In this document: piece after piece, positions 1-64,000 of the stretch
Layout of the letters: each line of letters opens with the position of its first letter
Position numbering within the stretch: position 1 is the stretch's first letter
Assembly: GCA_947462255.1 (NCBI GenBank)
Contig: CANHOA010000006.1
Coordinates: 1 to 64,000 of the forward strand
Length of the DNA: 64,000 nt
Direction of reading: 5' to 3'
DNA from: Flavobacteriales bacterium
Lineage (GTDB): Bacteria; Bacteroidota; Bacteroidia; Flavobacteriales_D; Crocinitomicaceae
Translations under genes and position numbers: made by a program
Notes under the pieces: generated by a model
What the model saw: the letters and a program-made list of their open reading frames with translations, nothing else
What the model was told of the DNA's origin: nothing
Databases searched by the model: none

Positions 1-2313
1 GCCTGTCGATGTATTATCTGCAGACTGACCTTTGGTAAGAATCGATTTTAAATTTGAAATTAATTTTGTTTCAATCAGCTTATCCAAACTTTCAATAAAT
101 TTAGAGGCTGATTCAGAACCATTTTGCATGTTGTTTATAACAAATTTGTCTTCATTAAAAGTAATCCTTATTAAATCCTCTATAGATTTTGAATTCAAAT
201 CTGTTTTAGCTGCGGTTTGCTGTATGAAAAAAGGTTGGCCATCTTTTATACCTGTGGCTATTCCGCATTCAGTTTCAAAAATACGTTTGAAAATATTTTT
301 ATTGGAATCCTCAAAACCATCTGCAAAATTTGCGATATTAGGTATAATCGTTGTTAAGGCATTATTCTTATACGAAAGGTATTTATTTATAAGATGCTTG
401 TGAGCATTGGGTTTAATCTTATCATCTATTTCGGCGGTCAAACTATTAATTACTTTCGTAAGATTTCCTCTAACATGCATGTTGTTAGATTGCCCAAAAC
501 TAATTTTATCACAAATTTCTTTTTTCAACTTAAGCAATAACTCATTTGCTTGATAATCGTAATAAGCCTTGATTAGGTTTTTTAAATTAGTCAACTCCGC
601 TTCATACCATTGCGCTTTTTTCATCACGCTCCATGCTGGTCCCTCCTTAATTGTGGCATACTGGGTAATTACGGTGTCAGCAAGGTTTCTATTAATGATT
701 TCTTGACTTTCAATAATTACAGTGGATTTTAAATCTGATAAAGCCTTAATCTCTGAATCGTACAACATAGATAAATCGTCGATGCGTGAGTCCAATGCTT
801 CATATACAAAACTCAATCTCATTAAACCTTGGCTTAATGCTATCTCTGTGCCTCCATCGTAAAACTCATTTAATATTTTAGTTGTAATACTATCAGTTTG
901 AAAACCACTCTGTAAAATAAATTCGATTAATTTTGAAGGAGTTTTATCTTTAATATCATTATCGAATAAACGTTTTAATCCCTCTGCCGAGCTTTCATCT
1001 TTTGTTTCAATTCCATCAGAATATTGCTTATCAATATTGGACTCTAAATAATCTTTCCAATATTTTTCTTTAAGCAGCGATAAATTTAATGGTTTTCCGT
1101 CAACCTCTTTTGCTTTATTATCGAAACCGTTGTATTTGTCTGATTCAATATAGGCTAAAAAATTATCTTGAAATAAAGGCCGAACTTCCAAATCAATATT
1201 GTCTTTTGAAGCTCCATTAATTCCAATAAAATTTTCATAGACCACACGTTTAAGATTCGTTTTGACATATTCTTCAAAAAAATCGCGACCGCTTCTAATC
1301 TCGGAATAACCTGCTGACCAGTATTGTTTTACCCAAGGTAAGTTATTATTTAATGATGTTACCGAATTAGGAAGAGTAGTATTGTCAAGGGCACTTATTA
1401 TACTGCCACCGTAAGTGCGAACAGAAATCATTTCAAGCAAACGAGCCACATCTTTATACCTTTGTTTAATGTCTGTAGCTTGTCCCGCCATATTTTCATG
1501 ATCGATTAAAATCGCAGAATTAAAAGGTTGAAAAGGAACCCGCCCTTGGTTATGTTTGTCTGCAATGATGGCAAATTTGGAAAAATGAGTGTCTCGTAAC
1601 GCAGCTGCATTTGCCGCACTTGTATCATTTGATTTAATCAAATTTGGATTAATTGAACCAAAATAATCTCTTTGAACAGCATCTAATTCTTTCCAGAATG
1701 CAAAAACATTTGTTTTGTATCGATCTACATTTTCTCCTTCTTGAAAACCAACAAATACATCAGGCATATAAAGTACAGCAGTAGGTTTACTAAAATCATG
1801 ACCTTTAAGTGTATAAAGCTCATCATAAAGAATCTGTGTAAGGTCGAGATAGATAGAGCTACCCGTACCACCGGCCACACTCAATACTATAAAAGTTTGA
1901 AGCTTTTCATTATCAGTTTTATGTATATCATCAATTTTTTTAATGATTAACTTAATTTTCTCCTTGAATTCTTTTGCAATTGAAGCTATTGCCAATCGAC
2001 CTTGTGGTCTGTTTGCTGAGGCGCCCTTGGCTAAGGGCCCATTCTTCATAGTTGCACGCGCATTTGGATCTAACCAGGTATCAACTTTATTTCGTACTTC
2101 ATTATTACTAGGAGCGGTTTGAAGGTAGGACGAAACATTAATCTTAGCTAAATCAACTTTTTCTCTTTCAGAAAAAGGATTCCCTTTGTCATCAACCAGG
2201 TCATTTGTATCGGTATCGATAAAAAGAAAATAATCGCCATCTCTGTGCTTTTCTCTAATTTCACGAACGGTTTTTAAACCAGAACCACCCATTGCAATAA
2301 ATAAATTTGCCAT
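1..2313 (-). CDS. Tubulin/FtsZ-like protein (Tubulin_2-type), 3' end outside window
   Basis: The frame is open for all 771 codons from the ATG at 2313 to the window edge, so the C-terminus is missing. The N-terminus begins MANLFIAMGGSG, a nucleotide-binding Gly-rich loop (residues 9-12). Residues 148-153 read GGTGSS, the tubulin/FtsZ signature GGTGSG with the last Gly changed to Ser; an acidic turn FIDTDTND follows beta-2 near residue 31. The long C-terminal part is helical and has no recognised domain. Length and motifs fit the large FtsZ-like family, far longer than cell-division FtsZ (about 400 aa). A cytoplasmic GTP-binding filament former is inferred. It starts 32 bp after the VWA gene, in the same direction, so co-transcription is likely. 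Comparative genomics (Makarova and Koonin, recalled) links this family with VWA and OmpA proteins in predicted membrane remodelling. Confidence 0.8.
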   Translation of the reverse strand, partial: MANLFIAMGGSGLKTVREIREKHRDGDYFLFIDTDTNDLVDDKGNPFSEREKVDLAKINVSSYLQTAPSNNEVRNKVDTWLDPNARATMKNGPLAKGASANRPQGRLAIASIAKEFKEKIKLIIKKIDDIHKTDNEKLQTFIVLSVAGGTGSSIYLDLTQILYDELYTLKGHDFSKPTAVLYMPDVFVGFQEGENVDRYKTNVFAFWKELDAVQRDYFGSINPNLIKSNDTSAANAAALRDTHFSKFAIIADKHNQGRVPFQPFNSAILIDHENMAGQATDIKQRYKDVARLLEMISVRTYGGSIISALDNTTLPNSVTSLNNNLPWVKQYWSAGYSEIRSGRDFFEEYVKTNLKRVVYENFIGINGASKDNIDLEVRPLFQDNFLAYIESDKYNGFDNKAKEVDGKPLNLSLLKEKYWKDYLESNIDKQYSDGIETKDESSAEGLKRLFDNDIKDKTPSKLIEFILQSGFQTDSITTKILNEFYDGGTEIALSQGLMRLSFVYEALDSRIDDLSMLYDSEIKALSDLKSTVIIESQEIINRNLADTVITQYATIKEGPAWSVMKKAQWYEAELTNLKNLIKAYYDYQANELLLKLKKEICDKISFGQSNNMHVRGNLTKVINSLTAEIDDKIKPNAHKHLINKYLSYKNNALTTIIPNIANFADGFEDSNKNIFKRIFETECGIATGIKDGQPFFIQQTAAKTDLNSKSIEDLIRITFNEDKFVINNMQNGSESASKFIESLDKLIETKLISNLKSILTKGQSADNTSTG

Positions 2314-2345
2314 TCTTTTTTATTTTTAAGATTATTATTTTTAAA

Positions 2346-3773
2346 TTATTTTACATTCGGCATAGTAATATTAATACCGTCTACAATCCATTTACTGCGC
2401 GTACTTGCAATAGTTTTTTTTCCTCTTGGGGCTGTTTTTTTTACCTTTCTGCTATCAAGAAGTAAATCACCATTTAATGGATAGATTAGTAAGCATTTAC
2501 CTTTGAAAAATTTCTTTGTAGCTCGTATTTCTAGAGAAAAATCATTTTTCAATAAACTTACTTCGTTATTGGAAATTTTTTTGTTGTTGCCGAAGCAATC
2601 AATCACAATTGTAGATTTGCCTGGGGTGTAAAAATCCATACTACCTCTTAATTTAGCTGGCGGGATTATCGTCCAAATGAACCTCAAAATCGAGAATAAA
2701 AGAACTATTACTATTATATCCGTTAGCCACCAGGGTATTAATGAATCGGCTGTCATTAATGTTACTTTTTGATTCTTGATTTCATCATCTGCAAGCTCCG
2801 GCAATTCATTTTTATATTTCTCAGCCACCAAAGTTCCAGAAACTTCGATTTCAATTTCCGTGGGTGGGAAAAAGCTATACAGTAAATCACTGTTTAAAAT
2901 TTCAGTGACTTTTTTTTCGGACTCCTCGTTTAATATTAGCTTACTGTATATTAGTGAATCAGCCCCTTTTTTTAACTCAATAGCCCCCCCATTATTTAAA
3001 AGAATAATATTCTTTTTTTGCAAATCCGCTTTGTCTGTTATCACTTCCTTTAAAAGTGTTTTTATTATTTGACCCTTAATGTTATTGAATTTATCGTCCA
3101 ATAAACTTGGATCAGTACAAGTAACGGTGGTTAAATCATTAAAAATATTCTTTATATAATTCAAATATTGTGGTTTTCTATCAACATTAGGTAATTCGAT
3201 GCAGTACACATATGGATTCTTAATTTTTTTCTTAAGATTATCATATTTTGTGATTAAAGGTTGCCAAAATTGCGGGCCAGGAACACTATATCCATTATTG
3301 TAATGAACAAAATCGGAGAAGATGAAAATTATTGGCGTTGCATTTTCAGCCCCTGTGCAATTTAGGGCATTTAACACTAAATCAGTCATTTTTACACCAT
3401 CGCTGCCTGTTGTACCAAATTGCTGTTTATCAATTTGTTTAATAATGGCATTTTTCTTTGAACTGTTTACAATGGCACACTCAGTTAAATTACTTGTTTT
3501 ATCTGTACTTCCTAAGAGTATTACATTAAAGTAATCCCCATCTTTTACAGGTTTTAAAAAATCTTTTACAATATTTTTAATATCATCTCCAAAGGTTTTA
3601 TCAGAGATATCTAAAACAAAAATAAAATTGAGTGGACTGCTTTTTAAATCTTTACCAAAATCAGCATAAGCATTAGGCCAAGCTTTTTTCACTAATTCTT
3701 CAGGAGTTCCCTGACCAAACAAACACGTTGAAAATAACAAAGCAACAATAGTAATGAAAAAACTTTTTACCAT
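2346..3773 (-). CDS. Membrane-anchored VWA-domain protein, partner of the FtsZ-like protein
   Basis: 475 aa. A signal peptide covers about residues 1-20 (ends CLFGQG). A VWA-like domain follows from about residue 46: strand NFIFVLDISDK with D55 and S57 of the metal-ion site, then IFSDF with D154. The third metal-site position is Lys59 rather than the usual Ser, so metal binding may be altered. One transmembrane helix lies at about 348-370 (WWLTDIIVIVLLFSILRF), leaving a cytoplasmic tail of about 100 residues with a beta-rich look. The topology would put the VWA domain in the periplasm and the tail beside the FtsZ-like protein encoded next. The specific function is unknown; the assignment rests on the VWA fold pattern and the neighbour. 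Confidence 0.72.
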   Translation of the reverse strand: MVKSFFITIVALLFSTCLFGQGTPEELVKKAWPNAYADFGKDLKSSPLNFIFVLDISDKTFGDDIKNIVKDFLKPVKDGDYFNVILLGSTDKTSNLTECAIVNSSKKNAIIKQIDKQQFGTTGSDGVKMTDLVLNALNCTGAENATPIIFIFSDFVHYNNGYSVPGPQFWQPLITKYDNLKKKIKNPYVYCIELPNVDRKPQYLNYIKNIFNDLTTVTCTDPSLLDDKFNNIKGQIIKTLLKEVITDKADLQKKNIILLNNGGAIELKKGADSLIYSKLILNEESEKKVTEILNSDLLYSFFPPTEIEIEVSGTLVAEKYKNELPELADDEIKNQKVTLMTADSLIPWWLTDIIVIVLLFSILRFIWTIIPPAKLRGSMDFYTPGKSTIVIDCFGNNKKISNNEVSLLKNDFSLEIRATKKFFKGKCLLIYPLNGDLLLDSRKVKKTAPRGKKTIASTRSKWIVDGINITMPNVK

Positions 3774-3800
3774 ATTTTAAATTTGAACGTAAATATAAAA

Positions 3801-3950
3801 TTATTTAATTAGAATAAAAAGTCGGCCTTCATTATTTGTTAAATAAATAATCGTTTTGAAACAATAACTTTTTGATGTTCCTGACTTACTTATTATAGTT
3901 GTCATAGTTTTTACACCTGACCCACCGATTCCAATAAATAAATTTGCCTT
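3801..3950 (-). pseudogene. Relic of the 5' end of a second FtsZ-like gene
   Basis: Read on the minus strand, this stretch encodes ANLFIGIGGSGVKT, matching residues 2-15 of the intact FtsZ-like protein (ANLFIAMGGSGLKT) at 11 of 14 positions, with similarity also in the DNA and the A-rich leader. The start codon position is AAG instead of ATG. The frame stays open for about 50 codons to a TAA at 3801-3803, but similarity is lost after the Gly-rich loop. It lies directly upstream of the VWA gene. The simplest reading is a tandem FtsZ-like paralogue reduced to its first 15 codons by deletion. A recombination scar is the alternative. Confidence 0.65.
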
Positions 3951-3995
3951 TTTTTTTAGTTTTATAATTTGTTATTTAATTCTTTCAATAATGGT

Positions 3996-4048
3996 ATGCG
4001 TGTAGGCGATTTCTCGACAGGAATACTTCGAGATAACCCTTACACGTT
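3996..4048. repeat. Long imperfect palindrome between relic and protease gene
   Basis: Outer arms CGTGTA and TACACG and inner arms TTCTCGA and TCGAGA are collinear, with AGG/CCT pairs between them, giving a bulged hairpin of about 50 nt with a loop near AGGAATAC. It follows the stop codon of the metzincin gene after about a dozen bases. There is no T-tract, so it is not a classic terminator. It could be a REP-like or cassette-type recombination element; neither is proven. Confidence 0.5.
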
Positions 4049-4060
4049 ATGTTGCGTTCG

Positions 4061-4846
4061 TTAGTGATCTTTTGGTCTAAAGGTCTCGTACCATTCTTTT
4101 GGATATTTATTCCATCCAACTAGCCAAGCACTTAAGCTATCTATCTCCAATTCATTAATATTATAGGAAGTTCTTAGCATTATTGAATTTGGAAATAACC
4201 TCTTAGCCTTTAGTTCATTGCTTTCACTTTGCGCAAATGTTTTGTATAAATCCCATGCGCCATATAAGTGTAAAATTTCATGTGCAATTGATGATGATGC
4301 TAGTTTTTCATTTCCGTTATATTTTTCGTACAAAACAGCCCCTTCAACATAATATTTTTCTTTTTCCATTTCAGTACTATAGGGCATAGCATAGCCATTA
4401 CCTTTTCCTTTAACAAAAATAATTACGTTGTAATTATTTGCATTTGTATTTTCCTTTATCCACGAGTCAAAATCTAAGTTGCTTTTATATCCGATTTTGT
4501 AAAAAACTTTAGATACCCAATCAACAGATTCATTACCTGAAGCATTTCCCCGCTCTATATAGGGTAATTTTATATCATTATTAAGTCCAAAATTTCCTGA
4601 TTCATTAAAGTCAACTGATATAGAATATTTTAAAGCCTCCTTACTAATCCAATTTTGACTTTCATTTAACAAATTCAGCATTTCTAATTTTTCATTATAT
4701 GTCCATTCGTCATTTGGACCAGAAACAAAACAACTTAATGTATATATCTTTCCAATTAGCTGATACGAACTTCCTGCTCTCCATTTACCAACATTCTGTG
4801 CTTGAAGAACAAGAGGGAATAAAAAAAATACTATAAATCTTTTCAT
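4061..4846 (-). CDS. Secreted metzincin-type zinc metalloprotease
   Basis: 261 aa with a signal peptide ending near residue 16 (FFLFPLVLQAQ). The zinc site reads HEILHLYGAWD: H189, E190, H193, G196 and D199 fit the metzincin pattern HExxHxxGxxH/D with Asp as third ligand, as in snapalysin-like enzymes. PNSIM at 219-223 has the position and form of the metzincin Met-turn. No propeptide or C-terminal sorting domain is obvious, so the product is probably periplasmic. Substrate unknown. It lies downstream of a coiled-coil lipoprotein on the same strand, 43 bp apart, and upstream of the FtsZ/VWA pair. The zinc motif makes the enzyme class fairly safe; the precise peptidase family is not decided. 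Confidence 0.7.
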   Translation of the reverse strand: MKRFIVFFLFPLVLQAQNVGKWRAGSSYQLIGKIYTLSCFVSGPNDEWTYNEKLEMLNLLNESQNWISKEALKYSISVDFNESGNFGLNNDIKLPYIERGNASGNESVDWVSKVFYKIGYKSNLDFDSWIKENTNANNYNVIIFVKGKGNGYAMPYSTEMEKEKYYVEGAVLYEKYNGNEKLASSSIAHEILHLYGAWDLYKTFAQSESNELKAKRLFPNSIMLRTSYNINELEIDSLSAWLVGWNKYPKEWYETFRPKDH

Positions 4847-4889
4847 ATTAAATGAAGCATACCTTTTTGTTTAGTCTAAATTCTTTAGT

Positions 4890-5279
4890 TTATGAGTTGC
4901 AACTATTAATTTGTTCTTCAAGTTTTACTTTTTTTTCTTTTAACTTTTCAAGTTCACGTTCTTTTGTTGCTAAAACAGAATTGGCTTCTATGACATTCTT
5001 TTCAGCTTCTTCAATTGCCTGTGCATATTTTTCAGGTTGTGCAAGCTTTTTCAAACCATTAATTATGGTTTCATTTTTTGCATCTTTTTCTTTTTCTATA
5101 CAATTATCGAGATTAGCTTGGTATTTAGTTTCTATATCATCTTCAAGCTTGGATATATCATCACCTACTTTAATAAGCTCACGTTTGTTTTTTTCTAAAT
5201 TTTTACAATTATTACTGCAGCTTTTACAACTGGTTATAAAAAGCGCAATCGCAATAACACAAATAGTTTGAAATCTCAT
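4890..5279 (-). CDS. Small coiled-coil lipoprotein
   Basis: 129 aa. A hydrophobic leader ends in ITSC, a lipobox with the lipidated Cys at residue 18, followed by a Cys/Asn-rich stretch (KSCSNNC). The rest is charged and strongly helical, with heptad-like Leu/Ile/Val spacing at about 30-60 and 85-125, so a coiled coil is likely. One further Cys sits near the C-terminus. It probably sits in the periplasmic face of an outer or inner membrane. It is encoded just upstream of the metzincin protease and may be co-transcribed with it. No specific family was recognised. Confidence 0.6.
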   Translation of the reverse strand: MRFQTICVIAIALFITSCKSCSNNCKNLEKNKRELIKVGDDISKLEDDIETKYQANLDNCIEKEKDAKNETIINGLKKLAQPEKYAQAIEEAEKNVIEANSVLATKERELEKLKEKKVKLEEQINSCNS

Positions 5280-5654
5280 AATTATATAAAATTAATACTT
5301 CTTACTCAGTTTAGATAAAGGAATCCATTCTTGAGGGTAAAATTGTTTGCATTATCCCCTTATTTAGGCCAGGGATAAATCAAATATAGATTTATTTTTG
5401 GTATTCGTATTCAGTGGATAAAAATATTCTTCAGGAGTATTATTTTAAAAACCTGATAAATTTCCTATTAACTAGCTGCCTTTATAATGGGGGTATTCTA
5501 CACCTTCCCATTTCATACAATAAGTTTCCCGATATATTTTTAATAAACTTGGTCCGCTTCAGCTTTAATTGGTAATTTAGTTGTTCTCAAAAGTTTACTG
5601 CATTTGATAATGCTGCATTGTTAGCAGAAATAATACTAATTAACACTAATTTCT
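5280..5654. other. Intergenic region between divergent genes
   Basis: No coding potential was seen on either strand. The stretch contains one copy of an approximate direct repeat (5379-5411) and a short CTGC/GCAG stem near 5617-5631. It must hold the promoters of the minus-strand lipoprotein and the plus-strand CHAD-like gene. I did not find an unambiguous TAnnTTTG box for either. Confidence 0.5.
5379..5411. repeat. Direct repeat copy A (partner at 9669)
   Basis: The core AAATATAG(A/G)TTTATTT followed by TGGTATTCG recurs at 9669-9702 in the same orientation with about five mismatches in 33 bases. The two copies bracket three genes: CHAD-like, bestrophin-like and CASTOR/POLLUX-like. No target duplication or integrase accompanies them. 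Confidence 0.5.
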
Positions 5655-6674
5655 ATGTCACTTCCAAAATCCCGATATTTCTACCATCTGAACGCTTTTG
5701 GTTCAATCGTTTCTGAATCAATCAAAGAGCATCAATCAAACCCTAAAAGTACATTTGCAAGTTTTCTTCATAAAAAAGGTGGACGTACTCCATTGTTTCA
5801 ATTGCAAGGTTTAGCTAGAATAGATGCTAAAATTAGTATTCACAAAGAACTTGCTGAAAGTTGGCTTTTCCAATTTAAAGAAATTGAAGATGCACTAGGT
5901 AAATATGATTATTGGATTAGCATGATCGAAAATAATCAAAAATGGAAATTTCCTTCTGAAATCAACACTTATTTTATTAATAATACATACTATTATATTG
6001 GTATTTTAGAGTATTTACTTACAAAATATGGCTGGATCTCAAAACATGAAAATAACTATACCTATTTAGAAACAGCGCTGATTAATTTTGAAAAATCAAC
6101 AAAAAAAGTAAAGTGGTATAAATCCAGAAAAGAAAAGAAGAAACTGCTTGTATTTTATCGTGATGAGTTATTGAGCCTAAATCAAAAAATTGAAAGTGAA
6201 GAAATAGATCTTAATTTATTAGAAGAAGGAATCCATGAGTTCCGTCGTAAACTACGATGGATTGGAATTTATTCTAGTGCGCTTCGTGGCAAAGTGCTTA
6301 TCGCAACCCCATTAAAAGGTGACGAATTGAGTAAATACGTCACAAAACAAAATACTGAAATTTCATTCAATATAATTCAATCAAACCCAGAAGAAAAAGA
6401 AATTATAAAATTTCTTCCAGGCGGGTATTATGCAATGAGTGAATTAATAAATAAAATTGGAGATATAAAAGATACAGGAATTTGTTCAGAAGAAATGTTA
6501 ACTGTTGGAAAAACGTTTGGGCTTAGTCCAATTAAAATTCAAAAACTCCTTGGTGATGATTATTTATCTCATACTAACGTTGTAAAATCTAATAAAGCCC
6601 TTATTGTAAACTATGTAAAAAAAGAAAAAATATTGCTACACATGGCTGACTATTTAGATTCCCAAATAAAATAA
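5655..6674 (+). CDS. Helical protein with CHAD-like motif
   Basis: 339 aa, predicted almost wholly alpha-helical, with no signal peptide or membrane segment. Residues 193-201 read IHEFRRKLR, with H194, R197, R198 and R201 spaced like the conserved basic core of CHAD domains (H-x-x-R-x-x-x-R). An earlier segment, IEDALGKYDYW (about 77-87), resembles the LG-x-x-D motif of the same family. CHAD proteins are known to bind polyphosphate through such basic residues; that role here is inference. The order of the two motifs is unusual for a single CHAD repeat, so this may be a distant or rearranged member. It stands 131 bp upstream of the bestrophin-like gene on the same strand. Confidence 0.4.
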   Translation: MSLPKSRYFYHLNAFGSIVSESIKEHQSNPKSTFASFLHKKGGRTPLFQLQGLARIDAKISIHKELAESWLFQFKEIEDALGKYDYWISMIENNQKWKFPSEINTYFINNTYYYIGILEYLLTKYGWISKHENNYTYLETALINFEKSTKKVKWYKSRKEKKKLLVFYRDELLSLNQKIESEEIDLNLLEEGIHEFRRKLRWIGIYSSALRGKVLIATPLKGDELSKYVTKQNTEISFNIIQSNPEEKEIIKFLPGGYYAMSELINKIGDIKDTGICSEEMLTVGKTFGLSPIKIQKLLGDDYLSHTNVVKSNKALIVNYVKKEKILLHMADYLDSQIK

Positions 6675-6805
6675 ATTTTCTAGAGCAACTCATTAGTGTC
6701 CTTTTAAAAAAAATGGATTGTATGAAAGTCCTTATAAATTCTAGGATTATTCTCGATTACTCTTTCTTATTGTAAAGATTAACTTAATTTTAACATTAAA
6801 TTAAA

Positions 6806-7612
6806 ATGAGTTCAATGAATTACATAAAAAAAATCATCTTGAAGTGGGGTATATTAATTAAGATAATGCCCTTATTAATACTAATTCTCGTAGCAAAAAT
6901 ACTGGTAGATTATTACAATCTAGAGTTTCTGGAATTAAATTCATTGTTTACTTCTTTGGTTGCAGCAACTATATTTTTAATTGGATTTTTAATTTCAGGA
7001 GTTTTATCAGATTACAAAGAAAGTGAAAGGATACCTTCAGATTTGACAGCATCATTAAAAAATTTACAAGATGACGCTTTAATGCTGTCAAAAGTAAAAC
7101 ACGGTGACTCGATTGGCTATCTATCTGCAATTAGGTTTCTTGAATATCAAAAAATAGTTGCTTTTAAAATTAAAGACTGGTTATATAGTGAAATAACCAG
7201 TGAAGAAATGATAAAATTAATAGGTGATATGAATACTTACTTTATTGAGTTGGATGCCGAGGGTGTTCAAGCAAATTACATTATCAAAATGAAAAATGAG
7301 CAAAATAATTTACGGAAAATAATTTTAAGGATTGACACAATTAGAAAAACCGATTTTATTAGTTCTGCTTATGCTATTGTAGAGTCAATGGCTTTTATTA
7401 TTTCAATAGGATTAGTATTCATTAATATTGATCTGGACAAACAAAATTTATTTTCGGAAGTCTTTTTTACGCTTCTGGTTAGTTTTCTTATTTTTTATAT
7501 GATAGCATTAATAAAGGATATTGATGATCCTTTTGATTATCAAAACAATGGAGAAAGTGGATCTGAGATAAATTTAGATGTGTTTAATGACCACCTTAAA
7601 TCCTTAAAATAA
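6806..7612 (+). CDS. Bestrophin-like (DUF4239-type) membrane protein
   Basis: 268 aa. Four hydrophobic helices, two at about 13-34 and 46-68 and two in the last third (SAYAIVESMAFIISIGLVFI and FFTLLVSFLIFYMIALI), frame a soluble helical middle section. The segment after helix 4, LIKDIDDPFDYQ, matches the D-x-PF signature that ends bestrophin-like DUF4239 proteins. Such proteins are thought to be anion channels or related membrane proteins; transport by this one is untested. The Met at 6806 is followed by another at codon 4, so the start could be three codons later. It converges on the CASTOR/POLLUX-like gene with only 8 bp between their stops. Confidence 0.55.
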   Translation: MSSMNYIKKIILKWGILIKIMPLLILILVAKILVDYYNLEFLELNSLFTSLVAATIFLIGFLISGVLSDYKESERIPSDLTASLKNLQDDALMLSKVKHGDSIGYLSAIRFLEYQKIVAFKIKDWLYSEITSEEMIKLIGDMNTYFIELDAEGVQANYIIKMKNEQNNLRKIILRIDTIRKTDFISSAYAIVESMAFIISIGLVFINIDLDKQNLFSEVFFTLLVSFLIFYMIALIKDIDDPFDYQNNGESGSEINLDVFNDHLKSLK

Positions 7613-7620
7613 TAGACGTA

Positions 7621-9618
7621 TCAATCATTTGCTATTACTAATATCTTATCCTCTGGTCCTAATTTATGTTTGGAAAATTTGTCAGGTGACAAGATTGATT
7701 GAAAAGAAGTGATATCGTCAATGTATTTTCGATCATGAATACCGATTACAATTTCATTGCGTTTAAGTCCTTCATTAACAAGTTCACCAAAGGTAACTTC
7801 TGAGTCAAGATTATTAAGGTAAGTACTCGCTGACCTTAAATAGAATTCTGCACCAGAATCATCCAAGAGATCGTTATAAACTTCTTTTAAGTGTTTATTT
7901 TCAGAAAGTTGAACTAAATACATCGCGATTAACTCTTCTCCTGTTATGAACTCATCATCGCGGTTACCATCGATTAATCTTTTATTTTTAGGGTCTAATA
8001 ACTCACAACAGATATTATAACTAGATTGATTTGTATCTCTGTGGGATTTAATATGAGTAAAAGTCATCAGTGTTAAGGAATCTGCTTCTTGAATTTCAAA
8101 ATCATCACGATAACTTAAAATGACAACAGAATTAGTTTTAGTCCAATTCACTTGGTTTACATACTCCTTGTTTGAGGCTTTAAGTGGTTTTATAGTTATT
8201 TTTAAATTTTGGTATTTACTAAAAAATGATTCATTTGGGGAGTATTTTATTTTGTCATTAAATAAAATATCTACCTCTGATCCTATTTCCAATTGTGCAT
8301 TAAGCTCTTCAATTAAAACATGAGCCCAACTATTCCATCCAATTATTGTTACGTGTTTTTTTACTTTCGGTTCCTTTATTATTGTAGATTGAATTTGTGG
8401 ATTACTCATTAGGGGCTGATATAATTCCTTCATATTTCCAATAGTTGAATCATCTTCACTTATTAAAATAAGTTGGTCGTTTTCTTTGATTATTGTTGAA
8501 AAATCAGGAAGGATATTTATTACTTTTTTATTTTTTTCTTCTTTATCTTTTTCTTCTTTATCTTTTTCTTCGTTGCTAGCAATCCCAATTAAAGAAGATG
8601 ATGAAAAATTAAAAACAATTTCCTTAAAAGTCTTTCCAACAAAATTATTAGCAAAATTGGACTTGCCTAAACTATCATTAGAATCATGACTTGGTGGCCA
8701 AATATAAATTTCCTTCCCGCTGAAAGTAAGTAAATCATAATAAAGCTTGCTTAATCCCGGTTCTTTGATTGTCTGCGCAATTACGCGCATAATAAAGTTT
8801 TTAGGCTGAATTACAGTGAACTTATCCAGTTTTTTAATTGCATCTGCATTTTCTGGAGAATGAACTTCTGCAATTATTGGGCAAGTGATCGTTTTATCTT
8901 TCTGCAGCGCAAGGGCTCTTTTTAAAACTATTGAATCACTGTTTACATCTTCAGTCGATAATAAAACAATGCTCCTTGCAGTACTAGCACTCACCATTTG
9001 CAAATCCAAATCATAACTTGGATCGCCTGAACGACAAATCACATCTGTATTTGACCAATGAGGTATCTCGGGAAGAAGCTCCTCCTCCATAAGCACTTTG
9101 TCTTTAGCGGCCAGAATAACCATGCTGGAATGGGCCATACTCCTATTAGATTCTGATAATTCTATGATAGCAGTTCTAAGTTTATTAGACCATCCGAGAA
9201 ATATGGAATGATTACTTTCAATAACAACTGATTTCCCTCTTTTTAAATCAGAGATCTTGGATTGAATAATATTAGAAATCATACCGATTAAAGCACCTAA
9301 AAATAGTAGTCCAATAACTGCTGCTATGATATTGATTATTATTTCAATAGGCTGAGCACCGTCTCCAGGTTTAAATGACGGAGATAGACAAATATCTAGT
9401 ATGCCACTAAATACCGTATAAAAGGTTTCTTTCGATACCGTCGGATCCACCGGGACCACCAGGACCGTCTGATCAATAGGGCCCAAGAAAATAAACTTTA
9501 GAATAGATAAAATTAAAATAAATACTAAGAAAGCAATTGAAATCAAAAACAAAAATAACTTTGGCTTTTTACTAATTATTTTACCGAAGTTATAAGCGAA
9601 TATTTTTATTAAATTCAT
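7621..9618 (-). CDS. CASTOR/POLLUX-type ion channel protein
   Basis: 665 aa. Two transmembrane helices flank a pore-like segment (about residues 20-44 and 92-115), followed by two tandem RCK-like nucleotide/ion-binding domains. Segment IFLGWSNKLRTAI begins the first, and the second begins HVTIIGWNSWAHVLIEEL, both with the Gly-containing turn of a Rossmann-like fold. The order matches CASTOR/POLLUX (DMI1) channels of plants and their bacterial relatives, about 600-900 aa. Cation conductance with Ca or nucleotide control is inferred from the family. Between the RCK domains is a charged linker made of EEKDK repeats, from a 15-bp DNA repeat near 8529-8575. Convergent with the bestrophin-like gene. 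Confidence 0.75.
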   Translation of the reverse strand: MNLIKIFAYNFGKIISKKPKLFLFLISIAFLVFILILSILKFIFLGPIDQTVLVVPVDPTVSKETFYTVFSGILDICLSPSFKPGDGAQPIEIIINIIAAVIGLLFLGALIGMISNIIQSKISDLKRGKSVVIESNHSIFLGWSNKLRTAIIELSESNRSMAHSSMVILAAKDKVLMEEELLPEIPHWSNTDVICRSGDPSYDLDLQMVSASTARSIVLLSTEDVNSDSIVLKRALALQKDKTITCPIIAEVHSPENADAIKKLDKFTVIQPKNFIMRVIAQTIKEPGLSKLYYDLLTFSGKEIYIWPPSHDSNDSLGKSNFANNFVGKTFKEIVFNFSSSSLIGIASNEEKDKEEKDKEEKNKKVINILPDFSTIIKENDQLILISEDDSTIGNMKELYQPLMSNPQIQSTIIKEPKVKKHVTIIGWNSWAHVLIEELNAQLEIGSEVDILFNDKIKYSPNESFFSKYQNLKITIKPLKASNKEYVNQVNWTKTNSVVILSYRDDFEIQEADSLTLMTFTHIKSHRDTNQSSYNICCELLDPKNKRLIDGNRDDEFITGEELIAMYLVQLSENKHLKEVYNDLLDDSGAEFYLRSASTYLNNLDSEVTFGELVNEGLKRNEIVIGIHDRKYIDDITSFQSILSPDKFSKHKLGPEDKILVIAND
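8529..8575. repeat. 15-bp tandem repeat inside the channel gene
   Basis: About three copies of a unit reading CTTCTTTATCTTTTT on the plus strand encode EEKDK-EEKDK-EEKNK on the minus strand. The unit length is a multiple of three, so copy-number change keeps frame. The tract forms the linker between the two RCK-like domains. Confidence 0.75.
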
Positions 9619-9668
9619 AGCTAATTTTTAAAAGTGTTTCTAAAGTTAAAATATTTATTCGAGGTTTA

Positions 9669-9702
9669 ATTGAAATATAGGTTTATTTATGGTATTCGAA
9701 TT
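9669..9702. repeat. Direct repeat copy B (partner at 5379)
   Basis: Second copy of the approximate 33-bp direct repeat, containing AAATATAGGTTTATTTATGG then TATTCGAATT. It lies upstream of the CASTOR/POLLUX gene and downstream of the DUF1624-type gene. It may be a shared regulatory element or a junction mark of an inserted block. Confidence 0.5.
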
Positions 9703-9810
9703 AATTTCATGTTTTCGAAAAATAGACGACTCCTTGCCCAAGCTGACTAGTTTCTAATGCAAATTCACTTCTAAAATTTAAGTTAGTTTAACTTTAGTTA
9801 GAAATTCTTT

Positions 9811-10866
9811 TTACCTAATCCCAAGTATTTTTTTGATGGATTTTGGAACAAATTCAACTAATTTGTTTTTTTCTATTTTTTCTAGAAGATACGCCATTGC
9901 AAATGCTGAAAGTATAAAAATAAAGTTTACTATTAAAAATAATAATGGCCTCATTGGTTTAGCAAAACTTGCTAAAATATAGGCGATGATGAAGGCATGA
10001 TAAATATATATAAACATGCTTTTTCGGCCCAGAATACCTAAAAATATAAAGAATCGATGTCCATTAAGTTTTGAATTATTAAAAAATGAAAACAGTAAAA
10101 ATATTAGAGTTAGAAAAAAACAAATAAAGTAAGGTGATGGTGGGTAGAAAATTTCTAGGTAGCCATCTCTTTCAGGAATTGGTGAGATGGTCTGTAATAC
10201 CAAATATAAAAAAAATGAAAGCGCAAATAGAGTCGGCCACTTTAAAATAGTCATGTATTTATTTATAATATCGATTTTTTGATAAAAAATTTGGCCAAGA
10301 ATTGCTACACCTGTCCATGGAAATAATGGAAACCAACCATCAATTAGCCATCTTTTAGCATCGAAAATACTGCTGAAGTTAATCTGTTTAAGAGAAATTA
10401 TATTAATAGGTTGATCGTAAATATTGAATCTATAAGCGACAAGAAATTTCAAGCAGAATGATCCTAAAATAAAAATAGATGCGATAGATAATTTAATAAT
10501 TACATTAAAGTCGAAAATCAATGTGTTAATTAGGATCCCAAACGCAATGAGATACAAAACATCAAAAGTTTGAAAGGGTAATATTTGCCATACCACAGTA
10601 TCGATAAAAATAGCTGATAGCAGTAAATAAAAAGCTTGGGTATATTTATGCTTTTTGTTTTTATCTTTTCTAAACGACAAATGAAATGAATAACCCGACA
10701 AGAAAATAAATAGTGGCGCAGCAATTGAACATAATAATCTGAACCAAATGGGATGAGGTTCTTGAAAAATATAGGGGCTAGAATTAGCAAAAATCATTAT
10801 TACAATTGCAAGTGATCTAAAAAAATCAATTTTTGTAAGCCTATTACTCTCTATGGTTTTCAGCAT
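9811..10866 (-). CDS. DUF1624-type multi-pass membrane acyltransferase-like protein
   Basis: 351 aa with about ten transmembrane helices. The N-terminus, RLTKIDFFRSLAIVIMIFAN, is the characteristic opening of the heparan-alpha-glucosaminide N-acetyltransferase-like (DUF1624) family, usually R-x-DFLRG-x-A, and SIAAPLFIFLSGYSF follows as in the family. Known relatives move acetyl groups across a membrane onto sugars; the substrate here is unknown. Helices continue to near the C-terminus, which ends in a basic KKILGIR. It begins 4 bp after the stop codon of the ligand-gated channel gene, so the two are almost certainly co-transcribed. Generic acyltransferase-3 membership is the main alternative. 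Confidence 0.62.
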   Translation of the reverse strand: MLKTIESNRLTKIDFFRSLAIVIMIFANSSPYIFQEPHPIWFRLLCSIAAPLFIFLSGYSFHLSFRKDKNKKHKYTQAFYLLLSAIFIDTVVWQILPFQTFDVLYLIAFGILINTLIFDFNVIIKLSIASIFILGSFCLKFLVAYRFNIYDQPINIISLKQINFSSIFDAKRWLIDGWFPLFPWTGVAILGQIFYQKIDIINKYMTILKWPTLFALSFFLYLVLQTISPIPERDGYLEIFYPPSPYFICFFLTLIFLLFSFFNNSKLNGHRFFIFLGILGRKSMFIYIYHAFIIAYILASFAKPMRPLLFLIVNFIFILSAFAMAYLLEKIEKNKLVEFVPKSIKKILGIR

Positions 10867-10870
10867 TAGT

Positions 10871-11875
10871 TTATATAAAATAGATCAATAAAAATAAACT
10901 TATCAAAAATAATATGGGGAATAGGTATCTTGAATATAATTCTAGTTTTATGGATATTTTTTTTTGCTTATCAGTTCCTTCGGAAAGATTAAAAGTAAAC
11001 ACTGTTTGAGCCATAGCGTAGAAAATAAAGAAAAATACTAGATAAAATATTTTATCCATGAGTGTTATGTATGATACTTTCGGCAGCGAATCATAAATAG
11101 TCCATTGAAATGCAATTGCTGCTAATAATGATGTGACTGTAAGTGCTGATGCTGTTCCAATTTCATGGTCGGGAATATAAAAAACTAGATACGCTAGGAT
11201 TAAGACTACCAAAAGAGGTAAAGAAATTTTTTGAAAGACTTCAAAGGCATTATGGCTAATTTTAATGTTAAAGTTTAACCGAGAATACACGTCATATTCT
11301 TTTATACTGGGGTCACCGAAATTTGTTTTATACTCATAATTTCCGGTATTAAAATTCAACTCGGAAACATTAAAAAGACCTCCGTTTAAAATGTCAATAT
11401 TATTATCACTTATTTTGTTTATTAATGAGAAACGATTATCAGGGATGTATAATAATTTAGTGTTGTTAGCAACAGTATTTTCTATTTCAATATTAAGATT
11501 TTGTTTGTCAAACGGAAAATTTTTAAAATTGGATTTATATGGAAAAGTAGATTTACAAAAACCGTTCACGTAATAATATTTTTCGATTGAATCAACCTTT
11601 TCCTCTAAAATATCATTCTCTAGATTAGAACTATTAATAAATTCGATGTCTTTAATAAATTCATAATTTTCATTAAGATTTATTGAGTCAACCCGCAGCC
11701 AATAGTAAAAATTAACATCAAATGTTTCATCAATCTGATTTATTTTTATTGTTTTAAGATAAATTCCGGTTTTACAGTGAACAATTTTTTGAGCATTTAA
11801 ATGGTTAAATGAAACAAATAGAAAAAAAAGAAATAGCACATAATTATTTCTAAATAAAGCAAAAATATAATTCAT
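10871..11875 (-). CDS. Pentameric ligand-gated ion channel (prokaryotic Cys-loop-type)
   Basis: 334 aa. The signal peptide covers about residues 1-28 (ends NHLNAQ). The extracellular beta domain contains FPFDKQ at 120-125, the conserved loop motif of the family, without the Cys pair of animal receptors. Four helices follow: M1 about 214-234, M2 about 239-262, M3 about 275-295, M4 about 317-334. The M2-M3 turn carries LPK (264-266), as in GLIC. Glu238 at the inner mouth of M2 suggests cation selectivity, by family rule. There is almost no cytoplasmic M3-M4 loop, as usual in bacteria. The ligand is unknown. It leads a two-gene unit with the DUF1624-type protein. Confidence 0.82.
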   Translation of the reverse strand: MNYIFALFRNNYVLFLFFLFVSFNHLNAQKIVHCKTGIYLKTIKINQIDETFDVNFYYWLRVDSINLNENYEFIKDIEFINSSNLENDILEEKVDSIEKYYYVNGFCKSTFPYKSNFKNFPFDKQNLNIEIENTVANNTKLLYIPDNRFSLINKISDNNIDILNGGLFNVSELNFNTGNYEYKTNFGDPSIKEYDVYSRLNFNIKISHNAFEVFQKISLPLLVVLILAYLVFYIPDHEIGTASALTVTSLLAAIAFQWTIYDSLPKVSYITLMDKIFYLVFFFIFYAMAQTVFTFNLSEGTDKQKKISIKLELYSRYLFPILFLISLFLLIYFI

Positions 11876-12014
11876 GTGTTTTGATATTGATTATTTCAAT
11901 TTTCTATTCATCTATAAACAAATGTAAAAAAAAAAGACGATTTTTATTAACTTTTTTGTCGAGTCTAGGTAAATGAAAATATCAACTTCGCAAAAAAGAC
12001 ATTGATTTTATTCA

Positions 12015-12022
12015 TACGTTTG
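12015..12022 (+). promoter_or_regulatory. Bacteroidota -7 box, OmpA-family gene
   Basis: TACGTTTG matches TAnnTTTG exactly. It ends five bases before the ATG at 12028, so transcription should begin at or just before the start codon. This excludes the in-frame GTG at 12022 as the start and implies a nearly leaderless mRNA. No clear TTG -33 box was seen. Confidence 0.5.
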
Positions 12023-12027
12023 TGTAT

Positions 12028-12885
12028 ATGAATTTCCGTATTTACAAGATTTTATTTTTACTTTTCGGCTTATCTGCAACGCTTTCATCTTGTAGTGGCG
12101 GACTTAGTCCAAAAGAAAAAAACAAGGAGGAGCTACCTTTTAAGGATAGTGTTAAAACTGAAGTAAGTCGCGCAAATTGGCGAAATCCTGTTATGAGCCC
12201 GGTTGGTGTTGGGGTTGCTAGGATTATTCGCGGATATTACCTTGTCGGAGATTATGAAAAAATGCTTCAATTTGTCATAGTACCTCCTTGTTACGAGCGT
12301 AAGCAAATAGATTACATCATAAGAAAATCAAATTGGGGCTATGAAATTAATCTGACAAATTTACAATGGTTACCAGACAGCACATTTATTCTTACGCATA
12401 GAACAAATAAACAAAATACTACAGGGGCTGAGCAGTACGTTGGTAGAATTGTTAATGATACTGCAAAAATATTTTTATTTCCAGAAAAGCAAAATCTTTT
12501 CCAATATTATGGCGATGAGAACCTTGATGATCCCTGCCAACTAAAAGACGCTTTAGATCAAATCTATTTTGCTTTTGATAAGACAACTATTCTTAAAAAA
12601 TCAAACACTGCATTGCGCACAATCCTAAACTACCTAAAGTCAAATACTAACATTCGTGCACGATTTATTGGTCATGCAAGCAATGAAGGGAATAAATCAC
12701 ATAACATGCAACTCAGTGAATTAAGAGCGAAAGCTATATGCGATTATCTATCAGCAAATGGGATCTTACCCGAACGATTAAGTTATGTTGGAAAAGGTGA
12801 TACAGAGCCTTTGGTATTAAATGATACAGAAGCAAATAAAAGTAAAAACCGAAGGGTAGAAATCAGTATTACTGATTATAAATAA
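12028..12885 (+). CDS. OmpA-family peptidoglycan-binding lipoprotein
   Basis: 285 aa from the ATG at 12028; a GTG two codons upstream lies inside the promoter box and is rejected. The leader ends in LSSC, a lipobox with lipidated Cys near residue 22. A middle domain of about 130 residues has no recognised family. The C-terminal OmpA domain starts at IYFAFDKTTIL and contains IGHASNEG, the helix LSELRAKAICDYL, and the closing NKSKNRRVEI motif, all of which line the diaminopimelate-binding site in relatives. The product probably ties the outer membrane to the cell wall. OmpA proteins are among the reported partners of large FtsZ-like proteins, but this gene is 8 kb away and divergent, so a link is speculative. 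The PLD-like gene follows 27 bp later. Confidence 0.8.
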   Translation: MNFRIYKILFLLFGLSATLSSCSGGLSPKEKNKEELPFKDSVKTEVSRANWRNPVMSPVGVGVARIIRGYYLVGDYEKMLQFVIVPPCYERKQIDYIIRKSNWGYEINLTNLQWLPDSTFILTHRTNKQNTTGAEQYVGRIVNDTAKIFLFPEKQNLFQYYGDENLDDPCQLKDALDQIYFAFDKTTILKKSNTALRTILNYLKSNTNIRARFIGHASNEGNKSHNMQLSELRAKAICDYLSANGILPERLSYVGKGDTEPLVLNDTEANKSKNRRVEISITDYK

Positions 12886-12912
12886 GATAGATAATAGTAA
12901 TAGCTTGTAAAA

Positions 12913-13362
12913 ATGGAATATAAAATCGCATTCAGTCCTGGTTCAGATTGCAAAAAGCTAATCCTAGATACTATACGGGAAGCAACCCATAAACTTGATG
13001 TCTGCGTATTTACTATCAGTGACGATACTATTTCTGATGCTTTAAAAGCAGCATTTGATCGTGGTCTTGAGATTAGAATTTTAACTGATAATTTAAAAGT
13101 TAGCGATGAAGGTTCGGATATCGAATATCTTTACAATAGCGGAATTGATATACGCATTGATCGCTCTGAAAATCACATGCACCATAAATTTATGGTCGCG
13201 GATGGCCTTGTAACGATTACAGGTTCGTATAATTGGACGCGCAGCGCGGAGAAATACAATCAAGAAAATGTAATTTGGATAAATGATGAACAATTTTCAA
13301 GTTCTTTTTTATCTGAGTTTGAAACATTATGGAGTAATTCATTTGAATTACATTCATATTAA
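12913..13362 (+). CDS. Single-HKD phospholipase D-like nuclease/phosphodiesterase
   Basis: 149 aa. One HKD motif, HHKFMVADG, supplies H90, K92 and D97, followed by TITGSYNWTRSAEKYNQEN, which matches the conserved GSxNW...N tail of Nuc/mitochondrial-PLD proteins. With a single motif the active site would form across a dimer. There is no signal peptide, so it should be cytoplasmic, unlike exported Nuc. Substrate may be nucleic acid or a phospholipid; motif alone cannot decide. It follows the OmpA-family gene on the same strand at 27 bp and may share its transcript, with no obvious functional tie. Confidence 0.78.
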   Translation: MEYKIAFSPGSDCKKLILDTIREATHKLDVCVFTISDDTISDALKAAFDRGLEIRILTDNLKVSDEGSDIEYLYNSGIDIRIDRSENHMHHKFMVADGLVTITGSYNWTRSAEKYNQENVIWINDEQFSSSFLSEFETLWSNSFELHSY

Positions 13363-13520
13363 ATAGCTCTTTTTTTTAGTGTTCAGATTGATATTGTCCC
13401 CATCATTAATGTTAAAATTGAATATCAGATAGGCTTCTATTTTATATTTAGTAACCATTGTACGCTTTTTCGATTAGTTTATGCATAATTTAGTAATCAA
13501 TTCTTACTACAAATTCTACT

Positions 13521-13955
13521 ATGAGCGATTCCCTTGATAAATTAATGGATCCTTGGCCAGATGACTTGCAGCTGCTGGCTCTCGATGCTATGTTCCCCTA
13601 TATCCATTCTAAAGCAGCTAATTATCTAGAAATTGGACCAGATCTCTATCGCGAATCTGATGCGTTTAAGCAACCAAAAAGTCTAGATCCAATAATATTG
13701 GAGGATTTGCAAAAAGGATGTATGCAGATCATAGAAGGAAAAGGGTTTAGAAAAGATGCTCCAATTGAAGCTATTAGTGTTGCCGCATCTTATGCATTAA
13801 TGGAAATGTTTCACTTTCGCTTTATGTCTAGAAAATCTAGCTACGGTGTTTTTTTAGCGGAGCAAAAAGGGGTTGTTGACCACATGACCTTCAGTCATCT
13901 GATGCAAAAACAGATGGTTACTTGGCATTTCTTTACGCCGAAAAAGAAAGATTGA
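13521..13955 (+). CDS. Hypothetical helical protein
   Basis: 144 aa, cytoplasmic by absence of a signal peptide or membrane segment. Composition is helix-favouring, with a Met/His/Phe-rich segment (MEMFHFRFM, about residue 95) and a basic C-terminus. The ATG start at 13521 fits the compositional change from the AT-rich spacer before it. No family was recognised. It stands alone: 158 bp after the PLD-like gene and convergent with the BNR-repeat gene 40 bp away. Confidence 0.55.
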   Translation: MSDSLDKLMDPWPDDLQLLALDAMFPYIHSKAANYLEIGPDLYRESDAFKQPKSLDPIILEDLQKGCMQIIEGKGFRKDAPIEAISVAASYALMEMFHFRFMSRKSSYGVFLAEQKGVVDHMTFSHLMQKQMVTWHFFTPKKKD

Positions 13956-13995
13956 AGTAAAAAAACAATTAGGACGCAATTAACCAGAAGTTAAT

Positions 13996-16900
13996 TTAAT
14001 CCAGCTTTAGAAATTCTTCAAAACTCACGATAACTGGTGGAGCTATTGATTTTTTTTGAAGTTCTTTTTCAAACGCTTTTATTTGGTTTGTTTTTATTTT
14101 GTCAAAGGCTACTTTGGCATCTGAAAATCGTTTTTTGAGGAGGTTTATATTCTCAATCTGCGAAGAAGAGGGAGCGCCAAAGTAAGAGGCTATAGTGCTG
14201 TAAATGTCCCCAAGTTTTTCCCTGAGTTGTGGTTCGCCTGCTCCAACATAATTATCGCCTTTTGTAACCACTAATTTATCGCGAAGTGCATCTAATTCAA
14301 GATTTAATGCTTCTGCGGCTTTATTTTTTCCAGCGTTTTTTGCCTGGTAGTCAGCCACTGAAGCATCCCAACTATCAATGATGAATACAAAATACGCCAA
14401 GTCCTGAGTCATATCAAATAGTTCATTGGTTACCTGCTGCTGTTCTGTTCTTTCAGCAAGCGTAAAGGGTGATTTTGGGTCGTAAAGTACGTCTATTTGT
14501 TTTTCGAAGACTTCACTTCCTTTAGTAATTCTTACGGTGTATTGACCTGCGATAACAGTAGGAGGCGTTCCTGCAGCACCTGCAATGGTTTTTCCTTTCG
14601 CTACTTTTGGCGCTTGGCGATTAAAATACCATTCAACCGTATTGATTCCTTTTTGTTTTCCGGCTGGACACGTTGCCATTAATTTGCCATCTTTATCAAA
14701 AATTTCTAGCGTCATTTTTCCAAAGGTGTGTCGTTTAGAAAGGAAATATTTAATCTGAGCAGCATCACTCGGGTTAGCTCCTACAAATTGTACTTCGCTG
14801 CTAGTTCCGCCGAATGAACTTTTTTCACTCATAACAAAGGCTTTCGAATCAAAAAAGTGGAGGTTTTTTGTAATGACATCATTCGTTAAAAAGCGCAATG
14901 GCGAAACATCATCCAAAATAATGATGCCTCTTCCATGGGTTGCCACCACTAAATCATTGCTTGCTGCATGCATTTCCATGTAATGAATGGCGACACTTGG
15001 AAAGTTATTTTCGAACTTCGACCACGAAACACCGCCATCTAGGGTGATGTATAAGCCAAGTTCGGTTCCTAAAAATAGCAAGTTTGGATTTTTTAAATCT
15101 TCTTGTATATTGCGTGCAAAAATAGGTAAGTCTTTGGTGACAATACTTTTCCACGTTTGTCCGTAATCATTTGTCATGTATACATATGGATTGTAGTCGC
15201 CTTTTGTATAACCTGTAAAAACAGCATAGGCCTTTCCTTCATTAAAAACACTTGCTTCAATATGATAACACCATGTATTAGCCGGTAGTCCTTTAATGTT
15301 TGCAACAACATTTTTCCAGTTTTTCCCTCCATCCGTTGTTATTTGTATATTTCCATCGTCTGTACCTACCCAGATCACTTTTTCTGTCAAGGGAGATTCG
15401 GTAATGGTAAATATGGTACAATGGTTTTCAGCACCTGAATTATCCGCAGATAAGCCACCTGATTCAACTTGGTTTTGTTTGGTTTTATCGTTGGTGGTAA
15501 GATCAGGAGAAATCTTTGTCCAAGTATTTCCCATATCGTTGGATACATGAACAAATTGGCTTCCTGCAAAGAGGCGATCTGCTTGGTGCACGCTAGTGGT
15601 AATGGGTGTATTCCAATTAAATCGAAGTTTTGGATCACCACTAACAGGGTAGGGCTTAACCACTCTTAGTTGTTTGTCTTTTGTATCAAAGCGCCAAATT
15701 GCTTCGGCCCCTTGCATTTCGGAATAAACAATATGTGGTAAAGTTGGGTGGGGATAAACCCTAAAGCCATCGCCTTGTCCTACTAATTCCCAATCGCGCG
15801 CTTCTATTCCTCCCGGGCTAGCAGAGGGACCATACCATGAATTATTATCCTGCAAACCACCATAAACGTTATAGGGCGTGCGATTATCCAAACTCACATG
15901 GTAGAACTGGCTTAGCGGTAAATTTTCAATGATTTCCATGGTTGTTCCACCATTTAAACTTCTATACAATCCTCCGTCCGTAGCAACGAAAACCTTTTCA
16001 GAGTTATTCGGGTCAAATGATATATCGTGAATATCGGGGTGCATTGAGCCTAAACTTTTAAACGTTATTCCTCCATCTCGGCTCAGAGAACCAAAAAGAC
16101 CTGCTTTAACGATGATATCGGGATTTTTGGGATCAACGGTAATTCGTGAAAAATAGAATGGTCGAACTGTTAGACCAAAATCACCGTTCATGAATTTCCA
16201 TGTTGCTCCACCATCTTCAGAGCGGTATAAACCTTTTTCTTCTGGTTTTTCACATTCTATAACAGCATAAACGATCGAAGAATTCGAGGGGGCAATACTA
16301 AAAGCAATTCTTCCTAATTTTCCTGTAGGGAAGCCATTGTGGATTTTATTCCATGTTGCACCTCCATCGATACTTTTGTATAAGCCACTATTTAATCCAC
16401 CTGAACTAAACGAATAGGCGCTCCTTCGGAATTCCCAAAACGAAGCATACAGTATAGAAGGATTTTTAGCATCAATAATTAATTCAGAACAACCTGTTTT
16501 TTCATTAATGTAGAAAAGTTTAGTCCAAGTTTTTCCACCATCAGTTGTTTTGTAAACCCCTCTATCTTGGCTATCACTCCATAATGCACCCAAAACACCA
16601 ACATAAACAGTGGATGGATTTTTAGGGTCAATTTGTATCGAAGAAATTCTATCCGATGTTTCAAGGCCCATTTTCGACCAGTTTTTTCCGCCATCAGTCG
16701 TTTTATAAATACCATTGCCTAAGGAAACGCTGTTTCTTGTCCATACTTCCCCAGTTCCTACCCAAACGGTATTATCCGGATCGGAAGGATCAATAGAAAC
16801 CACTCCGATGGATTGACAATATTTATCAAAAATTGGATTGAACTTAACGCCTCCATCGTTTGATTTCCAAACGCCACCACCAGCGGAGCCAATGTAAACT

Positions 16901-17079
16901 ATATTAGAATTCGTTGGGTGCTGCTCGACATCTGAAACGCGTCCACTCATTAGAGCAGGTCCAATGTGTCGGGCCTTTAAATCGCCGAAATAATCAGCAC
17001 CTACAATTGCATTGGAAGATTGCGCTTGCATCACTATGGTACATAGCATTGACAAGCAAATGATAAACTGCTTTTTCAT
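13996..17079 (-). CDS. Large BNR/Asp-box beta-propeller protein (sortilin-like)
   Basis: 1027 aa with a signal peptide ending at about residue 19 (VMQAQ). At least six Asp-box repeats of the form S/T-x-DGG-x-x-W recur through the first 700 residues (for example KTTDGGKNW, KSIDGGATW, RSEDGGATW), forming two seven- to ten-bladed propellers as in VPS10/sortilin-type and xyloglucanase-like proteins. The final 250 residues hold a beta-sandwich-like part (EIFDKDGKLM; GQYTVRI) and a helical end. There is no glycosidase catalytic motif I can name and no T9SS sorting domain, so it is probably periplasmic or surface bound by other means. A paralogue lies at 25887-29123 on the other strand. It starts 24 bp after the LolA-like gene. 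Confidence 0.75.
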   Translation of the reverse strand: MKKQFIICLSMLCTIVMQAQSSNAIVGADYFGDLKARHIGPALMSGRVSDVEQHPTNSNIVYIGSAGGGVWKSNDGGVKFNPIFDKYCQSIGVVSIDPSDPDNTVWVGTGEVWTRNSVSLGNGIYKTTDGGKNWSKMGLETSDRISSIQIDPKNPSTVYVGVLGALWSDSQDRGVYKTTDGGKTWTKLFYINEKTGCSELIIDAKNPSILYASFWEFRRSAYSFSSGGLNSGLYKSIDGGATWNKIHNGFPTGKLGRIAFSIAPSNSSIVYAVIECEKPEEKGLYRSEDGGATWKFMNGDFGLTVRPFYFSRITVDPKNPDIIVKAGLFGSLSRDGGITFKSLGSMHPDIHDISFDPNNSEKVFVATDGGLYRSLNGGTTMEIIENLPLSQFYHVSLDNRTPYNVYGGLQDNNSWYGPSASPGGIEARDWELVGQGDGFRVYPHPTLPHIVYSEMQGAEAIWRFDTKDKQLRVVKPYPVSGDPKLRFNWNTPITTSVHQADRLFAGSQFVHVSNDMGNTWTKISPDLTTNDKTKQNQVESGGLSADNSGAENHCTIFTITESPLTEKVIWVGTDDGNIQITTDGGKNWKNVVANIKGLPANTWCYHIEASVFNEGKAYAVFTGYTKGDYNPYVYMTNDYGQTWKSIVTKDLPIFARNIQEDLKNPNLLFLGTELGLYITLDGGVSWSKFENNFPSVAIHYMEMHAASNDLVVATHGRGIIILDDVSPLRFLTNDVITKNLHFFDSKAFVMSEKSSFGGTSSEVQFVGANPSDAAQIKYFLSKRHTFGKMTLEIFDKDGKLMATCPAGKQKGINTVEWYFNRQAPKVAKGKTIAGAAGTPPTVIAGQYTVRITKGSEVFEKQIDVLYDPKSPFTLAERTEQQQVTNELFDMTQDLAYFVFIIDSWDASVADYQAKNAGKNKAAEALNLELDALRDKLVVTKGDNYVGAGEPQLREKLGDIYSTIASYFGAPSSSQIENINLLKKRFSDAKVAFDKIKTNQIKAFEKELQKKSIAPPVIVSFEEFLKLD

Positions 17080-17103
17080 TACACGATATATATTTAATTT
17101 TAC

Positions 17104-17844
17104 TTATTGTTCAGGATAAACAAATGTTTTCTCATCTATGGAAGCATTGATAAGCACTTTCTCAAAAGAAATGGCTTGTGAAGCGCCATCTTTTAATCCT
17201 TGAGATAAGGAGAAAGCGATAATAACACCGTTTACTTCTTGATAATCGCTAAATTTCGTTTGTCCAATTTGGCCTTTCATTTCGCCTGAACTGATTTCTG
17301 ATTCCTTCAGTAAGGGAACATTTGAATCTTTATCAATATAGTAATACTCTATATTTGGCACTTCTTTTCCTTCAACCAATAGCGTATTTTTTACTAGTTT
17401 TAATTTGTGACACGCTACTCCATCTACTTTTTCTTCTCCTTCAAGTGTCAGGGTATATCCTAATTTTTTGTAGCAAACTAAAGCATCTGGAAATTCTTTT
17501 GACGCTCTCATTGCATTTTCATTGTCGTCTGAGGTGCTTTTCTCCGCTTTTTGCGTCATGAAATTGGTGCTCCAACTTGTTTTTCCATCAAAGGCCCCTT
17601 GGATTATTTCCTGCCCTTGAAAATTTATTTTAGTGTACATTCTACCATCGTTCATTTGAACAATTTCTAATGGGATTTTCATCCCCCCAGCATCAACATT
17701 TGCAGTCATAAGGATACTTTTGACAGCCTCCCATTTAGCTCCACCAATTGCTTGGTAGTAATTGTTAGCGATTTCTTCTGCAGTTTGAGACATTGAGAAG
17801 AAAGAAATAAATAAGATTGAGCTTAAGAGAATTAATTTTTTCAT
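17104..17844 (-). CDS. LolA-like periplasmic protein
   Basis: 246 aa from the ATG at 17844, which starts a clear signal peptide (MKKLILLSSILFISFFSMSQ); the frame extends 16 codons upstream without a good leader. The mature part begins AEEIANNYYQAIGGAKWEAV, then repeated beta strands with DGKTSW and KLGYTLTLEGEEKVDGV, a pattern of the LolA/LppX half-barrel superfamily (outer-membrane lipoprotein-sorting-like proteins) that bind lipid or acyl chains. The cargo is not known. It precedes the BNR-repeat gene by 24 bp in the same direction, so the two exported proteins may be co-expressed. Confidence 0.65.
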   Translation of the reverse strand: MKKLILLSSILFISFFSMSQTAEEIANNYYQAIGGAKWEAVKSILMTANVDAGGMKIPLEIVQMNDGRMYTKINFQGQEIIQGAFDGKTSWSTNFMTQKAEKSTSDDNENAMRASKEFPDALVCYKKLGYTLTLEGEEKVDGVACHKLKLVKNTLLVEGKEVPNIEYYYIDKDSNVPLLKESEISSGEMKGQIGQTKFSDYQEVNGVIIAFSLSQGLKDGASQAISFEKVLINASIDEKTFVYPEQ

Positions 17845-17932
17845 GTTTTTAAATTTTAGGATACTAAAGTACAAAAGTTTTTTAATGTTCATGTGTTGAG
17901 GGAATATCTTTATTCATGCTTACTAGATTTAT

Positions 17933-18958
17933 TTAGGACAGATCGATTTGGGTAATCGCATTGCACACAAAATCAATGTCTTCTTTCGTTATGTGTAAGT
18001 GGGTAACCATGCGGATCATTCCTGGACCAAAAGCAATTACTTTGATGCCATGTTGCGCTAGCGCCTGAATTAAGTCGTCTCTTTTATTCGGTTCTTTAAG
18101 TAATATCACTACGATATTGGTTTCTACCGGCATAATATCGGCCACCCAGTCACATTTTTTCAAGCCAATTTCCAAAAGTTTTGCGTGACTATGGTCATGA
18201 ATCAATCGATCAACATTATACTTCAAGGCAAACAATCCTCCAGCTGCGATAAATCCAGCTTGTCGCATGCCACCGCCAAAAACTTTTCGAACCCTGCGTG
18301 CTTTCACAATAAAATCTGCTGAACCCAATAATATTGATCCGATTGGCGCACCAAGTCCTTTGGATAAACAAACAGAGATAGAATCAAAGGGCGCGCAATA
18401 TACTTTTTCATCGATGCCATTTACTGCAAGTGCATTCATCAGCCTTGCACCATCTAAATGCAACGGAAGCTTATTTGCCAAGCATACTTCTTTAATTTTC
18501 AGTATTTCATTAAAGTCATAGACTGCTCCACCACCTCTATTGGCGGTATCTTCAATTGATACTAATTGAGTGAGCGGAAAATGAACATCATGAATAGGGT
18601 TCATGTATTTTTCAATTTCAGCAGCTGTAATTCTCCCACGATCTCCGCGCAAAAGTCGAACAGATGCACCGGAATTACGAGCAATTCCACCGCCTTCATA
18701 TTTATAAACGTGACTTTCTTCATGGCAGATTACTTCGCCTCCTGGTTGAACGTGAACATTGATAGCTATCTGGTTTGTTTGTGTTCCCGAGGAGCAAAAT
18801 AAGGCAGCTTCTTTTCCGAAGTAATTTGCAGCAAAAGATTCTAATTCATTTACGGTAGGGTCTTCGCCAAAAACATCATCACCCACCGTGGCTGCTGCCA
18901 TGGCTTTTATCATTTCCGCGCAAGGTTTGGTAAGCGTATCGCTTCGTAAATCAATCAT
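17933..18958 (-). CDS. ltaE: Low-specificity L-threonine aldolase
   Basis: 341 aa, the usual length. It begins MIDLRSDTLTKP, typical of the family, with GEDPTVNELE next. PLP-site residues are visible: H83 (HEESHVY) stacking on the ring, D169 and R172 in LHLDGARLMNA, and the Schiff-base Lys200 in SVCLSKGLGAPIGS. It cleaves L-threonine or allo-threonine to glycine and acetaldehyde in the cytoplasm. Promoter box TAACTTTG (reverse of 18976-18983) sits 18 bp upstream of the start. It is divergent from the TauE/SafE permease gene. Confidence 0.93.
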   Translation of the reverse strand: MIDLRSDTLTKPCAEMIKAMAAATVGDDVFGEDPTVNELESFAANYFGKEAALFCSSGTQTNQIAINVHVQPGGEVICHEESHVYKYEGGGIARNSGASVRLLRGDRGRITAAEIEKYMNPIHDVHFPLTQLVSIEDTANRGGGAVYDFNEILKIKEVCLANKLPLHLDGARLMNALAVNGIDEKVYCAPFDSISVCLSKGLGAPIGSILLGSADFIVKARRVRKVFGGGMRQAGFIAAGGLFALKYNVDRLIHDHSHAKLLEIGLKKCDWVADIMPVETNIVVILLKEPNKRDDLIQALAQHGIKVIAFGPGMIRMVTHLHITKEDIDFVCNAITQIDLS

Positions 18959-18964
18959 GATGTG

Positions 18965-18983
18965 TAAATTTGCTTCAAAGTTA
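18965..18983. promoter_or_regulatory. Divergent -7 boxes between ltaE and permease gene
   Basis: TAAATTTG at 18965-18972 points right and CAAAGTTA at 18976-18983 is TAACTTTG pointing left. Both fit TAnnTTTG, and only three bases separate them, so the two promoters must compete or be alternately used. The right-pointing box places transcription start about 13-20 bases before the TTG start of the permease gene. Confidence 0.45.
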
Positions 18984-18990
18984 AAAATAA

Positions 18991-19761
18991 TTGGCTGATT
19001 TTATTCCATACCTTATTATAGGCTTAGTTTCATTTAGCGCAGCTACCCTCACTTTTTTCTCTGGTTTTGGATTAGGGACCTTATTATTGCCAGCTTTTGC
19101 CTTATTCGTTAATTTGGAATTGGCAATTGCGATGACAGCTATTGTTCATTTGATTAATAATGTGCTAAAATTGGGCTTGGTATTTCGGGGAATTAACCTT
19201 GCTATTTTATGTTATTTCGGAGTAGGGGCGATGATTGGCGCTGGCATTGGGTCATTCTTATTGACCCTAATTAGCGATCTTGGCTTATTTTACAAAACCA
19301 CGATTTGGGGAAGTTCGAGGGAGGTAAATTTCATTGAATTTACAATTGGAATACTCATGCTATGTTTTGCCATTATTGAATTTTATCCAAAAATTAAATT
19401 TGCTACTTTTCCCTTATCCATTGGCGGTTTTATTTCTGGTTTCTTTGGTGGATTATCCGGTCATCAGGGTGCCCTTCGAAGCGCTTTTTTAGCACATCGC
19501 AACTTGAAAAAAGAGGTTTTTATTGCTACAGGAGTTTGCGTTTCTCTACTAGTGGATTTGACTCGACTTATTTTTTACAAGGTTCATTTTTCTGAATTAG
19601 AAATACCATTTACTTTGTTAATAGTAGGTGTTTTAGCAGCGATAATTGGTTCTATTTTAGGAAAAATATTGTTTGCTAAAACAACAATGAAGTCCATTCA
19701 AAAGATTGTTTGTATTGCGCTTATCATTTTAGGAACGAGTATTTTAACAGGCTTGATTTAA
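18991..19761 (+). CDS. TauE/SafE-family membrane permease
   Basis: 256 aa with about eight hydrophobic helices in two halves. The first, GLVSFSAATLTFFSGFGLGT, and the internal copy, IGGFISGFFGGLSGHQGALR, are the paired Gly-rich motifs of TauE/SafE sulfite/organosulfonate exporters. Substrate is unknown; sulfur oxyanions are the family guess. No ATG occurs before the first helix, so a TTG at 18991 is taken as start. It overlaps the convergent MORN-repeat gene by four bases at the stops. Confidence 0.78.
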   Translation: MADFIPYLIIGLVSFSAATLTFFSGFGLGTLLLPAFALFVNLELAIAMTAIVHLINNVLKLGLVFRGINLAILCYFGVGAMIGAGIGSFLLTLISDLGLFYKTTIWGSSREVNFIEFTIGILMLCFAIIEFYPKIKFATFPLSIGGFISGFFGGLSGHQGALRSAFLAHRNLKKEVFIATGVCVSLLVDLTRLIFYKVHFSELEIPFTLLIVGVLAAIIGSILGKILFAKTTMKSIQKIVCIALIILGTSILTGLI

Positions 19762-20777
19762 TCCTTCTTTTTCTTCTTGCCTTTTTTACCTTTCTCGTCA
19801 ATTACATCTTGAATATCGTCGTCAACTGTTCCATCTTTCGCTTTTTTCTTATTTTCTTTTTCTTTCGCTTTAGTTAAGGCTTTATCGAAGGTATACGTTG
19901 TCTTCCCATAATCATCAATTTTTTGCTCACGGATTATTTCACCTGCTTTGTAGATAATCTGATGCTTTAATTTACCATTTGGGTAATTTTCAATGAACTC
20001 ACCGTCGGCTACATTTTTCTTATAACTTTCCTTTTTTATTATTCCTCCTTTATCATCACTGAATAAAAAGAGTCCATCTTTTAATCCATTATTCCACGTT
20101 TGAATGTTTGCTTCTTTTCCATTTTCATAAAAGTATTTCCAAACCCCATGATTTTTACCTTCTTTATAGCTAAGATCCATTTCAATTTTACCATTTATAT
20201 CGTAGGTTCTGTGGCTTCCATGCATCAAACCATTTTGATAATGTACAACTTTTCCAATTTGGCCACCTACATAGTACTCTCTTTGCTCACCGCTTTTAAG
20301 GTCATTGACATAGTTTTCACTTGAAATACTATCGCCATTTGCCTCAAGCCATAGAAATTCCCCTTGTTTTTTGTCTTGGAGATAATTGCTTGCGTTTGAG
20401 ATTCTCCCTGTACTATCGAAATAAAATAAGAATTGACCATTCTTTTTTCCCATGGAATATTGTTGTGTCGACTGAATACAGCCTGATGCATAGAACGACG
20501 TATCGGAACCATCCCTTTTTCCATTTACTATGGTGATGCGCTCTTTTAATACATTATTTCTATAGCATGTTTCACATGTTCCATCGAAGGGGGTTCTAAG
20601 GTCGGATTTGACCAGGTAGGTTTGCTTTTCTTCATCAAAGGCGACTTTTTTGTTTGCATCAGTGTATAACCTATTGTTACACATTCTTTTTTTTGCAATG
20701 CAAGGACTTTGATTTTGTGCAAATAAACTCCCCATAACAAGTAGGCAAGTTGTCCAAATTATTAGTTTAATTTTCAT
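19758..20777 (-). CDS. Exported MORN-repeat protein
   Basis: 339 aa from the ATG at 20777, chosen because it starts a signal peptide (MKIKLIIWTTCLLVMGSLFA); the frame reaches 24 codons further up inside the thioesterase gene. The mature part has about eight MORN-like repeats of form Y-x-x-G-x-x-x-x-x-x-x-Y-x-x-G-K (for example YENGKEANIQTW, YPNGKLKHQIIY), as in the YwqK family. The last 35 residues are Lys-rich (KGKKGKKKKKD). MORN repeats usually bind lipid or protein, or hold membrane folds; no enzyme activity is expected. The start overlaps the 3' end of the thioesterase gene by 11 bp, so it belongs to the same operon. A second MORN gene occurs at 49902. Confidence 0.7.
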   Translation of the reverse strand: MKIKLIIWTTCLLVMGSLFAQNQSPCIAKKRMCNNRLYTDANKKVAFDEEKQTYLVKSDLRTPFDGTCETCYRNNVLKERITIVNGKRDGSDTSFYASGCIQSTQQYSMGKKNGQFLFYFDSTGRISNASNYLQDKKQGEFLWLEANGDSISSENYVNDLKSGEQREYYVGGQIGKVVHYQNGLMHGSHRTYDINGKIEMDLSYKEGKNHGVWKYFYENGKEANIQTWNNGLKDGLFLFSDDKGGIIKKESYKKNVADGEFIENYPNGKLKHQIIYKAGEIIREQKIDDYGKTTYTFDKALTKAKEKENKKKAKDGTVDDDIQDVIDEKGKKGKKKKKD

Positions 20778-21174
20778 TTTCAATAAGTGTTGAGAGACCT
20801 TCGCGCATGATGGTCGGGATGGTAATGGCTTGTTGAATTGTACTATCAAAGCAGACTAAGGTAGATCCTCCTGTTGTATGTAGTTTATCATTTATCATGA
20901 TTTTATAACCCAGCGAAAAACTTTTGTTACCGATATTTTTCACAAATAAAAAAATACTAGGCTCATCGTGCAGCAATATTGGTATATGATACTCAACATC
21001 GTTTTTAACCAACACCACTCCTTCCTTCAACCAGTCCCACTTCGGGCCAACTAAAGCAGTGAAATAATGGATTCGTGCCATTTCGAAATAACTTAGGTAA
21101 ATCACATTATTTACGTGACCTAGAATATCGAGATCAGAAAACCGTACTTGTATTTTTAATGGAGGTATATACAT
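20767..21174 (-). CDS. Acyl-CoA thioesterase, hotdog fold (YbgC/4HBT-like)
   Basis: 135 aa, the single-hotdog length. Segment VRFSDLDILGHVNNVIYLSYFE is the 4-hydroxybenzoyl-CoA thioesterase signature; the Asp in DLD and the GHVNN loop shape the active site. It should hydrolyse an acyl-CoA in the cytoplasm; chain length cannot be read. The start codon overlaps the stop of the epimerase/dehydratase gene by one base (TAATG), a sign of translational coupling, and its own 3' end overlaps the MORN gene. Confidence 0.85.
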   Translation of the reverse strand: MYIPPLKIQVRFSDLDILGHVNNVIYLSYFEMARIHYFTALVGPKWDWLKEGVVLVKNDVEYHIPILLHDEPSIFLFVKNIGNKSFSLGYKIMINDKLHTTGGSTLVCFDSTIQQAITIPTIMREGLSTLIENEN

Positions 21175-23048
21175 TAATCTAATTTTTCATAAGTGGAGTT
21201 TTGACTAATAAATTCAGGAACGATTTCCTTCATTTTCATCACTATATCTTGGTTATTCTGTTCATCAAATAAAGCAATCAACGCATCGATTTCTTGGCCT
21301 AACTGACTTGAATTTTCACGGGTTTTCGCAATTAGTATTTTAGGATGATGAGTAGCCAAGGTATTTTCTTCATCTGCAAGTAATTCCTCGTAGAGTTTTT
21401 CACCTGGACGCATTCCTGTTATTTTAATGCTAATGTCTTTATTTAATTCAAGGCCGCTAAGTTGAATCATTTTTTTTGCTAAATCAATAATTTTAATTGA
21501 TTCACCCATATCAAAAACAAAGATTTCACCTCCTTCGCCCATGGTAAATGCTTCTAATACTAATTGACAAGCTTCAGGAATCGTCATAAAAAAGCGTGTA
21601 ATTCGCTCATCTGTTACAGTAACTGGGCCTCCATTTTCAATTTGTTTTTGAAAGAGTGGAATTACTGAACCATTAGATCCGAGTACATTTCCGAATCTAG
21701 TTGTGATAAATTGGGTGCTCCCGCTTTGGTTTTTAAATTGGGCATACATTTCTGCTATTCGTTTACTGGCGCCCATTACATTAGTAGGATTAACCGCTTT
21801 ATCTGTTGAAATAAAGATGAACTTTTCTGCCTGGTATTGGCAGGCTAAATCAACCAAATGCTTTGTTCCAAGAATATTAGTGTGAATGGCTTCCGATGGG
21901 TTATTTTCCATCATTGGAACATGCTTATAGGCTGCAGCGTGAAATATAATTTCAGGACGGAATACATCGAATATTTTTTGCATTCGATTAAGGGAGCAAA
22001 CATCACCGATTACCACTTCAAGCTTGGTCTGTGTTTCAAGTTGCCTAAGTTGATTTTCTAAATCATATAAAGGCGATTCTGCTTGATCCAAGAGGATTAT
22101 TTTTTTTGGATTATGTCTTAATAATTCCAAGACCAAGCCGCTACCAATTGAACCGGCAGCTCCGCTTACTAAAATGGTTTTTTCAGAAAGGCTGGCGCGG
22201 AGTTTTTCTTGATTGAGAGCAATTGGTGCTCGTCCCAGTAAATCTTCAATTGGAATTTTTACGATTTGAAGGGCACTTAACTCACCATTTACCCAAGTCT
22301 TGGGGTCAGGCACTTTTTGAACCTTTATTCCTGCTTCTAAGCAATTTTCAATCACTTTTTTGAGCTGATCAGCATTAGGATTTCGTATGGAAATTATAAG
22401 TGTAGTGATATTCAGCTGTTTTTGGAGTTCTAAAATTTTGTCTGGCGAATAAATGGGTAAGCCATCAATTCTATTTCCAACTAATCTATTATTATTATCA
22501 ATAAATCCAATTGCCACCTGATTATTTCGAGTGTCTACTTCAATGGTTCGTTTGGTAATCATGCCCATGGTGCCAGCACCATAAATCAAAATATTTTCTT
22601 TTACTTGGGTGGATTTAATAGACTCTAGGTATAGTAACTTAATTACAAATCGACTACCAGCCATAAAAGTCAAGCTAAAGATAAATTCCATGATCAGGAT
22701 GCTCATTGGAAATAGGTAATAATCATCAAGATAATTCTTGCGGATTAGGCTAAGTATCAAGAAAATTAAACTTGAAATAATACTTGCTAATAGAATGCGT
22801 CGAAGATCTTGGATTGAGGTATACCTCACTAATCCTCTATGAATTTTAAGCGCATAGAAGACACAAAATTTAATAATGAAATAGAAAAGTATAGATTTTG
22901 ATAATACTTCCCATTCTTTTTTAAAGATGCTGAATTCGGTATTTAGATCAAAACGAATGAGGTAAGAAAGCCCCAATGAGAATGTAGCAATGAGCAAGTC
23001 AATCACTATAATTATCCATCGTGGAGTACGTGCCCTAAATTGAATCAT
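21174..23048 (-). CDS. Membrane nucleotide-sugar 4,6-dehydratase/epimerase (CapD/WbpM/FlaA1-like)
   Basis: 624 aa. Four N-terminal transmembrane helices (about residues 12-30, 50-68, 86-102, 113-132) precede a CoA-binding-like Rossmann domain (ILIYGAGTMG, about 153-162) and then an SDR domain with NAD loop VSGAAGSIGSG (294-304). The catalytic segment STDKAVNPTNVMGASKR (414-430) has Met425 in place of Tyr, typical of the SMK-type WbpM/FlaA1 dehydratases acting on UDP-N-acetylglucosamine. It feeds synthesis of surface glycans at the inner membrane. It leads an operon with the thioesterase and the MORN protein. Promoter box CAAAAATA (reverse TATTTTTG) lies four bases upstream. Confidence 0.88.
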   Translation of the reverse strand: MIQFRARTPRWIIIVIDLLIATFSLGLSYLIRFDLNTEFSIFKKEWEVLSKSILFYFIIKFCVFYALKIHRGLVRYTSIQDLRRILLASIISSLIFLILSLIRKNYLDDYYLFPMSILIMEFIFSLTFMAGSRFVIKLLYLESIKSTQVKENILIYGAGTMGMITKRTIEVDTRNNQVAIGFIDNNNRLVGNRIDGLPIYSPDKILELQKQLNITTLIISIRNPNADQLKKVIENCLEAGIKVQKVPDPKTWVNGELSALQIVKIPIEDLLGRAPIALNQEKLRASLSEKTILVSGAAGSIGSGLVLELLRHNPKKIILLDQAESPLYDLENQLRQLETQTKLEVVIGDVCSLNRMQKIFDVFRPEIIFHAAAYKHVPMMENNPSEAIHTNILGTKHLVDLACQYQAEKFIFISTDKAVNPTNVMGASKRIAEMYAQFKNQSGSTQFITTRFGNVLGSNGSVIPLFQKQIENGGPVTVTDERITRFFMTIPEACQLVLEAFTMGEGGEIFVFDMGESIKIIDLAKKMIQLSGLELNKDISIKITGMRPGEKLYEELLADEENTLATHHPKILIAKTRENSSQLGQEIDALIALFDEQNNQDIVMKMKEIVPEFISQNSTYEKLD

Positions 23049-23051
23049 TTA

Positions 23052-23059
23052 CAAAAATA
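23052..23059 (-). promoter_or_regulatory. -7 box of the glycan operon
   Basis: Reverse strand TATTTTTG fits TAnnTTTG. It ends only three bases before the start codon at 23048, so either the mRNA is nearly leaderless or the true start is downstream. No convincing -33 box was seen. Confidence 0.35.
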
Positions 23060-23134
23060 TAAATTATCGGCACGAAAGCGGGAAATTAAATGAGAAGAAG
23101 CGGAATAGAAATTAGTAGAAGGTGAAACGAAAAA

Positions 23135-23569
23135 TTAAAAGCGTACTACTTGTAATTTTAGGTCCGTCAATATCTCCTTGTAAAAGCCATTAGTTTGGTG
23201 ATCCCAAATTTGTAGAGATGGAACATTACCAGCATCGCAGGTGCCTTCTAGTATTTCTTTTGGATCCAATTGGTATTTGAAATCATATTCATCATTTGGA
23301 CAAGTAACACAAACATTATCATAGTATAATTCTTGCTTTGCTTTTAAATTAATAATCGCTGAGGTTTCATTTTCAAGAATCAACATTTGATACACCATGT
23401 TTTCGTTTCTTTTTTCGTCAAAACAATTCACTTCTTTAGTGGAAATTTTTAGTCCAGCTTCATTATAAATTACTTTTGGAGCGGATATAACGGTGGAAAC
23501 CATTTTTTGGGAATAGGCACTCATGCCAGAAAAAAGAATAAAAAAACAAAGGTTAGATAGGGTGCGCAT
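23135..23569 (-). CDS. Exported hypothetical protein
   Basis: 144 aa from the ATG at 23569, which opens a signal peptide (MRTLSNLCFFILFSGMSAYSQ). The frame runs 64 codons further upstream but that part overlaps the CYTH gene start region and has low-quality composition, so it is left out. The mature domain is beta-rich and carries a Cys pair in NVCVTCPND, which may form a disulfide. No family was recognised. It is divergent from the CYTH gene with 100 bp between starts. Confidence 0.55.
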   Translation of the reverse strand: MRTLSNLCFFILFSGMSAYSQKMVSTVISAPKVIYNEAGLKISTKEVNCFDEKRNENMVYQMLILENETSAIINLKAKQELYYDNVCVTCPNDEYDFKYQLDPKEILEGTCDAGNVPSLQIWDHQTNGFYKEILTDLKLQVVRF

Positions 23570-23669
23570 GTTGTATGTATTTAAGTTGAGGTTTAAAAGA
23601 CGTATAAAATTAAAAATTTGTTGCGTTGTTTTCATAAAATTATTGAATAAATTTGATAAAATTGAACAA

Positions 23670-24122
23670 TTGAAAGAAATAGAGCGAAAATTTAAAGTTA
23701 ACGTCACACAAATGTCTTTTATTGAAGAGCTAATCCCAAAAAATATTATCCAAGGGTACATTCATAGCAGTTCTTCGATTAGTACCCGAATTAGAATCGT
23801 TGATGACTTAGCTTTTCTTACCATTAAGGGTGGTGAAAGTGCACTTGAACGAGATGAATTCGAATATGAAATTCCTTTGTCTGAAGCGAATGAAATGATG
23901 ACATTATTTTGTTCTAAACTGCTTAAAAAGAAACGCTATTTAGTCTATCAAAATGACTTATGTTGGGAAATTGATGTGTTTGAAGGAAATTTACAAGGAT
24001 TGATTATAGCCGAAATTGAATTAAAGGATGTCAATACCTCCATCAATCTTCCGGGTTGGATTGCTGAGGAAGTAACAGAAGACCCAAGCTATCTTAATAT
24101 AAATTTAATCCTTCGCGCTTAA
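23670..24122 (+). CDS. CYTH-domain triphosphate tunnel metalloenzyme
   Basis: 150 aa if the TTG at 23670 is used; this yields the canonical N-terminus KEIERKFKV, which is where CYTH proteins normally begin. Further matches are the basic pair in STRIRIVDDL, the LTIKGG strand, FEYEIP, and YQNDLCWEIDVFEG...IAEIEL, which supply the acidic metal ligands. The family hydrolyses tripolyphosphate or other triphosphates in a beta-barrel tunnel in the cytoplasm. The upstream in-frame ATGs (23523 on) would add up to 49 residues unlike the family and overlap the divergent gene. Convergent with the next gene, one base apart. Confidence 0.78.
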   Translation: MKEIERKFKVNVTQMSFIEELIPKNIIQGYIHSSSSISTRIRIVDDLAFLTIKGGESALERDEFEYEIPLSEANEMMTLFCSKLLKKKRYLVYQNDLCWEIDVFEGNLQGLIIAEIELKDVNTSINLPGWIAEEVTEDPSYLNINLILRA

Positions 24123-24123
24123 T

Positions 24124-24447
24124 TTATTCGCTAGTAATGGGCGTTTTCAATAAATCAAAGACCATATTTCCTGATGAAATAGAAAAGTAGGATTTGAATT
24201 CTTCGATGCTTGAAATAATCGGCCAAATTTCTTGAGTTGGATTAACTGTTTCAAATTCACACTTTGCTATTTTCGAATAGTATGCTGTAACAACTGATTC
24301 TTCCTCCCAGAAGTCTTCCTCTATTAAATAAATAGAAGGTTCATCGTTTTGAAACAATAAATTATCTTCTTGACAATTTGCATTTGCCCATTCCCAAAAC
24401 TTTTCACCTGGCAGCACGGATAGGTAACCTCTGTTTACAATTCTCAT
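24124..24447 (-). CDS. Hypothetical acidic protein
   Basis: 107 aa, no signal peptide or membrane helix; rich in Glu, Asp and Trp (for example EDFWEEESVV). The start codon overlaps the stop of the upstream lipoprotein gene as ATGA, which supports both reading frames and coupled translation. No family was recognised. Its size and acidity are compatible with a small regulatory or immunity-type protein, but nothing in the sequence points to either. Confidence 0.55.
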   Translation of the reverse strand: MRIVNRGYLSVLPGEKFWEWANANCQEDNLLFQNDEPSIYLIEEDFWEEESVVTAYYSKIAKCEFETVNPTQEIWPIISSIEEFKSYFSISSGNMVFDLLKTPITSE

Positions 24448-25064
24448 TTTTTTATCGAATTAAATTTTTTATTTTTATACTGGTACCAAAGGGCATTTTT
24501 CCCTGGTTGTTGGACTATTAAAAGGAATAAAGAATCCTTTGGAAATACGGTTGTTTCGAAATTAGTCCATGCTTCTTTTGATAAGTTCTGCCTGCCTCGA
24601 ATGTATGAAATCGAATATTGATTTAGAAAAATGAGTGTCGCTTGTTTTTCAATTTTAAAGGGTTCATATAATTTGATAGAGCGACAGGTAGTTCCATAGC
24701 AGTCTAGCCAATTGTAAAAGGCATTTTTTGTTGCTGTCGTATCACCAAAAGTCCAGCGGAAATGTAGGAGGCTATCTCCACCTTGAAACAATTTGTTTTT
24801 AATAATATGCTTCGCGTTAAAGCGATCAAGAAAATGCCTTGTGAAGCTAGCTTGTAAGCTGTCAAAATTGATTTTTACGCTATCACTCTGATAACGTTGT
24901 TTCCAAAACAACAATGAATCTGCATCTTGACTAGTCTTTTCTTTTACTTCTGATTTTATTTTTTTAGTAGGATCAAATTTTCTTATCGTTTCTTTTTCAC
25001 CAGAATGACATCTAGTGAATAAAAATAAAAAGGATAAATACATTAAAAGTGAACACCATCTCAT
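24444..25064 (-). CDS. Hypothetical lipoprotein
   Basis: 206 aa. The leader LLMYLSFLFLFTRC places a likely lipidated Cys at residue 19, though Arg at -1 is atypical of a lipobox. A charged Lys/Glu linker (about 22-45) is followed by a globular part with the pair DCYGTTC. No family was recognised. It is the first gene of a two-gene unit whose second member starts within its stop codon. Box CAAAAGTA (reverse TACTTTTG) lies six bases upstream of the start. Confidence 0.55.
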   Translation of the reverse strand: MRWCSLLMYLSFLFLFTRCHSGEKETIRKFDPTKKIKSEVKEKTSQDADSLLFWKQRYQSDSVKINFDSLQASFTRHFLDRFNAKHIIKNKLFQGGDSLLHFRWTFGDTTATKNAFYNWLDCYGTTCRSIKLYEPFKIEKQATLIFLNQYSISYIRGRQNLSKEAWTNFETTVFPKDSLFLLIVQQPGKNALWYQYKNKKFNSIKK

Positions 25065-25069
25065 ACTAA

Positions 25070-25077
25070 CAAAAGTA
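25070..25077 (-). promoter_or_regulatory. -7 box, leftward lipoprotein gene
   Basis: Reverse strand TACTTTTG fits TAnnTTTG and ends about five bases before the ATG at 25064. No -33 TTG was identified. Confidence 0.4.
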
Positions 25078-25119
25078 ATAATTGCCGTGATAAAACTGTT
25101 TTATTTGATTAGTTTTAGT

Positions 25120-25127
25120 TAATTTTG
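25120..25127 (+). promoter_or_regulatory. -7 box, rightward lipoprotein gene
   Basis: TAATTTTG fits TAnnTTTG and lies 14 bases before the ATG at 25142. A TTTG at 25104-25107 is closer than the usual spacing for a -33 element. Confidence 0.4.
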
Positions 25128-25141
25128 AAAAAAAATAACTT

Positions 25142-25687
25142 ATGAAAACAAACCTAATTTATTTAAGTGCTTTACTTATTATTCTTTCTTCTTGCGGTAT
25201 GAAAGTGCCTTATACTAATTCAATTCGCGATGAATTTGGATTAGATACTGAGGAAAAAATGGCTAAGGTTCAGTTTTTTACCTCTGCAACAATTATTTTG
25301 GATCAAGAAATAAAAGCAGATAATCAAGGAACGACATCAAATGGTACCCTTGTTTCTAGTTCAAATAGCCAAAAAGAGTCGATTATTATTCCAGCGAGTA
25401 CAAGTTGTATTTTTGATCACTTTGGTCCAAAAGGAGAATTGTTTGTTCGCTTTGAAACAGGTGAAGGAAAAGTTCTTCAATTTTTCTCTAAATCAGATGC
25501 TTCTAAACGTTATTATTTCGATGTAGACTGGGGACAGCAGGGTGGTCCAAAAATCAAGTACGGTGAAAGCATGTATAAAATAGATTTGCTTCGTGGTAAC
25601 CCACGTAGTGCAATTCTAATGGTCGCTCGTAAGAAACTTCAAAAAATTAAACGCAAAGAACGCGTGGTAAGGGGCTTAAAAGTTTAA
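25142..25687 (+). CDS. Hypothetical lipoprotein
   Basis: 181 aa. The lipobox LSSC sets the lipidated Cys at residue 18. A Ser/Thr/Asn-rich tract (TTSNGTLVSSSNSQ, about 64-78) separates an N-terminal part from a beta-rich domain; the C-terminus is strongly basic (KKLQKIKRKERVV). No known family was recognised. It is probably an outer-membrane or periplasmic lipoprotein with a small beta domain. It is monocistronic, with its own -7 box and 199 bp of non-coding DNA after it. Confidence 0.62.
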   Translation: MKTNLIYLSALLIILSSCGMKVPYTNSIRDEFGLDTEEKMAKVQFFTSATIILDQEIKADNQGTTSNGTLVSSSNSQKESIIIPASTSCIFDHFGPKGELFVRFETGEGKVLQFFSKSDASKRYYFDVDWGQQGGPKIKYGESMYKIDLLRGNPRSAILMVARKKLQKIKRKERVVRGLKV

Positions 25688-25856
25688 GCTGCCGCTCTAA
25701 TCGTTTGTATTTTTTTTTGAAAAGAAAGATTTCTTCCTGTCAGTGAAGTGGTACTCGTTTCTAAATCTTTGATGAAATCATTTTCTTTTGGTTTATTGTT
25801 TTAATTGCATCCTTACAAAGGGCTATAATTTTCTGTAAATTTTTATCAGATTGTCG

Positions 25857-25864
25857 TAATTTTG
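25857..25864 (+). promoter_or_regulatory. -7 box, second BNR-repeat gene
   Basis: TAATTTTG fits TAnnTTTG and lies 22 bases upstream of the ATG at 25887. A weak TTTTCTG at 25830-25836 is at about the right spacing for a -33 element. Confidence 0.4.
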
Positions 25865-25886
25865 CACTTTAAAAATAATTTCTATT

Positions 25887-28800
25887 ATGAAAAAAATACT
25901 CGTTCTATTTCTACTTCTTTGTTCTGTAAGTTTTGCTCAAAAGAAGAAACCAATTGTCACTCCATCAACACCTTTGTTTGATGCATCTTCGGTAGCTTCC
26001 TTGTCGTTTCGTTTGGTTGGACCAGCCTTAACTTCTGGCCGTGTAGTTGATTTGGCCATTCATCCAAATAATAATGATGTGTGGTATGTAGCTGCAGCTT
26101 GTGGAGGGGTTTGGCAAACAACTAATCATGGAATTACTTTTTCGCCCATTTTTGACGGTCAAGGTTCATTTTCTATTGCTTGTGTCGAATTAGCACCGTC
26201 AAATCCGAATACGCTTTGGGTGGGAACGGGTGAAAATAATAATCAACGATCAGTTGCGTATGGCGATGGTGTTTACAAGTCTTTGGATGGAGGAAAGTCT
26301 TTTACTAACATGGGATTAAAAAATTCCGAGCACATCGGTAATATTATAATCCATCCTACAAATGAAAATATTCTTTGGGTTGCTGCTTATGGTCCTTTGT
26401 GGAAGAGTGGGGGAGAAAGAGGTGTTTATAAGTCTGTTGATGGTGGAAAAACTTGGGAGCGTACGCTAAACATCTCTGAGAACACGGGTGTTTCTGAAAT
26501 AGCAATAGACCCAACTAATCCAGATATTTTGTATGCTGCTGCTCATCAGCGAAGAAGACACGAATGGACCTACATTGGTGGTGGACCTGAATCTGCTTTA
26601 TATAAATCTACCGATGGTGGCGCAACTTGGCGTGAAGTGAAATCGGGGCTTCCTTCAGGCGATATGGGAAGAATAGGTTTGGCGGTTTCGCCAAGTGACG
26701 CTAATTATGTATACGCTATCGTTGAGGGTCGATATGGAAAATCAGGTGTTTATCGTTCTGTCAATAAAGGCGAAAGTTGGTCAAAGCAATCAGATTTCAG
26801 CACAAGTGGCAATTATTACCAAGAGATTTTTTGTGATCCACTTGACAAAAACAAAGTTTTTGCCATGGATACCTATATGCACCATAGTGAAGATGGCGGT
26901 AAGACTTTTAAGCCGACGGGTGAAAAAAATAAGCATGTCGATAACCATTGCATTTGGATAGATCCTAAAAACACGAACCATTGGATTGCGGGTTGTGATG
27001 GTGGAGTATATGAAACGTATACCCACGCTAAAGAATGGAAGTATTACGCCAATCTTCCGATCATTCAATTTTATAAGGTAACCACTGATAATGCGGCTCC
27101 TTTTTACAATATTTTTGGCGGAACGCAAGATAATAATTCAATGGGTGGGCCATCTGCAACAAATAATGCTGCTGGGATACTTAACTCAGATTGGTACATT
27201 ACGAATGGGGGAGACGGATTCGAATCAGCAACAGATTGGTCAAATAATAATATCGTTTACGCACAGGCTCAACACGGTTGGTTAGTTCGTTATGATAAAG
27301 CGTCGGGAGAGAAAGTGCCGATTCAGCCTATGCCAGGAAAAGGAGAAGCTGCCTATCGTTGGAATTGGGATGCGCCGCTTATTGTTTCTTCTCATGATGC
27401 ATCAACCTTATATTTTGCCGCAAATAAATTATTCAAGTCTACGAATAAAGGCGATGACTGGCAAGTTATTTCGCCCGATTTAAGTCAGCAAATTGATCGA
27501 AATAAATTAGAAGTAATGGATCAAGTTTGGACCATCGATGCGGTAATGAAAAATGCTTCTACAACTATTTATGGAAACGTCATTGCCTTGGATGAATCGC
27601 CGAAGAAAAAAGGTCTTTTATATGTTGGTACGGATGATGGCTTAATTCAAGTATCAGAAAATGACGGTGGTACTTGGACAAAATACAATGTCTTTCTTGG
27701 AGTGCCGGCAAATACACGCGTTAATATGCTTACGGCATCCTTACACGACGAAAATACTGTTTATGTAGCTTTTAATTCTCAACGTCAGGGTGATTTTAAG
27801 CCGTATTTGTATACTTCCAACGATAAAGGTAAAACGTGGACTTCCATTTCTTCTAATTTACCGGAGCGCGGAAATGTTTATTGCATCAAGCAAGACCATG
27901 TGGATCCCAATTTATTATTTGTTGGGACTGAGTTTGGTGCTTATTTTTCTAACGATAATGGCAAAGTTTGGACAAAAATTAGCGGTTTGCCCATCACAGC
28001 GGTATATGATTTAGATATTCAAAAAAGAGAAAATGATCTTGTTGCAGCAACCTTTGGAAGAGGATTCTACGTGCTAGATAATTATTCACCTTTGCGCAGT
28101 TTGACCAAGGAGAATTTGGATAAAAAGGCCTTTTTATTTCCTGTTAAACCTGCCTTGCAATATGTGCCGGCTGATCCATTGGGCTTAGATGGTACAGGTT
28201 TTCAAGGGCATAACATGTGGGCTGCTAGTAACCCTACCTTTGGTGCTACTTTCTCATTATACATTAAAGATGAGTATAAAACGCTGAAAGATATTCGACA
28301 GGAGAAAGAAAAAGCATTAGAGAAAGAAAAAAAGGATGTGTTTTATCCAACTTTCGATGAGCTTAGAAAGGAGGCGCTAGATGAAGCCGCAAATTTGATT
28401 TGGGTGATTACAGACCAAACTGGAAAAGAAGTTCGACGAATGACTTCGAGTCCAACTAAAGGAATAGTGAGAATGAGTTGGAATCTTCGTTCGAATTCAA
28501 CAAATTCTATCAATGCAGAGTCAAATGGCTTTTTGGTTCCTCCAGGGAACTATTTTGTATCTATTTCCCTTGTTCAAAATGGTCTTGTTGAAGAGCTAGT
28601 TACGAAGCAATCGTTTACGGTTATCGGCTTAAATAATCAGACATTAGTCGCTAAGAATCCTGCTGAGTTGGTCCTATTTCGAAACGATGTAGCAGTTTTA
28701 AATCAGAAAATAAATAATGCTAGTAATTGGTTAGATGAAGTAAATGATGTGTTAAAAGAAATGCAGTCAACTCTTATTAATTATCCCAATACTGATTTGA

Positions 28801-29123
28801 GGTTACTTTCAGAAACCCGTGCGTTGAAGTTGCTTTATGATGAAGCGGCTTTAGTTCTTTGGGGCGATAAGATCAAGTCTTCAAGAGAATTTGAAACGCT
28901 TCCAAGTATAAATGATCGTATGGGAATGGTGGAATATCAACTTTATGAAAATACGGCTGGTGTTTCCAATACACATCGAGCAAATAAAGCAATAGCGGAA
29001 GAGCAATATAATGCCCTAAGCATTTCCCTTGGTGTAATAAGTAATCGAATGATGTCACTGCAAGAAAAACTTAACACCGTTCCGATTCCGTATACTAAGA
29101 CATTAAGCCGTTTTTGGAAATAG
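25887..29123 (+). CDS. Large BNR/Asp-box beta-propeller protein, paralogue of 13996
   Basis: 1078 aa, signal peptide ending at about residue 17 (LLLCSVSFAQ). Asp-box repeats are plentiful (KSLDGGKSF, KSVDGGKTW, KSTDGGATW, HSEDGGKTF) across the first 750 residues. It is collinear with the 13996 protein: both open with GPAL-x-SGRV and then a GG-V-W blade, and share GVYK-S/T-DGGKTW blades and a RGV/RGF...LDDYSPLR-type ending of the propeller part. A helical charged insert (about 805-835, EKEKALEKEKKD) and a beta domain follow. No T9SS domain remains at its C-terminus, but a relic of one lies 85 bp downstream. Function in exported degradation or sensing is inferred from the family only. Confidence 0.75.
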   Translation: MKKILVLFLLLCSVSFAQKKKPIVTPSTPLFDASSVASLSFRLVGPALTSGRVVDLAIHPNNNDVWYVAAACGGVWQTTNHGITFSPIFDGQGSFSIACVELAPSNPNTLWVGTGENNNQRSVAYGDGVYKSLDGGKSFTNMGLKNSEHIGNIIIHPTNENILWVAAYGPLWKSGGERGVYKSVDGGKTWERTLNISENTGVSEIAIDPTNPDILYAAAHQRRRHEWTYIGGGPESALYKSTDGGATWREVKSGLPSGDMGRIGLAVSPSDANYVYAIVEGRYGKSGVYRSVNKGESWSKQSDFSTSGNYYQEIFCDPLDKNKVFAMDTYMHHSEDGGKTFKPTGEKNKHVDNHCIWIDPKNTNHWIAGCDGGVYETYTHAKEWKYYANLPIIQFYKVTTDNAAPFYNIFGGTQDNNSMGGPSATNNAAGILNSDWYITNGGDGFESATDWSNNNIVYAQAQHGWLVRYDKASGEKVPIQPMPGKGEAAYRWNWDAPLIVSSHDASTLYFAANKLFKSTNKGDDWQVISPDLSQQIDRNKLEVMDQVWTIDAVMKNASTTIYGNVIALDESPKKKGLLYVGTDDGLIQVSENDGGTWTKYNVFLGVPANTRVNMLTASLHDENTVYVAFNSQRQGDFKPYLYTSNDKGKTWTSISSNLPERGNVYCIKQDHVDPNLLFVGTEFGAYFSNDNGKVWTKISGLPITAVYDLDIQKRENDLVAATFGRGFYVLDNYSPLRSLTKENLDKKAFLFPVKPALQYVPADPLGLDGTGFQGHNMWAASNPTFGATFSLYIKDEYKTLKDIRQEKEKALEKEKKDVFYPTFDELRKEALDEAANLIWVITDQTGKEVRRMTSSPTKGIVRMSWNLRSNSTNSINAESNGFLVPPGNYFVSISLVQNGLVEELVTKQSFTVIGLNNQTLVAKNPAELVLFRNDVAVLNQKINNASNWLDEVNDVLKEMQSTLINYPNTDLRLLSETRALKLLYDEAALVLWGDKIKSSREFETLPSINDRMGMVEYQLYENTAGVSNTHRANKAIAEEQYNALSISLGVISNRMMSLQEKLNTVPIPYTKTLSRFWK

Positions 29124-29207
29124 GCGTATTGTAAGGTTAGATCGTTCTCCAACAACTTTTTTTTCTGCCAATACGCTTTCCTATACGCAAGGACAAAGAA
29201 GCATTAA

Positions 29208-29303
29208 ACACTAGAGCAAATTGAACTAGAACATGTTGCGCGAGGTGTTTATTACTTGTCTATTGAAAATGGATCATCTGTAATAAAGCTCGTAAAACAA
29301 TAA
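29208..29303 (+). pseudogene. Relic of a T9SS sorting-domain C-terminus
   Basis: Reading from 29211 to the TAA at 29301, the frame encodes ARGVYYLSIENGSSVIKLVKQ as its end. This is the closing beta hairpin and basic tail of type A sorting domains (G-x-Y-x-x-x-I... -x-K-x-VK). The same frame is stopped by TAA at 29205, but a neighbouring frame continues upstream as LSYTQGQRSIKH, which resembles the preceding strand; one frameshift near 29207 would join them. No intact gene feeds into it. Confidence 0.6.
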
Positions 29304-29325
29304 AAATTAATAATACCGCTATATT

Positions 29326-29358
29326 CCCCCATCGTTTTAAAACGGTGGGGGATTTTTC
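29326..29358 (+). terminator. Hairpin terminator, copy 1 (left of YhcG-type gene)
   Basis: CCCCC at 29326-29330 pairs with GGGGG at 29347-29351 through ATCGTTTTAAAACGGT, itself self-complementary, then ATTTTTC. It follows the T9SS relic by 22 bases, as expected for the terminator of the lost gene. A near copy lies at 30554. Confidence 0.7.
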
Positions 29359-29444
29359 ATTTAAGAAGGCTTCAAGCCGATATTTCGTTTCAACTTTATT
29401 TATTTTCTCCTATTTTTTTGCTATCTTAATTATAAAATTAAGGA

Positions 29445-30509
29445 ATGTTGGAGGAAATGGAAAGTTATTCAAACTGGATAAAACAATTAAAGGAGAAAAT
29501 CCACAAGGCTCAGTTAAAAGCAGCACTTAGTGTTAATACGCAGCTAATTTTGCTTTATTGGGAAATAGGAGAAAGTATCGTTCAGAAACAGATTGAAAAC
29601 CAATGGGGCAGTAAAATTGTGGAAAAAATGGCCAATGATTTAAAAACTGGAATGTCAGAAATAACTGGTTTTTCTCGTTCAAATTTGTTTGCCATGCGTA
29701 AGTTTTATCTTTTCTACAAAGATTCGAATCACGCATTAACTAGTGAAAATGAATTAGTCCAACAGCCTGTTGGACAATTAAGCCAAGAAAGTATTTTATG
29801 TCGAATACCGTGGGGCCATCATGTTTTAATTTTAAATAAATGTGCAACATTAGAACAAGCAGAATTCTACCTTAAGCAAACAATAGAAAGCAATTGGAGC
29901 AGAAATGTTCTTGGATTTCAAATGACATCAAATTTATTTGATCGCCAAGGAAAATCACAAAACAATTTTAAGCTAACACTTCCAAAAACCCTAAGTGATT
30001 TGGCTAATGAATCATTAAAAGATCCTTATAAATTTGATTTTTTGACACTTGAACAGAATGTTCAAGAATTGGAGCTAGAAAAGAACCTGACTGAAAATAT
30101 CACAAAATTCTTGCTTGAATTGGGTAAGGGTTTTGCATTTGTTGGAAGGCAATATCCTATTATTGTTGGTAAAAAAGAGCGAAAAATTGATTTGTTATTT
30201 TATCATACTCGAATGCATTGCTATGTTGTAGTTGATCTAAAAACGGGAGATTTTGAACCGGAATTTGTTGGGAAAATGAATTTTTATCTTTCCGCAATTG
30301 ATGATTTACTCAAAATGGACGAGGATAAACCAAGTATTGGAATTATTTTGTGTAAGTCTAAGGACTCGATTGACGTTGAATACGCACTACGAGACATTAA
30401 AAAACCTCTAGGCATAAGTGAATTTACATTCAATGAACTGCCTAAAAAATTAAAAGTAAATATGCCAACAGTTTCAGAATTGGAAAGTCAGTTATTTGGT
30501 AAAACATGA
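29445..30509 (+). CDS. YhcG-type PDDEXK nuclease (DUF1016)
   Basis: 354 aa. The N-terminal half is the DUF1016 helical domain: LYWEIGESIVQKQ, then WGSKIVEKMANDL and the GFSRSNLFAMRKFY motif, with RIPWGHHVLIL near residue 123. The C-terminal half has the PDDEXK nuclease core: GKGFAFVGRQYPI, KIDLLFYHTRMHCYVVVDLKTGDF, where the Asp after KI and the D-x-K of DLKTG form the metal site. The full family length is present. Relatives are common in restriction-modification and other accessory loci; a role in DNA repair or defence is inferred. It stands alone between two similar terminator hairpins, with no partner gene. Confidence 0.88.
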   Translation: MLEEMESYSNWIKQLKEKIHKAQLKAALSVNTQLILLYWEIGESIVQKQIENQWGSKIVEKMANDLKTGMSEITGFSRSNLFAMRKFYLFYKDSNHALTSENELVQQPVGQLSQESILCRIPWGHHVLILNKCATLEQAEFYLKQTIESNWSRNVLGFQMTSNLFDRQGKSQNNFKLTLPKTLSDLANESLKDPYKFDFLTLEQNVQELELEKNLTENITKFLLELGKGFAFVGRQYPIIVGKKERKIDLLFYHTRMHCYVVVDLKTGDFEPEFVGKMNFYLSAIDDLLKMDEDKPSIGIILCKSKDSIDVEYALRDIKKPLGISEFTFNELPKKLKVNMPTVSELESQLFGKT

Positions 30510-30553
30510 GAATTTATGATTGCTTTTAAAAGAGTAAGGAAATTGAATTTGTT

Positions 30554-30587
30554 CCCTCATCGTGTTCAAATACGGTGGGGGATTTTT
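30554..30587 (+). terminator. Hairpin terminator, copy 2 (right of YhcG-type gene)
   Basis: CCCTCATCGT pairs, with G-U wobble, with ACGGTGGGGG, and ATTTTTCA follows. The right arm and tail, ACGGTGGGGGATTTTTCA, are identical to copy 1. It lies 44 bases after the nuclease stop codon. Confidence 0.7.
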
Positions 30588-30669
30588 CAGTATTACTGAT
30601 AAAAGAAACATTTCTATTTTAGCTAATTACAACAATTGTCCGATTTTTATCGGACAATATTTCCTTTAT

Positions 30670-30834
30670 TCACCGAAAAATTAAGAGGTAAACAATTGCC
30701 CAAATAGAAAAAAAGAAAAGGCCCAAATAAACGCCGTTTAAATTTCTTTTAAAGCTTTTTTGGATAAAGATGATGTAGAATAGCCAAGCCATGTATATGA
30801 CAAGGAAGGCTAAAGGAATGAATAATCTAAGCAT
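30670..30834 (-). CDS. Small two-helix membrane protein (54 aa)
   Basis: An ATG at 30834 opens 54 codons ending in TGA at 30670-30672. It encodes two hydrophobic helices, LFIPLAFLVIYMAWLFYIIF and GLFFFSIWAIVYLLIF, joined by a basic loop (QKSFKRNLNG), so positive-inside topology fits. The start is three bases beyond the crcB stop, at the end of the hpt-to-crcB operon, favouring translational coupling. It resembles the short inner-membrane proteins annotated as hypothetical in many Bacteroidota. Function unknown. Confidence 0.6.
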   Translation of the reverse strand: MLRLFIPLAFLVIYMAWLFYIIFIQKSFKRNLNGVYLGLFFFSIWAIVYLLIFR

Positions 30835-30837
30835 GTG

Positions 30838-31194
30838 TTAAATTTTTGATACTAGTAAATAGATACTACTGAAGCCAATAATCAGTGATAAGCATATATT
30901 AAGTAGTGCGATGCTCCAATTTCCTTGCTGAATGAGTTGAATATTTTCAAATGAAAATGTACTGAATGTACTAAATCCACCGCAAAAGCCAACTAAAAGT
31001 AAGGGTTGTATCCATTCGTTTTTAGGCAATTTCATTAAGGTAAGGTAGATGAATGCAAAAAATAAGCAGGCTAAACTATTTGAGATGAAAGTTCCCCAAG
31101 GGAAACCTAAGCCTTTGAACAAGAACAATTTTCCAATGCCAAAACGAAGAAGGCTACCTAGTCCGCCACCAATAAATACCAGTACCCAAGTCAT
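30838..31194 (-). CDS. crcB: CrcB/Fluc fluoride channel
   Basis: 118 aa, four helices, the usual length for a Fluc dual-topology subunit. Diagnostic segments are GGGLGSLLRFGIGK (residues 9-22), WGTFISNSLACL with the conserved Asn, and GFCGGFSTFSTFSFE, the Phe-box of the fluoride pore. It exports fluoride from the cytoplasm as a dimer. The start codon overlaps the PAP2 stop as ATGA. No fluoride riboswitch is seen, consistent with its place in the middle of a housekeeping operon. Confidence 0.92.
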   Translation of the reverse strand: MTWVLVFIGGGLGSLLRFGIGKLFLFKGLGFPWGTFISNSLACLFFAFIYLTLMKLPKNEWIQPLLLVGFCGGFSTFSTFSFENIQLIQQGNWSIALLNICLSLIIGFSSIYLLVSKI

Positions 31195-31784
31195 GCTTGG
31201 ATCGAAAATTTAAACAAGTTCTTTTTTATCATAGCGTACACAAACATTCCAATTGCAAAACCAAAAATAGCACCTACAACAATATCGCTAGGATAGTGAA
31301 CGCCTAAATAGATTCTGCTTAGACCTATTAGTAATCCCATGGATACTAAAAATGTAAAAAAACCTTTGTTTTTTAGGTAGAATAGGGGAGCCACCAGTCC
31401 AATAAATCCAAAATAATTCGCGGCATGTGAAGAAATAAAACCGTATTGTCCTCCTTTATATAGTTCACCCGGTTTAAACTCATAATAATGCAATAAAGGT
31501 CCAATTTCTAAATTATGGGAAGGTCTGTAGCGCATGAATACATTTTTGAATAAATGAACAGACAGTTGGTCTGTAAGAATTATCGTGCAGGCAATACTAA
31601 TTGTAATTAACAAGAGACCTTTCCAATTGTATTTTTTCCATAGGAAGAAATAAGTAATTATGATAATTGGAACGAGGATTACTTTGCCGGATAAAAACCA
31701 CATCAAACTATCCGCAAATGGATTGTGAAATCCATTTATAAAGAGCAATAGAGTGGTGTCAATATCTTTAAGAAAATCAATCAT
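31191..31784 (-). CDS. PAP2-family membrane phosphatase
   Basis: 197 aa from the ATG at 31784; a TTG two codons upstream is rejected. Six helices carry the three phosphatase motifs: [10 protein letters not shown] (KxxxxxxRP), SSHAANYFG (PSGH-type, with Ser in place of Pro), and [11 protein letters not shown] (SRxxxxxHxxxD). It probably dephosphorylates undecaprenyl pyrophosphate or a phospholipid at the outer face of the inner membrane. The start overlaps the obgE stop by about eight bases. Confidence 0.85.
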
Positions 31785-32769
31785 TGTCAAGATATTTCCA
31801 AATCATATCTTTTAATTCCGTTAAGCCATGTTGCGCTACAGATGAAATAAATACGTAGGGAATATCAGGAATATCTGTTTTCATTTGTTCCATCATCTCA
31901 TTGTCGAGCATATCAGACTTCGTAATCGCTAAAATGCGTTTTTTATCGAGTAAATCTGGGTTAAACATTTCCAACTCACGCTTTAGAATTGAAAATTCCT
32001 GACTAATATTTTCGCTATCTGCTGGTATCATAAAAAGCAGCAATGAATTTCGTTCAATGTGTCTTAAAAATTTTAATCCTAATCCTTTTCCAGTGTGAGC
32101 TCCTTCAATAATTCCTGGAATATCAGCCATAATAAATGACCTGAAATCGCGGTAGAAAACCATCCCAAGATTTGGTCTTAAAGTGGTGAAAGCGTAATCG
32201 CCAATTTCTGGCTTCGCAGAAGAAATAACAGACAATAAAGTGCTTTTACCAGCATTTGGAAAACCAACAAGGCCAACATCAGCTAATAATTTTAATTCGA
32301 GTATTTTCCAGCTTTCTATACCTTCTTCACCGGGTTGAGCATAGCGAGGAGTCTGGTTAGTAGGTGATTTGAATTGATCATTTCCTAATCCACCTCTTCC
32401 GCCTCGTTGGATAATCATTTCTTCTCCGTCTTCTTTTACTTCAAATAGTATTTCCCCTGTTTCAGCATCTTTGGCAATCGTTCCTAAGGGTACATCGATG
32501 TATACATCATCACCCTGAGAACCAGTTTTTAAGTTTCCTGCCCCATGTCCGCCATGACTTGCCTTAATGTGTTTTTTAAACTTAAGATGAAGTAAGGTCC
32601 ATAATTGCTTATTTCCTTTTACAATTACGTGGCCACCTCTTCCGCCATCTCCACCATCTGGCCCACCTTTAGGAATGTATTTCTCCCTTCTGAAGTGAGT
32701 TGAACCTCCACCACCCGTACCCGAAGTACAATGAATTTTTACGTAATCTACAAAATTGTCTGATGCCAT
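31777..32769 (-). CDS. obgE: Obg/CgtA ribosome-assembly GTPase
   Basis: 330 aa. The N-terminal Gly-rich Obg fold runs to about residue 158 ([23 protein letters not shown]). The G domain follows: G1 GFPNAGKST at 169-177, G2 TTLRPN, G3 DIPG, and G4 TKSD, then SSVAQHG as G5. No C-terminal TGS-like extension is present, as in many Bacteroidota. It acts in late 50S assembly and stringent control. It sits between adk and the PAP2 gene, two bases after adk. Confidence 0.96.
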
Positions 32770-32771
32770 TG

Positions 32772-33350
32772 TTAGGCTTGTATGTTTTCCAAAGCAGTGA
32801 AAATTCGTTGAGTAATCTCATCGATGTTTCCTATTCCTTGAATTGAAGTGAATTTATTTTGACCTTGATAATATGTTTTTACTGGAGCGGTTTCGTTATT
32901 GTAAACAGCGATTCTATTTTCAATAATGGCAGCGTCTGCATCGTCTGCTCGGCCACTTTGTTCAGCTCTTGCTAATAATCGTTTTTTTAGTTCTTCTTCT
33001 TCCACTTCTAAGGCCAACATAATAGAAATTTCAGTATTTAAACTTGCTAACAGCTCGTCTAGCGCAATTGCTTGTGCATTAGTTCTAGGAAATCCATCAA
33101 AAATAAATCCGATCGGAGAGGAATGTTTTAGTACTTCTGCTTTTAACATTTCGATGGTAAGTTCGTCAGGTACCAATTGACCTTTATCCATATAGGTTCT
33201 CGCAAGTTCGCCTAATTCGGTTTCATTTTTAAGATTTGCCCTAAAGACATCTCCTGTGGATAGATGAATGAGCTTAAACTTTTCAGTTAAACGCTCCGAT
33301 TGAGTTCCTTTACCTGCGCCCGGCGGGCCAAATAATACGATATTTAACAT
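32772..33350 (-). CDS. adk: Adenylate kinase
   Basis: 192 aa, the short form without a zinc LID. P-loop [11 protein letters not shown] lies at 7-17, and [13 protein letters not shown] is the AMP-binding motif. R-SGR-ADDAD in the LID contributes phosphate-binding Arg residues. It interconverts ATP plus AMP with two ADP. It begins one base after the hpt stop and ends two bases before obgE, in the common Bacteroidota hpt-adk-obg order. Confidence 0.97.
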
Positions 33351-33351
33351 G

Positions 33352-33894
33352 TCAGTTAGTTTCTTTTAATTGGTATAATGCGGCTAAGTTTCTGCCTAAT
33401 TGATTATAATCAAGGCCGTAACCTACTACAAATTTGTTTGGAATCTCAAATCCGATGTATTGTGGTACACTATTGCCTTTGAATGCGCTTGGTTTGTATA
33501 AAAATGTACAAACTGAAATAGAAGCTGGATTTGAAGCGTTTAATAAGGTAATTACTTTATCGATTGTAATTCCTGTATCGACAATGTCTTCCACTACAAT
33601 AATGTGTTTATCCGTTATAGATGTTGCTAAGCCTATTAATTCATCAACTCGCCCAGTAGTGCTAGTGCCTGAATATGAACTCACTTTAATGAAGGACACT
33701 TCTAGTTGTTTTTGAATATTTTTCAATAAATCACTTGTAAACATAAAGGAACCGTTTAAAATGGAAAGAAAAAGTATTTCTTTTCCCTCATAGTCGGCCT
33801 CTATCTTTTTGGCTAGGGCAGCTACTTTGGTTAATATTTCTTCGGAAGAAATAAATAATTCAAAATGTTTGTCGTGAAGTTGTATCTCGTTCAT
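33352..33894 (-). CDS. hpt: Hypoxanthine phosphoribosyltransferase
   Basis: 180 aa. The PRPP-binding motif VVEDIVDTGIT lies at 100-110; ILNGSFMFTSDL carries the pyrophosphate-binding loop, and VGYGLDYNQLGRNL the purine-contact Asp near the C-terminus. It salvages hypoxanthine or guanine to IMP or GMP. It is the first gene of the operon running left to crcB; a -7 box lies 13 bp upstream, shared space with divergent purK. Confidence 0.95.
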   Translation of the reverse strand: MNEIQLHDKHFELFISSEEILTKVAALAKKIEADYEGKEILFLSILNGSFMFTSDLLKNIQKQLEVSFIKVSSYSGTSTTGRVDELIGLATSITDKHIIVVEDIVDTGITIDKVITLLNASNPASISVCTFLYKPSAFKGNSVPQYIGFEIPNKFVVGYGLDYNQLGRNLAALYQLKETN

Positions 33895-33907
33895 ACAAAT
33901 GCAAAAT

Positions 33908-33915
33908 CAAAAGTA
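33908..33915 (-). promoter_or_regulatory. -7 box of the hpt-adk-obgE operon
   Basis: Reverse strand TACTTTTG fits TAnnTTTG, 13 bases before the hpt ATG. No clear -33 element was found on that strand. Confidence 0.4.
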
Positions 33916-33951
33916 CTCATTTTTGATTACATAAGAAAAGGTGATTTGAGA

Positions 33952-33980
33952 TTTGAATTGAATTAGGTTGTTTATCTTTG
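33952..33980 (+). promoter_or_regulatory. purK promoter
   Basis: TTTG at 33952-33955, then 17 bases, then TATCTTTG at 33973-33980 form a complete Bacteroidota promoter. It ends four bases before the ATG, so a nearly leaderless mRNA is predicted. Confidence 0.6.
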
Positions 33981-33984
33981 CAAC

Positions 33985-35151
33985 ATGCCTCAGCAAAAGC
34001 ACAAAAAAATAGACGTTTCACATAATGCATCAATAGGTGTTTTAGGTGGAGGTCAATTAGGTATGATGATGATTGAAGCAGCCAAGGAAATAGGCATTAT
34101 TGTTCATGTTTTGGACCCTAATCCAGCTGCGCCATGTGCTAAACTAGCTGATACTTTTACCGTCGGTGATTTCAATAATTATGAAGATGTCTATCAATTT
34201 GGAAAAGATAAGCACTATTTAACCATTGAAATTGAAAATGTAAACATTGATGCATTGGAGCAGTTGGAGAAAGAAGGGCACTATGTTTTTCCTCAGCCTT
34301 CCGCTTTACGGATTATAAAAGATAAGGGGATCCAAAAACAATTCTATACAGAAAATTTTATTCCAACGGCTGTATACCAATTAATGGAAAGTAAGGCTGA
34401 CCTTCTTTCTGCTCAGCTTGATTTTCCTTATGTGCAAAAACTGCGAACCGGAGGTTACGATGGGAAAGGGGTTCAGGTAATTAGAAATAAAGAAGAATTA
34501 GCATTCGCGTTTGATGCTCCGTGTGTTATTGAGTCAATGATTGATTTTGAAAAAGAAATTTCCATTATTGTCGCGCGAAATGTTTCAGGTCAATTAGCCG
34601 TTTTTCCAGCCGTTGAATGTGAATTTAGTCAAGAAGCAAATTTGGTTGAATTTCAATTCTCACCCGCCGCTATCTCTTTGGAAATTGAGCAAAAAGCGAT
34701 TGAAATTGCATCGTCTATTATACAATCTTTGGATCTAGTTGGCATATTAGCTGTTGAGTTTTTTCTAACAAAAGATGGGAAGCTCTTGGTCAATGAAATA
34801 GCTCCACGGACGCACAATAGCGGTCATCATACGATTGAGTGTTGCGAGACGTCCCAATTTTCTCAGCATCTTCGAGCTGTTTTGAATTTACCGCTTGGAT
34901 CTACGGCACTAATACAACCTGGTGCTATGCTGAACTTACTTGGTGAAAAAGGCCATTCCGGAACAGCGCACTATGAAGGATTAGAAGAAGTGCTTCAAAT
35001 TCCTGGAGTATTCGTTCATCTCTATGGAAAAGAACTTACCAAACCCTTTCGAAAAATGGGACATATAACCGTGCTTGGAAAATCGATGGAGGAGATTAAG
35101 GCAAAAGCTACTCTCGTTAAAAGTGGTCTTCGGTGTATCAGTAAAACCTAA
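33985..35151 (+). CDS. purK: 5-(Carboxyamino)imidazole ribonucleotide synthase
   Basis: 388 aa. The N-terminal Rossmann-like domain opens IGVLGGGQLGMMMIEAA, the PurK hallmark. ATP-grasp follows: KLRTGGYDGKGVQVI is the phosphate loop, and VEFFLTKDGKLLVNEIAPRTHNSGHHT carries the metal-binding Glu and Asn and the family ending. It carboxylates AIR with ATP and bicarbonate in de novo purine synthesis. It diverges from hpt, so purine salvage and synthesis genes share a control region. Confidence 0.96.
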   Translation: MPQQKHKKIDVSHNASIGVLGGGQLGMMMIEAAKEIGIIVHVLDPNPAAPCAKLADTFTVGDFNNYEDVYQFGKDKHYLTIEIENVNIDALEQLEKEGHYVFPQPSALRIIKDKGIQKQFYTENFIPTAVYQLMESKADLLSAQLDFPYVQKLRTGGYDGKGVQVIRNKEELAFAFDAPCVIESMIDFEKEISIIVARNVSGQLAVFPAVECEFSQEANLVEFQFSPAAISLEIEQKAIEIASSIIQSLDLVGILAVEFFLTKDGKLLVNEIAPRTHNSGHHTIECCETSQFSQHLRAVLNLPLGSTALIQPGAMLNLLGEKGHSGTAHYEGLEEVLQIPGVFVHLYGKELTKPFRKMGHITVLGKSMEEIKAKATLVKSGLRCISKT

Positions 35152-35223
35152 TACAGAACTTGTTAAAAGCTTTTGTAGAATTAATTGTCCTTATCTAATA
35201 TAATTCAAAATCGTTTAGTGCTA

Positions 35224-36789
35224 TTACTGCAAAATTAACTTTTGCTTGAATTCGCCTTTCGGTGTTTTGATCACGATGAAATAGATGCCTTTGGGCTGAA
35301 GCGATAAATCGATGGATTTTTCATAGTGATGGGAATGGAAAACTTCTTTTCCAAAGGCACTGTAAATTGATAATCCTTTTATTTCTTTCGGATCTTGCCC
35401 TACTTTCAATTGGATATTTATTGTATGCTGACTAGGGATTGGATAAATATTGAATAAATTGTTGAGTAAAGACGATTCATTAGTGCCTGCATACTGGACT
35501 TCACAGGGAATAAATCCATTATAGTTCGAGCTAGTTGTACCGTTTGGATTTATAAAGTTGAAGGTGTATAGGCCGTTTGTGGTCCAACTATAACTTACTT
35601 GATAATTCTGATTATTGAGTCCATAAGATAAAATATAACCATTGCTACCATTGGCAACAAGACCAGAAATCAAGGCTCCATTTAATGGTGTTTGTGCCGG
35701 ACGCACGGGACTTGCAGCTGCTTGGGGAATGATTTGCGCGGAGGCATCTTCGGTAACTTGCCCCACCATATTTCCAATCATATAAGGCGCATTTGCTGTC
35801 CCATGATAATGATATTCACCATTGTAATTATGTCCGTGATTTGCATCTAAGCTTGTCATTAAAATTCCATCGGGTTCGTAAGCTCCATAAACAGCATAAC
35901 CATCTAATGCATATGCAATGGGTAATGTGTTACTTGTTGTTCCATATAAATGAAGGGGAGCCGTGTGATAATGATAATCGTCTGCTCGACCACAATGGCC
36001 ACCCCAATTATCCAATTGTCCATCTAAGTAAGCATCTACTCCAGTATTGGTATAGGGATTAAAAATAGGAACGCCATTAACAGCTACTGCGATTGCACCT
36101 CTTGTGAAATGTTGGGCGTTTACTGGAACGGGCGTTGCGGCTAAAATTGGGTTTAATGGGATGCTCCAAGCATTGTCTCCATAATAACACTGAGGAATAG
36201 GTACTTGTTGTTGCCAACCATTGCTAGCAATTCCCAACATCATATCGTGGGTTGTCGGGATACCTTTCGATTCAATATAAAAATAATTGGCATCCCATGA
36301 GGTGATAGCATTGGGTTGAAAAGCAATAAATGCTAGATTCATCACATTTGGATCAGTAAAACTGTAGAGAAAGAGGCTGATCGATATTGAAATGATGACG
36401 ACTCCTTGTTTTATTTTCCTTTTTCGGAAGAAATAAATACTTAAGATGATCAGTCCCAAAAACAATATACACAAGGGAATTAAAATGTTAAAGTTGTTTT
36501 TTGCTTGATTATTTATTTTTTGTGGTACCTCCGTATTTAATTTTTCAATGGTTTGATAACGATGATTAATTTGGGCTTGATCTTGCGTTGAAAAATCATG
36601 TAAGGGTATTTTTTTCGTTGCCCCATCTTCAGTTTGTAAATAAACGATTTCATCTTTAAGAAGTAAGAAGTCGCCACTAATTACTTCATTACCAATTTTC
36701 CAGGTTTGTTCTTTTTCATGATGTCCCCCTTCATGCGACCATAGGCTAAGGGAAAAGGTAAGAATGGCAATGCTTAAAAAATACTTCAT
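35224..36789 (-). CDS. YHYH-domain protein with SHD1-like part, internal TM helices and T9SS domain
   Basis: 521 aa. The signal peptide ends near residue 18. Residues 28-80 resemble an SHD1 domain (TWKIGNEVISGDF; DGATKKIPLHDFSTQDQAQI). Two strong hydrophobic helices follow at about 101-121 and 129-144, with FRKRKIK between. The YHYH domain spans about 150-400 with DDYHYHTAPLHLYG and NGEYHYHGTANAPY, the paired His motifs. The last 80 residues (FNIYPIPSQ...SIYSAFGKEV...GIYFIVIKTPKGEF) are a T9SS type A sorting domain. Membrane helices inside a secreted cargo are unexpected. Function of YHYH proteins is not established; the His motifs suggest metal binding. Monocistronic. Confidence 0.75.
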   Translation of the reverse strand: MKYFLSIAILTFSLSLWSHEGGHHEKEQTWKIGNEVISGDFLLLKDEIVYLQTEDGATKKIPLHDFSTQDQAQINHRYQTIEKLNTEVPQKINNQAKNNFNILIPLCILFLGLIILSIYFFRKRKIKQGVVIISISISLFLYSFTDPNVMNLAFIAFQPNAITSWDANYFYIESKGIPTTHDMMLGIASNGWQQQVPIPQCYYGDNAWSIPLNPILAATPVPVNAQHFTRGAIAVAVNGVPIFNPYTNTGVDAYLDGQLDNWGGHCGRADDYHYHTAPLHLYGTTSNTLPIAYALDGYAVYGAYEPDGILMTSLDANHGHNYNGEYHYHGTANAPYMIGNMVGQVTEDASAQIIPQAAASPVRPAQTPLNGALISGLVANGSNGYILSYGLNNQNYQVSYSWTTNGLYTFNFINPNGTTSSNYNGFIPCEVQYAGTNESSLLNNLFNIYPIPSQHTINIQLKVGQDPKEIKGLSIYSAFGKEVFHSHHYEKSIDLSLQPKGIYFIVIKTPKGEFKQKLILQ

Positions 36790-36861
36790 ACTTCGAGATT
36801 TAGATTCAACTACCTGTTTAGTGGTTTTAAATTTAATAAACTTGTAAAAAAAGGCACTTAA

Positions 36862-37995
36862 TTATGCCCTAAAAACTGATGCAGGTTCCAATTTGGTTAT
36901 TCTACGAATAGCGAAAAGGGTTCCTGAAATGGATATCGTTGCGGTGATCAAGAAGAATACTAATTTAGTAATCGGGTGGAAGGTAAACAATGTGCCCGCA
37001 TTGGCTATCCCATTTCTAAATCCTTCGATGAGTGCGTATCCAATCATAAATCCGATGATGGCATAGATAATTGCTTGCATTAATATTAACTTTCTAATGT
37101 AGCCATTTGATGCTCCGATTGCTTTTAAGGTCCCGTAATCTTTAATGCGATCTATTGCAGCCGAATAGAGGGTTAAACCAATGATGATAAATCCGGAGAT
37201 TAAAGCGAAAATAATTAAGGTTCCAAATGAAAAAGCAATCCCACTCGATTTTAATACGGTAATGACCGTTTCCCACCTAAAATCATTTGGCATCCATGCT
37301 TTAACGCCAGGGATATTTGCATTAATATAATTCACTACCTCTTGCATTTTTTTTGGATCATCTGCTTCGACTAAAAATGCCGATACTTTATTATTGGACA
37401 CTTTTCCTAAAAAACGAGCGCGTTCGATGGTTGTGTAGGCAAATAAACCGCCTCCAAATGCTCTTGCTCCTTTCGTAATTGCGGCAATATACACTTGCTT
37501 TCCATTAATTTCAAAATAATCTCCCATCTTCGGGTTCCCTAATGCTTTTCGATCAAAAAAATCAATGGTTACTGCTCCATCAGCTATAATATTGGAAAGT
37601 TTTCCTTCAACAATTAAGTTGTCTTGAATACCAACCATAGCTGGCAAATTCAATCCTACCACACTCATTCCAGCAGTTGTGCCATCGGTAAATCGTGCTG
37701 CTCCAGCGCCAATTACCAGCGGATTTGCTTTCACCACGAAGGGTAAACTTTCTATCTCATGCCCCAAACGAATATCGATCGGCGCTAAGGCATTTACATT
37801 GGTGGTTTTGTTGTCGGTTACCCAGACGTAGCCATCGTTCACACGAACTAAATAGCTCATGGCATTGGTTAAAAAGGTAAAAATTCCGGTTTGTTGCCCA
37901 ATTAAAAAGATCGAAATAATAACACCAAACAAAGCCCCAATGCTTTTGGGCTTGTCAAACTTCATGAATTTTAATGCGGTGAACAGTAGTTGCAT
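36862..37995 (-). CDS. ABC exporter permease, DevC/FtsX-like
   Basis: 377 aa with four helices: one near the N-terminus (SIGALFGVIISIFLIGQQ), then three in the last 130 residues around a large periplasmic domain, the FtsX/MacB plan. The N-terminal ALKFMKFDKPKSIGAL and the segment LIIFALISGFIIIGLTLYSA, then IKDYGTLKAIGASNGYIRKL, fit DevC-type permeases. It would work with the adaptor (37997) and ATPase (38931) just upstream in one operon. The exported substrate is unknown; cyanobacterial DevBCA exports glycolipids, which need not hold here. Confidence 0.82.
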   Translation of the reverse strand: MQLLFTALKFMKFDKPKSIGALFGVIISIFLIGQQTGIFTFLTNAMSYLVRVNDGYVWVTDNKTTNVNALAPIDIRLGHEIESLPFVVKANPLVIGAGAARFTDGTTAGMSVVGLNLPAMVGIQDNLIVEGKLSNIIADGAVTIDFFDRKALGNPKMGDYFEINGKQVYIAAITKGARAFGGGLFAYTTIERARFLGKVSNNKVSAFLVEADDPKKMQEVVNYINANIPGVKAWMPNDFRWETVITVLKSSGIAFSFGTLIIFALISGFIIIGLTLYSAAIDRIKDYGTLKAIGASNGYIRKLILMQAIIYAIIGFMIGYALIEGFRNGIANAGTLFTFHPITKLVFFLITATISISGTLFAIRRITKLEPASVFRA

Positions 37996-37996
37996 T

Positions 37997-38929
37997 TTAT
38001 AGTTTTATGATGCATTCAACTCGACTTCCAATGAGAACCGATCCTGGTTGATCTACAATTACTCTTACTTCTCGAACGCGTCTATCTTCCAAATTATCTG
38101 CTTTATCGCTAAAAATAGATTTCTTAGAAAGGTAGGGGGAGCAATAAACGATTTTCCCAGTACTTAATAGTTCTCGTGTGCCTTGTTTTGCTATGGTTAC
38201 AGCCATTCCATTTCGAATATCCATGGCGAATAATTCATCAACTTCGGTAATCGCAATTAATCCTCCGCTTGGTGCGAACTCTCCAATTTTCGATCCTGGT
38301 GCAAGTGCTTGTCCCGGTCTTACTTCAATGCTTAACAACATTCCGTCTTCGGGGGCATAAATCTTTTTCTTATTTTTAAGTTGCGTAAAATAATTTGTTT
38401 CGGCACTTAATTCGCTTAAACTTGCGATTGCCTCACTAGCTTCTGCTTTTGCAATGATGATGTCAGCTTGTAGGTTTTGGTAAATGTTCTCTGAGTCTAT
38501 CGCATTTTTATCTGTTCCTGCTTTTGAATCTGCTAAAGCCCGATCCCTCTTCATGTTAACTTCGGCAGCTTTTAATTTGATGCTTAGGGCTTCTATTTTC
38601 GCCTGAAGACTTTTAATTTTTTCATTTCGAGTAGTGATCTTTGCGGCGCTTTGAGTAACCTGAGCATTTTCAGTACTTTCATCCATTTCGAGTAGGAGTT
38701 GCCCTTTCTTAACCACCTGACCTTCTACCACCAAAATACGTGTAATTTTTCCTGCTAATTCGCTTCCCAAAGGATAGATTTTGTTGGCGGGTTCGATGCG
38801 TGCAATTCCCACCAATTCACTTATTTTTTCTACTTTGTAATCGGATAATTTTTTCGCTTTAGGATCTTCTTTTCCACCGCAGGATGCTAAAAGCAATAGT
38901 ATGAACAAGGATGTTTGAGTTATTTTCAT
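37997..38929 (-). CDS. HlyD-family adaptor, DevB-like
   Basis: 310 aa from the ATG at 38929, one base after the ATPase stop. The leader ends LLASC, so it is likely a lipoprotein rather than a membrane-spanning adaptor. A biotinyl-lipoyl-type strand pair (GSELAGKITRILVVEGQVVKKGQLLLEMD) flanks a coiled-coil hairpin of about residues 85-180, and IYAPEDGMLLSIEVRPGQALAPG is the second half. It bridges the permease to an outer-membrane channel; no TolC-like gene is near. Middle gene of the three-gene ABC unit. Confidence 0.85.
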   Translation of the reverse strand: MKITQTSLFILLLLASCGGKEDPKAKKLSDYKVEKISELVGIARIEPANKIYPLGSELAGKITRILVVEGQVVKKGQLLLEMDESTENAQVTQSAAKITTRNEKIKSLQAKIEALSIKLKAAEVNMKRDRALADSKAGTDKNAIDSENIYQNLQADIIIAKAEASEAIASLSELSAETNYFTQLKNKKKIYAPEDGMLLSIEVRPGQALAPGSKIGEFAPSGGLIAITEVDELFAMDIRNGMAVTIAKQGTRELLSTGKIVYCSPYLSKKSIFSDKADNLEDRRVREVRVIVDQPGSVLIGSRVECIIKL

Positions 38930-38930
38930 T

Positions 38931-39635
38931 TTATACAAGTGTAAAGGCATTGGTTAATTCATTTTTTTTAATTTCTGTTGCAAATCCATTTTCTACTTTA
39001 ATTACGCGGTCTGCATATTGTAATAATCGTGGGTCATGAGTAACTACGCATACGCTTTTTCCAGATTTCGATAGCGAAACAAGTTCTCCCATTATCGTTG
39101 CTATGGAGGAAGCGTCTAAGGAAGCGGTGGGTTCATCGCACAAAATTAATTGTGGGTCTGTTACCAAGGCTCTTGCAATCGCTACGCGCTGTTGTTGACC
39201 CCCAGAAAGTTGTTTGGGCAAACTCTTTTTTCGATCCAACATACCGACTAATTCCAAGGCCGCTTCGGCTTTTATTTTTGCATCCTTCGCCTTAAGTTTT
39301 TTTAATTGTAAGGGCATCATTACATTGTCCAATGCGTTGAGCGGAGCGATTAAATTAAAGCCTTGAAATACAAATCCGAAGGTGTTTAAGCGTAGATTAG
39401 CCATCTGTTTTTGACTCATATCATTAACCAATTGATTGTTTACGAAGAGTTGACCTATTGTTGGATAGATAACACAGCCTAAAAGGGACAAAAGGGTTGT
39501 TTTTCCTGAACCTGATGGACCAATTATTAATAGCAATTCTCCGGTATTAATGCATAAATCTACGGGTTGCAACGCAATAATGGTTTGATCACCAACTTGG
39601 TATTCTTTTCCTACTCCTATTAATTCGGCAATCAT
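38931..39635 (-). CDS. ABC exporter ATPase, DevA/LolD-like
   Basis: 234 aa. Walker A GPSGSGKTT lies at 39-47, the Q-loop in FGFVFQGFNLIA, the signature LSGGQQQRVAIARAL, and Walker B LILCDEPTASLD with the H-loop VVTHDPRLL. These are all intact, so it should hydrolyse ATP at the cytoplasmic face for the permease at 36862. First gene of the unit; the adaptor starts one base after its stop. Confidence 0.93.
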   Translation of the reverse strand: MIAELIGVGKEYQVGDQTIIALQPVDLCINTGELLLIIGPSGSGKTTLLSLLGCVIYPTIGQLFVNNQLVNDMSQKQMANLRLNTFGFVFQGFNLIAPLNALDNVMMPLQLKKLKAKDAKIKAEAALELVGMLDRKKSLPKQLSGGQQQRVAIARALVTDPQLILCDEPTASLDASSIATIMGELVSLSKSGKSVCVVTHDPRLLQYADRVIKVENGFATEIKKNELTNAFTLV

Positions 39636-39685
39636 CTCAACTTAATTATATTTTCTAACAATATTCCTCCAATTTTGTTTAGGAT

Positions 39686-40384
39686 TTATTTTTTTTGAAC
39701 CCTTAAACTAATATTTTCTAATAATTCTATTTGTTCTACTTGTAGATCTAATAGGTTTTTTTGTTGATGCAATATTAAATGGTCAATTTTTTCGTGTAGC
39801 GTTCTAATTTCTAACTCTGATTTAAGATTGATCATGTAGTCCATTTTTGCTCGCTCTCTATCTTTTTCCTCTCGACGATTTTGGCTCATCATGATGATAG
39901 GTGCCTGTAAAGCAGCAATACAAGATAGGATAAGGTTGAGCAATATAAATGGATAGGGGTCAAATCCTCTGTTGCTTAAGAAATAAAAATTACAAATTAT
40001 CCAAATAACTAAAAACACACCAAAGGAACTTATAAAGGTCCAACTTCCTCCGAAACTAGCTACTTTATCAGCTAATTTCTGTCCGCGTGTTAAGGGGGTA
40101 TGTTTGTCTACATTACTTTTCTTATTGATGCTGGTTTGATTGGTCATCGTTTGTATGACCGTTTTTTCGAGTTCGCTTAACTCACCAAGTTGCTGTTCTA
40201 ATTTTTCAGTGATGTATTTTTCTCTGTAATAGTTAAGTTCTTCTATGGAAATGACAAAATTTTCAGCTAATTCAGGATGATCTGTTCTTATTAGTAAACT
40301 CAGTGAATGCCTTATAGTTGCTGAGAATACTTTTTCTTCAATAGGAAAAGTCTTTTGCGAAAGATCACTCTGAAATGTTTTCAA
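39686..40384 (-). CDS. DUF1003 membrane protein
   Basis: 232 aa. The centre has two helices, SWTFISSFGVFLVIWIICNF and PFILLNLILSCIAALQAPII, followed by MMSQNRREEKDRERAKMDYM, the hallmark of DUF1003. An N-terminal soluble part (about 100 residues) and a C-terminal coiled coil (IRTLHEKIDHLILHQQKNLL) flank them. Function of the family is unknown. It is separated from the ABC unit by 50 bp and has its own -7 box (40401-40408). Confidence 0.85.
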   Translation of the reverse strand: MKTFQSDLSQKTFPIEEKVFSATIRHSLSLLIRTDHPELAENFVISIEELNYYREKYITEKLEQQLGELSELEKTVIQTMTNQTSINKKSNVDKHTPLTRGQKLADKVASFGGSWTFISSFGVFLVIWIICNFYFLSNRGFDPYPFILLNLILSCIAALQAPIIMMSQNRREEKDRERAKMDYMINLKSELEIRTLHEKIDHLILHQQKNLLDLQVEQIELLENISLRVQKK

Positions 40385-40400
40385 GTTCGGAATTTTTTTT

Positions 40401-40408
40401 CAAAGTTA
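40401..40408 (-). promoter_or_regulatory. -7 box, DUF1003 gene
   Basis: Reverse strand TAACTTTG fits TAnnTTTG and lies 16 bases before the start codon at 40384. No -33 element was recognised. Confidence 0.4.
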
Positions 40409-40523
40409 ACTTTTCATTCTTTGTTACATGCTTTTTTTTGAATTAAAGCTTAAATAGTAGTTGATTTTTAGCAACCTATTTTTTTATAGTGCAATTCACA
40501 GCTTTCCTCCTTATATTTATGGT

Positions 40524-41294
40524 ATGAATTCAAAAGCAGACATTGTAAATAATTGGCTACCGCGCTATACTGGTGAAAAAATAGAAAATTTTGGGAAGTA
40601 TATTTTACTGACCAATTTTAGTAATTACGTCCATCTATTTGCGGAATGGAACAATGTTCCTGTTATAGGAAAAGATAAACCTATGCAATGTGCTACTTCT
40701 GGAAATATCAGCATTGTAAATTTCGGAATGGGAAGTCCTTCTGCCGCAACAATTATGGACTTGCTGACTGCTATTCATCCAGAGGCCGTATTATTTCTTG
40801 GTAAATGCGGGGGCTTGAAAAAGCGGAATAAATTAGGTGATTTAATTCTGCCAATTGCTGCCATACGTGGTGAAGGAACGAGCAACGATTATTTTCCCAT
40901 GGAAGTGCCCGCGCTACCTGCTTTTTCTCTTCAGAAAGCCGTTTCCACCACCATTCGTGATTATAAGGTGGATTATTGGACAGGAACAGTTTATACCACC
41001 AATCGAAGGGTATGGGAACACGATGAGGAATTTAAAAATTACCTCACCAAAATTAGAGCCTATGCCATAGATATGGAAACAGCTACTATTTTTACGGTAG
41101 GTTTTTACAACAAGATTCCAACAGGAGCTTTGCTATTAGTGAGCGATCAGCCGATGGTGCCAGACGGCGTAAAAACAGAGGAAAGTGATAAGGCAGTCAC
41201 CACGAATTTCGTCGAAAATCACCTGAAAATAGGGATTGATTCATTAAATCAACTCATTGATGACGGATTAACGGTTCGCCATCTAAGATTTTAA
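40524..41294 (+). CDS. amn: AMP nucleosidase, short form
   Basis: 256 aa from the ATG at 40524, chosen over an upstream non-ATG start because the added 21 residues are unlike the family. The nucleoside phosphorylase fold shows VNFGMGSPSAATIMDLL, FLGKCGGL and the base/ribose site YAIDMETATIF, followed by LLVSDQPM. It lacks the N-terminal regulatory domain of the enterobacterial enzyme, as is usual in Bacteroidota. It would cleave AMP to adenine and ribose 5-phosphate. Convergent with acs, ten bases apart. Confidence 0.88.
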   Translation: MNSKADIVNNWLPRYTGEKIENFGKYILLTNFSNYVHLFAEWNNVPVIGKDKPMQCATSGNISIVNFGMGSPSAATIMDLLTAIHPEAVLFLGKCGGLKKRNKLGDLILPIAAIRGEGTSNDYFPMEVPALPAFSLQKAVSTTIRDYKVDYWTGTVYTTNRRVWEHDEEFKNYLTKIRAYAIDMETATIFTVGFYNKIPTGALLLVSDQPMVPDGVKTEESDKAVTTNFVENHLKIGIDSLNQLIDDGLTVRHLRF

Positions 41295-41304
41295 GACCGG
41301 TTTT

Positions 41305-43200
41305 TTACAGGCAATTATCCCTGATTTCAGCCACAATTTCTGGATTTAATAAGGTAGAAATATCACCAAAATTATCAAAATCTCCTTCAGCAATTTTGCG
41401 TAAAATCCTGCGCATTATTTTTCCGGAACGTGTTTTTGGTAAGCCGCTGGTAAATTGAATTTTATCCAATTTTGCGATAGGGCCAATTTGGTCAGAAATG
41501 AATTGATTGATTTCTTTTCTTACTAGATCATGGTTGGCATGTTCTTCTTTTAAAATGACAAAGCCATAAAGCGCATTGCCTTTGATGTCGTGCGGAAATC
41601 CTACAATGGCAGATTCAGCAACCAAAGCATGTTCGTTAATCGCATCTTCTATAGGTGCTGTTCCTAAATTATGACCTGAAACAATGATTACATCATCCAC
41701 ACGCCCTGTAATTCTGTAATAACCATCTTCGTCTCTTAATGCCCCATCTCCAGTGAAATAGAGCCCAGGAAATGCCGTGAAGTAGGTCTCTAGATAGCGT
41801 TTGTGATCTCCCCATATAGTGCGGGCAATCGATGGCCATGGTTGTTTTATGCAAAGACTGCCACTCACTTCGTTTCCACTCATTTCATTTTTTCCTTCGT
41901 CCATGATGGCAAGTTGAATGCCCGGTAAAGGCAATGTGGCAAAGGCAGGTTTTAATTTGGTGATATTCGGTAATGGTGAGATAAGTATTCCCCCGGTTTC
42001 TGTTTGCCACCAAGTATCTACTAGCGGACAGTTTCCTTTTCCAATATGTTCATGGTACCAATGCCATGCTTCGTCATTGATAGGTTCACCAACGGAACCG
42101 ATTATTCGCAGACTTGATAAATTATATTTTTCCACCCAAGACAAGGGTTCTTTGGCAAGCGAACGAATGGCGGTTGGTGCAGTATAAAAATGATTTACTT
42201 GGTGTTTGTCAATTACTTCCCAAAATCGTCCAAAATCTGGGTAGGAGGGAATGCCTTCAAAAAGTACGGTGGTAGCTCCGTTTAACAGTGGACCATAAAC
42301 AATGTAGGAATGTCCGGTAATCCAACCAATATCTGCGGTACACCAAAAGACTTCTTTTTCTTGGTAATCGAATACATTTTGAAAAGTGTATCCGGCATAT
42401 ACCATGTATCCTCCAGTGCTATGCAACATGCCCTTTGGTTTTCCAGTGGATCCTGATGTGTATAGAATAAACAAGGGATCTTCAGCGTCCATTTCGGTCA
42501 CTTCACAATGGCTACTAACTTTTTTAAGTTCAATATCGAGGTATGTGTCTCGACCAGCAAGCAGTTGGATTGTTGTATTTGTTCGCTTTACCACTAAGGA
42601 CTTTAAAATTGTCGGACAAGTAAGCAAGGCTTCATCTACGATGGATTTTAGGTCAATCGATTTGGTGCCGCGAAAGCCACCATCTGCCGTTATCATAAGT
42701 TTACAAGCACAGTCTTGAATACGTGAGGCAAGCGCTGTAGATGAAAAGCCAGCAAATACAACCGAATGCACTGCTCCGATTCGTGCGCAAGCCAGCACAC
42801 TGATTGCCAATTCCGGTATCATGGGAAGATAGATACAAACACGGTCTCCTTTTTCAATGCCATTTGCTTTCAAAACATTTGCCATCTGCGAAACCCGTTC
42901 ATGTAATTCCGTGTAGGAAATATGCTGTGCTTTTTCCTTGGGATCATTGGGCTCGAAAATCAGGGCTGTTTGCGCACCTTTTTCCGCTAAGTGACGGTCT
43001 AAGCAATTGTAGGAAATATTCGTTTTCCCTTCTTGAAACCAGTTAAATTCCGCTAGTTCCATCTTACAATTCATTACTTTTTTCCACGGAGCGAACCAGT
43101 GGAAATTACCTGCGATTTCTCCCCAAAAAGTCTCCGGATCAGCAATGGCATTTTCATACGCGTTTTGGTAAGCGGCAAAAGTTTTCAAGTGATAAGGCAT
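41305..43200 (-). CDS. acs: Acetyl-CoA synthetase
   Basis: 631 aa. The adenylate-forming motif YTSGSTGKPKGML is present, then VDTWWQTETGG and the hinge region YFTGDGALRDEDGYYRITGRVDD. The acetylatable catalytic Lys in LPKTRSGKIMRR is about residue 594. It makes acetyl-CoA from acetate and ATP through acetyl-AMP in the cytoplasm. The length and the VSGHNLGTAPIE segment match Acs rather than other acyl-CoA synthetases (Acs usually has VSGHRLGT). Monocistronic. Confidence 0.93.
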   Translation of the reverse strand: MPYHLKTFAAYQNAYENAIADPETFWGEIAGNFHWFAPWKKVMNCKMELAEFNWFQEGKTNISYNCLDRHLAEKGAQTALIFEPNDPKEKAQHISYTELHERVSQMANVLKANGIEKGDRVCIYLPMIPELAISVLACARIGAVHSVVFAGFSSTALASRIQDCACKLMITADGGFRGTKSIDLKSIVDEALLTCPTILKSLVVKRTNTTIQLLAGRDTYLDIELKKVSSHCEVTEMDAEDPLFILYTSGSTGKPKGMLHSTGGYMVYAGYTFQNVFDYQEKEVFWCTADIGWITGHSYIVYGPLLNGATTVLFEGIPSYPDFGRFWEVIDKHQVNHFYTAPTAIRSLAKEPLSWVEKYNLSSLRIIGSVGEPINDEAWHWYHEHIGKGNCPLVDTWWQTETGGILISPLPNITKLKPAFATLPLPGIQLAIMDEGKNEMSGNEVSGSLCIKQPWPSIARTIWGDHKRYLETYFTAFPGLYFTGDGALRDEDGYYRITGRVDDVIIVSGHNLGTAPIEDAINEHALVAESAIVGFPHDIKGNALYGFVILKEEHANHDLVRKEINQFISDQIGPIAKLDKIQFTSGLPKTRSGKIMRRILRKIAEGDFDNFGDISTLLNPEIVAEIRDNCL

Positions 43201-43255
43201 AGTCCAAATATTTGAAGTAAAAATAAGGATAATTGATTAATTTTCAATTCAAGCT

Positions 43256-43350
43256 CATCGAGCTCAATGCGGCTGTCGATTTCACCGTGTCTCTCGACTC
43301 CGCTCGATCCACTTTTTTCAAGCACATCGAGCGGAGCCGAGATGCGCTCA
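43256..43350. repeat. Palindromic interspersed repeat, copy 1
   Basis: TCTCGACTCCGCTCGAT at 43292-43308 faces its reverse complement at 43326-43342 with one mismatch, forming a stem of 17 pairs. The flank CACCGTGTCTCTCGACTCCG and on to ACTT (43283-43314, 32 bases) recurs exactly at 44084-44115. The surrounding 43201-43432 has no coding capacity. Confidence 0.75.
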
Positions 43351-43432
43351 ATTCACTTCAAAGTTTTCTGAATTAGGTGTAGCATATTAAAATAATACTA
43401 ACTTTAATCCACCCTTACTAATCGATAATCGT

Positions 43433-44068
43433 ATGAAAATAATATTGAATTTAACTGTAGCAATGATAATTGTACTAATTACAAGCGCTTGTTACCATAA
43501 AAGACCAGATATTATAGTAATTGGCACACAAACTTGGACGACTAAAAATTTGGATGTAGACACCTTCCGCAATGGTGAAGCCATACCAGAAGCTAAAACA
43601 TTTAATGATTGGCAAGCCGCAGGAGATAATAACCAACCTGCTTGGTGTTATTATGAAAATGATGTCGTCAATGGAAATAAATACGGTAAACTATACAATT
43701 GGTATGCGGTAAACGATGCGCGTGGCTTATCTCCATCAGGTTGGCATATTCCAACAGATTTAGAATGGACAGTGCTTTTTACTTTTTTAGGTGGTAATGA
43801 GGCAGCAGGTAAAAAAATGAAATCTTCATCAGGATGGTCTAGAGATGGCAATGGCACGAATAGCATCGGTTTTACAGGGCTTCCGAGCGGTTCTCGCAAC
43901 TACTATGGAGCTTTCGGCGATGTTGGCTATTTCGGCAGTTGGTGGAGTGCTTCTGAGACCAATGGAGCATTTGCTTGGATTCGGTTTTTGGACCACAAAT
44001 ATATCAATCGGAACCGAAGCTATGACGAAAAGAGTAGCGGTTTTTCTGTTCGTTGTGTGAAGGATTAG
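43433..44068 (+). CDS. FISUMP-domain lipoprotein
   Basis: 211 aa. Lipobox TSAC puts the lipidated Cys at residue 20. The rest is one Fibrobacter succinogenes major paralogous (FISUMP) domain: VIGTQTWTTKNLDVDTFRNG, the YGKLYNWYAV and GWHIPTDLEW motifs, then GLPSGSRNYYGAF, GSWWSASE, and the closing SGFSVRCVKD, which all match. The family is widespread on Bacteroidota and Fibrobacter surfaces; its activity is unknown, although a C-type-lectin-like fold has been suggested. The gene is bounded by two exact 32-base copies of the palindromic repeat. Confidence 0.85.
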   Translation: MKIILNLTVAMIIVLITSACYHKRPDIIVIGTQTWTTKNLDVDTFRNGEAIPEAKTFNDWQAAGDNNQPAWCYYENDVVNGNKYGKLYNWYAVNDARGLSPSGWHIPTDLEWTVLFTFLGGNEAAGKKMKSSSGWSRDGNGTNSIGFTGLPSGSRNYYGAFGDVGYFGSWWSASETNGAFAWIRFLDHKYINRNRSYDEKSSGFSVRCVKD

Positions 44069-44069
44069 T

Positions 44070-44205
44070 TGTGTCTCTCGATGCACCGTGTCTCTCGACT
44101 CCGCTCGATCCACTTAAAGCTCATCGAGCGCTTGTGCTGAGCCTGTCGAAGTAAGTCGAGATGAGCGATACCGAAGTAAACTAAGATGAGCTCGATCCAC
44201 TTCAA
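44070..44205. repeat. Palindromic interspersed repeat, copy 2
   Basis: Contains the 32-base match to copy 1 (44084-44115), an element with GCTGAGCCTGTCGAAG typical of bacterial interspersed repeats, and GTCGAGATGAGCGATACCGA plus AGTAA (44155-44179), which recurs at 45768-45792. It lies between the convergent FISUMP and kelch genes. Confidence 0.7.
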
Positions 44206-44211
44206 ACCCCA

Positions 44212-45297
44212 TCACTCAATTATCAGTACTTTTTTAATACTCCCATCCGCATACATATATAATTGGACGGTATTTGGTTGGAAGGTTGTTTCTCTACCCA
44301 ATACATCAACGATTTTAAGTAATTCTTGCTTGCTTTCTATTTCAAGGGTTGGAATAGATAATACAGGGTCAAATTTCCATGTTTGAAAAAGCCGTTCGTT
44401 CGATTCATCGATTCCTGTGGTGTAATAAAATTTATTATCCTTCGCTAATCCAATTCCTCCACGTCTGCCAATGGAAGGAATTCCAGGATAATTCATCCAT
44501 GTGTTCTGGCTTACATTGTATTTCCAGACATCGTTGTGAGAATTGCCAAGGCTATCAAGCCCAAAGCAAATGAATAAGTCATTGTTTATCACCGAAGCGC
44601 TTGAATGCGATCTTCCAAGAGAGGGAAAAATAGAAATTTGTGTCCATACATCCTGAGTGGGGGTGTATTCATATAGTTCATTATGGAAAAAATTAGTTTC
44701 ATCACGCCCAAATAGAAGATAGCCCTTATTATTCAAGGTTGTAGCAGATGATCTCCATAGGTTGCCGTATGGAAAATTATTTTTTTGAATCCAAGTATTT
44801 GTTGCGATGCTATACGCCCATACTTCATTGATGGCAAGATATAAGGATGTTTTTCCCCCAATGATATAAGCAGTATCATTTAGTACAAAGCTAGCTGCAC
44901 CACTGCGCCCGATTCCCGGAAGTGGGGTAAGTGCTGTCCAAGTATTTGTAGTAGGATTATATTCCCATAAATCATTCAGGAATTGCGTTCCATTGTATCC
45001 TCCAAAAACATAGCCTTTTCCGCTTGAACTTGAAAATCCACTTGCGTATTGTCTTTCGGCATTCATAGGCAAGGATGCGATGGAAAACCATGAATTATCG
45101 ATAAGATTTAGGCCGTAAAAATCCCTTTCAACCGACCACCAAGGTGTCATTCCAGTTCCGAAATAAGCGGAGTCTCCAATAACAAATCCTGTCCCATCGT
45201 CTCTTTGGGTACCTGGGAAATCCGTTAGTTGTTGCCAGTTTTGAGCTGTAGCTTGAAAAAGAAGGCCCGTCACAGCTATAAGAAGGAGGTGTTTCAT
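44212..45297 (-). CDS. Kelch-repeat protein with T9SS sorting domain
   Basis: 361 aa. Signal peptide ends near residue 18 (LLFQATAQ). Six kelch-type blades follow, each with a G-G/Y-Y turn and W about 20 residues later (KGYVFGGYNGTQFLNDLWEYN; AYIIGGKTSLYLAINEVWAY), making a beta-propeller. The last 45 residues (ELLKIVDVLGRETTFQ... LYMYADGSIKKVLIIE) are a T9SS type A sorting domain, so the protein should be secreted or fixed to the cell surface. Binding partner unknown. Repeat elements lie at both ends. Confidence 0.8.
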   Translation of the reverse strand: MKHLLLIAVTGLLFQATAQNWQQLTDFPGTQRDDGTGFVIGDSAYFGTGMTPWWSVERDFYGLNLIDNSWFSIASLPMNAERQYASGFSSSSGKGYVFGGYNGTQFLNDLWEYNPTTNTWTALTPLPGIGRSGAASFVLNDTAYIIGGKTSLYLAINEVWAYSIATNTWIQKNNFPYGNLWRSSATTLNNKGYLLFGRDETNFFHNELYEYTPTQDVWTQISIFPSLGRSHSSASVINNDLFICFGLDSLGNSHNDVWKYNVSQNTWMNYPGIPSIGRRGGIGLAKDNKFYYTTGIDESNERLFQTWKFDPVLSIPTLEIESKQELLKIVDVLGRETTFQPNTVQLYMYADGSIKKVLIIE

Positions 45298-45369
45298 GGT
45301 TTGTGAAATTACAAAATGTATTTAATAACTAACGCTCTAAACGATTTTGAATTTTAAGAAAAAGGATTT

Positions 45370-45645
45370 TTCACTATTGTCCTCCGCCCCGGCGGAAGAT
45401 ATCGGACGCTATTCTTTGTCCTTTTGTCTTGATACAAAAGAACGAAAAAATCAAGGCTCTGAATTTCTATTTTGTTCGCAAATCATTTTATAGCCATAAC
45501 TTACAACTCGTTGCGAACAATTTTAACTCCTTTCTGAAACTTAAATTTTTCAAAAATGTTCTTACAGAAATTTCAAAAATTAATAGTTTCAGTTCAGTAG
45601 TAAAAACCATGAAATTCAAGGCCGAATATTTCCGCTTTGAATTAT
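45370..45645. repeat. Probable interspersed repeat with two hairpins
   Basis: CTTTTGT and ACAAAAG (45421-45440) form a 7-bp stem, and TTGTTCGCAA (45472-45481) and TTGCGAACAA (45511-45520) a 10-bp stem. CCTTTTGTCTTGATACAAAA followed by GAACGAAAAAATCAAGGC is a sequence type I recall as recurring between genes in Bacteroidota genomes. A 72-codon frame at 45429-45647 is a by-product. Together with the palindromic repeat at 45716 this fills the non-coding stretch 45298-45864. Confidence 0.45.
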
Positions 45646-45715
45646 AAAAACATGCTATTTTTTTTTTAATGAAAACTTGTACAAGAGAATGATTGTATTG
45701 AACTAAGACTTGGGT

Positions 45716-45832
45716 ACCGTGCATCTCGACTCCGCTCGATGCCCTTGTAATTAGCTAATCGAGCGTAGTCGAGATGAGCGATACCGAAGTAAGTCGAGAG
45801 ACACGTTATTGAAGCCGAGATGCATCTCGACC
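45716..45832. repeat. Palindromic interspersed repeat, copy 3
   Basis: ATCTCGACTCCGCTCGAT (45723-45740) pairs with ATCGAGCGTAGTCGAGAT (45758-45775), 17 of 18 positions. GTCGAGATGAGCGATACCGA plus AGTAA (45768-45792) repeats copy 2. A further inverted TCGAGAGACACG lies at 45794-45805. Confidence 0.72.
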
Positions 45833-45864
45833 CTCTTCTGAAAAAATCTTCCTATCTTTACTCA

Positions 45865-45963
45865 ATGAATTGGAAAGAAGCCATACGAAACTATTTTCCC
45901 GATATTTGGCAGTACTTGGTCATCATATTTATCATGATTCTAGCCGCCATTTTTATACTTTAG
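45865..45963 (+). CDS. Very small single-helix membrane protein (32 aa)
   Basis: An ATG at 45865 opens 32 codons ending in TAG at 45961-45963. The product has a short amphipathic start (MNWKEAIRNYFPDI) and one hydrophobic helix (WQYLVIIFIMILAAIFIL). It ends four bases before the next gene. TATCTTTA at 45852-45859, a -7-like box lacking the final G, lies upstream. Composition and placement make it plausible; a chance ORF cannot be excluded. Confidence 0.42.
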   Translation: MNWKEAIRNYFPDIWQYLVIIFIMILAAIFIL

Positions 45964-45967
45964 CCTT

Positions 45968-48343
45968 ATGAAGTCATCAACCTTTTTTTTCTCAGCGATT
46001 CAAAAATTCCTTTTTGTTGGATTTTTATCTTTTTTGCTCTGCCTTCCAAACCAAGCGTTGGCGCAATTAAACGTAGATTCTTTATCGCACATTAATTACC
46101 AGCAATTACATGCTGCTAACTTAAATGATGTTTGGGGCTACGTTGATGAATTAGGGAATGAATACGCGCTTGTTGGAACGTCAAAAGGCACTTCTATTGT
46201 TGATGTGACGGATCCTGCTAATCCTGTTGAGATTTTTTGGTTACCGGGTTCAGAGTCCATTTGGCGAGATCCTTCTTCGCATGGAGATTATGCTTATGTA
46301 ACTACTGAAGCGGAAGATGGGATGCTAATTATCGATTTAGGTCCTTTACCACAATCTACTAATTTGACCACCACCTTATACACTGGCCCAACTAACAATC
46401 CTTGGCAATCGGCGCATACTTGTTTTGTTGATGAATTTGGCTACGCATACGTTTTTGGGGCAAATCGTGGAAATGGTGGAGTAATAATTTTAGATGTTTT
46501 CACCAATCCAATGGCGCCTGTTGAAGTGGGTGTTTTTGATAATTGGTATTGCCACGACGGTTACGTGCGAAATGACACGATGTATTTATCCCACGTCTAT
46601 GATGGTTTTTTAAGTATTGTGGAGGTAAGCAATAAAGCTATTCCTCAATTATTAGGGACAAAAACAACGCCGAGTAGTTTCACACACAATAGTTGGCCTT
46701 CGGTTAACGGTCAATTTGTTTTTACTACTGATGAGGTTTCGGGTGCGTTTATCGCTGCCTACGATATCTCGGATCCAACGAATATTGTAGAAGTTGATCG
46801 CGTACAAAATTCACCAGGTTCAGGGGTGCTTCCGCACAATACGCACGTCTTGGGGGATTACTTGATTACCAGTTATTATTCAGATGGAATTGTTGTTCAC
46901 GATATCACGTATCCCTACAACATGATAAAGGTTGGTCAGTTCGACACCTATGTGGGACAAACAGTTAGTTACGATGGATGTTGGGGTGTGTATCCTTTCT
47001 TTCCTTCAGGAACAACTGTGGCGGCTGATATCACCAATGGACTTTTTGTGCTAGGACCTCAGTACGAAAAAGCGAGTTATTTGGAGGGCGACATTACCGA
47101 TGCAAATACGACCTTAGCTTTGCAGAATGTGGCGGTCCATATTCTTCCAAACGATCAAACTGATTATACGGCCCTAAACGGACATTATGCCACAGGAATG
47201 CTCATTCAGGGAAGCGTTCAGGTGGAGTATTCAAAAGTGGGTTATTTTCCAGTGATTGAAACCGTGAATTTAGTTCAAGGGCAAATCACCATTCACGATG
47301 TTCAGTTGGTGCCCATCGCACCTTACAACCTTACTGTTGTTGTTACTGAACAAGGTACAGGAAATCTCATAAGTAACGCACAAATAAAATTGGTTCATCC
47401 ATTAATTGAGCACATTGGGGTCACGAACGGAATTGGGGAAGAAGATTTTGTGTTGTTTTACCAGCAAAATTATCGCGTTCACGTTGGAAAGTGGGGGTAT
47501 CAATCCATTTGCTTCGATACCCTAATCGATCAAAACACGGTTGTTTTAGCCATCGAATTGCCTATTGGCTATTACGATGATTTTGAATTTGATTTTGGGT
47601 GGGGAATTAATGGCGCCGCTACAACAGGGACTTGGGAAAGAGGAATTCCTAAGCCAACAAGCTCTGGTTCTGCAATAGGTGAAGACGCTCCCTACGATTG
47701 CGGAAAATTAGCCTATGTAACGGGTAATAATCCCAATTTACATCCCGATTTTGACGATGTGGATGAAGGTGAAACCATTTTAACATCCCCTCCAATGGAT
47801 TTAACAACTTACACCAATCCGTATTTTAATTACTCCCGCGGGTTTTATTGTTACTACGGTCCTTATTTGGTGGATGATACTTTAAAGATTTATGCTTCGA
47901 ATGGAACCACCACCGTTTTAATTGATGCCGTAGGCGCGCCGCAGGGAAATGCCATGGCTTGGGAATCGAAGAGCATCGCATTAACCGGTTTGTTGCCCAT
48001 TACTAATTCAATGCAAATTAGCATTCATATTTCTGATGAAAATCCCGATATCAACATTACTGAAGCTGCTTTTGATTACTTTACAGTAAGCAATAGTAAT
48101 GTCGCTGAGGTGCCAATGCTTAACAAGTCGACCTTGTATGCATATCCGGTTCCTATGAATGATAAAGTAAACTTAGTTGGCTTAACAATTAACCAAGATT
48201 TAAACTTGTTTGATGCTACGGGTCAGTTATTAGCTAATTTTATGGTGAACAGCGAAAACATGACATTTGATTTAAGCAAATTTCAAAATAAGGTGTTTAT
48301 TTTTGTTCAAGGAACCAATACGCTGAGGGTTTTGAAGAATTAA
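45968..48343 (+). CDS. Choice-of-anchor B (LVIVD-repeat) protein with T9SS domain
   Basis: 791 aa. Signal peptide ends about residue 32 (NQALAQ). Blades of the LVIVD/choice-of-anchor B propeller follow: EYALVGTSKGTSIVDVTDPANP, HGDYAYVTTEA, and GVIILDVFTNP. A carboxypeptidase-regulatory-like beta sandwich (about 375-470), a second such domain and a MAM-like domain (FEFDFGWGINGAATTGTWERG) come next. The C-terminus (LYAYPVPMNDKVNLV...NLFDATGQLLANF...VLKN) is a T9SS sorting domain. A secreted adhesive or binding role is inferred from the domains. Confidence 0.82.
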   Translation: MKSSTFFFSAIQKFLFVGFLSFLLCLPNQALAQLNVDSLSHINYQQLHAANLNDVWGYVDELGNEYALVGTSKGTSIVDVTDPANPVEIFWLPGSESIWRDPSSHGDYAYVTTEAEDGMLIIDLGPLPQSTNLTTTLYTGPTNNPWQSAHTCFVDEFGYAYVFGANRGNGGVIILDVFTNPMAPVEVGVFDNWYCHDGYVRNDTMYLSHVYDGFLSIVEVSNKAIPQLLGTKTTPSSFTHNSWPSVNGQFVFTTDEVSGAFIAAYDISDPTNIVEVDRVQNSPGSGVLPHNTHVLGDYLITSYYSDGIVVHDITYPYNMIKVGQFDTYVGQTVSYDGCWGVYPFFPSGTTVAADITNGLFVLGPQYEKASYLEGDITDANTTLALQNVAVHILPNDQTDYTALNGHYATGMLIQGSVQVEYSKVGYFPVIETVNLVQGQITIHDVQLVPIAPYNLTVVVTEQGTGNLISNAQIKLVHPLIEHIGVTNGIGEEDFVLFYQQNYRVHVGKWGYQSICFDTLIDQNTVVLAIELPIGYYDDFEFDFGWGINGAATTGTWERGIPKPTSSGSAIGEDAPYDCGKLAYVTGNNPNLHPDFDDVDEGETILTSPPMDLTTYTNPYFNYSRGFYCYYGPYLVDDTLKIYASNGTTTVLIDAVGAPQGNAMAWESKSIALTGLLPITNSMQISIHISDENPDINITEAAFDYFTVSNSNVAEVPMLNKSTLYAYPVPMNDKVNLVGLTINQDLNLFDATGQLLANFMVNSENMTFDLSKFQNKVFIFVQGTNTLRVLKN

Positions 48344-48406
48344 TTGTGAATTAATAACAAGCTTTGAATTGGCTTACTTAAATTAATAGCTTAATTTTAC
48401 CCTTGT

Positions 48407-49366
48407 ATGGCTGAGGTTCAAAGAGATCTATCGATTGTTATTCCATTGTATAATGAGGAAGAATCCTTACCTGAGTTGTGTGGATGGATAACTCGAGTTG
48501 TAGAAAAAAATCAACTTTCCGCTGAAATTTTATTTATAGATGACGGTAGTACGGATGGTTCATGGTCTGTGATTCAGTCATTGGCCAGCACCAATTCTTC
48601 CATTAAAGCAATACAATTTCAACGAAATTATGGCAAATCTGCTGCCTTGCATACCGGTTTTGAGGCGGCTTCTGGAAAAGTAGTCATCACGATGGATGCC
48701 GACATGCAAGATTCGCCAGATGAAATTCCCGGATTATATGCCATGGTTATGGAACAAGGGTTTGATGTTGTTTCTGGTTGGAAAAAGAAGCGCCATGATC
48801 CGCTGTCCAAAACAATTCCTACCAAACTCTACAATTGGGCAGCACGAAGAATAACAGGTATCCATCTTCATGATTTTAATTGTGGATTGAAAGCCTATAA
48901 ACTTGCAGTTGTCAAAAGCATTGAGTTGTATGGCGACATGCATCGCTACATTCCAGCTTTAGCAAAATATGCAGGATTTAAAAATATCGGCGAATGTGTT
49001 GTTCAGCACCAAGCCAGAAAATATGGTGTAACTAAATTTGGATTGAACCGATTTTTGAATGGTCCTTTGGATTTAATGACCGTTGCTTTTATGGGAAAAT
49101 TTGGTAAAAAACCCATGCATTTCTTTGGTGCATTAGGGACGCTCATGTTTTTTATTGGATTTGCTTTAGCCCTTTATCTTGGTATCGATAAACTATTTAT
49201 TAATGAAAATGGAAGGTTATTGGCGGAACGTACCGAGTTTTTTATCGCCTTGGTTGCTATGATCGTAGGAGTTCAATTTTTCATGACAGGATTCATCGCC
49301 GAAATAATCGGAAGAAATGCTAGCAGTCGAAATAATTATTTAATTCAACAGAAGATAGGCGTATGA
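48407..49366 (+). CDS. Glycosyltransferase family 2, polyprenyl-phosphate type
   Basis: 319 aa. GT-A domain: VIPLYNEEESLPEL, ILFIDDGSTDGSW, and MDADMQDSPDEIPGL supply the nucleotide- and metal-binding Asp residues. Two C-terminal helices (GALGTLMFFIGFALALYLG; FFIALVAMIVGVQFFMTGF) match the GtrB/ArnC/DPM1-like group that transfers a sugar to undecaprenyl phosphate at the inner membrane. The stop overlaps the next start as ATGA. It opens the glycan cluster 48407-53643. Confidence 0.88.
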   Translation: MAEVQRDLSIVIPLYNEEESLPELCGWITRVVEKNQLSAEILFIDDGSTDGSWSVIQSLASTNSSIKAIQFQRNYGKSAALHTGFEAASGKVVITMDADMQDSPDEIPGLYAMVMEQGFDVVSGWKKKRHDPLSKTIPTKLYNWAARRITGIHLHDFNCGLKAYKLAVVKSIELYGDMHRYIPALAKYAGFKNIGECVVQHQARKYGVTKFGLNRFLNGPLDLMTVAFMGKFGKKPMHFFGALGTLMFFIGFALALYLGIDKLFINENGRLLAERTEFFIALVAMIVGVQFFMTGFIAEIIGRNASSRNNYLIQQKIGV

Positions 49367-49905
49367 GCCAAAGGCTTGTGATTGATTCATCATGGACACT
49401 TTTCTTAGACAGAGACGGGGTAATTAATCAGCGCATTGACAATGATTATGTCTTGCAGCAAAGTGATTTTTTATTTTGTAATGGCGCGCTAAAAGCCATT
49501 GAAATATGCAGTAATCATTTTCAATATATTTTTGTTGTAACCAATCAACAATGCATAGCTAAAGGATTATTAAAGGAAACAGAATTGGCATTGATTCATG
49601 AAGATATGTGTGCTCAGATAAAGTCCTCCGGTGGAAAGATTACTAAGGTTTATGCTGCACCAGAGTTAAAGAATGACCCTTCATCCACACGAAAACCAGC
49701 TCCGTTTATGGCCTTGAAGGCTCAAGCTGAATACGCAGGCATTGATTTTTCTAGTTCCATTATGGTGGGAGATACCGATTCAGATATTGAATTCGGACAG
49801 CGTTTAGGCATGAAAACGGTATTAATTGAGTCCAAAGAAGTAATCAATTCTACCCCAGATTTTCGTTTCGCTTCATTGTATGATTTTTCAATCGCTTTGG
49901 TATGA
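49363..49905 (+). CDS. HAD phosphatase, GmhB-like (heptose bisphosphate phosphatase family)
   Basis: 180 aa. Motif I FLDRDGVINQR has nucleophile D16 and acid/base D18. VVTNQQCIAKG is motif II, KPAPFMALKAQ holds the motif III Lys, and MVGDTDSDIEFG is motif IV. The order and the DRDGVIN wording match D-glycero-D-manno-heptose 1,7-bisphosphate and histidinol phosphatases. The neighbours (GT2, GT9) favour a heptose-phosphate substrate. It lacks the four-Cys zinc loop seen in many GmhB. Overlaps both neighbours by ATGA. Confidence 0.78.
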   Translation: MSQRLVIDSSWTLFLDRDGVINQRIDNDYVLQQSDFLFCNGALKAIEICSNHFQYIFVVTNQQCIAKGLLKETELALIHEDMCAQIKSSGGKITKVYAAPELKNDPSSTRKPAPFMALKAQAEYAGIDFSSSIMVGDTDSDIEFGQRLGMKTVLIESKEVINSTPDFRFASLYDFSIALV

Positions 49906-50651
49906 AAAGATACTTAATCATCCTTCTTATTTTTCCCTTTTTTTGTTTTAGTCAAACAAATACCATTGATAAAAAAGGCTTGAAACAGGGTGCTTGGGCG
50001 AAGTATTATCCCGATAATAAAACCCCCATTTATACTGGGCAATTTCTAGATAATAAGCCAATAGGCGAATTTCGATATTTTTTTCCGTCAGGTAAAGTGA
50101 AGGCCATTATTCAGCATCAGGCTAAAAACAACCTCTCTTATGCTAGGTTGTATTTTGAAAACGAACAACTTATGGCTGAAGGGCGATATAAAGAAATGAA
50201 AAAGGATTCTTTGTGGATAAATTATAATTCACAAGGATTTATTATCAGTAGAGAGATTTATGCTTTAGATAAGCTAAATGGCCTTAGGGTTACGTATTAT
50301 TTAGAGGGGCAGGGGGAAGATGAGGAAAAGATGCTGACGATTGAAAATTACAAAGACAGTTTATTAGATGGTTCTTTTGAATCCTTTTTCATGAAAGGAA
50401 ATATCGAAAAACAAGGAAATTATATCAAGGGTAATAAAGAAGGTATTTGGCTAATTTATAACCCAGACGGCCAGCTTGCTTCAAAAGCAAACTATAAAAA
50501 CGATGTTCTTCATGGCTGGTCTTATGCATACAATAGTAAGGGGGTAGAATTGAAAAAATTAATGTTTAAAAACGGAACAGCATTACTTGGAGATGAATTA
50601 ATAAAATACCTATCATTCTGTGAAAAAAATGGCATCGACCCAAACAATTAG
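49902..50651 (+). CDS. Exported MORN-repeat protein
   Basis: 249 aa. Signal peptide MKRYLIILLIFPFFCFSQ. Six or so MORN-type repeats follow: KQGAWAKYYPDNKTPIYTG, PIGEFRYFFPSGKVKAI, and NKEGIWLIYNPDGQLASKA, the last of which is closest to consensus. It resembles the 19758 protein in plan but lacks the Lys-rich tail. Role unknown; usually a membrane-associated scaffold. Its start overlaps the HAD stop as ATGA. Confidence 0.68.
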   Translation: MKRYLIILLIFPFFCFSQTNTIDKKGLKQGAWAKYYPDNKTPIYTGQFLDNKPIGEFRYFFPSGKVKAIIQHQAKNNLSYARLYFENEQLMAEGRYKEMKKDSLWINYNSQGFIISREIYALDKLNGLRVTYYLEGQGEDEEKMLTIENYKDSLLDGSFESFFMKGNIEKQGNYIKGNKEGIWLIYNPDGQLASKANYKNDVLHGWSYAYNSKGVELKKLMFKNGTALLGDELIKYLSFCEKNGIDPNN

Positions 50652-50656
50652 TTTTG

Positions 50657-50664
50657 TATCTTTG
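50657..50664 (+). promoter_or_regulatory. Internal -7 box before the lipoprotein gene
   Basis: TATCTTTG fits TAnnTTTG. It ends six bases before the ATG at 50671, suggesting separate, nearly leaderless transcription inside the cluster. No -33 element was recognised. Confidence 0.4.
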
Positions 50665-50670
50665 AATTAA

Positions 50671-51369
50671 ATGAAAATGATGAAAAATAGTATTTTAGTT
50701 TGTTTGCTTGCATTTTTGTTTTTTGCCTTGTCTAGCTGCAAAAAAGATTCGTCCATTTCATTGCCTTTACCCTTGAACCAACATTATTTTGGTCTCGATG
50801 CAGAAAGATATATTGTTTACAATGTGATTGAAATTAACCATGATGAAAATGCTGTCATAAAACATGATACGCTATACTATCAATTAAAAACCTTTATCGG
50901 TGATACCCTAGTAGACAATGAAGGGCGAATTGCACGCAAATTTTACCGATCCAAGCGACCGGATATCTTTAGTCCATGGGTGATTACTGATTTATGGACC
51001 GCTATTATTGAAAATAATAAAGCAGAATTAGTAGAAGAAAACCAGCGAATGGTTAAGTTGGTATTCCCAATATCATCGTCAAAACTATGGAATATCAATC
51101 AATTTAATTCCTTTGAGCAAGCGGATGCCTATTATGATTATATATTTAGTGGAAAAACCATAAACGGAATATTCTTCGATAGTACTGTTCGTGTGGAGCA
51201 AGAAAAGCAACGTAACTTGATTGCTTATAAGCGTAAATATGAAGAATATGCTGCTAATGTAGGTTTGATTCGTAAAGTATATAAAGACTTAACGATAATG
51301 AATTTTGATACACTAAACGTAAAATCAGGGAAAGAAATCTTTATGGATATTGTCGAATACGGCAATTAA
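50671..51369 (+). CDS. Hypothetical lipoprotein
   Basis: 232 aa. Lipobox ALSSC places the lipidated Cys at about residue 23. Two further Met codons (3 and 4) could also start it. The mature domain mixes beta strands and Trp/Tyr-rich segments (WVITDLWTAIIENN), with a final KSGKEIFMDIVEYG. I recognise no family. It sits inside the glycan cluster, so it may serve surface glycan assembly, but there is no motif to confirm it. Confidence 0.58.
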   Translation: MKMMKNSILVCLLAFLFFALSSCKKDSSISLPLPLNQHYFGLDAERYIVYNVIEINHDENAVIKHDTLYYQLKTFIGDTLVDNEGRIARKFYRSKRPDIFSPWVITDLWTAIIENNKAELVEENQRMVKLVFPISSSKLWNINQFNSFEQADAYYDYIFSGKTINGIFFDSTVRVEQEKQRNLIAYKRKYEEYAANVGLIRKVYKDLTIMNFDTLNVKSGKEIFMDIVEYGN

Positions 51370-51372
51370 TGC

Positions 51373-51402
51373 TTGGCAATTGCCAGCAATCGTTTATTTT
51401 TG
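51373..51402 (+). promoter_or_regulatory. Promoter of the GT9-GT4 pair
   Basis: TTG at 51373-51375, 19 bases, then TATTTTTG at 51395-51402: both elements of a Bacteroidota promoter at standard spacing, 16 bases before the GT9 start codon. Confidence 0.55.
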
Positions 51403-51418
51403 CCCTAAGCTATAACGG

Positions 51419-52507
51419 ATGAACCACCACGAAACCAAATTTGATTGTATACATTTTAGAGGGAGTATTCCGTGCAAACCCAATAAAACAGATGGGTCAA
51501 TTTGTACAAACTGTTCGCATTATCAAGCCATTCAAAAACGGATATTAATCATTAAACTTGGTGCATTAGGTGATGTTATTCGCACGACACCACTGATAGA
51601 AAAATTGCGAGCAAGCTATAGTGGCGCTCATATTACTTGGCTCACGCTTAGTCCTTCGATTCTTCCTAAACATAGTATTGATGAATTGCTTAGTTTGAAT
51701 GAAGTGTCGCTTTTCAATCTGCAGCATACCGCATTTGATATCGTCATAAACTTGGATAAAGACAAGGAAGCTTGTCTGCTAACATCCTTAATTTCTGCCA
51801 AAGAAAAATTTGGTTTTACTTGGAAGGATGGCCATATCGCAGCATGTACACCAGCAGCGGAACGCAAACTGTTAACCGGATATTTTGATTCTTTATCCAA
51901 GGAAAATACGAAAAGTTACCTTGAAGAGATTTTTGAAATATGTCACTTTAGCTTTAAGAAAGAAGAATATATCATTCATTTGAATGAGGAAATGGCTGCT
52001 TCATGGAAAGTGAAGTTGTCAGAATTATCGAAAGGAAAAATAGTTATTGGTCTAAATACGGGTTGTGGTCCTCGATGGAATACACGCTTATGGTCAGATG
52101 AAAGATGGCAGCAAACGGCAGAGGCATTAAAAGATTTAGGATATTTTCCAATTTTTTTAGGTGGAGAGCTGGAGCATGTTAAAAATCAAAAATTAAGTAA
52201 GGCTACTAATTGTTATTATCCAGGTCATTTTTCTTTGGAAGAATTTATTGCGCTTACAAATAATTGTGAGGTCATTATCACGCAAGTAACTATGATGATG
52301 CATATTGCCACTGCACTGAAGAAAAAAATGGTGCTGATGAATACGATTTTTAATTCCCATGAGTTTGAATTGTATGGGCGTGGCGTGTTGGTTGGACCAC
52401 CTACACCTTGTCAATGTTACTTCGGAAATACGTGTCAGTTTGACAAACCTTGCATGCTCACAATTGAATCGGAAACAGTTGTTAATGCCTTAAAGCACTT
52501 GCTATAA
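51419..52507 (+). CDS. Glycosyltransferase family 9 (heptosyltransferase-like) with Cys-rich termini
   Basis: 362 aa. A Cys-bearing N-terminal extension (C10, C19, C29, C32; DCIHFRGSIPCKPN, then CTNC) precedes the GT9 opening ILIIKLGALGDVIRTTPLIEKL. The nucleotide-sugar region shows IGLNTGCGPRWNTRLWSDERW and TQVTMMMHIATALKKKM. The C-terminus has PCQCYFGNTCQFDKPCM. Family members transfer heptose or similar sugars from ADP-heptose to lipid A core in the cytoplasm. The Cys at both ends could form a metal site; this arrangement occurs in some GT9 proteins. Followed by the GT4 gene eight bases later. Confidence 0.78.
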   Translation: MNHHETKFDCIHFRGSIPCKPNKTDGSICTNCSHYQAIQKRILIIKLGALGDVIRTTPLIEKLRASYSGAHITWLTLSPSILPKHSIDELLSLNEVSLFNLQHTAFDIVINLDKDKEACLLTSLISAKEKFGFTWKDGHIAACTPAAERKLLTGYFDSLSKENTKSYLEEIFEICHFSFKKEEYIIHLNEEMAASWKVKLSELSKGKIVIGLNTGCGPRWNTRLWSDERWQQTAEALKDLGYFPIFLGGELEHVKNQKLSKATNCYYPGHFSLEEFIALTNNCEVIITQVTMMMHIATALKKKMVLMNTIFNSHEFELYGRGVLVGPPTPCQCYFGNTCQFDKPCMLTIESETVVNALKHLL

Positions 52508-52515
52508 ATTAAAGT

Positions 52516-53643
52516 ATGAGAATTATATTCCTTTCTACGTTTTATCCATTCCGGGGAGGGATTGCACAGTTTAACGCTTTAGTTTATCGTGAGATGGAGA
52601 AGCAACACGAAGTCGATGCACTTACTTTTTCTCGACAATATCCAACTGTATTATTTCCTGGGAAAACACAATTGGTAGCAGAAAATGATGCCGCCGATCC
52701 CATTCCGTCCACTAGATGCTTGGATTCCATTAATCCTTTCACCTATTTTTTGACGGCAAGGCGTGTTCGGAAAATGAAACCAGATTTAATCATAACGAAA
52801 TATTGGATGACTTTTTTCGCACCAAGTTTGGGCTTTGTTTTGGGTCGCCAGTCGAAAAATACCGTTCGGATTTCTATTTTAGATAATGTTATTCCGCACG
52901 AAAAAAGATTTTTTGATAATTGGTGCAATCGTTATTTTCTGAAGCGCAACGATGGATTTATTGTGATGTCTGAAAAAGTATTAAAAGACTTGTTGCACTA
53001 CTTGCCAAATGCAAAATACCTGCACATACCACATCCTGTTTACAACCATTTTGGTGAAAAATTAACGCGCAAAAAAGCCTTGGAAAATTTAGGCTTAGAA
53101 CACATTGAAGGAAAAAATATCTTGTTGTTTTTTGGCATCATCCGAGATTACAAGGGCTTAGATATCTTACTAGAAGCCATGGCGCTGCTTTCCGATGATT
53201 ATCACCTTATCGTTGCAGGAGAAGTTTATGGTAGTTTTGCGAAGTATGAAGAAATAATTGAGCGCTTAGGTTTGATTAATCGAATTAGCTTGCGTAACAA
53301 TTATATTGGTGATGATAGCGTAAAAGATTATTTTTCTGCTGCTGATGTTTGCGTTTTACCATATAAAACAGCCACCCAAAGTGGTATAACGAGTATTTCT
53401 CACCATTTCGAATTGCCTCTAATAGCCACTAATGTTGGGGGCTTAGCTGAAACAATTTCGCATAATGTAACAGGTTTAGTTGTAAATGAGGTAAGTGATC
53501 AGGCACTATTCGTTTCCATACAGCATTACTTTGATGGAAAGGTAAAGGAAGAATTTGCCGCTAGGATTAAATTACATAATACCGAAAACGACTGGGTGAA
53601 TTTTAGCGAGAAAATTATTCGTTTTTCCAATGAATTAAGGTGA
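52516..53643 (+). CDS. Glycosyltransferase family 4
   Basis: 375 aa, two Rossmann halves. The first starts IIFLSTFYPFRGGIAQFN with the Gly-rich loop; the second has ILLFFGIIRDYKGLDILLEAM, YIGDDSVKDYFSAADVCVLPY and TATQSGITSISHHFELPLIAT, the E-x7-E-like sugar-nucleotide region of GT4/GT-B. It lacks membrane helices. Acceptor and sugar unknown. It closes the cluster of glycan genes, eight bases after GT9. Confidence 0.85.
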   Translation: MRIIFLSTFYPFRGGIAQFNALVYREMEKQHEVDALTFSRQYPTVLFPGKTQLVAENDAADPIPSTRCLDSINPFTYFLTARRVRKMKPDLIITKYWMTFFAPSLGFVLGRQSKNTVRISILDNVIPHEKRFFDNWCNRYFLKRNDGFIVMSEKVLKDLLHYLPNAKYLHIPHPVYNHFGEKLTRKKALENLGLEHIEGKNILLFFGIIRDYKGLDILLEAMALLSDDYHLIVAGEVYGSFAKYEEIIERLGLINRISLRNNYIGDDSVKDYFSAADVCVLPYKTATQSGITSISHHFELPLIATNVGGLAETISHNVTGLVVNEVSDQALFVSIQHYFDGKVKEEFAARIKLHNTENDWVNFSEKIIRFSNELR

Positions 53644-53699
53644 TTAGCACCTATTTGGCACAAATTCCTTCATGTACATTCAAATAGTCATAGGGATAG

Positions 53700-53730
53700 T
53701 TGATTTTACCAATCGTAAATCTTATATTTG
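53700..53730 (+). promoter_or_regulatory. secDF promoter
   Basis: TTG at 53700-53702, 20 bases, then TATATTTG at 53723-53730; 32 bases of leader precede the ATG. Both elements and the spacing fit the Bacteroidota consensus. Confidence 0.6.
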
Positions 53731-53762
53731 CACCCTTAAAAAATGGTTAAAAATTTAATTCA

Positions 53763-56702
53763 ATGAGAAATAAAGGATTTTTTTGGTTTATAAGTGTAAC
53801 ACTTATTGTAGTTTGTTTGTATCAACTCTCGTTTACTTGGGTAGCCAGTAATGTTGAAGGCGCTGCTGAAATAAAAGCAAATCAAAAAGTAAAAGCGCTA
53901 CGCTTAGAGGCTAATAAAAATAATGGAATTGCTTTTTTAAACAATGACACTATTAATTTTAATAATTCCGATGGTGCTGAGCTTGCCAAAGCAACCTACT
54001 TAAACGAGATATTAAGAGAAAAAGGGGAGAAGGAAGTTTATCCAGTTTTTGGATCCACATTTTCTCAAGTAAAGAAACGGTCATTAGCCTTTGGTTTAGA
54101 TTTAGTGGGTGGTATGAGTGTTACCCTAGAAATTTCTTTGCCTGATTTAATTAAGAATTATGCTAAGAATCCACGTGATTTAAAATTCCGAAAGCCATTT
54201 GAAGCTGCAATAAAGGAAAATGACAAAGATTTTTTAGATGCTTTTATAGCAAATTATAAGAAAATGAACAAAGGGCTTCCGCTCCATTATGTGTTTAGAG
54301 GGGAAGGAATAGGTATACGTTCAACAGATGCTCAAGTAGAGGATTATTTCCGCAAGTTAATCGCCTCATCTATGGATGGAGTGGAGCAAATAATGAGTCG
54401 TCGAATTAATCAATTTGGTGTTGCTCAACCAAATATTCAGAAAGATGGTGCTAATAATCGTCTTTATATTGAGCTTCCAGGAGTTTTGGATGAAAATACA
54501 GTAGCTCAAAAATTACAATCCACTGCAAATTTGGAGTTCTTTGAAACTTACAGTCCTTCACAATTAAAAAGCGAGATCGAAAAAGCAAATTCTATTTCAC
54601 TTAAAACAGAAGTAGAGGCCAGTGTTGATTCAACTGCTACCGATTCCTTAACGTTTGAAAGCATAACCTCCGATAAAAGCGTTAGCGGAAAAGGTTTGGT
54701 TGATTTAATTACACCTGTTGGCGATTATGCTATCGGTGCAGTATCTTTTAATGATAAAGCGGCAGTTGAAGCTATTTTGCGTCGAAATGACGTTATGGAT
54801 GCTTTCCCTCCATCATTAAAATTTATGTGGGGTGCTGAGCCAGAACAATTAGATCAAAAGGTTAAAAAGATGGTTTATATGCTCTATGCTTGTAAGGTTC
54901 CAGAATCAGGTAAAGCTGAAGTTAATGGTTCACACATTCTTAAAGCATCTACTGGATTTGACCAACGCGATGGTAAAATAACAGTTGACCTTCAAATGAC
55001 GCCAGATGGTTCTGATGCTTGGGGAAAAATGACGACTGATAATGTTAAACGAATTATTGCAATTACAATGGATAACGTTGTATTTAGTGCGCCAACCGTA
55101 ATAAACCCTATCACCTCAGGTAATACTCAAATTTCTGGTAGCTTCACCTTTGAAGAAGCAGAAGGATTAGCAGGATTGCTTAATGGGGGAGCATTGCCAG
55201 CTCCATGTATCATTAAAGAATCAATGAAGGTAGGTCCGACCATCGGAAAGGAAAACTCTCAAGCGGGATTGATCTCCTTTGCATTTGCATTTATTGCCGT
55301 ATTATTTTACATGTATTTCTATTATGGAAAATCAGGATTAGCAGCGAATATCGCTCTAACAATCAATGTGGTGTTTATATTCGGGTTTTTAGCTTCCTTT
55401 GGTGCAGTATTAACCTTAGCAGGTATAGCAGGTATTGTTCTTACGATTGGAACAGCAGTCGATGCTAATATTTTGATTTTTGAACGTATCCGGGAAGAAC
55501 AATATAAAGGAATGGATTTAGCCGGATCGGTAGATGTTGGTTTTAAAAAAGCATTACCCTCCATTATCGATGCAAATGTTACTCACTTGTTGGTTGCTAT
55601 TATCTTGAAAGTTTTCGGAACGGGTGAGATAGAGTCATTTGCTACTACCTTAATCATTGGTATTTTTACTTCTATGTTTTCTGCTATCATCATTTCAAAA
55701 TTGGTGATCTATTCATGGATGAAAAAAGGACAAGGTATTTCATTCTTTACAAAATTCTCTAAAGGTTTATTTCAAAATATCAAATTTGATTGGATAGGGA
55801 AACGAAAGTATTTTTATATTTTCTCTATTTCTGTAACTATTTTAGGCGTAATCGGAATGTCAACCCGTGGATTAAAACAAAGCGTTGAATTTACAGGCGG
55901 TAGAACCTGCGTTGCAAAGTTTGAGAAAAAAGCAGACATTGAATATATGCGTGCTAATCTTTCTAAATTTTTAGTTGAAAATGGTGAAATTGCTTCCATT
56001 GACCTTAAAACTAAAGGCACTGATTTTAAAGTAGAAATCATTACGAATTTTAAGTTAAATGATGATGGAGCCACTGTTGAGGTAACCAATAAAATTAAGC
56101 AAGGATTAGATGCTTGTAAGGATAAAATGGGTAAATATACCATAGATGAGTCAAGAACTGTTTCTGCTTCTGTTTCAAGTGAATTGTGGACGTCTTCCGC
56201 TTGGGCTATCGGTCTTGCCTTGGTGGCAATCTTCGCGTATATCTTCATTCGATTTGGACATTGGCAATATTCATTAGGTGCAATTGTTGGTTTAGCTCAT
56301 GATGCATTCTTTGTGATTTCTATATTTTCGCTTTTACATGGTTATTTACCATTTAGTTTGGATGTTAATCAGGCCTTTATCGCAGCGATTTTGACCGTCA
56401 TTGGTTATTCCATGAACGATACGGTTATTGTGTTTGATAGAATTCGTGAGAATCTACGAAATAGTAAAGAAGAGGATCATCATTATGATATTATCAATAA
56501 GTCATTAAATACAACCTTGAGTAGAACCTTTAATACCTCAATGATCTTATTTGTCGTGGTGTTAATTATGTTTATTTTTGGTGGACCAGCCATTAAAGGA
56601 TTCTTATTTGCCTTGCTTGTAGGAGTTGTTATTGGAACGTATTCGTCTCTATGTGTTGCCACACCGATTTTGATTGATTTCTCGAAGCGATTGAAAGCGT
56701 AA
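53763..56702 (+). CDS. secDF: Fused protein-export membrane protein SecDF
   Basis: 979 aa, a SecD-SecF fusion as usual in Bacteroidota. The first helix (about 5-25) is followed by GLDLVGGMSVTLEISL, the SecD D1 motif, then the P1 domain. SecD helices begin near GLISFAFAFIAVLFYMYFYY, with AGIVLTIGTAVDANILIFERIREE carrying the proton-path Asp. The SecF half shows VEFTGGRTCVAKF and later DTVIVFDRIRENLRNSK, the matching F motif. It uses proton-motive force to pull secreted proteins through SecYEG. A strong hairpin terminator follows at 56725. Confidence 0.96.
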   Translation: MRNKGFFWFISVTLIVVCLYQLSFTWVASNVEGAAEIKANQKVKALRLEANKNNGIAFLNNDTINFNNSDGAELAKATYLNEILREKGEKEVYPVFGSTFSQVKKRSLAFGLDLVGGMSVTLEISLPDLIKNYAKNPRDLKFRKPFEAAIKENDKDFLDAFIANYKKMNKGLPLHYVFRGEGIGIRSTDAQVEDYFRKLIASSMDGVEQIMSRRINQFGVAQPNIQKDGANNRLYIELPGVLDENTVAQKLQSTANLEFFETYSPSQLKSEIEKANSISLKTEVEASVDSTATDSLTFESITSDKSVSGKGLVDLITPVGDYAIGAVSFNDKAAVEAILRRNDVMDAFPPSLKFMWGAEPEQLDQKVKKMVYMLYACKVPESGKAEVNGSHILKASTGFDQRDGKITVDLQMTPDGSDAWGKMTTDNVKRIIAITMDNVVFSAPTVINPITSGNTQISGSFTFEEAEGLAGLLNGGALPAPCIIKESMKVGPTIGKENSQAGLISFAFAFIAVLFYMYFYYGKSGLAANIALTINVVFIFGFLASFGAVLTLAGIAGIVLTIGTAVDANILIFERIREEQYKGMDLAGSVDVGFKKALPSIIDANVTHLLVAIILKVFGTGEIESFATTLIIGIFTSMFSAIIISKLVIYSWMKKGQGISFFTKFSKGLFQNIKFDWIGKRKYFYIFSISVTILGVIGMSTRGLKQSVEFTGGRTCVAKFEKKADIEYMRANLSKFLVENGEIASIDLKTKGTDFKVEIITNFKLNDDGATVEVTNKIKQGLDACKDKMGKYTIDESRTVSASVSSELWTSSAWAIGLALVAIFAYIFIRFGHWQYSLGAIVGLAHDAFFVISIFSLLHGYLPFSLDVNQAFIAAILTVIGYSMNDTVIVFDRIRENLRNSKEEDHHYDIINKSLNTTLSRTFNTSMILFVVVLIMFIFGGPAIKGFLFALLVGVVIGTYSSLCVATPILIDFSKRLKA

Positions 56703-56724
56703 ATCAATCCAATTATATTTTCTT

Positions 56725-56753
56725 AAAAAGCCGCTTCTTGCGGCTTTTTTTTG
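56725..56753 (+). terminator. Rho-independent terminator after secDF
   Basis: AAAAAGCCGC pairs with GCGGCTTTTT around loop TTCTT, followed by a T run. The stem is perfect over ten pairs. Confidence 0.88.
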
Positions 56754-56880
56754 TCCTCTTAGGCTTCTTTTTTGTCATGAACTTGTTCAATACTTCGTGA
56801 TTTTAATTATCACGCTTGTTTTCAACGAAATTAAGTGTATAACTACTGATTATCAGTGTTAAATTAGTAGGATATCTTGT

Positions 56881-56888
56881 TAAATTTG
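56881..56888 (+). promoter_or_regulatory. -7 box, parE
   Basis: TAAATTTG fits TAnnTTTG, 17 bases before the parE ATG at 56906. The 203-bp spacer after secDF contains only this box and the secDF terminator. Confidence 0.45.
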
Positions 56889-56905
56889 TTAATTCACAAT
56901 ATACA

Positions 56906-58792
56906 ATGGCTGAAAATCAATATACGGAAGATAATATTCGCTCGCTCGATTGGAAGGAGCATATTCGCTTGCGTCCGGGTATGTATATCGGAAAGCTAGG
57001 AGATGGTGCCGCTGCTGATGATGGCATTTATATTTTAGCCAAAGAAATTGTTGATAATTGTATTGACGAATACGTAATGGGCAACGGCAAGAAAGTGGAG
57101 ATTAAAGTGAAAGGTGGCCTGGTGAGTATTCGTGATTTCGGCCGAGGTATTCCGCTAGGGAAACTTGTTGAAGTAGTGTCAAAAATGAATACTGGTGGAA
57201 AATACGATTCCAAAGCATTTAAAAAGTCTGTTGGTTTGAATGGTGTAGGATCCAAAGCAGTGAACGCGCTATCCTCTCATTTCATGCTGTATGCTGTTCG
57301 CGATGGCGAAAAGAAACAAGCAACTTTTATGCGGGGTGAATTAATCAACGAATTACCAATTGAAAAAACAGACGAGCCTAATGGGACCTATGTAGAATTT
57401 ATTCCAGACGAAAGTATTTTTAAAAAATATGCCTTCAAAACGGCCTATTTGGAGAAAATGATTTGGAATTACTGCTATCTCAATCGAGGACTTTCGCTTC
57501 ATTTTAATGGGGAAAAGTTTCAGTCAAAAGATGGACTAAAAGATCTCTTGGAAAATAATATGGATGGTGATCCACTTTATCCAATTATTCATATTGAAGA
57601 TGAAGACATCGAAGTGGCTTTTACGCACGGTAAAACCTATGGTGAGGATTATTATTCATTTGTAAATGGACAACACACCACGCAAGGAGGAACGCATCAA
57701 AGCGCTTTTAGGGAATCAGTGGCTAAAGTAATCCGAGATTTCTACAATAAAAATTATGAGTCATCTGATATTCGACAGTCTATTGTGGCTGCGATTGCTG
57801 TAAAAGTAATTGAGCCTGTATTTGAATCTCAAACTAAAACTAAACTTGGGTCTCAAGAAATTGAACCTAACGGAAAGTCAATGAGGGCTTTTGTCAATGA
57901 TTTTCTAAAGGATAAATTAGATAACTACCTTCACCGTAATCCGGATGTTGCAGAAACGATTGAGAAAAAAATTAAGCAATCTGAAAGGGAACGAAAAGAG
58001 TTGGCCGGTATTCGAAAGATTGCACGTGATCGTTCTAAAAAATCAAGCGTTCACAATAAAAAATTACGTGATTGTCGCTTGCATTTAACGGATTTAAAAG
58101 ACGAAAGAAGGGAGGAAACAACACTCTTTATTACCGAAGGTGATTCGGCAAGTGGATCCATTACAAAGTCTCGAGATGTGAATACGCAAGCAGTGTTTTC
58201 ATTGAGGGGAAAGCCACTTAATTGTTATGGATTAACCAAAAAGGTGGTGTATGAAAATGAGGAATTTAACTTAATTCAGGCAGCACTTGATATCGAAGAC
58301 GATATGGATAATTTACGTTATGGTCGCATTGTCATCGCAACTGATGCTGATGTAGATGGTATGCACATTCGTATGTTACTGCTTACTTTCTTTTTGCAGT
58401 TTTTTCCCGATTTAGTAAAAAGAAATCATGTCTATGTGCTTCAAACGCCATTGTTCAGGGTCAGAAACAAGAAGAAAACACTGTATTGCTACTCTGAAGA
58501 TGAACGAAGAAAAGCCATTGAAGAAATTGGAAAAAGCGCCGAAATAACTCGCTTTAAAGGATTGGGTGAAATTTCTCCTGACGAATTTATTCATTTTATT
58601 GGTGAGGATATTCGCTTGGAACCTGTGCTCTTAACAAAAGATGCCTCAATTGATTCCATTCTTTCTTATTTTATGGGTAAAAACACACCGGAGCGTCAAG
58701 AGTTTATTATCGACAATCTTCGGGTCGAAAAAGATCCAGCTGAGGCCTTAGCCCTTGAGGATTTAACCGATGACATTGAATTAATAGCATAA
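56906..58792 (+). CDS. parE: DNA topoisomerase IV subunit B
   Basis: 628 aa. The GHKL ATPase domain opens [13 protein letters not shown], with [14 protein letters not shown] (catalytic Glu/Asn region) and [14 protein letters not shown]. The TOPRIM domain shows [11 protein letters not shown] and [17 protein letters not shown], with the metal-binding Asp residues. Shorter than GyrB and paired with parC in one operon (one base apart), so it is topoisomerase IV rather than gyrase. The partner gyrase is not in the window. It decatenates chromosomes. Confidence 0.9.
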
Positions 58793-58793
58793 T

Positions 58794-61547
58794 ATGGCAG
58801 AGGACGAAATAGAGGACATTAACGGTACACCAAACGAAGAACATCATCCTTTTGAAAGTAAAAAAGTAGATGAGAAAATAGTTCCCGTTGGTGGCTTGTA
58901 TGAAAATTGGTTTCTCGATTATGCTAGTTATGTAATTCTTGAAAGAGCTGTCCCTGCTTTGATGGATGGGTTGAAACCTGTTCAGCGAAGGATTTTGCAC
59001 TCTATGCGCGAATTAGAAGATGGGCGCTATAATAAGGTCGCTAACATCATCGGTAACACCATGAAGTATCATCCGCATGGCGATGCTTCTATCGGTGATG
59101 CGCTTGTGCAGTTAGGACAAAAAGATTTATTGATCGACTGTCAAGGAAACTGGGGAAATACATTGACCGGTGATGGTGCGGCTGCCCCGCGTTATATTGA
59201 GGCACGCCTTTCTAAATTTGCACTGCATGTTGCATTTAATCCTAAAACGACAACTTGGTTAACTTCTTACGATGGAAGAAATCGTGAGCCTGAGCAACTA
59301 CCAATGAAATTTCCGCTTCTTTTGGCTCAAGGTGCTGAAGGAATTGCAGTTGGTATGGCTTGTAAGTTTCTACCGCATAATTTCGTGGAACTAATAGAAC
59401 AATCGATTAATCATTTAAGAGGAAAGAAAATTGAACTCTTGCCAGATTTTCCAAATGGTGGAATGGCAGATTTTAGTGGCTACAACGATGGTTTGCGTGG
59501 GGGTAGGGTGCGTGTACGAGCGAAAATTAAAAAGCTAGACAATAAGACCTTAACCATTCATGAAATTCCTATTGGAACCACAACGGGTTCCTTGATTGAA
59601 TCGGTATTAAAAGCAAACGATAAGGGGAAAATTAAGATTAAAAAAATTGAAGATAATACTTCTTCAATTGCTGAAATTATCGTGCATCTTTTTCCAGGTG
59701 TATCTCCGGATAAAACGATTGATGCGCTCTATGCTTTTACCGATTGTGAAATTTCTATTGCTCCAAATTCATCGATTATTGATGGTGATAAGCCTCGTTT
59801 TATTGGTGTTTCTGAAATACTTCGGATCAATACCGATAATACAGTCCGTTTGCTAAAACTGGAACTGGAAATTCGATTGGATGAATTAGAACAACAATGG
59901 CATTTCTTGAGTTTAGAAAAATTGTTCATCAACAATGAAATGTATATTGACTTTAAGCTATATGCAGATCGTGAAGCCCTTTATGTGTATTTATATGAAC
60001 GTTTTAAACCGTTCAAAAAACAACTCATTCGGGAAATAACGAATGACGATTTATTAAAGCTTACGCAAATTCCCATGATTCGAATTACCCGATTCGATTC
60101 AACAAAAGCGGATGATGCCTTATTGAAAATAGAGGCGGAAATTGAAATCGTTAAAGCGCATCTTGCATCACTTGTGGAGTATGCCATTGAGTATTTTAAG
60201 GATTTGAAAAAACGCTTCGGAACTGGTCGTGAACGTAAAACGGAAATCAAAGCCTTTGATACCATTAGCGCCTCTAAAGTAATCATTGCCAATAAAAAAT
60301 TATATGTGGATTATGAAGAGGGATTCATAGGACATGGACTTCGGAAAAATGAACCTGTTGGAGATTGTTCTGATATTGATGATATTATTTGCTTCTTTTC
60401 TAGTGGTAAAATGATGATTACCAAAGTGACGGATAAAAAATTCGTGGGGAAAGATTTGGTCTTTGCTAGCGTATGGAAAAAAGGCGATACCAGGACAATT
60501 TATCATCTTTTCTACCAAGATGGTGCAGGTGGATCAACGATGATGAAGCGCTTTTATGTGAATTCGATTACCCGCGATACTGAATACGATTTAACGAAAG
60601 GAACAAAGGGATCAAAGATGCTCTATTTCACCGTTCATCCAAATGGTGAACGTGAAGTTGTATCAATACTTTTACGACCTCGACCGCACCTTAAACGCTT
60701 GCGTTTTGATATAGATCTCGGTGAATTGTTGATCAAAGGTAGAAACTCAGCAGGAAATAGAGTGACCAAAGAAATCGTACAGAAAATCGTACAGAAAGAG
60801 TTAGGTGGTTCCACATTGGCCGCACGTAAAATTTGGTATGATGCTATCGTTGGGCGTTTAAATGACGAATCGAGAGGGAAATTTATTGGTTCTTTTAAAG
60901 GAAGTGATAAAATTTTAACGCTCTATAAAAATGGCGAATATCGCTTAAGTTCTTTTGATTTATCTACGCATTTTGATGAAGACATGCTGCACATTGAAAA
61001 GTGGGAGCAAGATCGAGCAGTTTCTACGGTTTATTACGATGGAGCTAAAGAGCTGCATTTTGTTAAACGCTTTCTTTGTGAAGTAACCACCGATAAACGT
61101 ATATTATTTATTAGTGAAGGCCAAGGTTCTTACATGGATACCGTTTCTACCGCTTATCGACCGGAAATAAGAATTGTGTATAATAAGTTATTGAAAGAAA
61201 CTAAAAACGTTGCCGATACGGTGCTTAATCTTGCTGATTTAATTGAAATAAAAGGAATGAAAGCGCAAGGTAATCAGGTGACAAAGCTAAAAGTGAAAGA
61301 AATTGTTCTCACGCATCCCATCGATGAAAGCCCTGAACCATGGCCAGTAGATGAAACAGTAAGTCCTTCGTTTGATGATGTTGAAAGCAATACCGATGAG
61401 AATGACGATAACGATTCAAATGATACTAATCCTGGTGCTATCGAACTCGACCTTACCCAAACAAATAATGCTGCTTCAGAAAGCACGACAATTGAATGGG
61501 ATTTAACCAAGAAATTGGATGATGACGATCAAATGAAATTGTTTTAG
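58794..61547 (+). CDS. parC: DNA topoisomerase IV subunit A
   Basis: 917 aa. The cleavage-core motif YASYVILERAVPALMDGLKP and HPHGDASIGDALVQL (quinolone region) lead to catalytic Tyr134 in APRYIEARLSK. The C-terminal propeller lacks a GyrA box, as expected for ParC. The last 60 residues are acidic (DDVESNTDENDDNDSND), a tail found in several Bacteroidota. Starts one base after the parE stop. Confidence 0.9.
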   Translation: MAEDEIEDINGTPNEEHHPFESKKVDEKIVPVGGLYENWFLDYASYVILERAVPALMDGLKPVQRRILHSMRELEDGRYNKVANIIGNTMKYHPHGDASIGDALVQLGQKDLLIDCQGNWGNTLTGDGAAAPRYIEARLSKFALHVAFNPKTTTWLTSYDGRNREPEQLPMKFPLLLAQGAEGIAVGMACKFLPHNFVELIEQSINHLRGKKIELLPDFPNGGMADFSGYNDGLRGGRVRVRAKIKKLDNKTLTIHEIPIGTTTGSLIESVLKANDKGKIKIKKIEDNTSSIAEIIVHLFPGVSPDKTIDALYAFTDCEISIAPNSSIIDGDKPRFIGVSEILRINTDNTVRLLKLELEIRLDELEQQWHFLSLEKLFINNEMYIDFKLYADREALYVYLYERFKPFKKQLIREITNDDLLKLTQIPMIRITRFDSTKADDALLKIEAEIEIVKAHLASLVEYAIEYFKDLKKRFGTGRERKTEIKAFDTISASKVIIANKKLYVDYEEGFIGHGLRKNEPVGDCSDIDDIICFFSSGKMMITKVTDKKFVGKDLVFASVWKKGDTRTIYHLFYQDGAGGSTMMKRFYVNSITRDTEYDLTKGTKGSKMLYFTVHPNGEREVVSILLRPRPHLKRLRFDIDLGELLIKGRNSAGNRVTKEIVQKIVQKELGGSTLAARKIWYDAIVGRLNDESRGKFIGSFKGSDKILTLYKNGEYRLSSFDLSTHFDEDMLHIEKWEQDRAVSTVYYDGAKELHFVKRFLCEVTTDKRILFISEGQGSYMDTVSTAYRPEIRIVYNKLLKETKNVADTVLNLADLIEIKGMKAQGNQVTKLKVKEIVLTHPIDESPEPWPVDETVSPSFDDVESNTDENDDNDSNDTNPGAIELDLTQTNNAASESTTIEWDLTKKLDDDDQMKLF

Positions 61548-61587
61548 ACTTTTTATTCTTTTTTTATCTCACCTTAAAAATTATTTT

Positions 61588-61595
61588 TACCTTTG
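61588..61595 (+). promoter_or_regulatory. -7 box, Cys-rich small gene
   Basis: TACCTTTG fits TAnnTTTG, 21 bases before the ATG at 61617. No -33 element was recognised. Confidence 0.42.
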
Positions 61596-61616
61596 TTTAG
61601 AATTATTCTAAATAGC

Positions 61617-61760
61617 ATGGCAACATTAAAGGAAATTGATTTAAAACCGATCATCGAGCAAAGTATTTGCGGTTCTTGTTCTTTATCAAAGAAAAAAAAA
61701 TGTTGTAAAAAATACAAAACAAAAGGAATATCCTGTAAAAAATGTCCGAAATTTGACTGA
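61617..61760 (+). CDS. Cys-rich small protein (47 aa)
   Basis: ATG at 61617, stop TGA at 61758-61760. The product starts with an amphipathic segment (MATLKEIDLKPIIEQS) and then holds six Cys as CGSC, CC, and CKKC, in a Lys-rich chain (SLSKKKKCCKKYKTKG). The paired Cys suggest a small zinc- or iron-binding fold. A -7 box lies upstream and the next gene starts five bases after the stop. No named family was recognised. Confidence 0.6.
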   Translation: MATLKEIDLKPIIEQSICGSCSLSKKKKCCKKYKTKGISCKKCPKFD

Positions 61761-61765
61761 ACGTC

Positions 61766-62302
61766 ATGATTCGATTTATCTTTTTCTTTTTTCTTTTTTT
61801 GAATAGCCTTACTTCCTTTTCACAGGATGTTGTCCATACTGCTATTCTTCCAAATTCTATGTTTATAGCATCTGCTTCTTTGCAGCGAATGGATATTTTT
61901 TCCGGTTTTACGTATCAAAAGAATTTTAAGAGAATTGATGTGGGGACTTCGTTCAATTTGGGTCTTCGTTCTACTTTTGGTACACAACAAGTTTATTCAC
62001 AATTCGGAAGCTATCTTACTTTTCCACTTATTCAGCAAGGAGCTAAAAAAAGAGATTTTTCTTTCGGTCCGATGCTAGGCGTACATGCTTCGTTCTTAAA
62101 CATTGGTAATAAGCTACGGCACTATGATATCTTGCTAGGTTATTCGATGTATTGCGGAAAGACCAAGGGAAATTTGAAATTTTTTCATCAAGCGGGCCTA
62201 GGACCATTTGCGGAGTATTTTCGAACATCAACGAACACTATAGTGCAATCTTACTCATGGAATTATCATCTAACAATTGGATTAGCATATGCGATATATT
62301 AA
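61766..62302 (+). CDS. Hypothetical outer-membrane beta-barrel-like protein
   Basis: 178 aa. Signal peptide MIRFIFFFFLFLNSLTSFSQ. The mature chain alternates polar and aromatic residues in about eight strands (RIDVGTSFNLGLRS; YSQFGSYLTF; SYSWNYHLTIGLAYAIY), with aromatic ends. The closing strand ends in Y, a usual barrel signature. No family name was recognised. It overlaps the next gene by 14 bases and begins five bases after the Cys-rich gene, so the three may be one operon. Confidence 0.5.
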   Translation: MIRFIFFFFLFLNSLTSFSQDVVHTAILPNSMFIASASLQRMDIFSGFTYQKNFKRIDVGTSFNLGLRSTFGTQQVYSQFGSYLTFPLIQQGAKKRDFSFGPMLGVHASFLNIGNKLRHYDILLGYSMYCGKTKGNLKFFHQAGLGPFAEYFRTSTNTIVQSYSWNYHLTIGLAYAIY

Positions 62303-63080
62303 TTTTTTAGTGTTTGCTATGTGCTTGTGTTCATGCACGAAGACTATCATTGATAAAAAAACGAACATTATTGGTCATGCCGCAATGGGACTAAATTCTT
62401 CGAGTTCTATTTATGCTGATAATTCTATGGAAGCGATTCAGTTAGCGCTTTCCTTTACTAAATGCAAAGGCATTGAATTGGATGTCCAGATGGATAATCT
62501 TGGTCAATTATGGTTGTATCACGATGAAAACTTATCCACTAAAACAAATGCTGATGGCTGCATCAATACGATTGATCCCGATGTACTTTCTACTGTATTC
62601 TATAAAACGATACACCACGAAAAATTAGTCAAACTTGATCATCACGTATTAGAATTATTAAAAGATAAAACAGTATTTTTTGACCTGAGGCATTTTAACT
62701 CTTGCACGAATAGTATCATTGAAAGCTCTAAAATAAAAAATGCAATATTGGCTTTAGAAGTGGATAGTTTAGAAAATTATATATTTATAACCAGCAATTA
62801 CGAACTGCTTGAAACACTTTCGGAACAATTTAAGGTTTTTTACTCGACTGATAATTATGAACAAGGTCTTCAAATCATGTTTGATTACCCCGAATGTGAT
62901 GGCCTTGTGATTCGTAATGTATCCATTACTGCGGATGAGGTGCATGCTATTCAAGCATTGAATAAGGAAGTGGCAATCTTTGAAGTTCGATCTCCAAAAG
63001 GGACCAAAATTGCTTTTAATAAAGCACCAGATTATTTGATTACGGATGAATTGCGTACTGCTTTATCCATTGCTCATTAG
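62289..63080 (+). CDS. GDPD-fold lipoprotein, possibly inactive
   Basis: 263 aa. Leader ends LCSC, a probable lipobox. The glycerophosphodiester phosphodiesterase fold is visible: IIGHAAMG at H30, YADNSMEAI (family: PENTLEA), GIELDVQMDNLGQLWLYHDENL with E63, D65 and H78 at the family's spacing. Two active-site positions differ: the Arg after H30 is Ala31, and the later E-x-K strand reads FFDLRHF, i.e. Asp and Arg. It may be catalytically weak or have changed substrate. Overlaps the barrel-like gene by 14 bases. Confidence 0.65.
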   Translation: MRYINFLVFAMCLCSCTKTIIDKKTNIIGHAAMGLNSSSSIYADNSMEAIQLALSFTKCKGIELDVQMDNLGQLWLYHDENLSTKTNADGCINTIDPDVLSTVFYKTIHHEKLVKLDHHVLELLKDKTVFFDLRHFNSCTNSIIESSKIKNAILALEVDSLENYIFITSNYELLETLSEQFKVFYSTDNYEQGLQIMFDYPECDGLVIRNVSITADEVHAIQALNKEVAIFEVRSPKGTKIAFNKAPDYLITDELRTALSIAH

Positions 63081-63096
63081 TAGCATTTATGCTAAA

Positions 63097-63666
63097 TTAA
63101 TTCATGGATTGTCTAATTCTTTCCACTTCGATTTTAAAGTCATTACTTAGCTCACCTTCGTTCTTAATTATTTCCGCTATTGTCCGAATGTTTTTTACAT
63201 GAAGATTTTTTAATTCAGAATAAAAGACCATTCGATCCAATGGTTTGGATAAAAGCATACCGCTCGGAGTGGTTAATTGACACTCATTCCAAAAGGAAAC
63301 ATATGTTGCATGTGTATGCAATAGTTGCTCACAACTTATCATAAGTTCGTGCGGTTCATTGGTAGAAGATAGGGTTAAATAGTGTTTTGAAATGGCTTGT
63401 TCATACGCAATAAATGTGGAGAGGATCTCTTTGTGAGGAATGAAAATTGGTTCTCTTTTCTCATTATTTTTAGTTGATAAACCTTTAATGGCTTCGCATG
63501 CTTGGCTTATAAGTGCTAGCTTTTTAAGCTTGCTGAAAAACGTTTTTTTTAGAATGGGTGAGGTAAGCAGAAACGACTTTATAGGAAAAACTAGCTCTTC
63601 TACCGCTTCTTCTATGGAGTCAAATTGATCGAGATTAACGAACTGCCGCGCTTCTTTCTCCGTCAT
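63097..63666 (-). CDS. Hypothetical helical protein
   Basis: 189 aa, no signal peptide or membrane helix. The chain is mostly helical with alternating charge and ends in IEVERIRQSMN. I recognise no domain. Its start codon overlaps the TerC-family stop as ATGA, so the two are co-translated and may act together; convergent with the GDPD gene. Confidence 0.55.
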   Translation of the reverse strand: MTEKEARQFVNLDQFDSIEEAVEELVFPIKSFLLTSPILKKTFFSKLKKLALISQACEAIKGLSTKNNEKREPIFIPHKEILSTFIAYEQAISKHYLTLSSTNEPHELMISCEQLLHTHATYVSFWNECQLTTPSGMLLSKPLDRMVFYSELKNLHVKNIRTIAEIIKNEGELSNDFKIEVERIRQSMN

Positions 63667-64000
63667 TTAAGGGTGCTATTCTTCCTCATTTTAATATTCA
63701 TTAATTCAACGATTAATGAAAATACAAGACCAAAATAAACATATCCTTTAGGAATATGTGCACCAAATGCTTCTGCTACTAATAATACGCCAACTGTTGC
63801 CAGAAAACTTAAGGCAATCATTTTTATGGTAGGATAATCTGATATGAATTTACTTATTTTCCCTGCAAATATCATCATAATTGCCATTGAAATCAGCACT
63901 GAAATATAGATAATAGAGAGCGGATTATGTCCAGTATCAGCCTGTATTCCATTTGTCATTCCAACCGCTGATATAATAGAATCAAAGCTGAATATCACAT
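63663..64000 (-). CDS. TerC-family membrane protein, 5' end outside window
   Basis: About 112 C-terminal residues are visible. IFSFDSIISAVGMTNG is the TerC DLVFSLDSVxxAVGM motif, with the acidic residue that is thought to bind metal. Helices follow: LSIIYISVLISMAIMMIFAG, IKMIALSFLATVGVLLVAEAF and YVYFGLVFSLIVELMNI. Relatives export Mn or Ca, or act in tellurite resistance. The frame runs off the right edge, so the start is not seen. The Met at 63998 is internal. Confidence 0.82.
   Translation of the reverse strand, partial: VIFSFDSIISAVGMTNGIQADTGHNPLSIIYISVLISMAIMMIFAGKISKFISDYPTIKMIALSFLATVGVLLVAEAFGAHIPKGYVYFGLVFSLIVELMNIKMRKNSTLK

What the first reader, a model, noticed from the sequence alone, without database searches (positions are those of the whole stretch)
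1..3773. FtsZ/tubulin-like giant paired with a membrane VWA protein
The sequence shows an FtsZ-like GTP-binding signature (GG-S-G loop, GGTGSS) in an open frame of at least 771 codons, 32 bp from a VWA protein with one membrane helix and a cytoplasmic tail. Makarova and Koonin (recalled) proposed such pairs as a membrane-remodelling system that is still largely uncharacterised. The rest of the locus may continue beyond position 1.
Basis: partly seen in the sequence, partly recalled or inferred. Interest (0 to 1): 0.75.

Follow-up and report, generated by a model that had tools for sequence, protein, structure and literature searches.

The report
Tubulin-like protein with membrane VWA partner
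A Bacteroidota genome carries a bacterial relative of tubulin next to a membrane sensor-like protein, a pairing described in 2010 and still little understood; this copy looks like the cut-down remains of a larger machine that in some relatives includes protein-cutting enzymes.

Summary
Window 1-2313 (-) encodes a Tubulin_2 (PF13809) protein, E 2.9e-35, with a predicted tubulin/FtsZ fold, 32 bp after a signal-peptide/VWA/one-helix/tail protein at 2346-3773. This is the FtsZl1-VWA operon of Makarova and Koonin 2010, a known kind.

Extending left onto contig C20 gives 929 aa and no GTPase among the neighbours scanned. Only 2 of 86 genomes of the genus carry the gene. The other, G132, has about 200 and 280 further C-terminal residues in its two tubulins, a 888-aa two-helix protein, a second VWA protein and a papain-family protease. 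The window genome shows one Tubulin_2 gene and no match to the 888-aa protein or second VWA, but keeps a broken tubulin start at 3907-3964. I read the locus as a cut-down relic.

In several relatives the gene after tubulin is a membrane-anchored pseudo-tubulin; in some Bacteroidota it, or a neighbour, carries a calpain or papain domain. I did not find that in print in the searches made.

The parts
1..2313 (-). First 771 codons of the tubulin-like (Tubulin_2 / FtsZl1) gene; continues for 158 codons on contig C20 (L005:19558..19082, -)
   Evidence: PF13809 E 2.9e-35; 63-base exact contig overlap; tubulin/FtsZ fold, listed rows Z 16.3-18.6
1246..2304 (-). Tubulin_2 GTPase domain with GGSG and AGGTGSS loops
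   Evidence: G9 G10 G12 and G148 G149 T150 G151 invariant or nearly so in a 42-row alignment
2346..3773 (-). VWA protein, 475 aa: signal peptide-like start, predicted periplasmic VWA domain, one transmembrane helix (about 353-371), cytoplasmic tail
   Evidence: VWA fold Z 17.8; helix; 49% identical to the G132 partner
3907..3964 (-). Remnant of a second tubulin gene start, including its leader; start codon lost and frame broken after a short stretch
   Evidence: 51 of 59 bases identical to the window tubulin start; 0 of 200 simple base shuffles of the gap scored as high;
4061..4846 (-). Possible upstream member: secreted metallopeptidase-like protein, 261 aa, with an HEILHLYGAWD zinc-site-like motif (motif type recalled)
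   Evidence: Reprolysin_3 E 0.043, under cut-off; weak 30-residue likeness to the gene upstream of the G132 VWA gene

Best explanation
A member of the FtsZl1 (Tubulin_2)-VWA membrane system, and most likely a cut-down relic of a larger two-tubulin, protease-bearing version such as that of G132. Proposed working of the full system: the VWA domain, outside the inner membrane, binds a ligand or an envelope structure; its helix and tail carry the signal through the membrane to the cytosolic tubulin-like GTPase; this assembles in a GTP-dependent way on the membrane with a membrane-anchored partner (in several lineages a pseudo-tubulin that has lost its GTP loops); in some Bacteroidota that assembly controls a papain-fold cysteine protease. 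Shown: gene content, folds, the shorter C-terminus, the missing partners, and the association with proteases in some relatives. Inferred: signal direction, GTP-dependent assembly, control of a protease, and that the window copy is a relic rather than a minimal working pair.
For: Family. Joining of contigs: exact 63-base overlap, alignment to G132 runs on across the junction, and congener G108, without the system, has orthologues of the C20 and C6 flanks 6.4 kb apart. Truncation: G132's two C-terminal fragments go on for 213 and 290 residues past the last residue aligned with the window protein, which has about 11 more. Missing partners: G132 has a 888-aa two-helix protein, VWA2, papain protease and second tubulin; own-genome searches find one Tubulin_2 gene and no match to the 888-aa protein or VWA2. 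Remnant of a second tubulin start. Transmembrane coupling: juxtamembrane part, helix and tail 65% identical to G132 against 37% for the VWA part. Calpain: in 6 of 30 genomes, one copy each, 5 of them inside the tubulin locus. Pseudo-tubulin partner: hhalign E 9.8e-21 in cyanobacteria, 3.9e-16 in the calpain-bearing Chitinophagales set (E-values of single comparisons).
Against: The window tubulin is an unbroken frame of 929 codons, as long as several relatives (921-927 aa), so a working short form is possible. The tail comparison with families beyond G132 is not significant (hhalign E 0.17). G132's gene order is inferred across contig breaks, and its 888-aa protein shows no significant tubulin likeness (E 0.026; E 0.085). 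The empty own-genome searches had no positive control. All five calpain genomes outside the family are Chitinophagales MAGs of one series (titles), so with G071 there are perhaps two independent cases; G071's calpain has Asp where the others have Asn. Papain-family genes are common (22 of 30 genomes). Of 53 downstream proteins from all phyla calpain is in 4 and papain in 1 (25 of 40 matched families listed). Synechocystis mutants of a Tubulin_2 gene show a motility and photosystem defect, which does not ask for a protease.
Confidence: 0.57

Rival explanations
1. An intact minimal two-gene device: VWA receptor plus tubulin-like scaffold, working without a third component as a membrane-remodelling or membrane-organising filament, as Makarova and Koonin proposed for the family.
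For: Both frames are open and co-directional; VWA is detectable in the tubulin directon in 53 of 86 loci, a lower bound as it missed G132's; protein length within the family range.
Against: Ends about 200 and 280 residues before the two G132 copies; 52 of 74 loci have a gene of 300 aa or more within three genes downstream in the same direction, whereas the window tubulin is followed by a 128-aa and a 290-aa gene without Pfam match that G108 also has without the system; a broken second tubulin start lies next to it.
Confidence: 0.22
2. A motility or surface-sensing device linked to pili or gliding, as the Tubulin_2 gene sll0445 of Synechocystis suggests; the VWA protein would read the envelope appendage and the tubulin would organise the motor or its base.
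For: PMC9880817, section 9 read: interruption of sll0445, sll0446 and sll0447 impaired phototaxis, and the proteins formed complexes with pilus assembly proteins in co-fractionation. PMC12313861, one passage read: Sll0445 and Sll0446 deregulated in a comFB mutant.
Against: Found in only 2 of 86 genomes of the genus, unlike a core motility part; no motility family among the neighbours scanned here; the Synechocystis mutants also changed photosystem II electron transport, so the defect may be indirect.
Confidence: 0.1
3. A conflict (defence-like) system: membrane sensor and GTPase assembly set off a protease against the cell or an invader, like the GTPase-tubulin-vWA systems of Kaur et al. 2020. 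This overlaps with the best explanation and differs in purpose.
For: Patchy spread: 4 of 200 family genomes and 10 of 395 phylum genomes over cut-off; island-like setting with low GC; caspase-family genes, calpain or papain in some relatives; two tubulins and two VWA genes in G132, as Kaur et al. describe for Firmicutes (passages).
Against: No informative PADLOC match (none to the tubulin, one chance-level Cas7 row to the VWA protein); no P-loop GTPase family among the neighbours scanned; no match in the plasmid collection and one weak partial match in the phage collection.
Confidence: 0.25
4. Assembly artefact: C6 and C20 are wrongly joined, or the MAG is chimeric, so the short C-terminus is not real.
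For: The gene spans a contig break, and G132's tubulin genes break its assembly too.
Against: Exact overlap of 63 bases with C20 only, continuous alignment to G132 across it, and flanks that are near each other in G108; the stop lies on C20 about 0.5 kb inside the contig.
Confidence: 0.07

Closest known systems
FtsZl1 family (Tubulin_2, PF13809) with VWA operons, Makarova and Koonin 2010 (PMC2875224; parts 1-3 of 5 read)
   Same: N-terminal FtsZ/tubulin-like GTPase domain with the GTP loop, long helical C-terminal part, adjacent membrane VWA gene
   Different: Window copy ends before its G132 counterparts, has no P-loop GTPase, kinase or OmpA gene among the same-direction neighbours scanned, and lies beside a broken second tubulin start
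GTPase-centred conflict systems with tubulin and vWA genes, Kaur et al. 2020 (PMC7159879; passages read)
   Same: Tubulin plus membrane vWA; G132 shows two tubulins and two vWA genes; peptidases in some relatives
   Different: No P-loop GTPase family found among the neighbours scanned here; the word calpain has 0 occurrences in that paper's main text
Synechocystis sll0445-sll0447 (PMC9880817; section 9 and passages read)
   Same: Tubulin_2 gene in a cluster; in other cyanobacteria the layout is VWA - tubulin - about 1015-aa protein
   Different: Those cyanobacterial loci keep the third gene, which is a pseudo-tubulin; the window has no such gene. I did not examine the Synechocystis genes themselves
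FtsZ / CetZ / tubulin
   Same: Predicted fold of residues 1 to about 340: for example Z 18.6 with 223 aligned (gamma-tubulin), 18.2 with 199 (CetZ1), 17.5 with 183 (FtsZ)
   Different: 12-19% identity over the listed rows; Foldseek TM-scores are low (0.33-0.43 by target); the long helical region beyond was barely tested by the comparison
Bacterial calpains (PMC4631099, PMC9380684; word search and passages only)
   Same: Calpain domain, Cys and His kept, in some Bacteroidota relatives
   Different: In those relatives it sits in the tubulin locus; neither paper's main text contains tubulin or FtsZ; the window genome has no calpain match

Membership tests
FtsZl1 / Tubulin_2 | N-terminal Tubulin_2 domain over the curated cut-off | tested here: met
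   122.6 bits against 27, E 2.9e-35
FtsZl1 / Tubulin_2 | GTP-binding glycine loop | tested here: met
   GGSG and AGGTGSS in the sequence; aligned near-invariant columns
FtsZl1 / Tubulin_2 | tubulin-superfamily fold | tested here: met
   Foldseek first 50 rows all FtsZ, best E 2.6e-4, though with low TM-scores; gamma-tubulin Z 18.6, rmsd 3.5, 223 aligned
FtsZl1 / Tubulin_2 | coiled-coil middle and helical C-terminal domain | tested here: inconclusive
   Long helices between 411 and 764 in the model, partly low confidence; C-terminal end shorter than in G132
FtsZl1-VWA operon | adjacent vWA-domain gene, membrane-associated | tested here: met
   2346-3773 (-), VWA fold Z 17.8, one helix
FtsZl1-VWA operon | P-loop GTPase, kinase or OmpA gene in the operon (frequent in the 2010 paper, not universal) | tested here: not met
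   None in the same-direction neighbours scanned; only a sub-cut-off AAA_31 row, E 0.0075, to a coiled-coil lipoprotein; OmpA gene at 12022-12885 (+) is 8 kb away
Kaur et al. GTPase-tubulin conflict system | TRAFAC GTPase with GAP1 partner in the neighbourhood | tested here: inconclusive
   No GTPase family in the proteins scanned with Pfam on both sides, but models of these particular GTPase and GAP1 families were not sought by name
Kaur et al. GTPase-tubulin conflict system | acts in conflict or immunity | not testable with these tools
   needs phage or toxicity assays
cell-division FtsZ | canonical Tubulin (PF00091) domain over cut-off | tested here: not met
   17.1 bits against cut-off 33
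VWA domain protein | MIDAS residues | tested here: inconclusive
   D55, S57 and D154 invariant in 10 rows, but the third position is K59 where the motif as given in PMC2875224 (DxSxS) has S
full protease-bearing Bacteroidota system | papain-fold protease and third component in the locus | tested here: not met
   no calpain match in the genome; 888-aa protein and VWA2 not found (empty answers without a positive control); the two papain-family hits lie on other contigs (C13, C4)

The most novel reading that the evidence does not exclude
Some Bacteroidota carry a membrane-spanning machine in which a periplasmic VWA receptor controls a GTP-binding tubulin that pairs, alpha/beta-like, with a membrane-anchored pseudo-tubulin, and the pseudo-tubulin itself carries a calpain protease: a bacterial tubulin-gated protease. 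The window locus is a natural deletion form of a related, papain-bearing version.
Probability: 0.25. Interest if true: 0.8.

Novelty: new member of a known kind. Interest (0 to 1): 0.45.

Why it matters
FtsZl1 proteins are among the most divergent relatives of tubulin and FtsZ, and the searches made here turned up almost no experimental study of them apart from the Synechocystis mutants. The comparison offers two testable leads that I did not see in the parts of the 2010 paper that I read: in several lineages the gene after the tubulin is a second tubulin-like protein with membrane helices and, in cyanobacteria, without GTP loops; and in some Bacteroidota it or a neighbour bears a calpain or papain domain. 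If right, a bacterial tubulin pair gates a protease across a membrane. The window itself is a reduced copy and would matter mainly as a natural loss-of-part example.

Tried and rejected
Leftward GTPase/OmpA genes: looked for on C20, none in the three genes scanned next to the tubulin. PADLOC and NCBIfam: no informative match to the pair. Solved relatives by sequence: only a CetZ-type tubulin/FtsZ GTPase at E 0.2 and chance chaperonin rows; VWA protein one row at E 0.39. G132's 888-aa protein as a pseudo-tubulin: not supported; likewise the third proteins of L027, L028, and the Corynebacterium and Deinococcota-type sets. Comparing the C-terminal tail with other families: not significant; a global alignment of the tails was misaligned and not used for the truncation claim. 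Recombination between the two tubulin genes as the cause of the deletion: considered because G132's copies share an identical middle stretch at which its contigs break; the window C-terminus is no closer to one G132 copy than the other (144 of 332 and 146 of 334), so left as a guess. Mobility: no plasmid match, one weak partial phage-collection match (MT836542, unannotated) not followed. The window metallopeptidase as a fixed member: only a 30-residue likeness.

Weak points of my own work. In one search the window VWA, metallopeptidase and lipoprotein rows were taken from the wrong record, so their 'no neighbours' lines there are void; redone. One search failed for the same reason. VWA and neighbour counts rest on a simple ORF caller and a home-made profile. 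Of the 12 random proteins taken as controls, 8 did not match the tubulin profile and 4 did (L097, L081, L112, L052); those 4 lie next to tubulin genes and are third genes or tubulin pieces, so the controls are not clean.
Full report
OBSERVATION. The window is bases 1-64000 of contig C6 of a 2.67 Mb, 42-contig genome. On its minus strand lie an ORF open at the edge, 1-2313 (771 codons), and a 475-codon ORF, 2346-3773, 32 bp upstream of it. The first matches Tubulin_2 (PF13809) at E 2.9e-35 over residues 4-356; the canonical tubulin/FtsZ model PF00091 reaches only 0.0072, under its cut-off. The second matches VWA_3 at E 0.02, under cut-off.

FULL LENGTH. The last 63 bases of contig C20 (54120 bases) equal window 1-63 exactly. 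Reading on gives 158 further codons and a stop: 929 aa. Two things support the join. The alignment with the closest relative runs on across it. And genome G108 of the same genus, in which no such tubulin was found, has orthologues of the C20 gene 18225-18611 (91% identical) and of the window gene 17933-18958 (88%) 6.4 kb apart, with other genes between; in the window genome about 19 kb, the tubulin locus included, lie between them. The first 12 kb of the window are also lower in GC (0.29-0.32) than the rest (0.34-0.40). The locus therefore looks like a variable island.

FOLDS. A model of the 771 residues with 42 aligned rows has mean pLDDT 64, mostly above 80 over the first 200 residues and low in parts of the helical remainder. 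The first 50 Foldseek rows are all FtsZ, best E 2.6e-4, with low TM-scores (0.33-0.43 by target). The closer alignment gives Z 18.6 with a gamma-tubulin (rmsd 3.5, 223 aligned), 18.2 with CetZ1 and 17.5 with FtsZ, mainly over residues 1-340; rows within 1 Z are tied. The VWA protein model (pLDDT 64, 10 rows) matches a bacterial VWA structure with Z 17.8, rmsd 2.6, 175 aligned, residues 46-242. Its end, after the helix, is of low confidence and its fold is not settled. The metal site keeps D55, S57 and D154 but has K59.

DISTRIBUTION. Tubulin_2 over cut-off is in 4 of 200 genomes of the family (7 of 200 at E <= 0.001) and in 10 of 395 of the phylum (13 at E <= 0.001), the window genome counted in both. 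In the genus 2 of 86 genomes match the window tubulin: this one and G132, whose contigs carry the title 'Flavobacteriales bacterium isolate RE-26jul17-234'. The VWA gene was sought in 21 other genomes of the genus and found in G132 only, next to the tubulin gene.

THE FULLER RELATIVE. G132 has, on C9, VWA (479 aa) then a tubulin start. C88 holds a tubulin C-terminal part, a 888-aa protein with two hydrophobic helices, a 727-aa membrane VWA protein (PF00092 E 1.5e-11), a 314-aa papain-family protease (PF00112 E 6.8e-16) and a second tubulin start. C87 holds a second tubulin C-terminal part. The contigs break where the two tubulin genes are identical. The order VWA1 - TubA - 888 - VWA2 - protease - TubB is the simplest reading and is inferred. 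The C-terminal parts run 213 (C88) and 290 residues (C87) beyond the last residue aligned with the window protein, which itself ends about 11 residues later; so about 200 and 280 are missing. tblastn with the C88 part finds nothing after the window stop at E <= 1. The window genome has one Tubulin_2 gene and no match to the 888-aa protein or VWA2 (empty answers without a positive control). Window 3907-3964 keeps a second tubulin start with leader, 51 of 59 bases identical, start codon lost; 0 of 200 simple base shuffles scored as high. Together these suggest that the window locus is what remains of a two-tubulin system. An OmpA-PLD gene pair (12022-13362) is shared with G132's C9 (63-66% and 67% identical), so the region may have a common history in both genomes.

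COUPLING. Between the window and G132 VWA proteins, juxtamembrane part, helix and tail are 65% identical (113 of 175), against 37% (82 of 221) for the N-terminal VWA part. The membrane-crossing end is the more conserved one. [quoted passage not shown] It is one pair of sequences, and the step from conservation to contact is inference.

SURVEY OF RELATIVES. A scan of the GTDB-species collection found 348 relatives, of which the best 80 loci were kept. I examined 86 loci: 12 and 74. Left out were L039, L040 and L045 as copies of loci already held, and L043, L060 and L108, which gave no ORF matching my tubulin profile; G132 counts twice. 53 of the 86 have a VWA gene in the tubulin directon by a home-made profile, a lower bound, as it missed G132's C9 VWA; the window's own scores 28 bits against it. 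A frequent layout is VWA-helix protein, tubulin of about 900-1200 aa, then a 700-1100-aa protein, often with membrane helices.

THIRD COMPONENT. By profile comparison (E-values of single comparisons) the third protein is itself tubulin-like in cyanobacteria (9.8e-21), in the calpain-bearing Chitinophagales set (3.9e-16), in L064 (5.5e-14), in the set L074/L109/L087 (4.5e-14) and in L086 (8.9e-13); weaker in the Treponema-type set (2.4e-4); not in L027, L028, G132, Corynebacterium or Deinococcota-type sets. Pfam finds Tubulin_2 in L074 (1.9e-8), and under cut-off in L086 (5.4e-5) and L059 (0.0016), but not in L054, L084, L064 or L109. In the cyanobacterial consensus the GTP loops have been replaced. 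I call these pseudo-tubulins.

PROTEASES. Calpain domains are in the third proteins of L028, L048, L050, L052 and L059; a papain domain is in that of L027; G132 has papain as a separate gene; and L028 has two further caspase-family genes upstream. By eye, with residue roles recalled, the calpain Cys and His are present in 5 of 5 and the Asn in 4 of 5 (Asp in L028); the papain Cys, His and Asn are present in 2 of 2. The third proteins of L036 (kinase and HSP70 domains) and L045 (nothing recognised) have no protease. In a search of 30 genomes (21 with Tubulin_2, 9 of the genus without), calpain is in 6, one copy each, all with Tubulin_2; in 5 it lies in the tubulin locus, and in the sixth (G637) on a different contig from a 3.4 kb tubulin contig. 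Five of the six (L048, L050, L052, L059, L072) are Chitinophagales MAGs of one series (titles), so perhaps two independent cases. Papain-family genes are common (22 of 30), so the two papain cases are weaker. Of 53 downstream proteins from all phyla, 4 match calpain, 1 papain, 3 HSP70 and 3 Tubulin_2; only 25 of the 40 matched families were listed. Those 53 are 52 from 74 loci plus G132's; 12 of 86 loci were left out as near-duplicates, 22 had no such gene in the directon, and L050 was missed by the ORF rule.

LITERATURE. Makarova and Koonin 2010 (PMC2875224, parts 1-3 of 5 read) defined FtsZl1 and its VWA operons and guessed membrane remodelling. Kaur et al. 2020 (PMC7159879, passages) describe GTPase-centred systems with tubulin and vWA genes in Firmicutes and actinobacteria; 'calpain' has 0 occurrences. 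PMC9871819 (passages) set Tubulin_2 proteins aside as divergent and sparse. In Synechocystis, interruption of sll0445 (Tubulin_2), sll0446 and sll0447 impaired phototaxis and altered photosystem II, and the proteins formed complexes with pilus assembly proteins (PMC9880817, section 9 read). PMC12313861 (one passage) reports Sll0445 and Sll0446 deregulated in a comFB mutant. Two bacterial-calpain papers (PMC4631099, PMC9380684; word search) do not contain 'tubulin' or 'FtsZ'. The searches listed no report of a tubulin-calpain locus; the library holds open-licence papers only.

VERDICT. The pair is real and of a known kind. The window copy is most likely a truncated remainder. The interest lies in what relatives show: VWA-tubulin loci with a pseudo-tubulin partner and, in some Bacteroidota, cysteine proteases.

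Noticed in passing
window 6806-11875: Three different ion-channel-like genes close together: Bestrophin-like (E 8.2e-4, under cut-off), Castor/Pollux-type with RCK domain, and a pentameric ligand-gated channel-like protein (Neur_chan_memb E 4e-9).
   Followed up: no
window 12022-13362: OmpA-domain gene followed by a PLD-domain gene, conserved on the contig of the G132 tubulin locus (63-66% and 67% identity).
   Followed up: partly
L054, L084, L064, L074, L086 (third gene after tubulin): Large proteins with a divergent tubulin-like domain next to the GTP-binding tubulin; GTP loops replaced in the cyanobacterial ones.
   Followed up: partly
L048:13444-17511, L059:6229-10296, L050:3465-7535, L052:3408-6053: Calpain domain set before (perhaps inside) a degenerate tubulin domain in one protein; the only calpain match in its genome.
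   Followed up: partly
L028:4644-6633: Two tandem caspase-family genes just upstream of the VWA-tubulin-calpain locus; the first has only a partial domain match.
   Followed up: no
L029/L030/L123 (G132 contigs C9, C88, C87): The two tubulin paralogues have diverged ends but identical stretches where the contigs break, which suggests gene conversion.
   Followed up: partly
L073, L079, L080, L032: A separate Tubulin_2 group without a detected VWA gene, behind a five-gene block (187-, 157-169-, 443-447-, 166-171- and 264-265-aa proteins) and before a short protein of 92-112 aa.
   Followed up: no
L123:8557-9474 (G132 C87): A protein starting with a DUF262/GmrS-like sequence (name recalled, not searched) a few kb beyond the second tubulin.
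   Followed up: no
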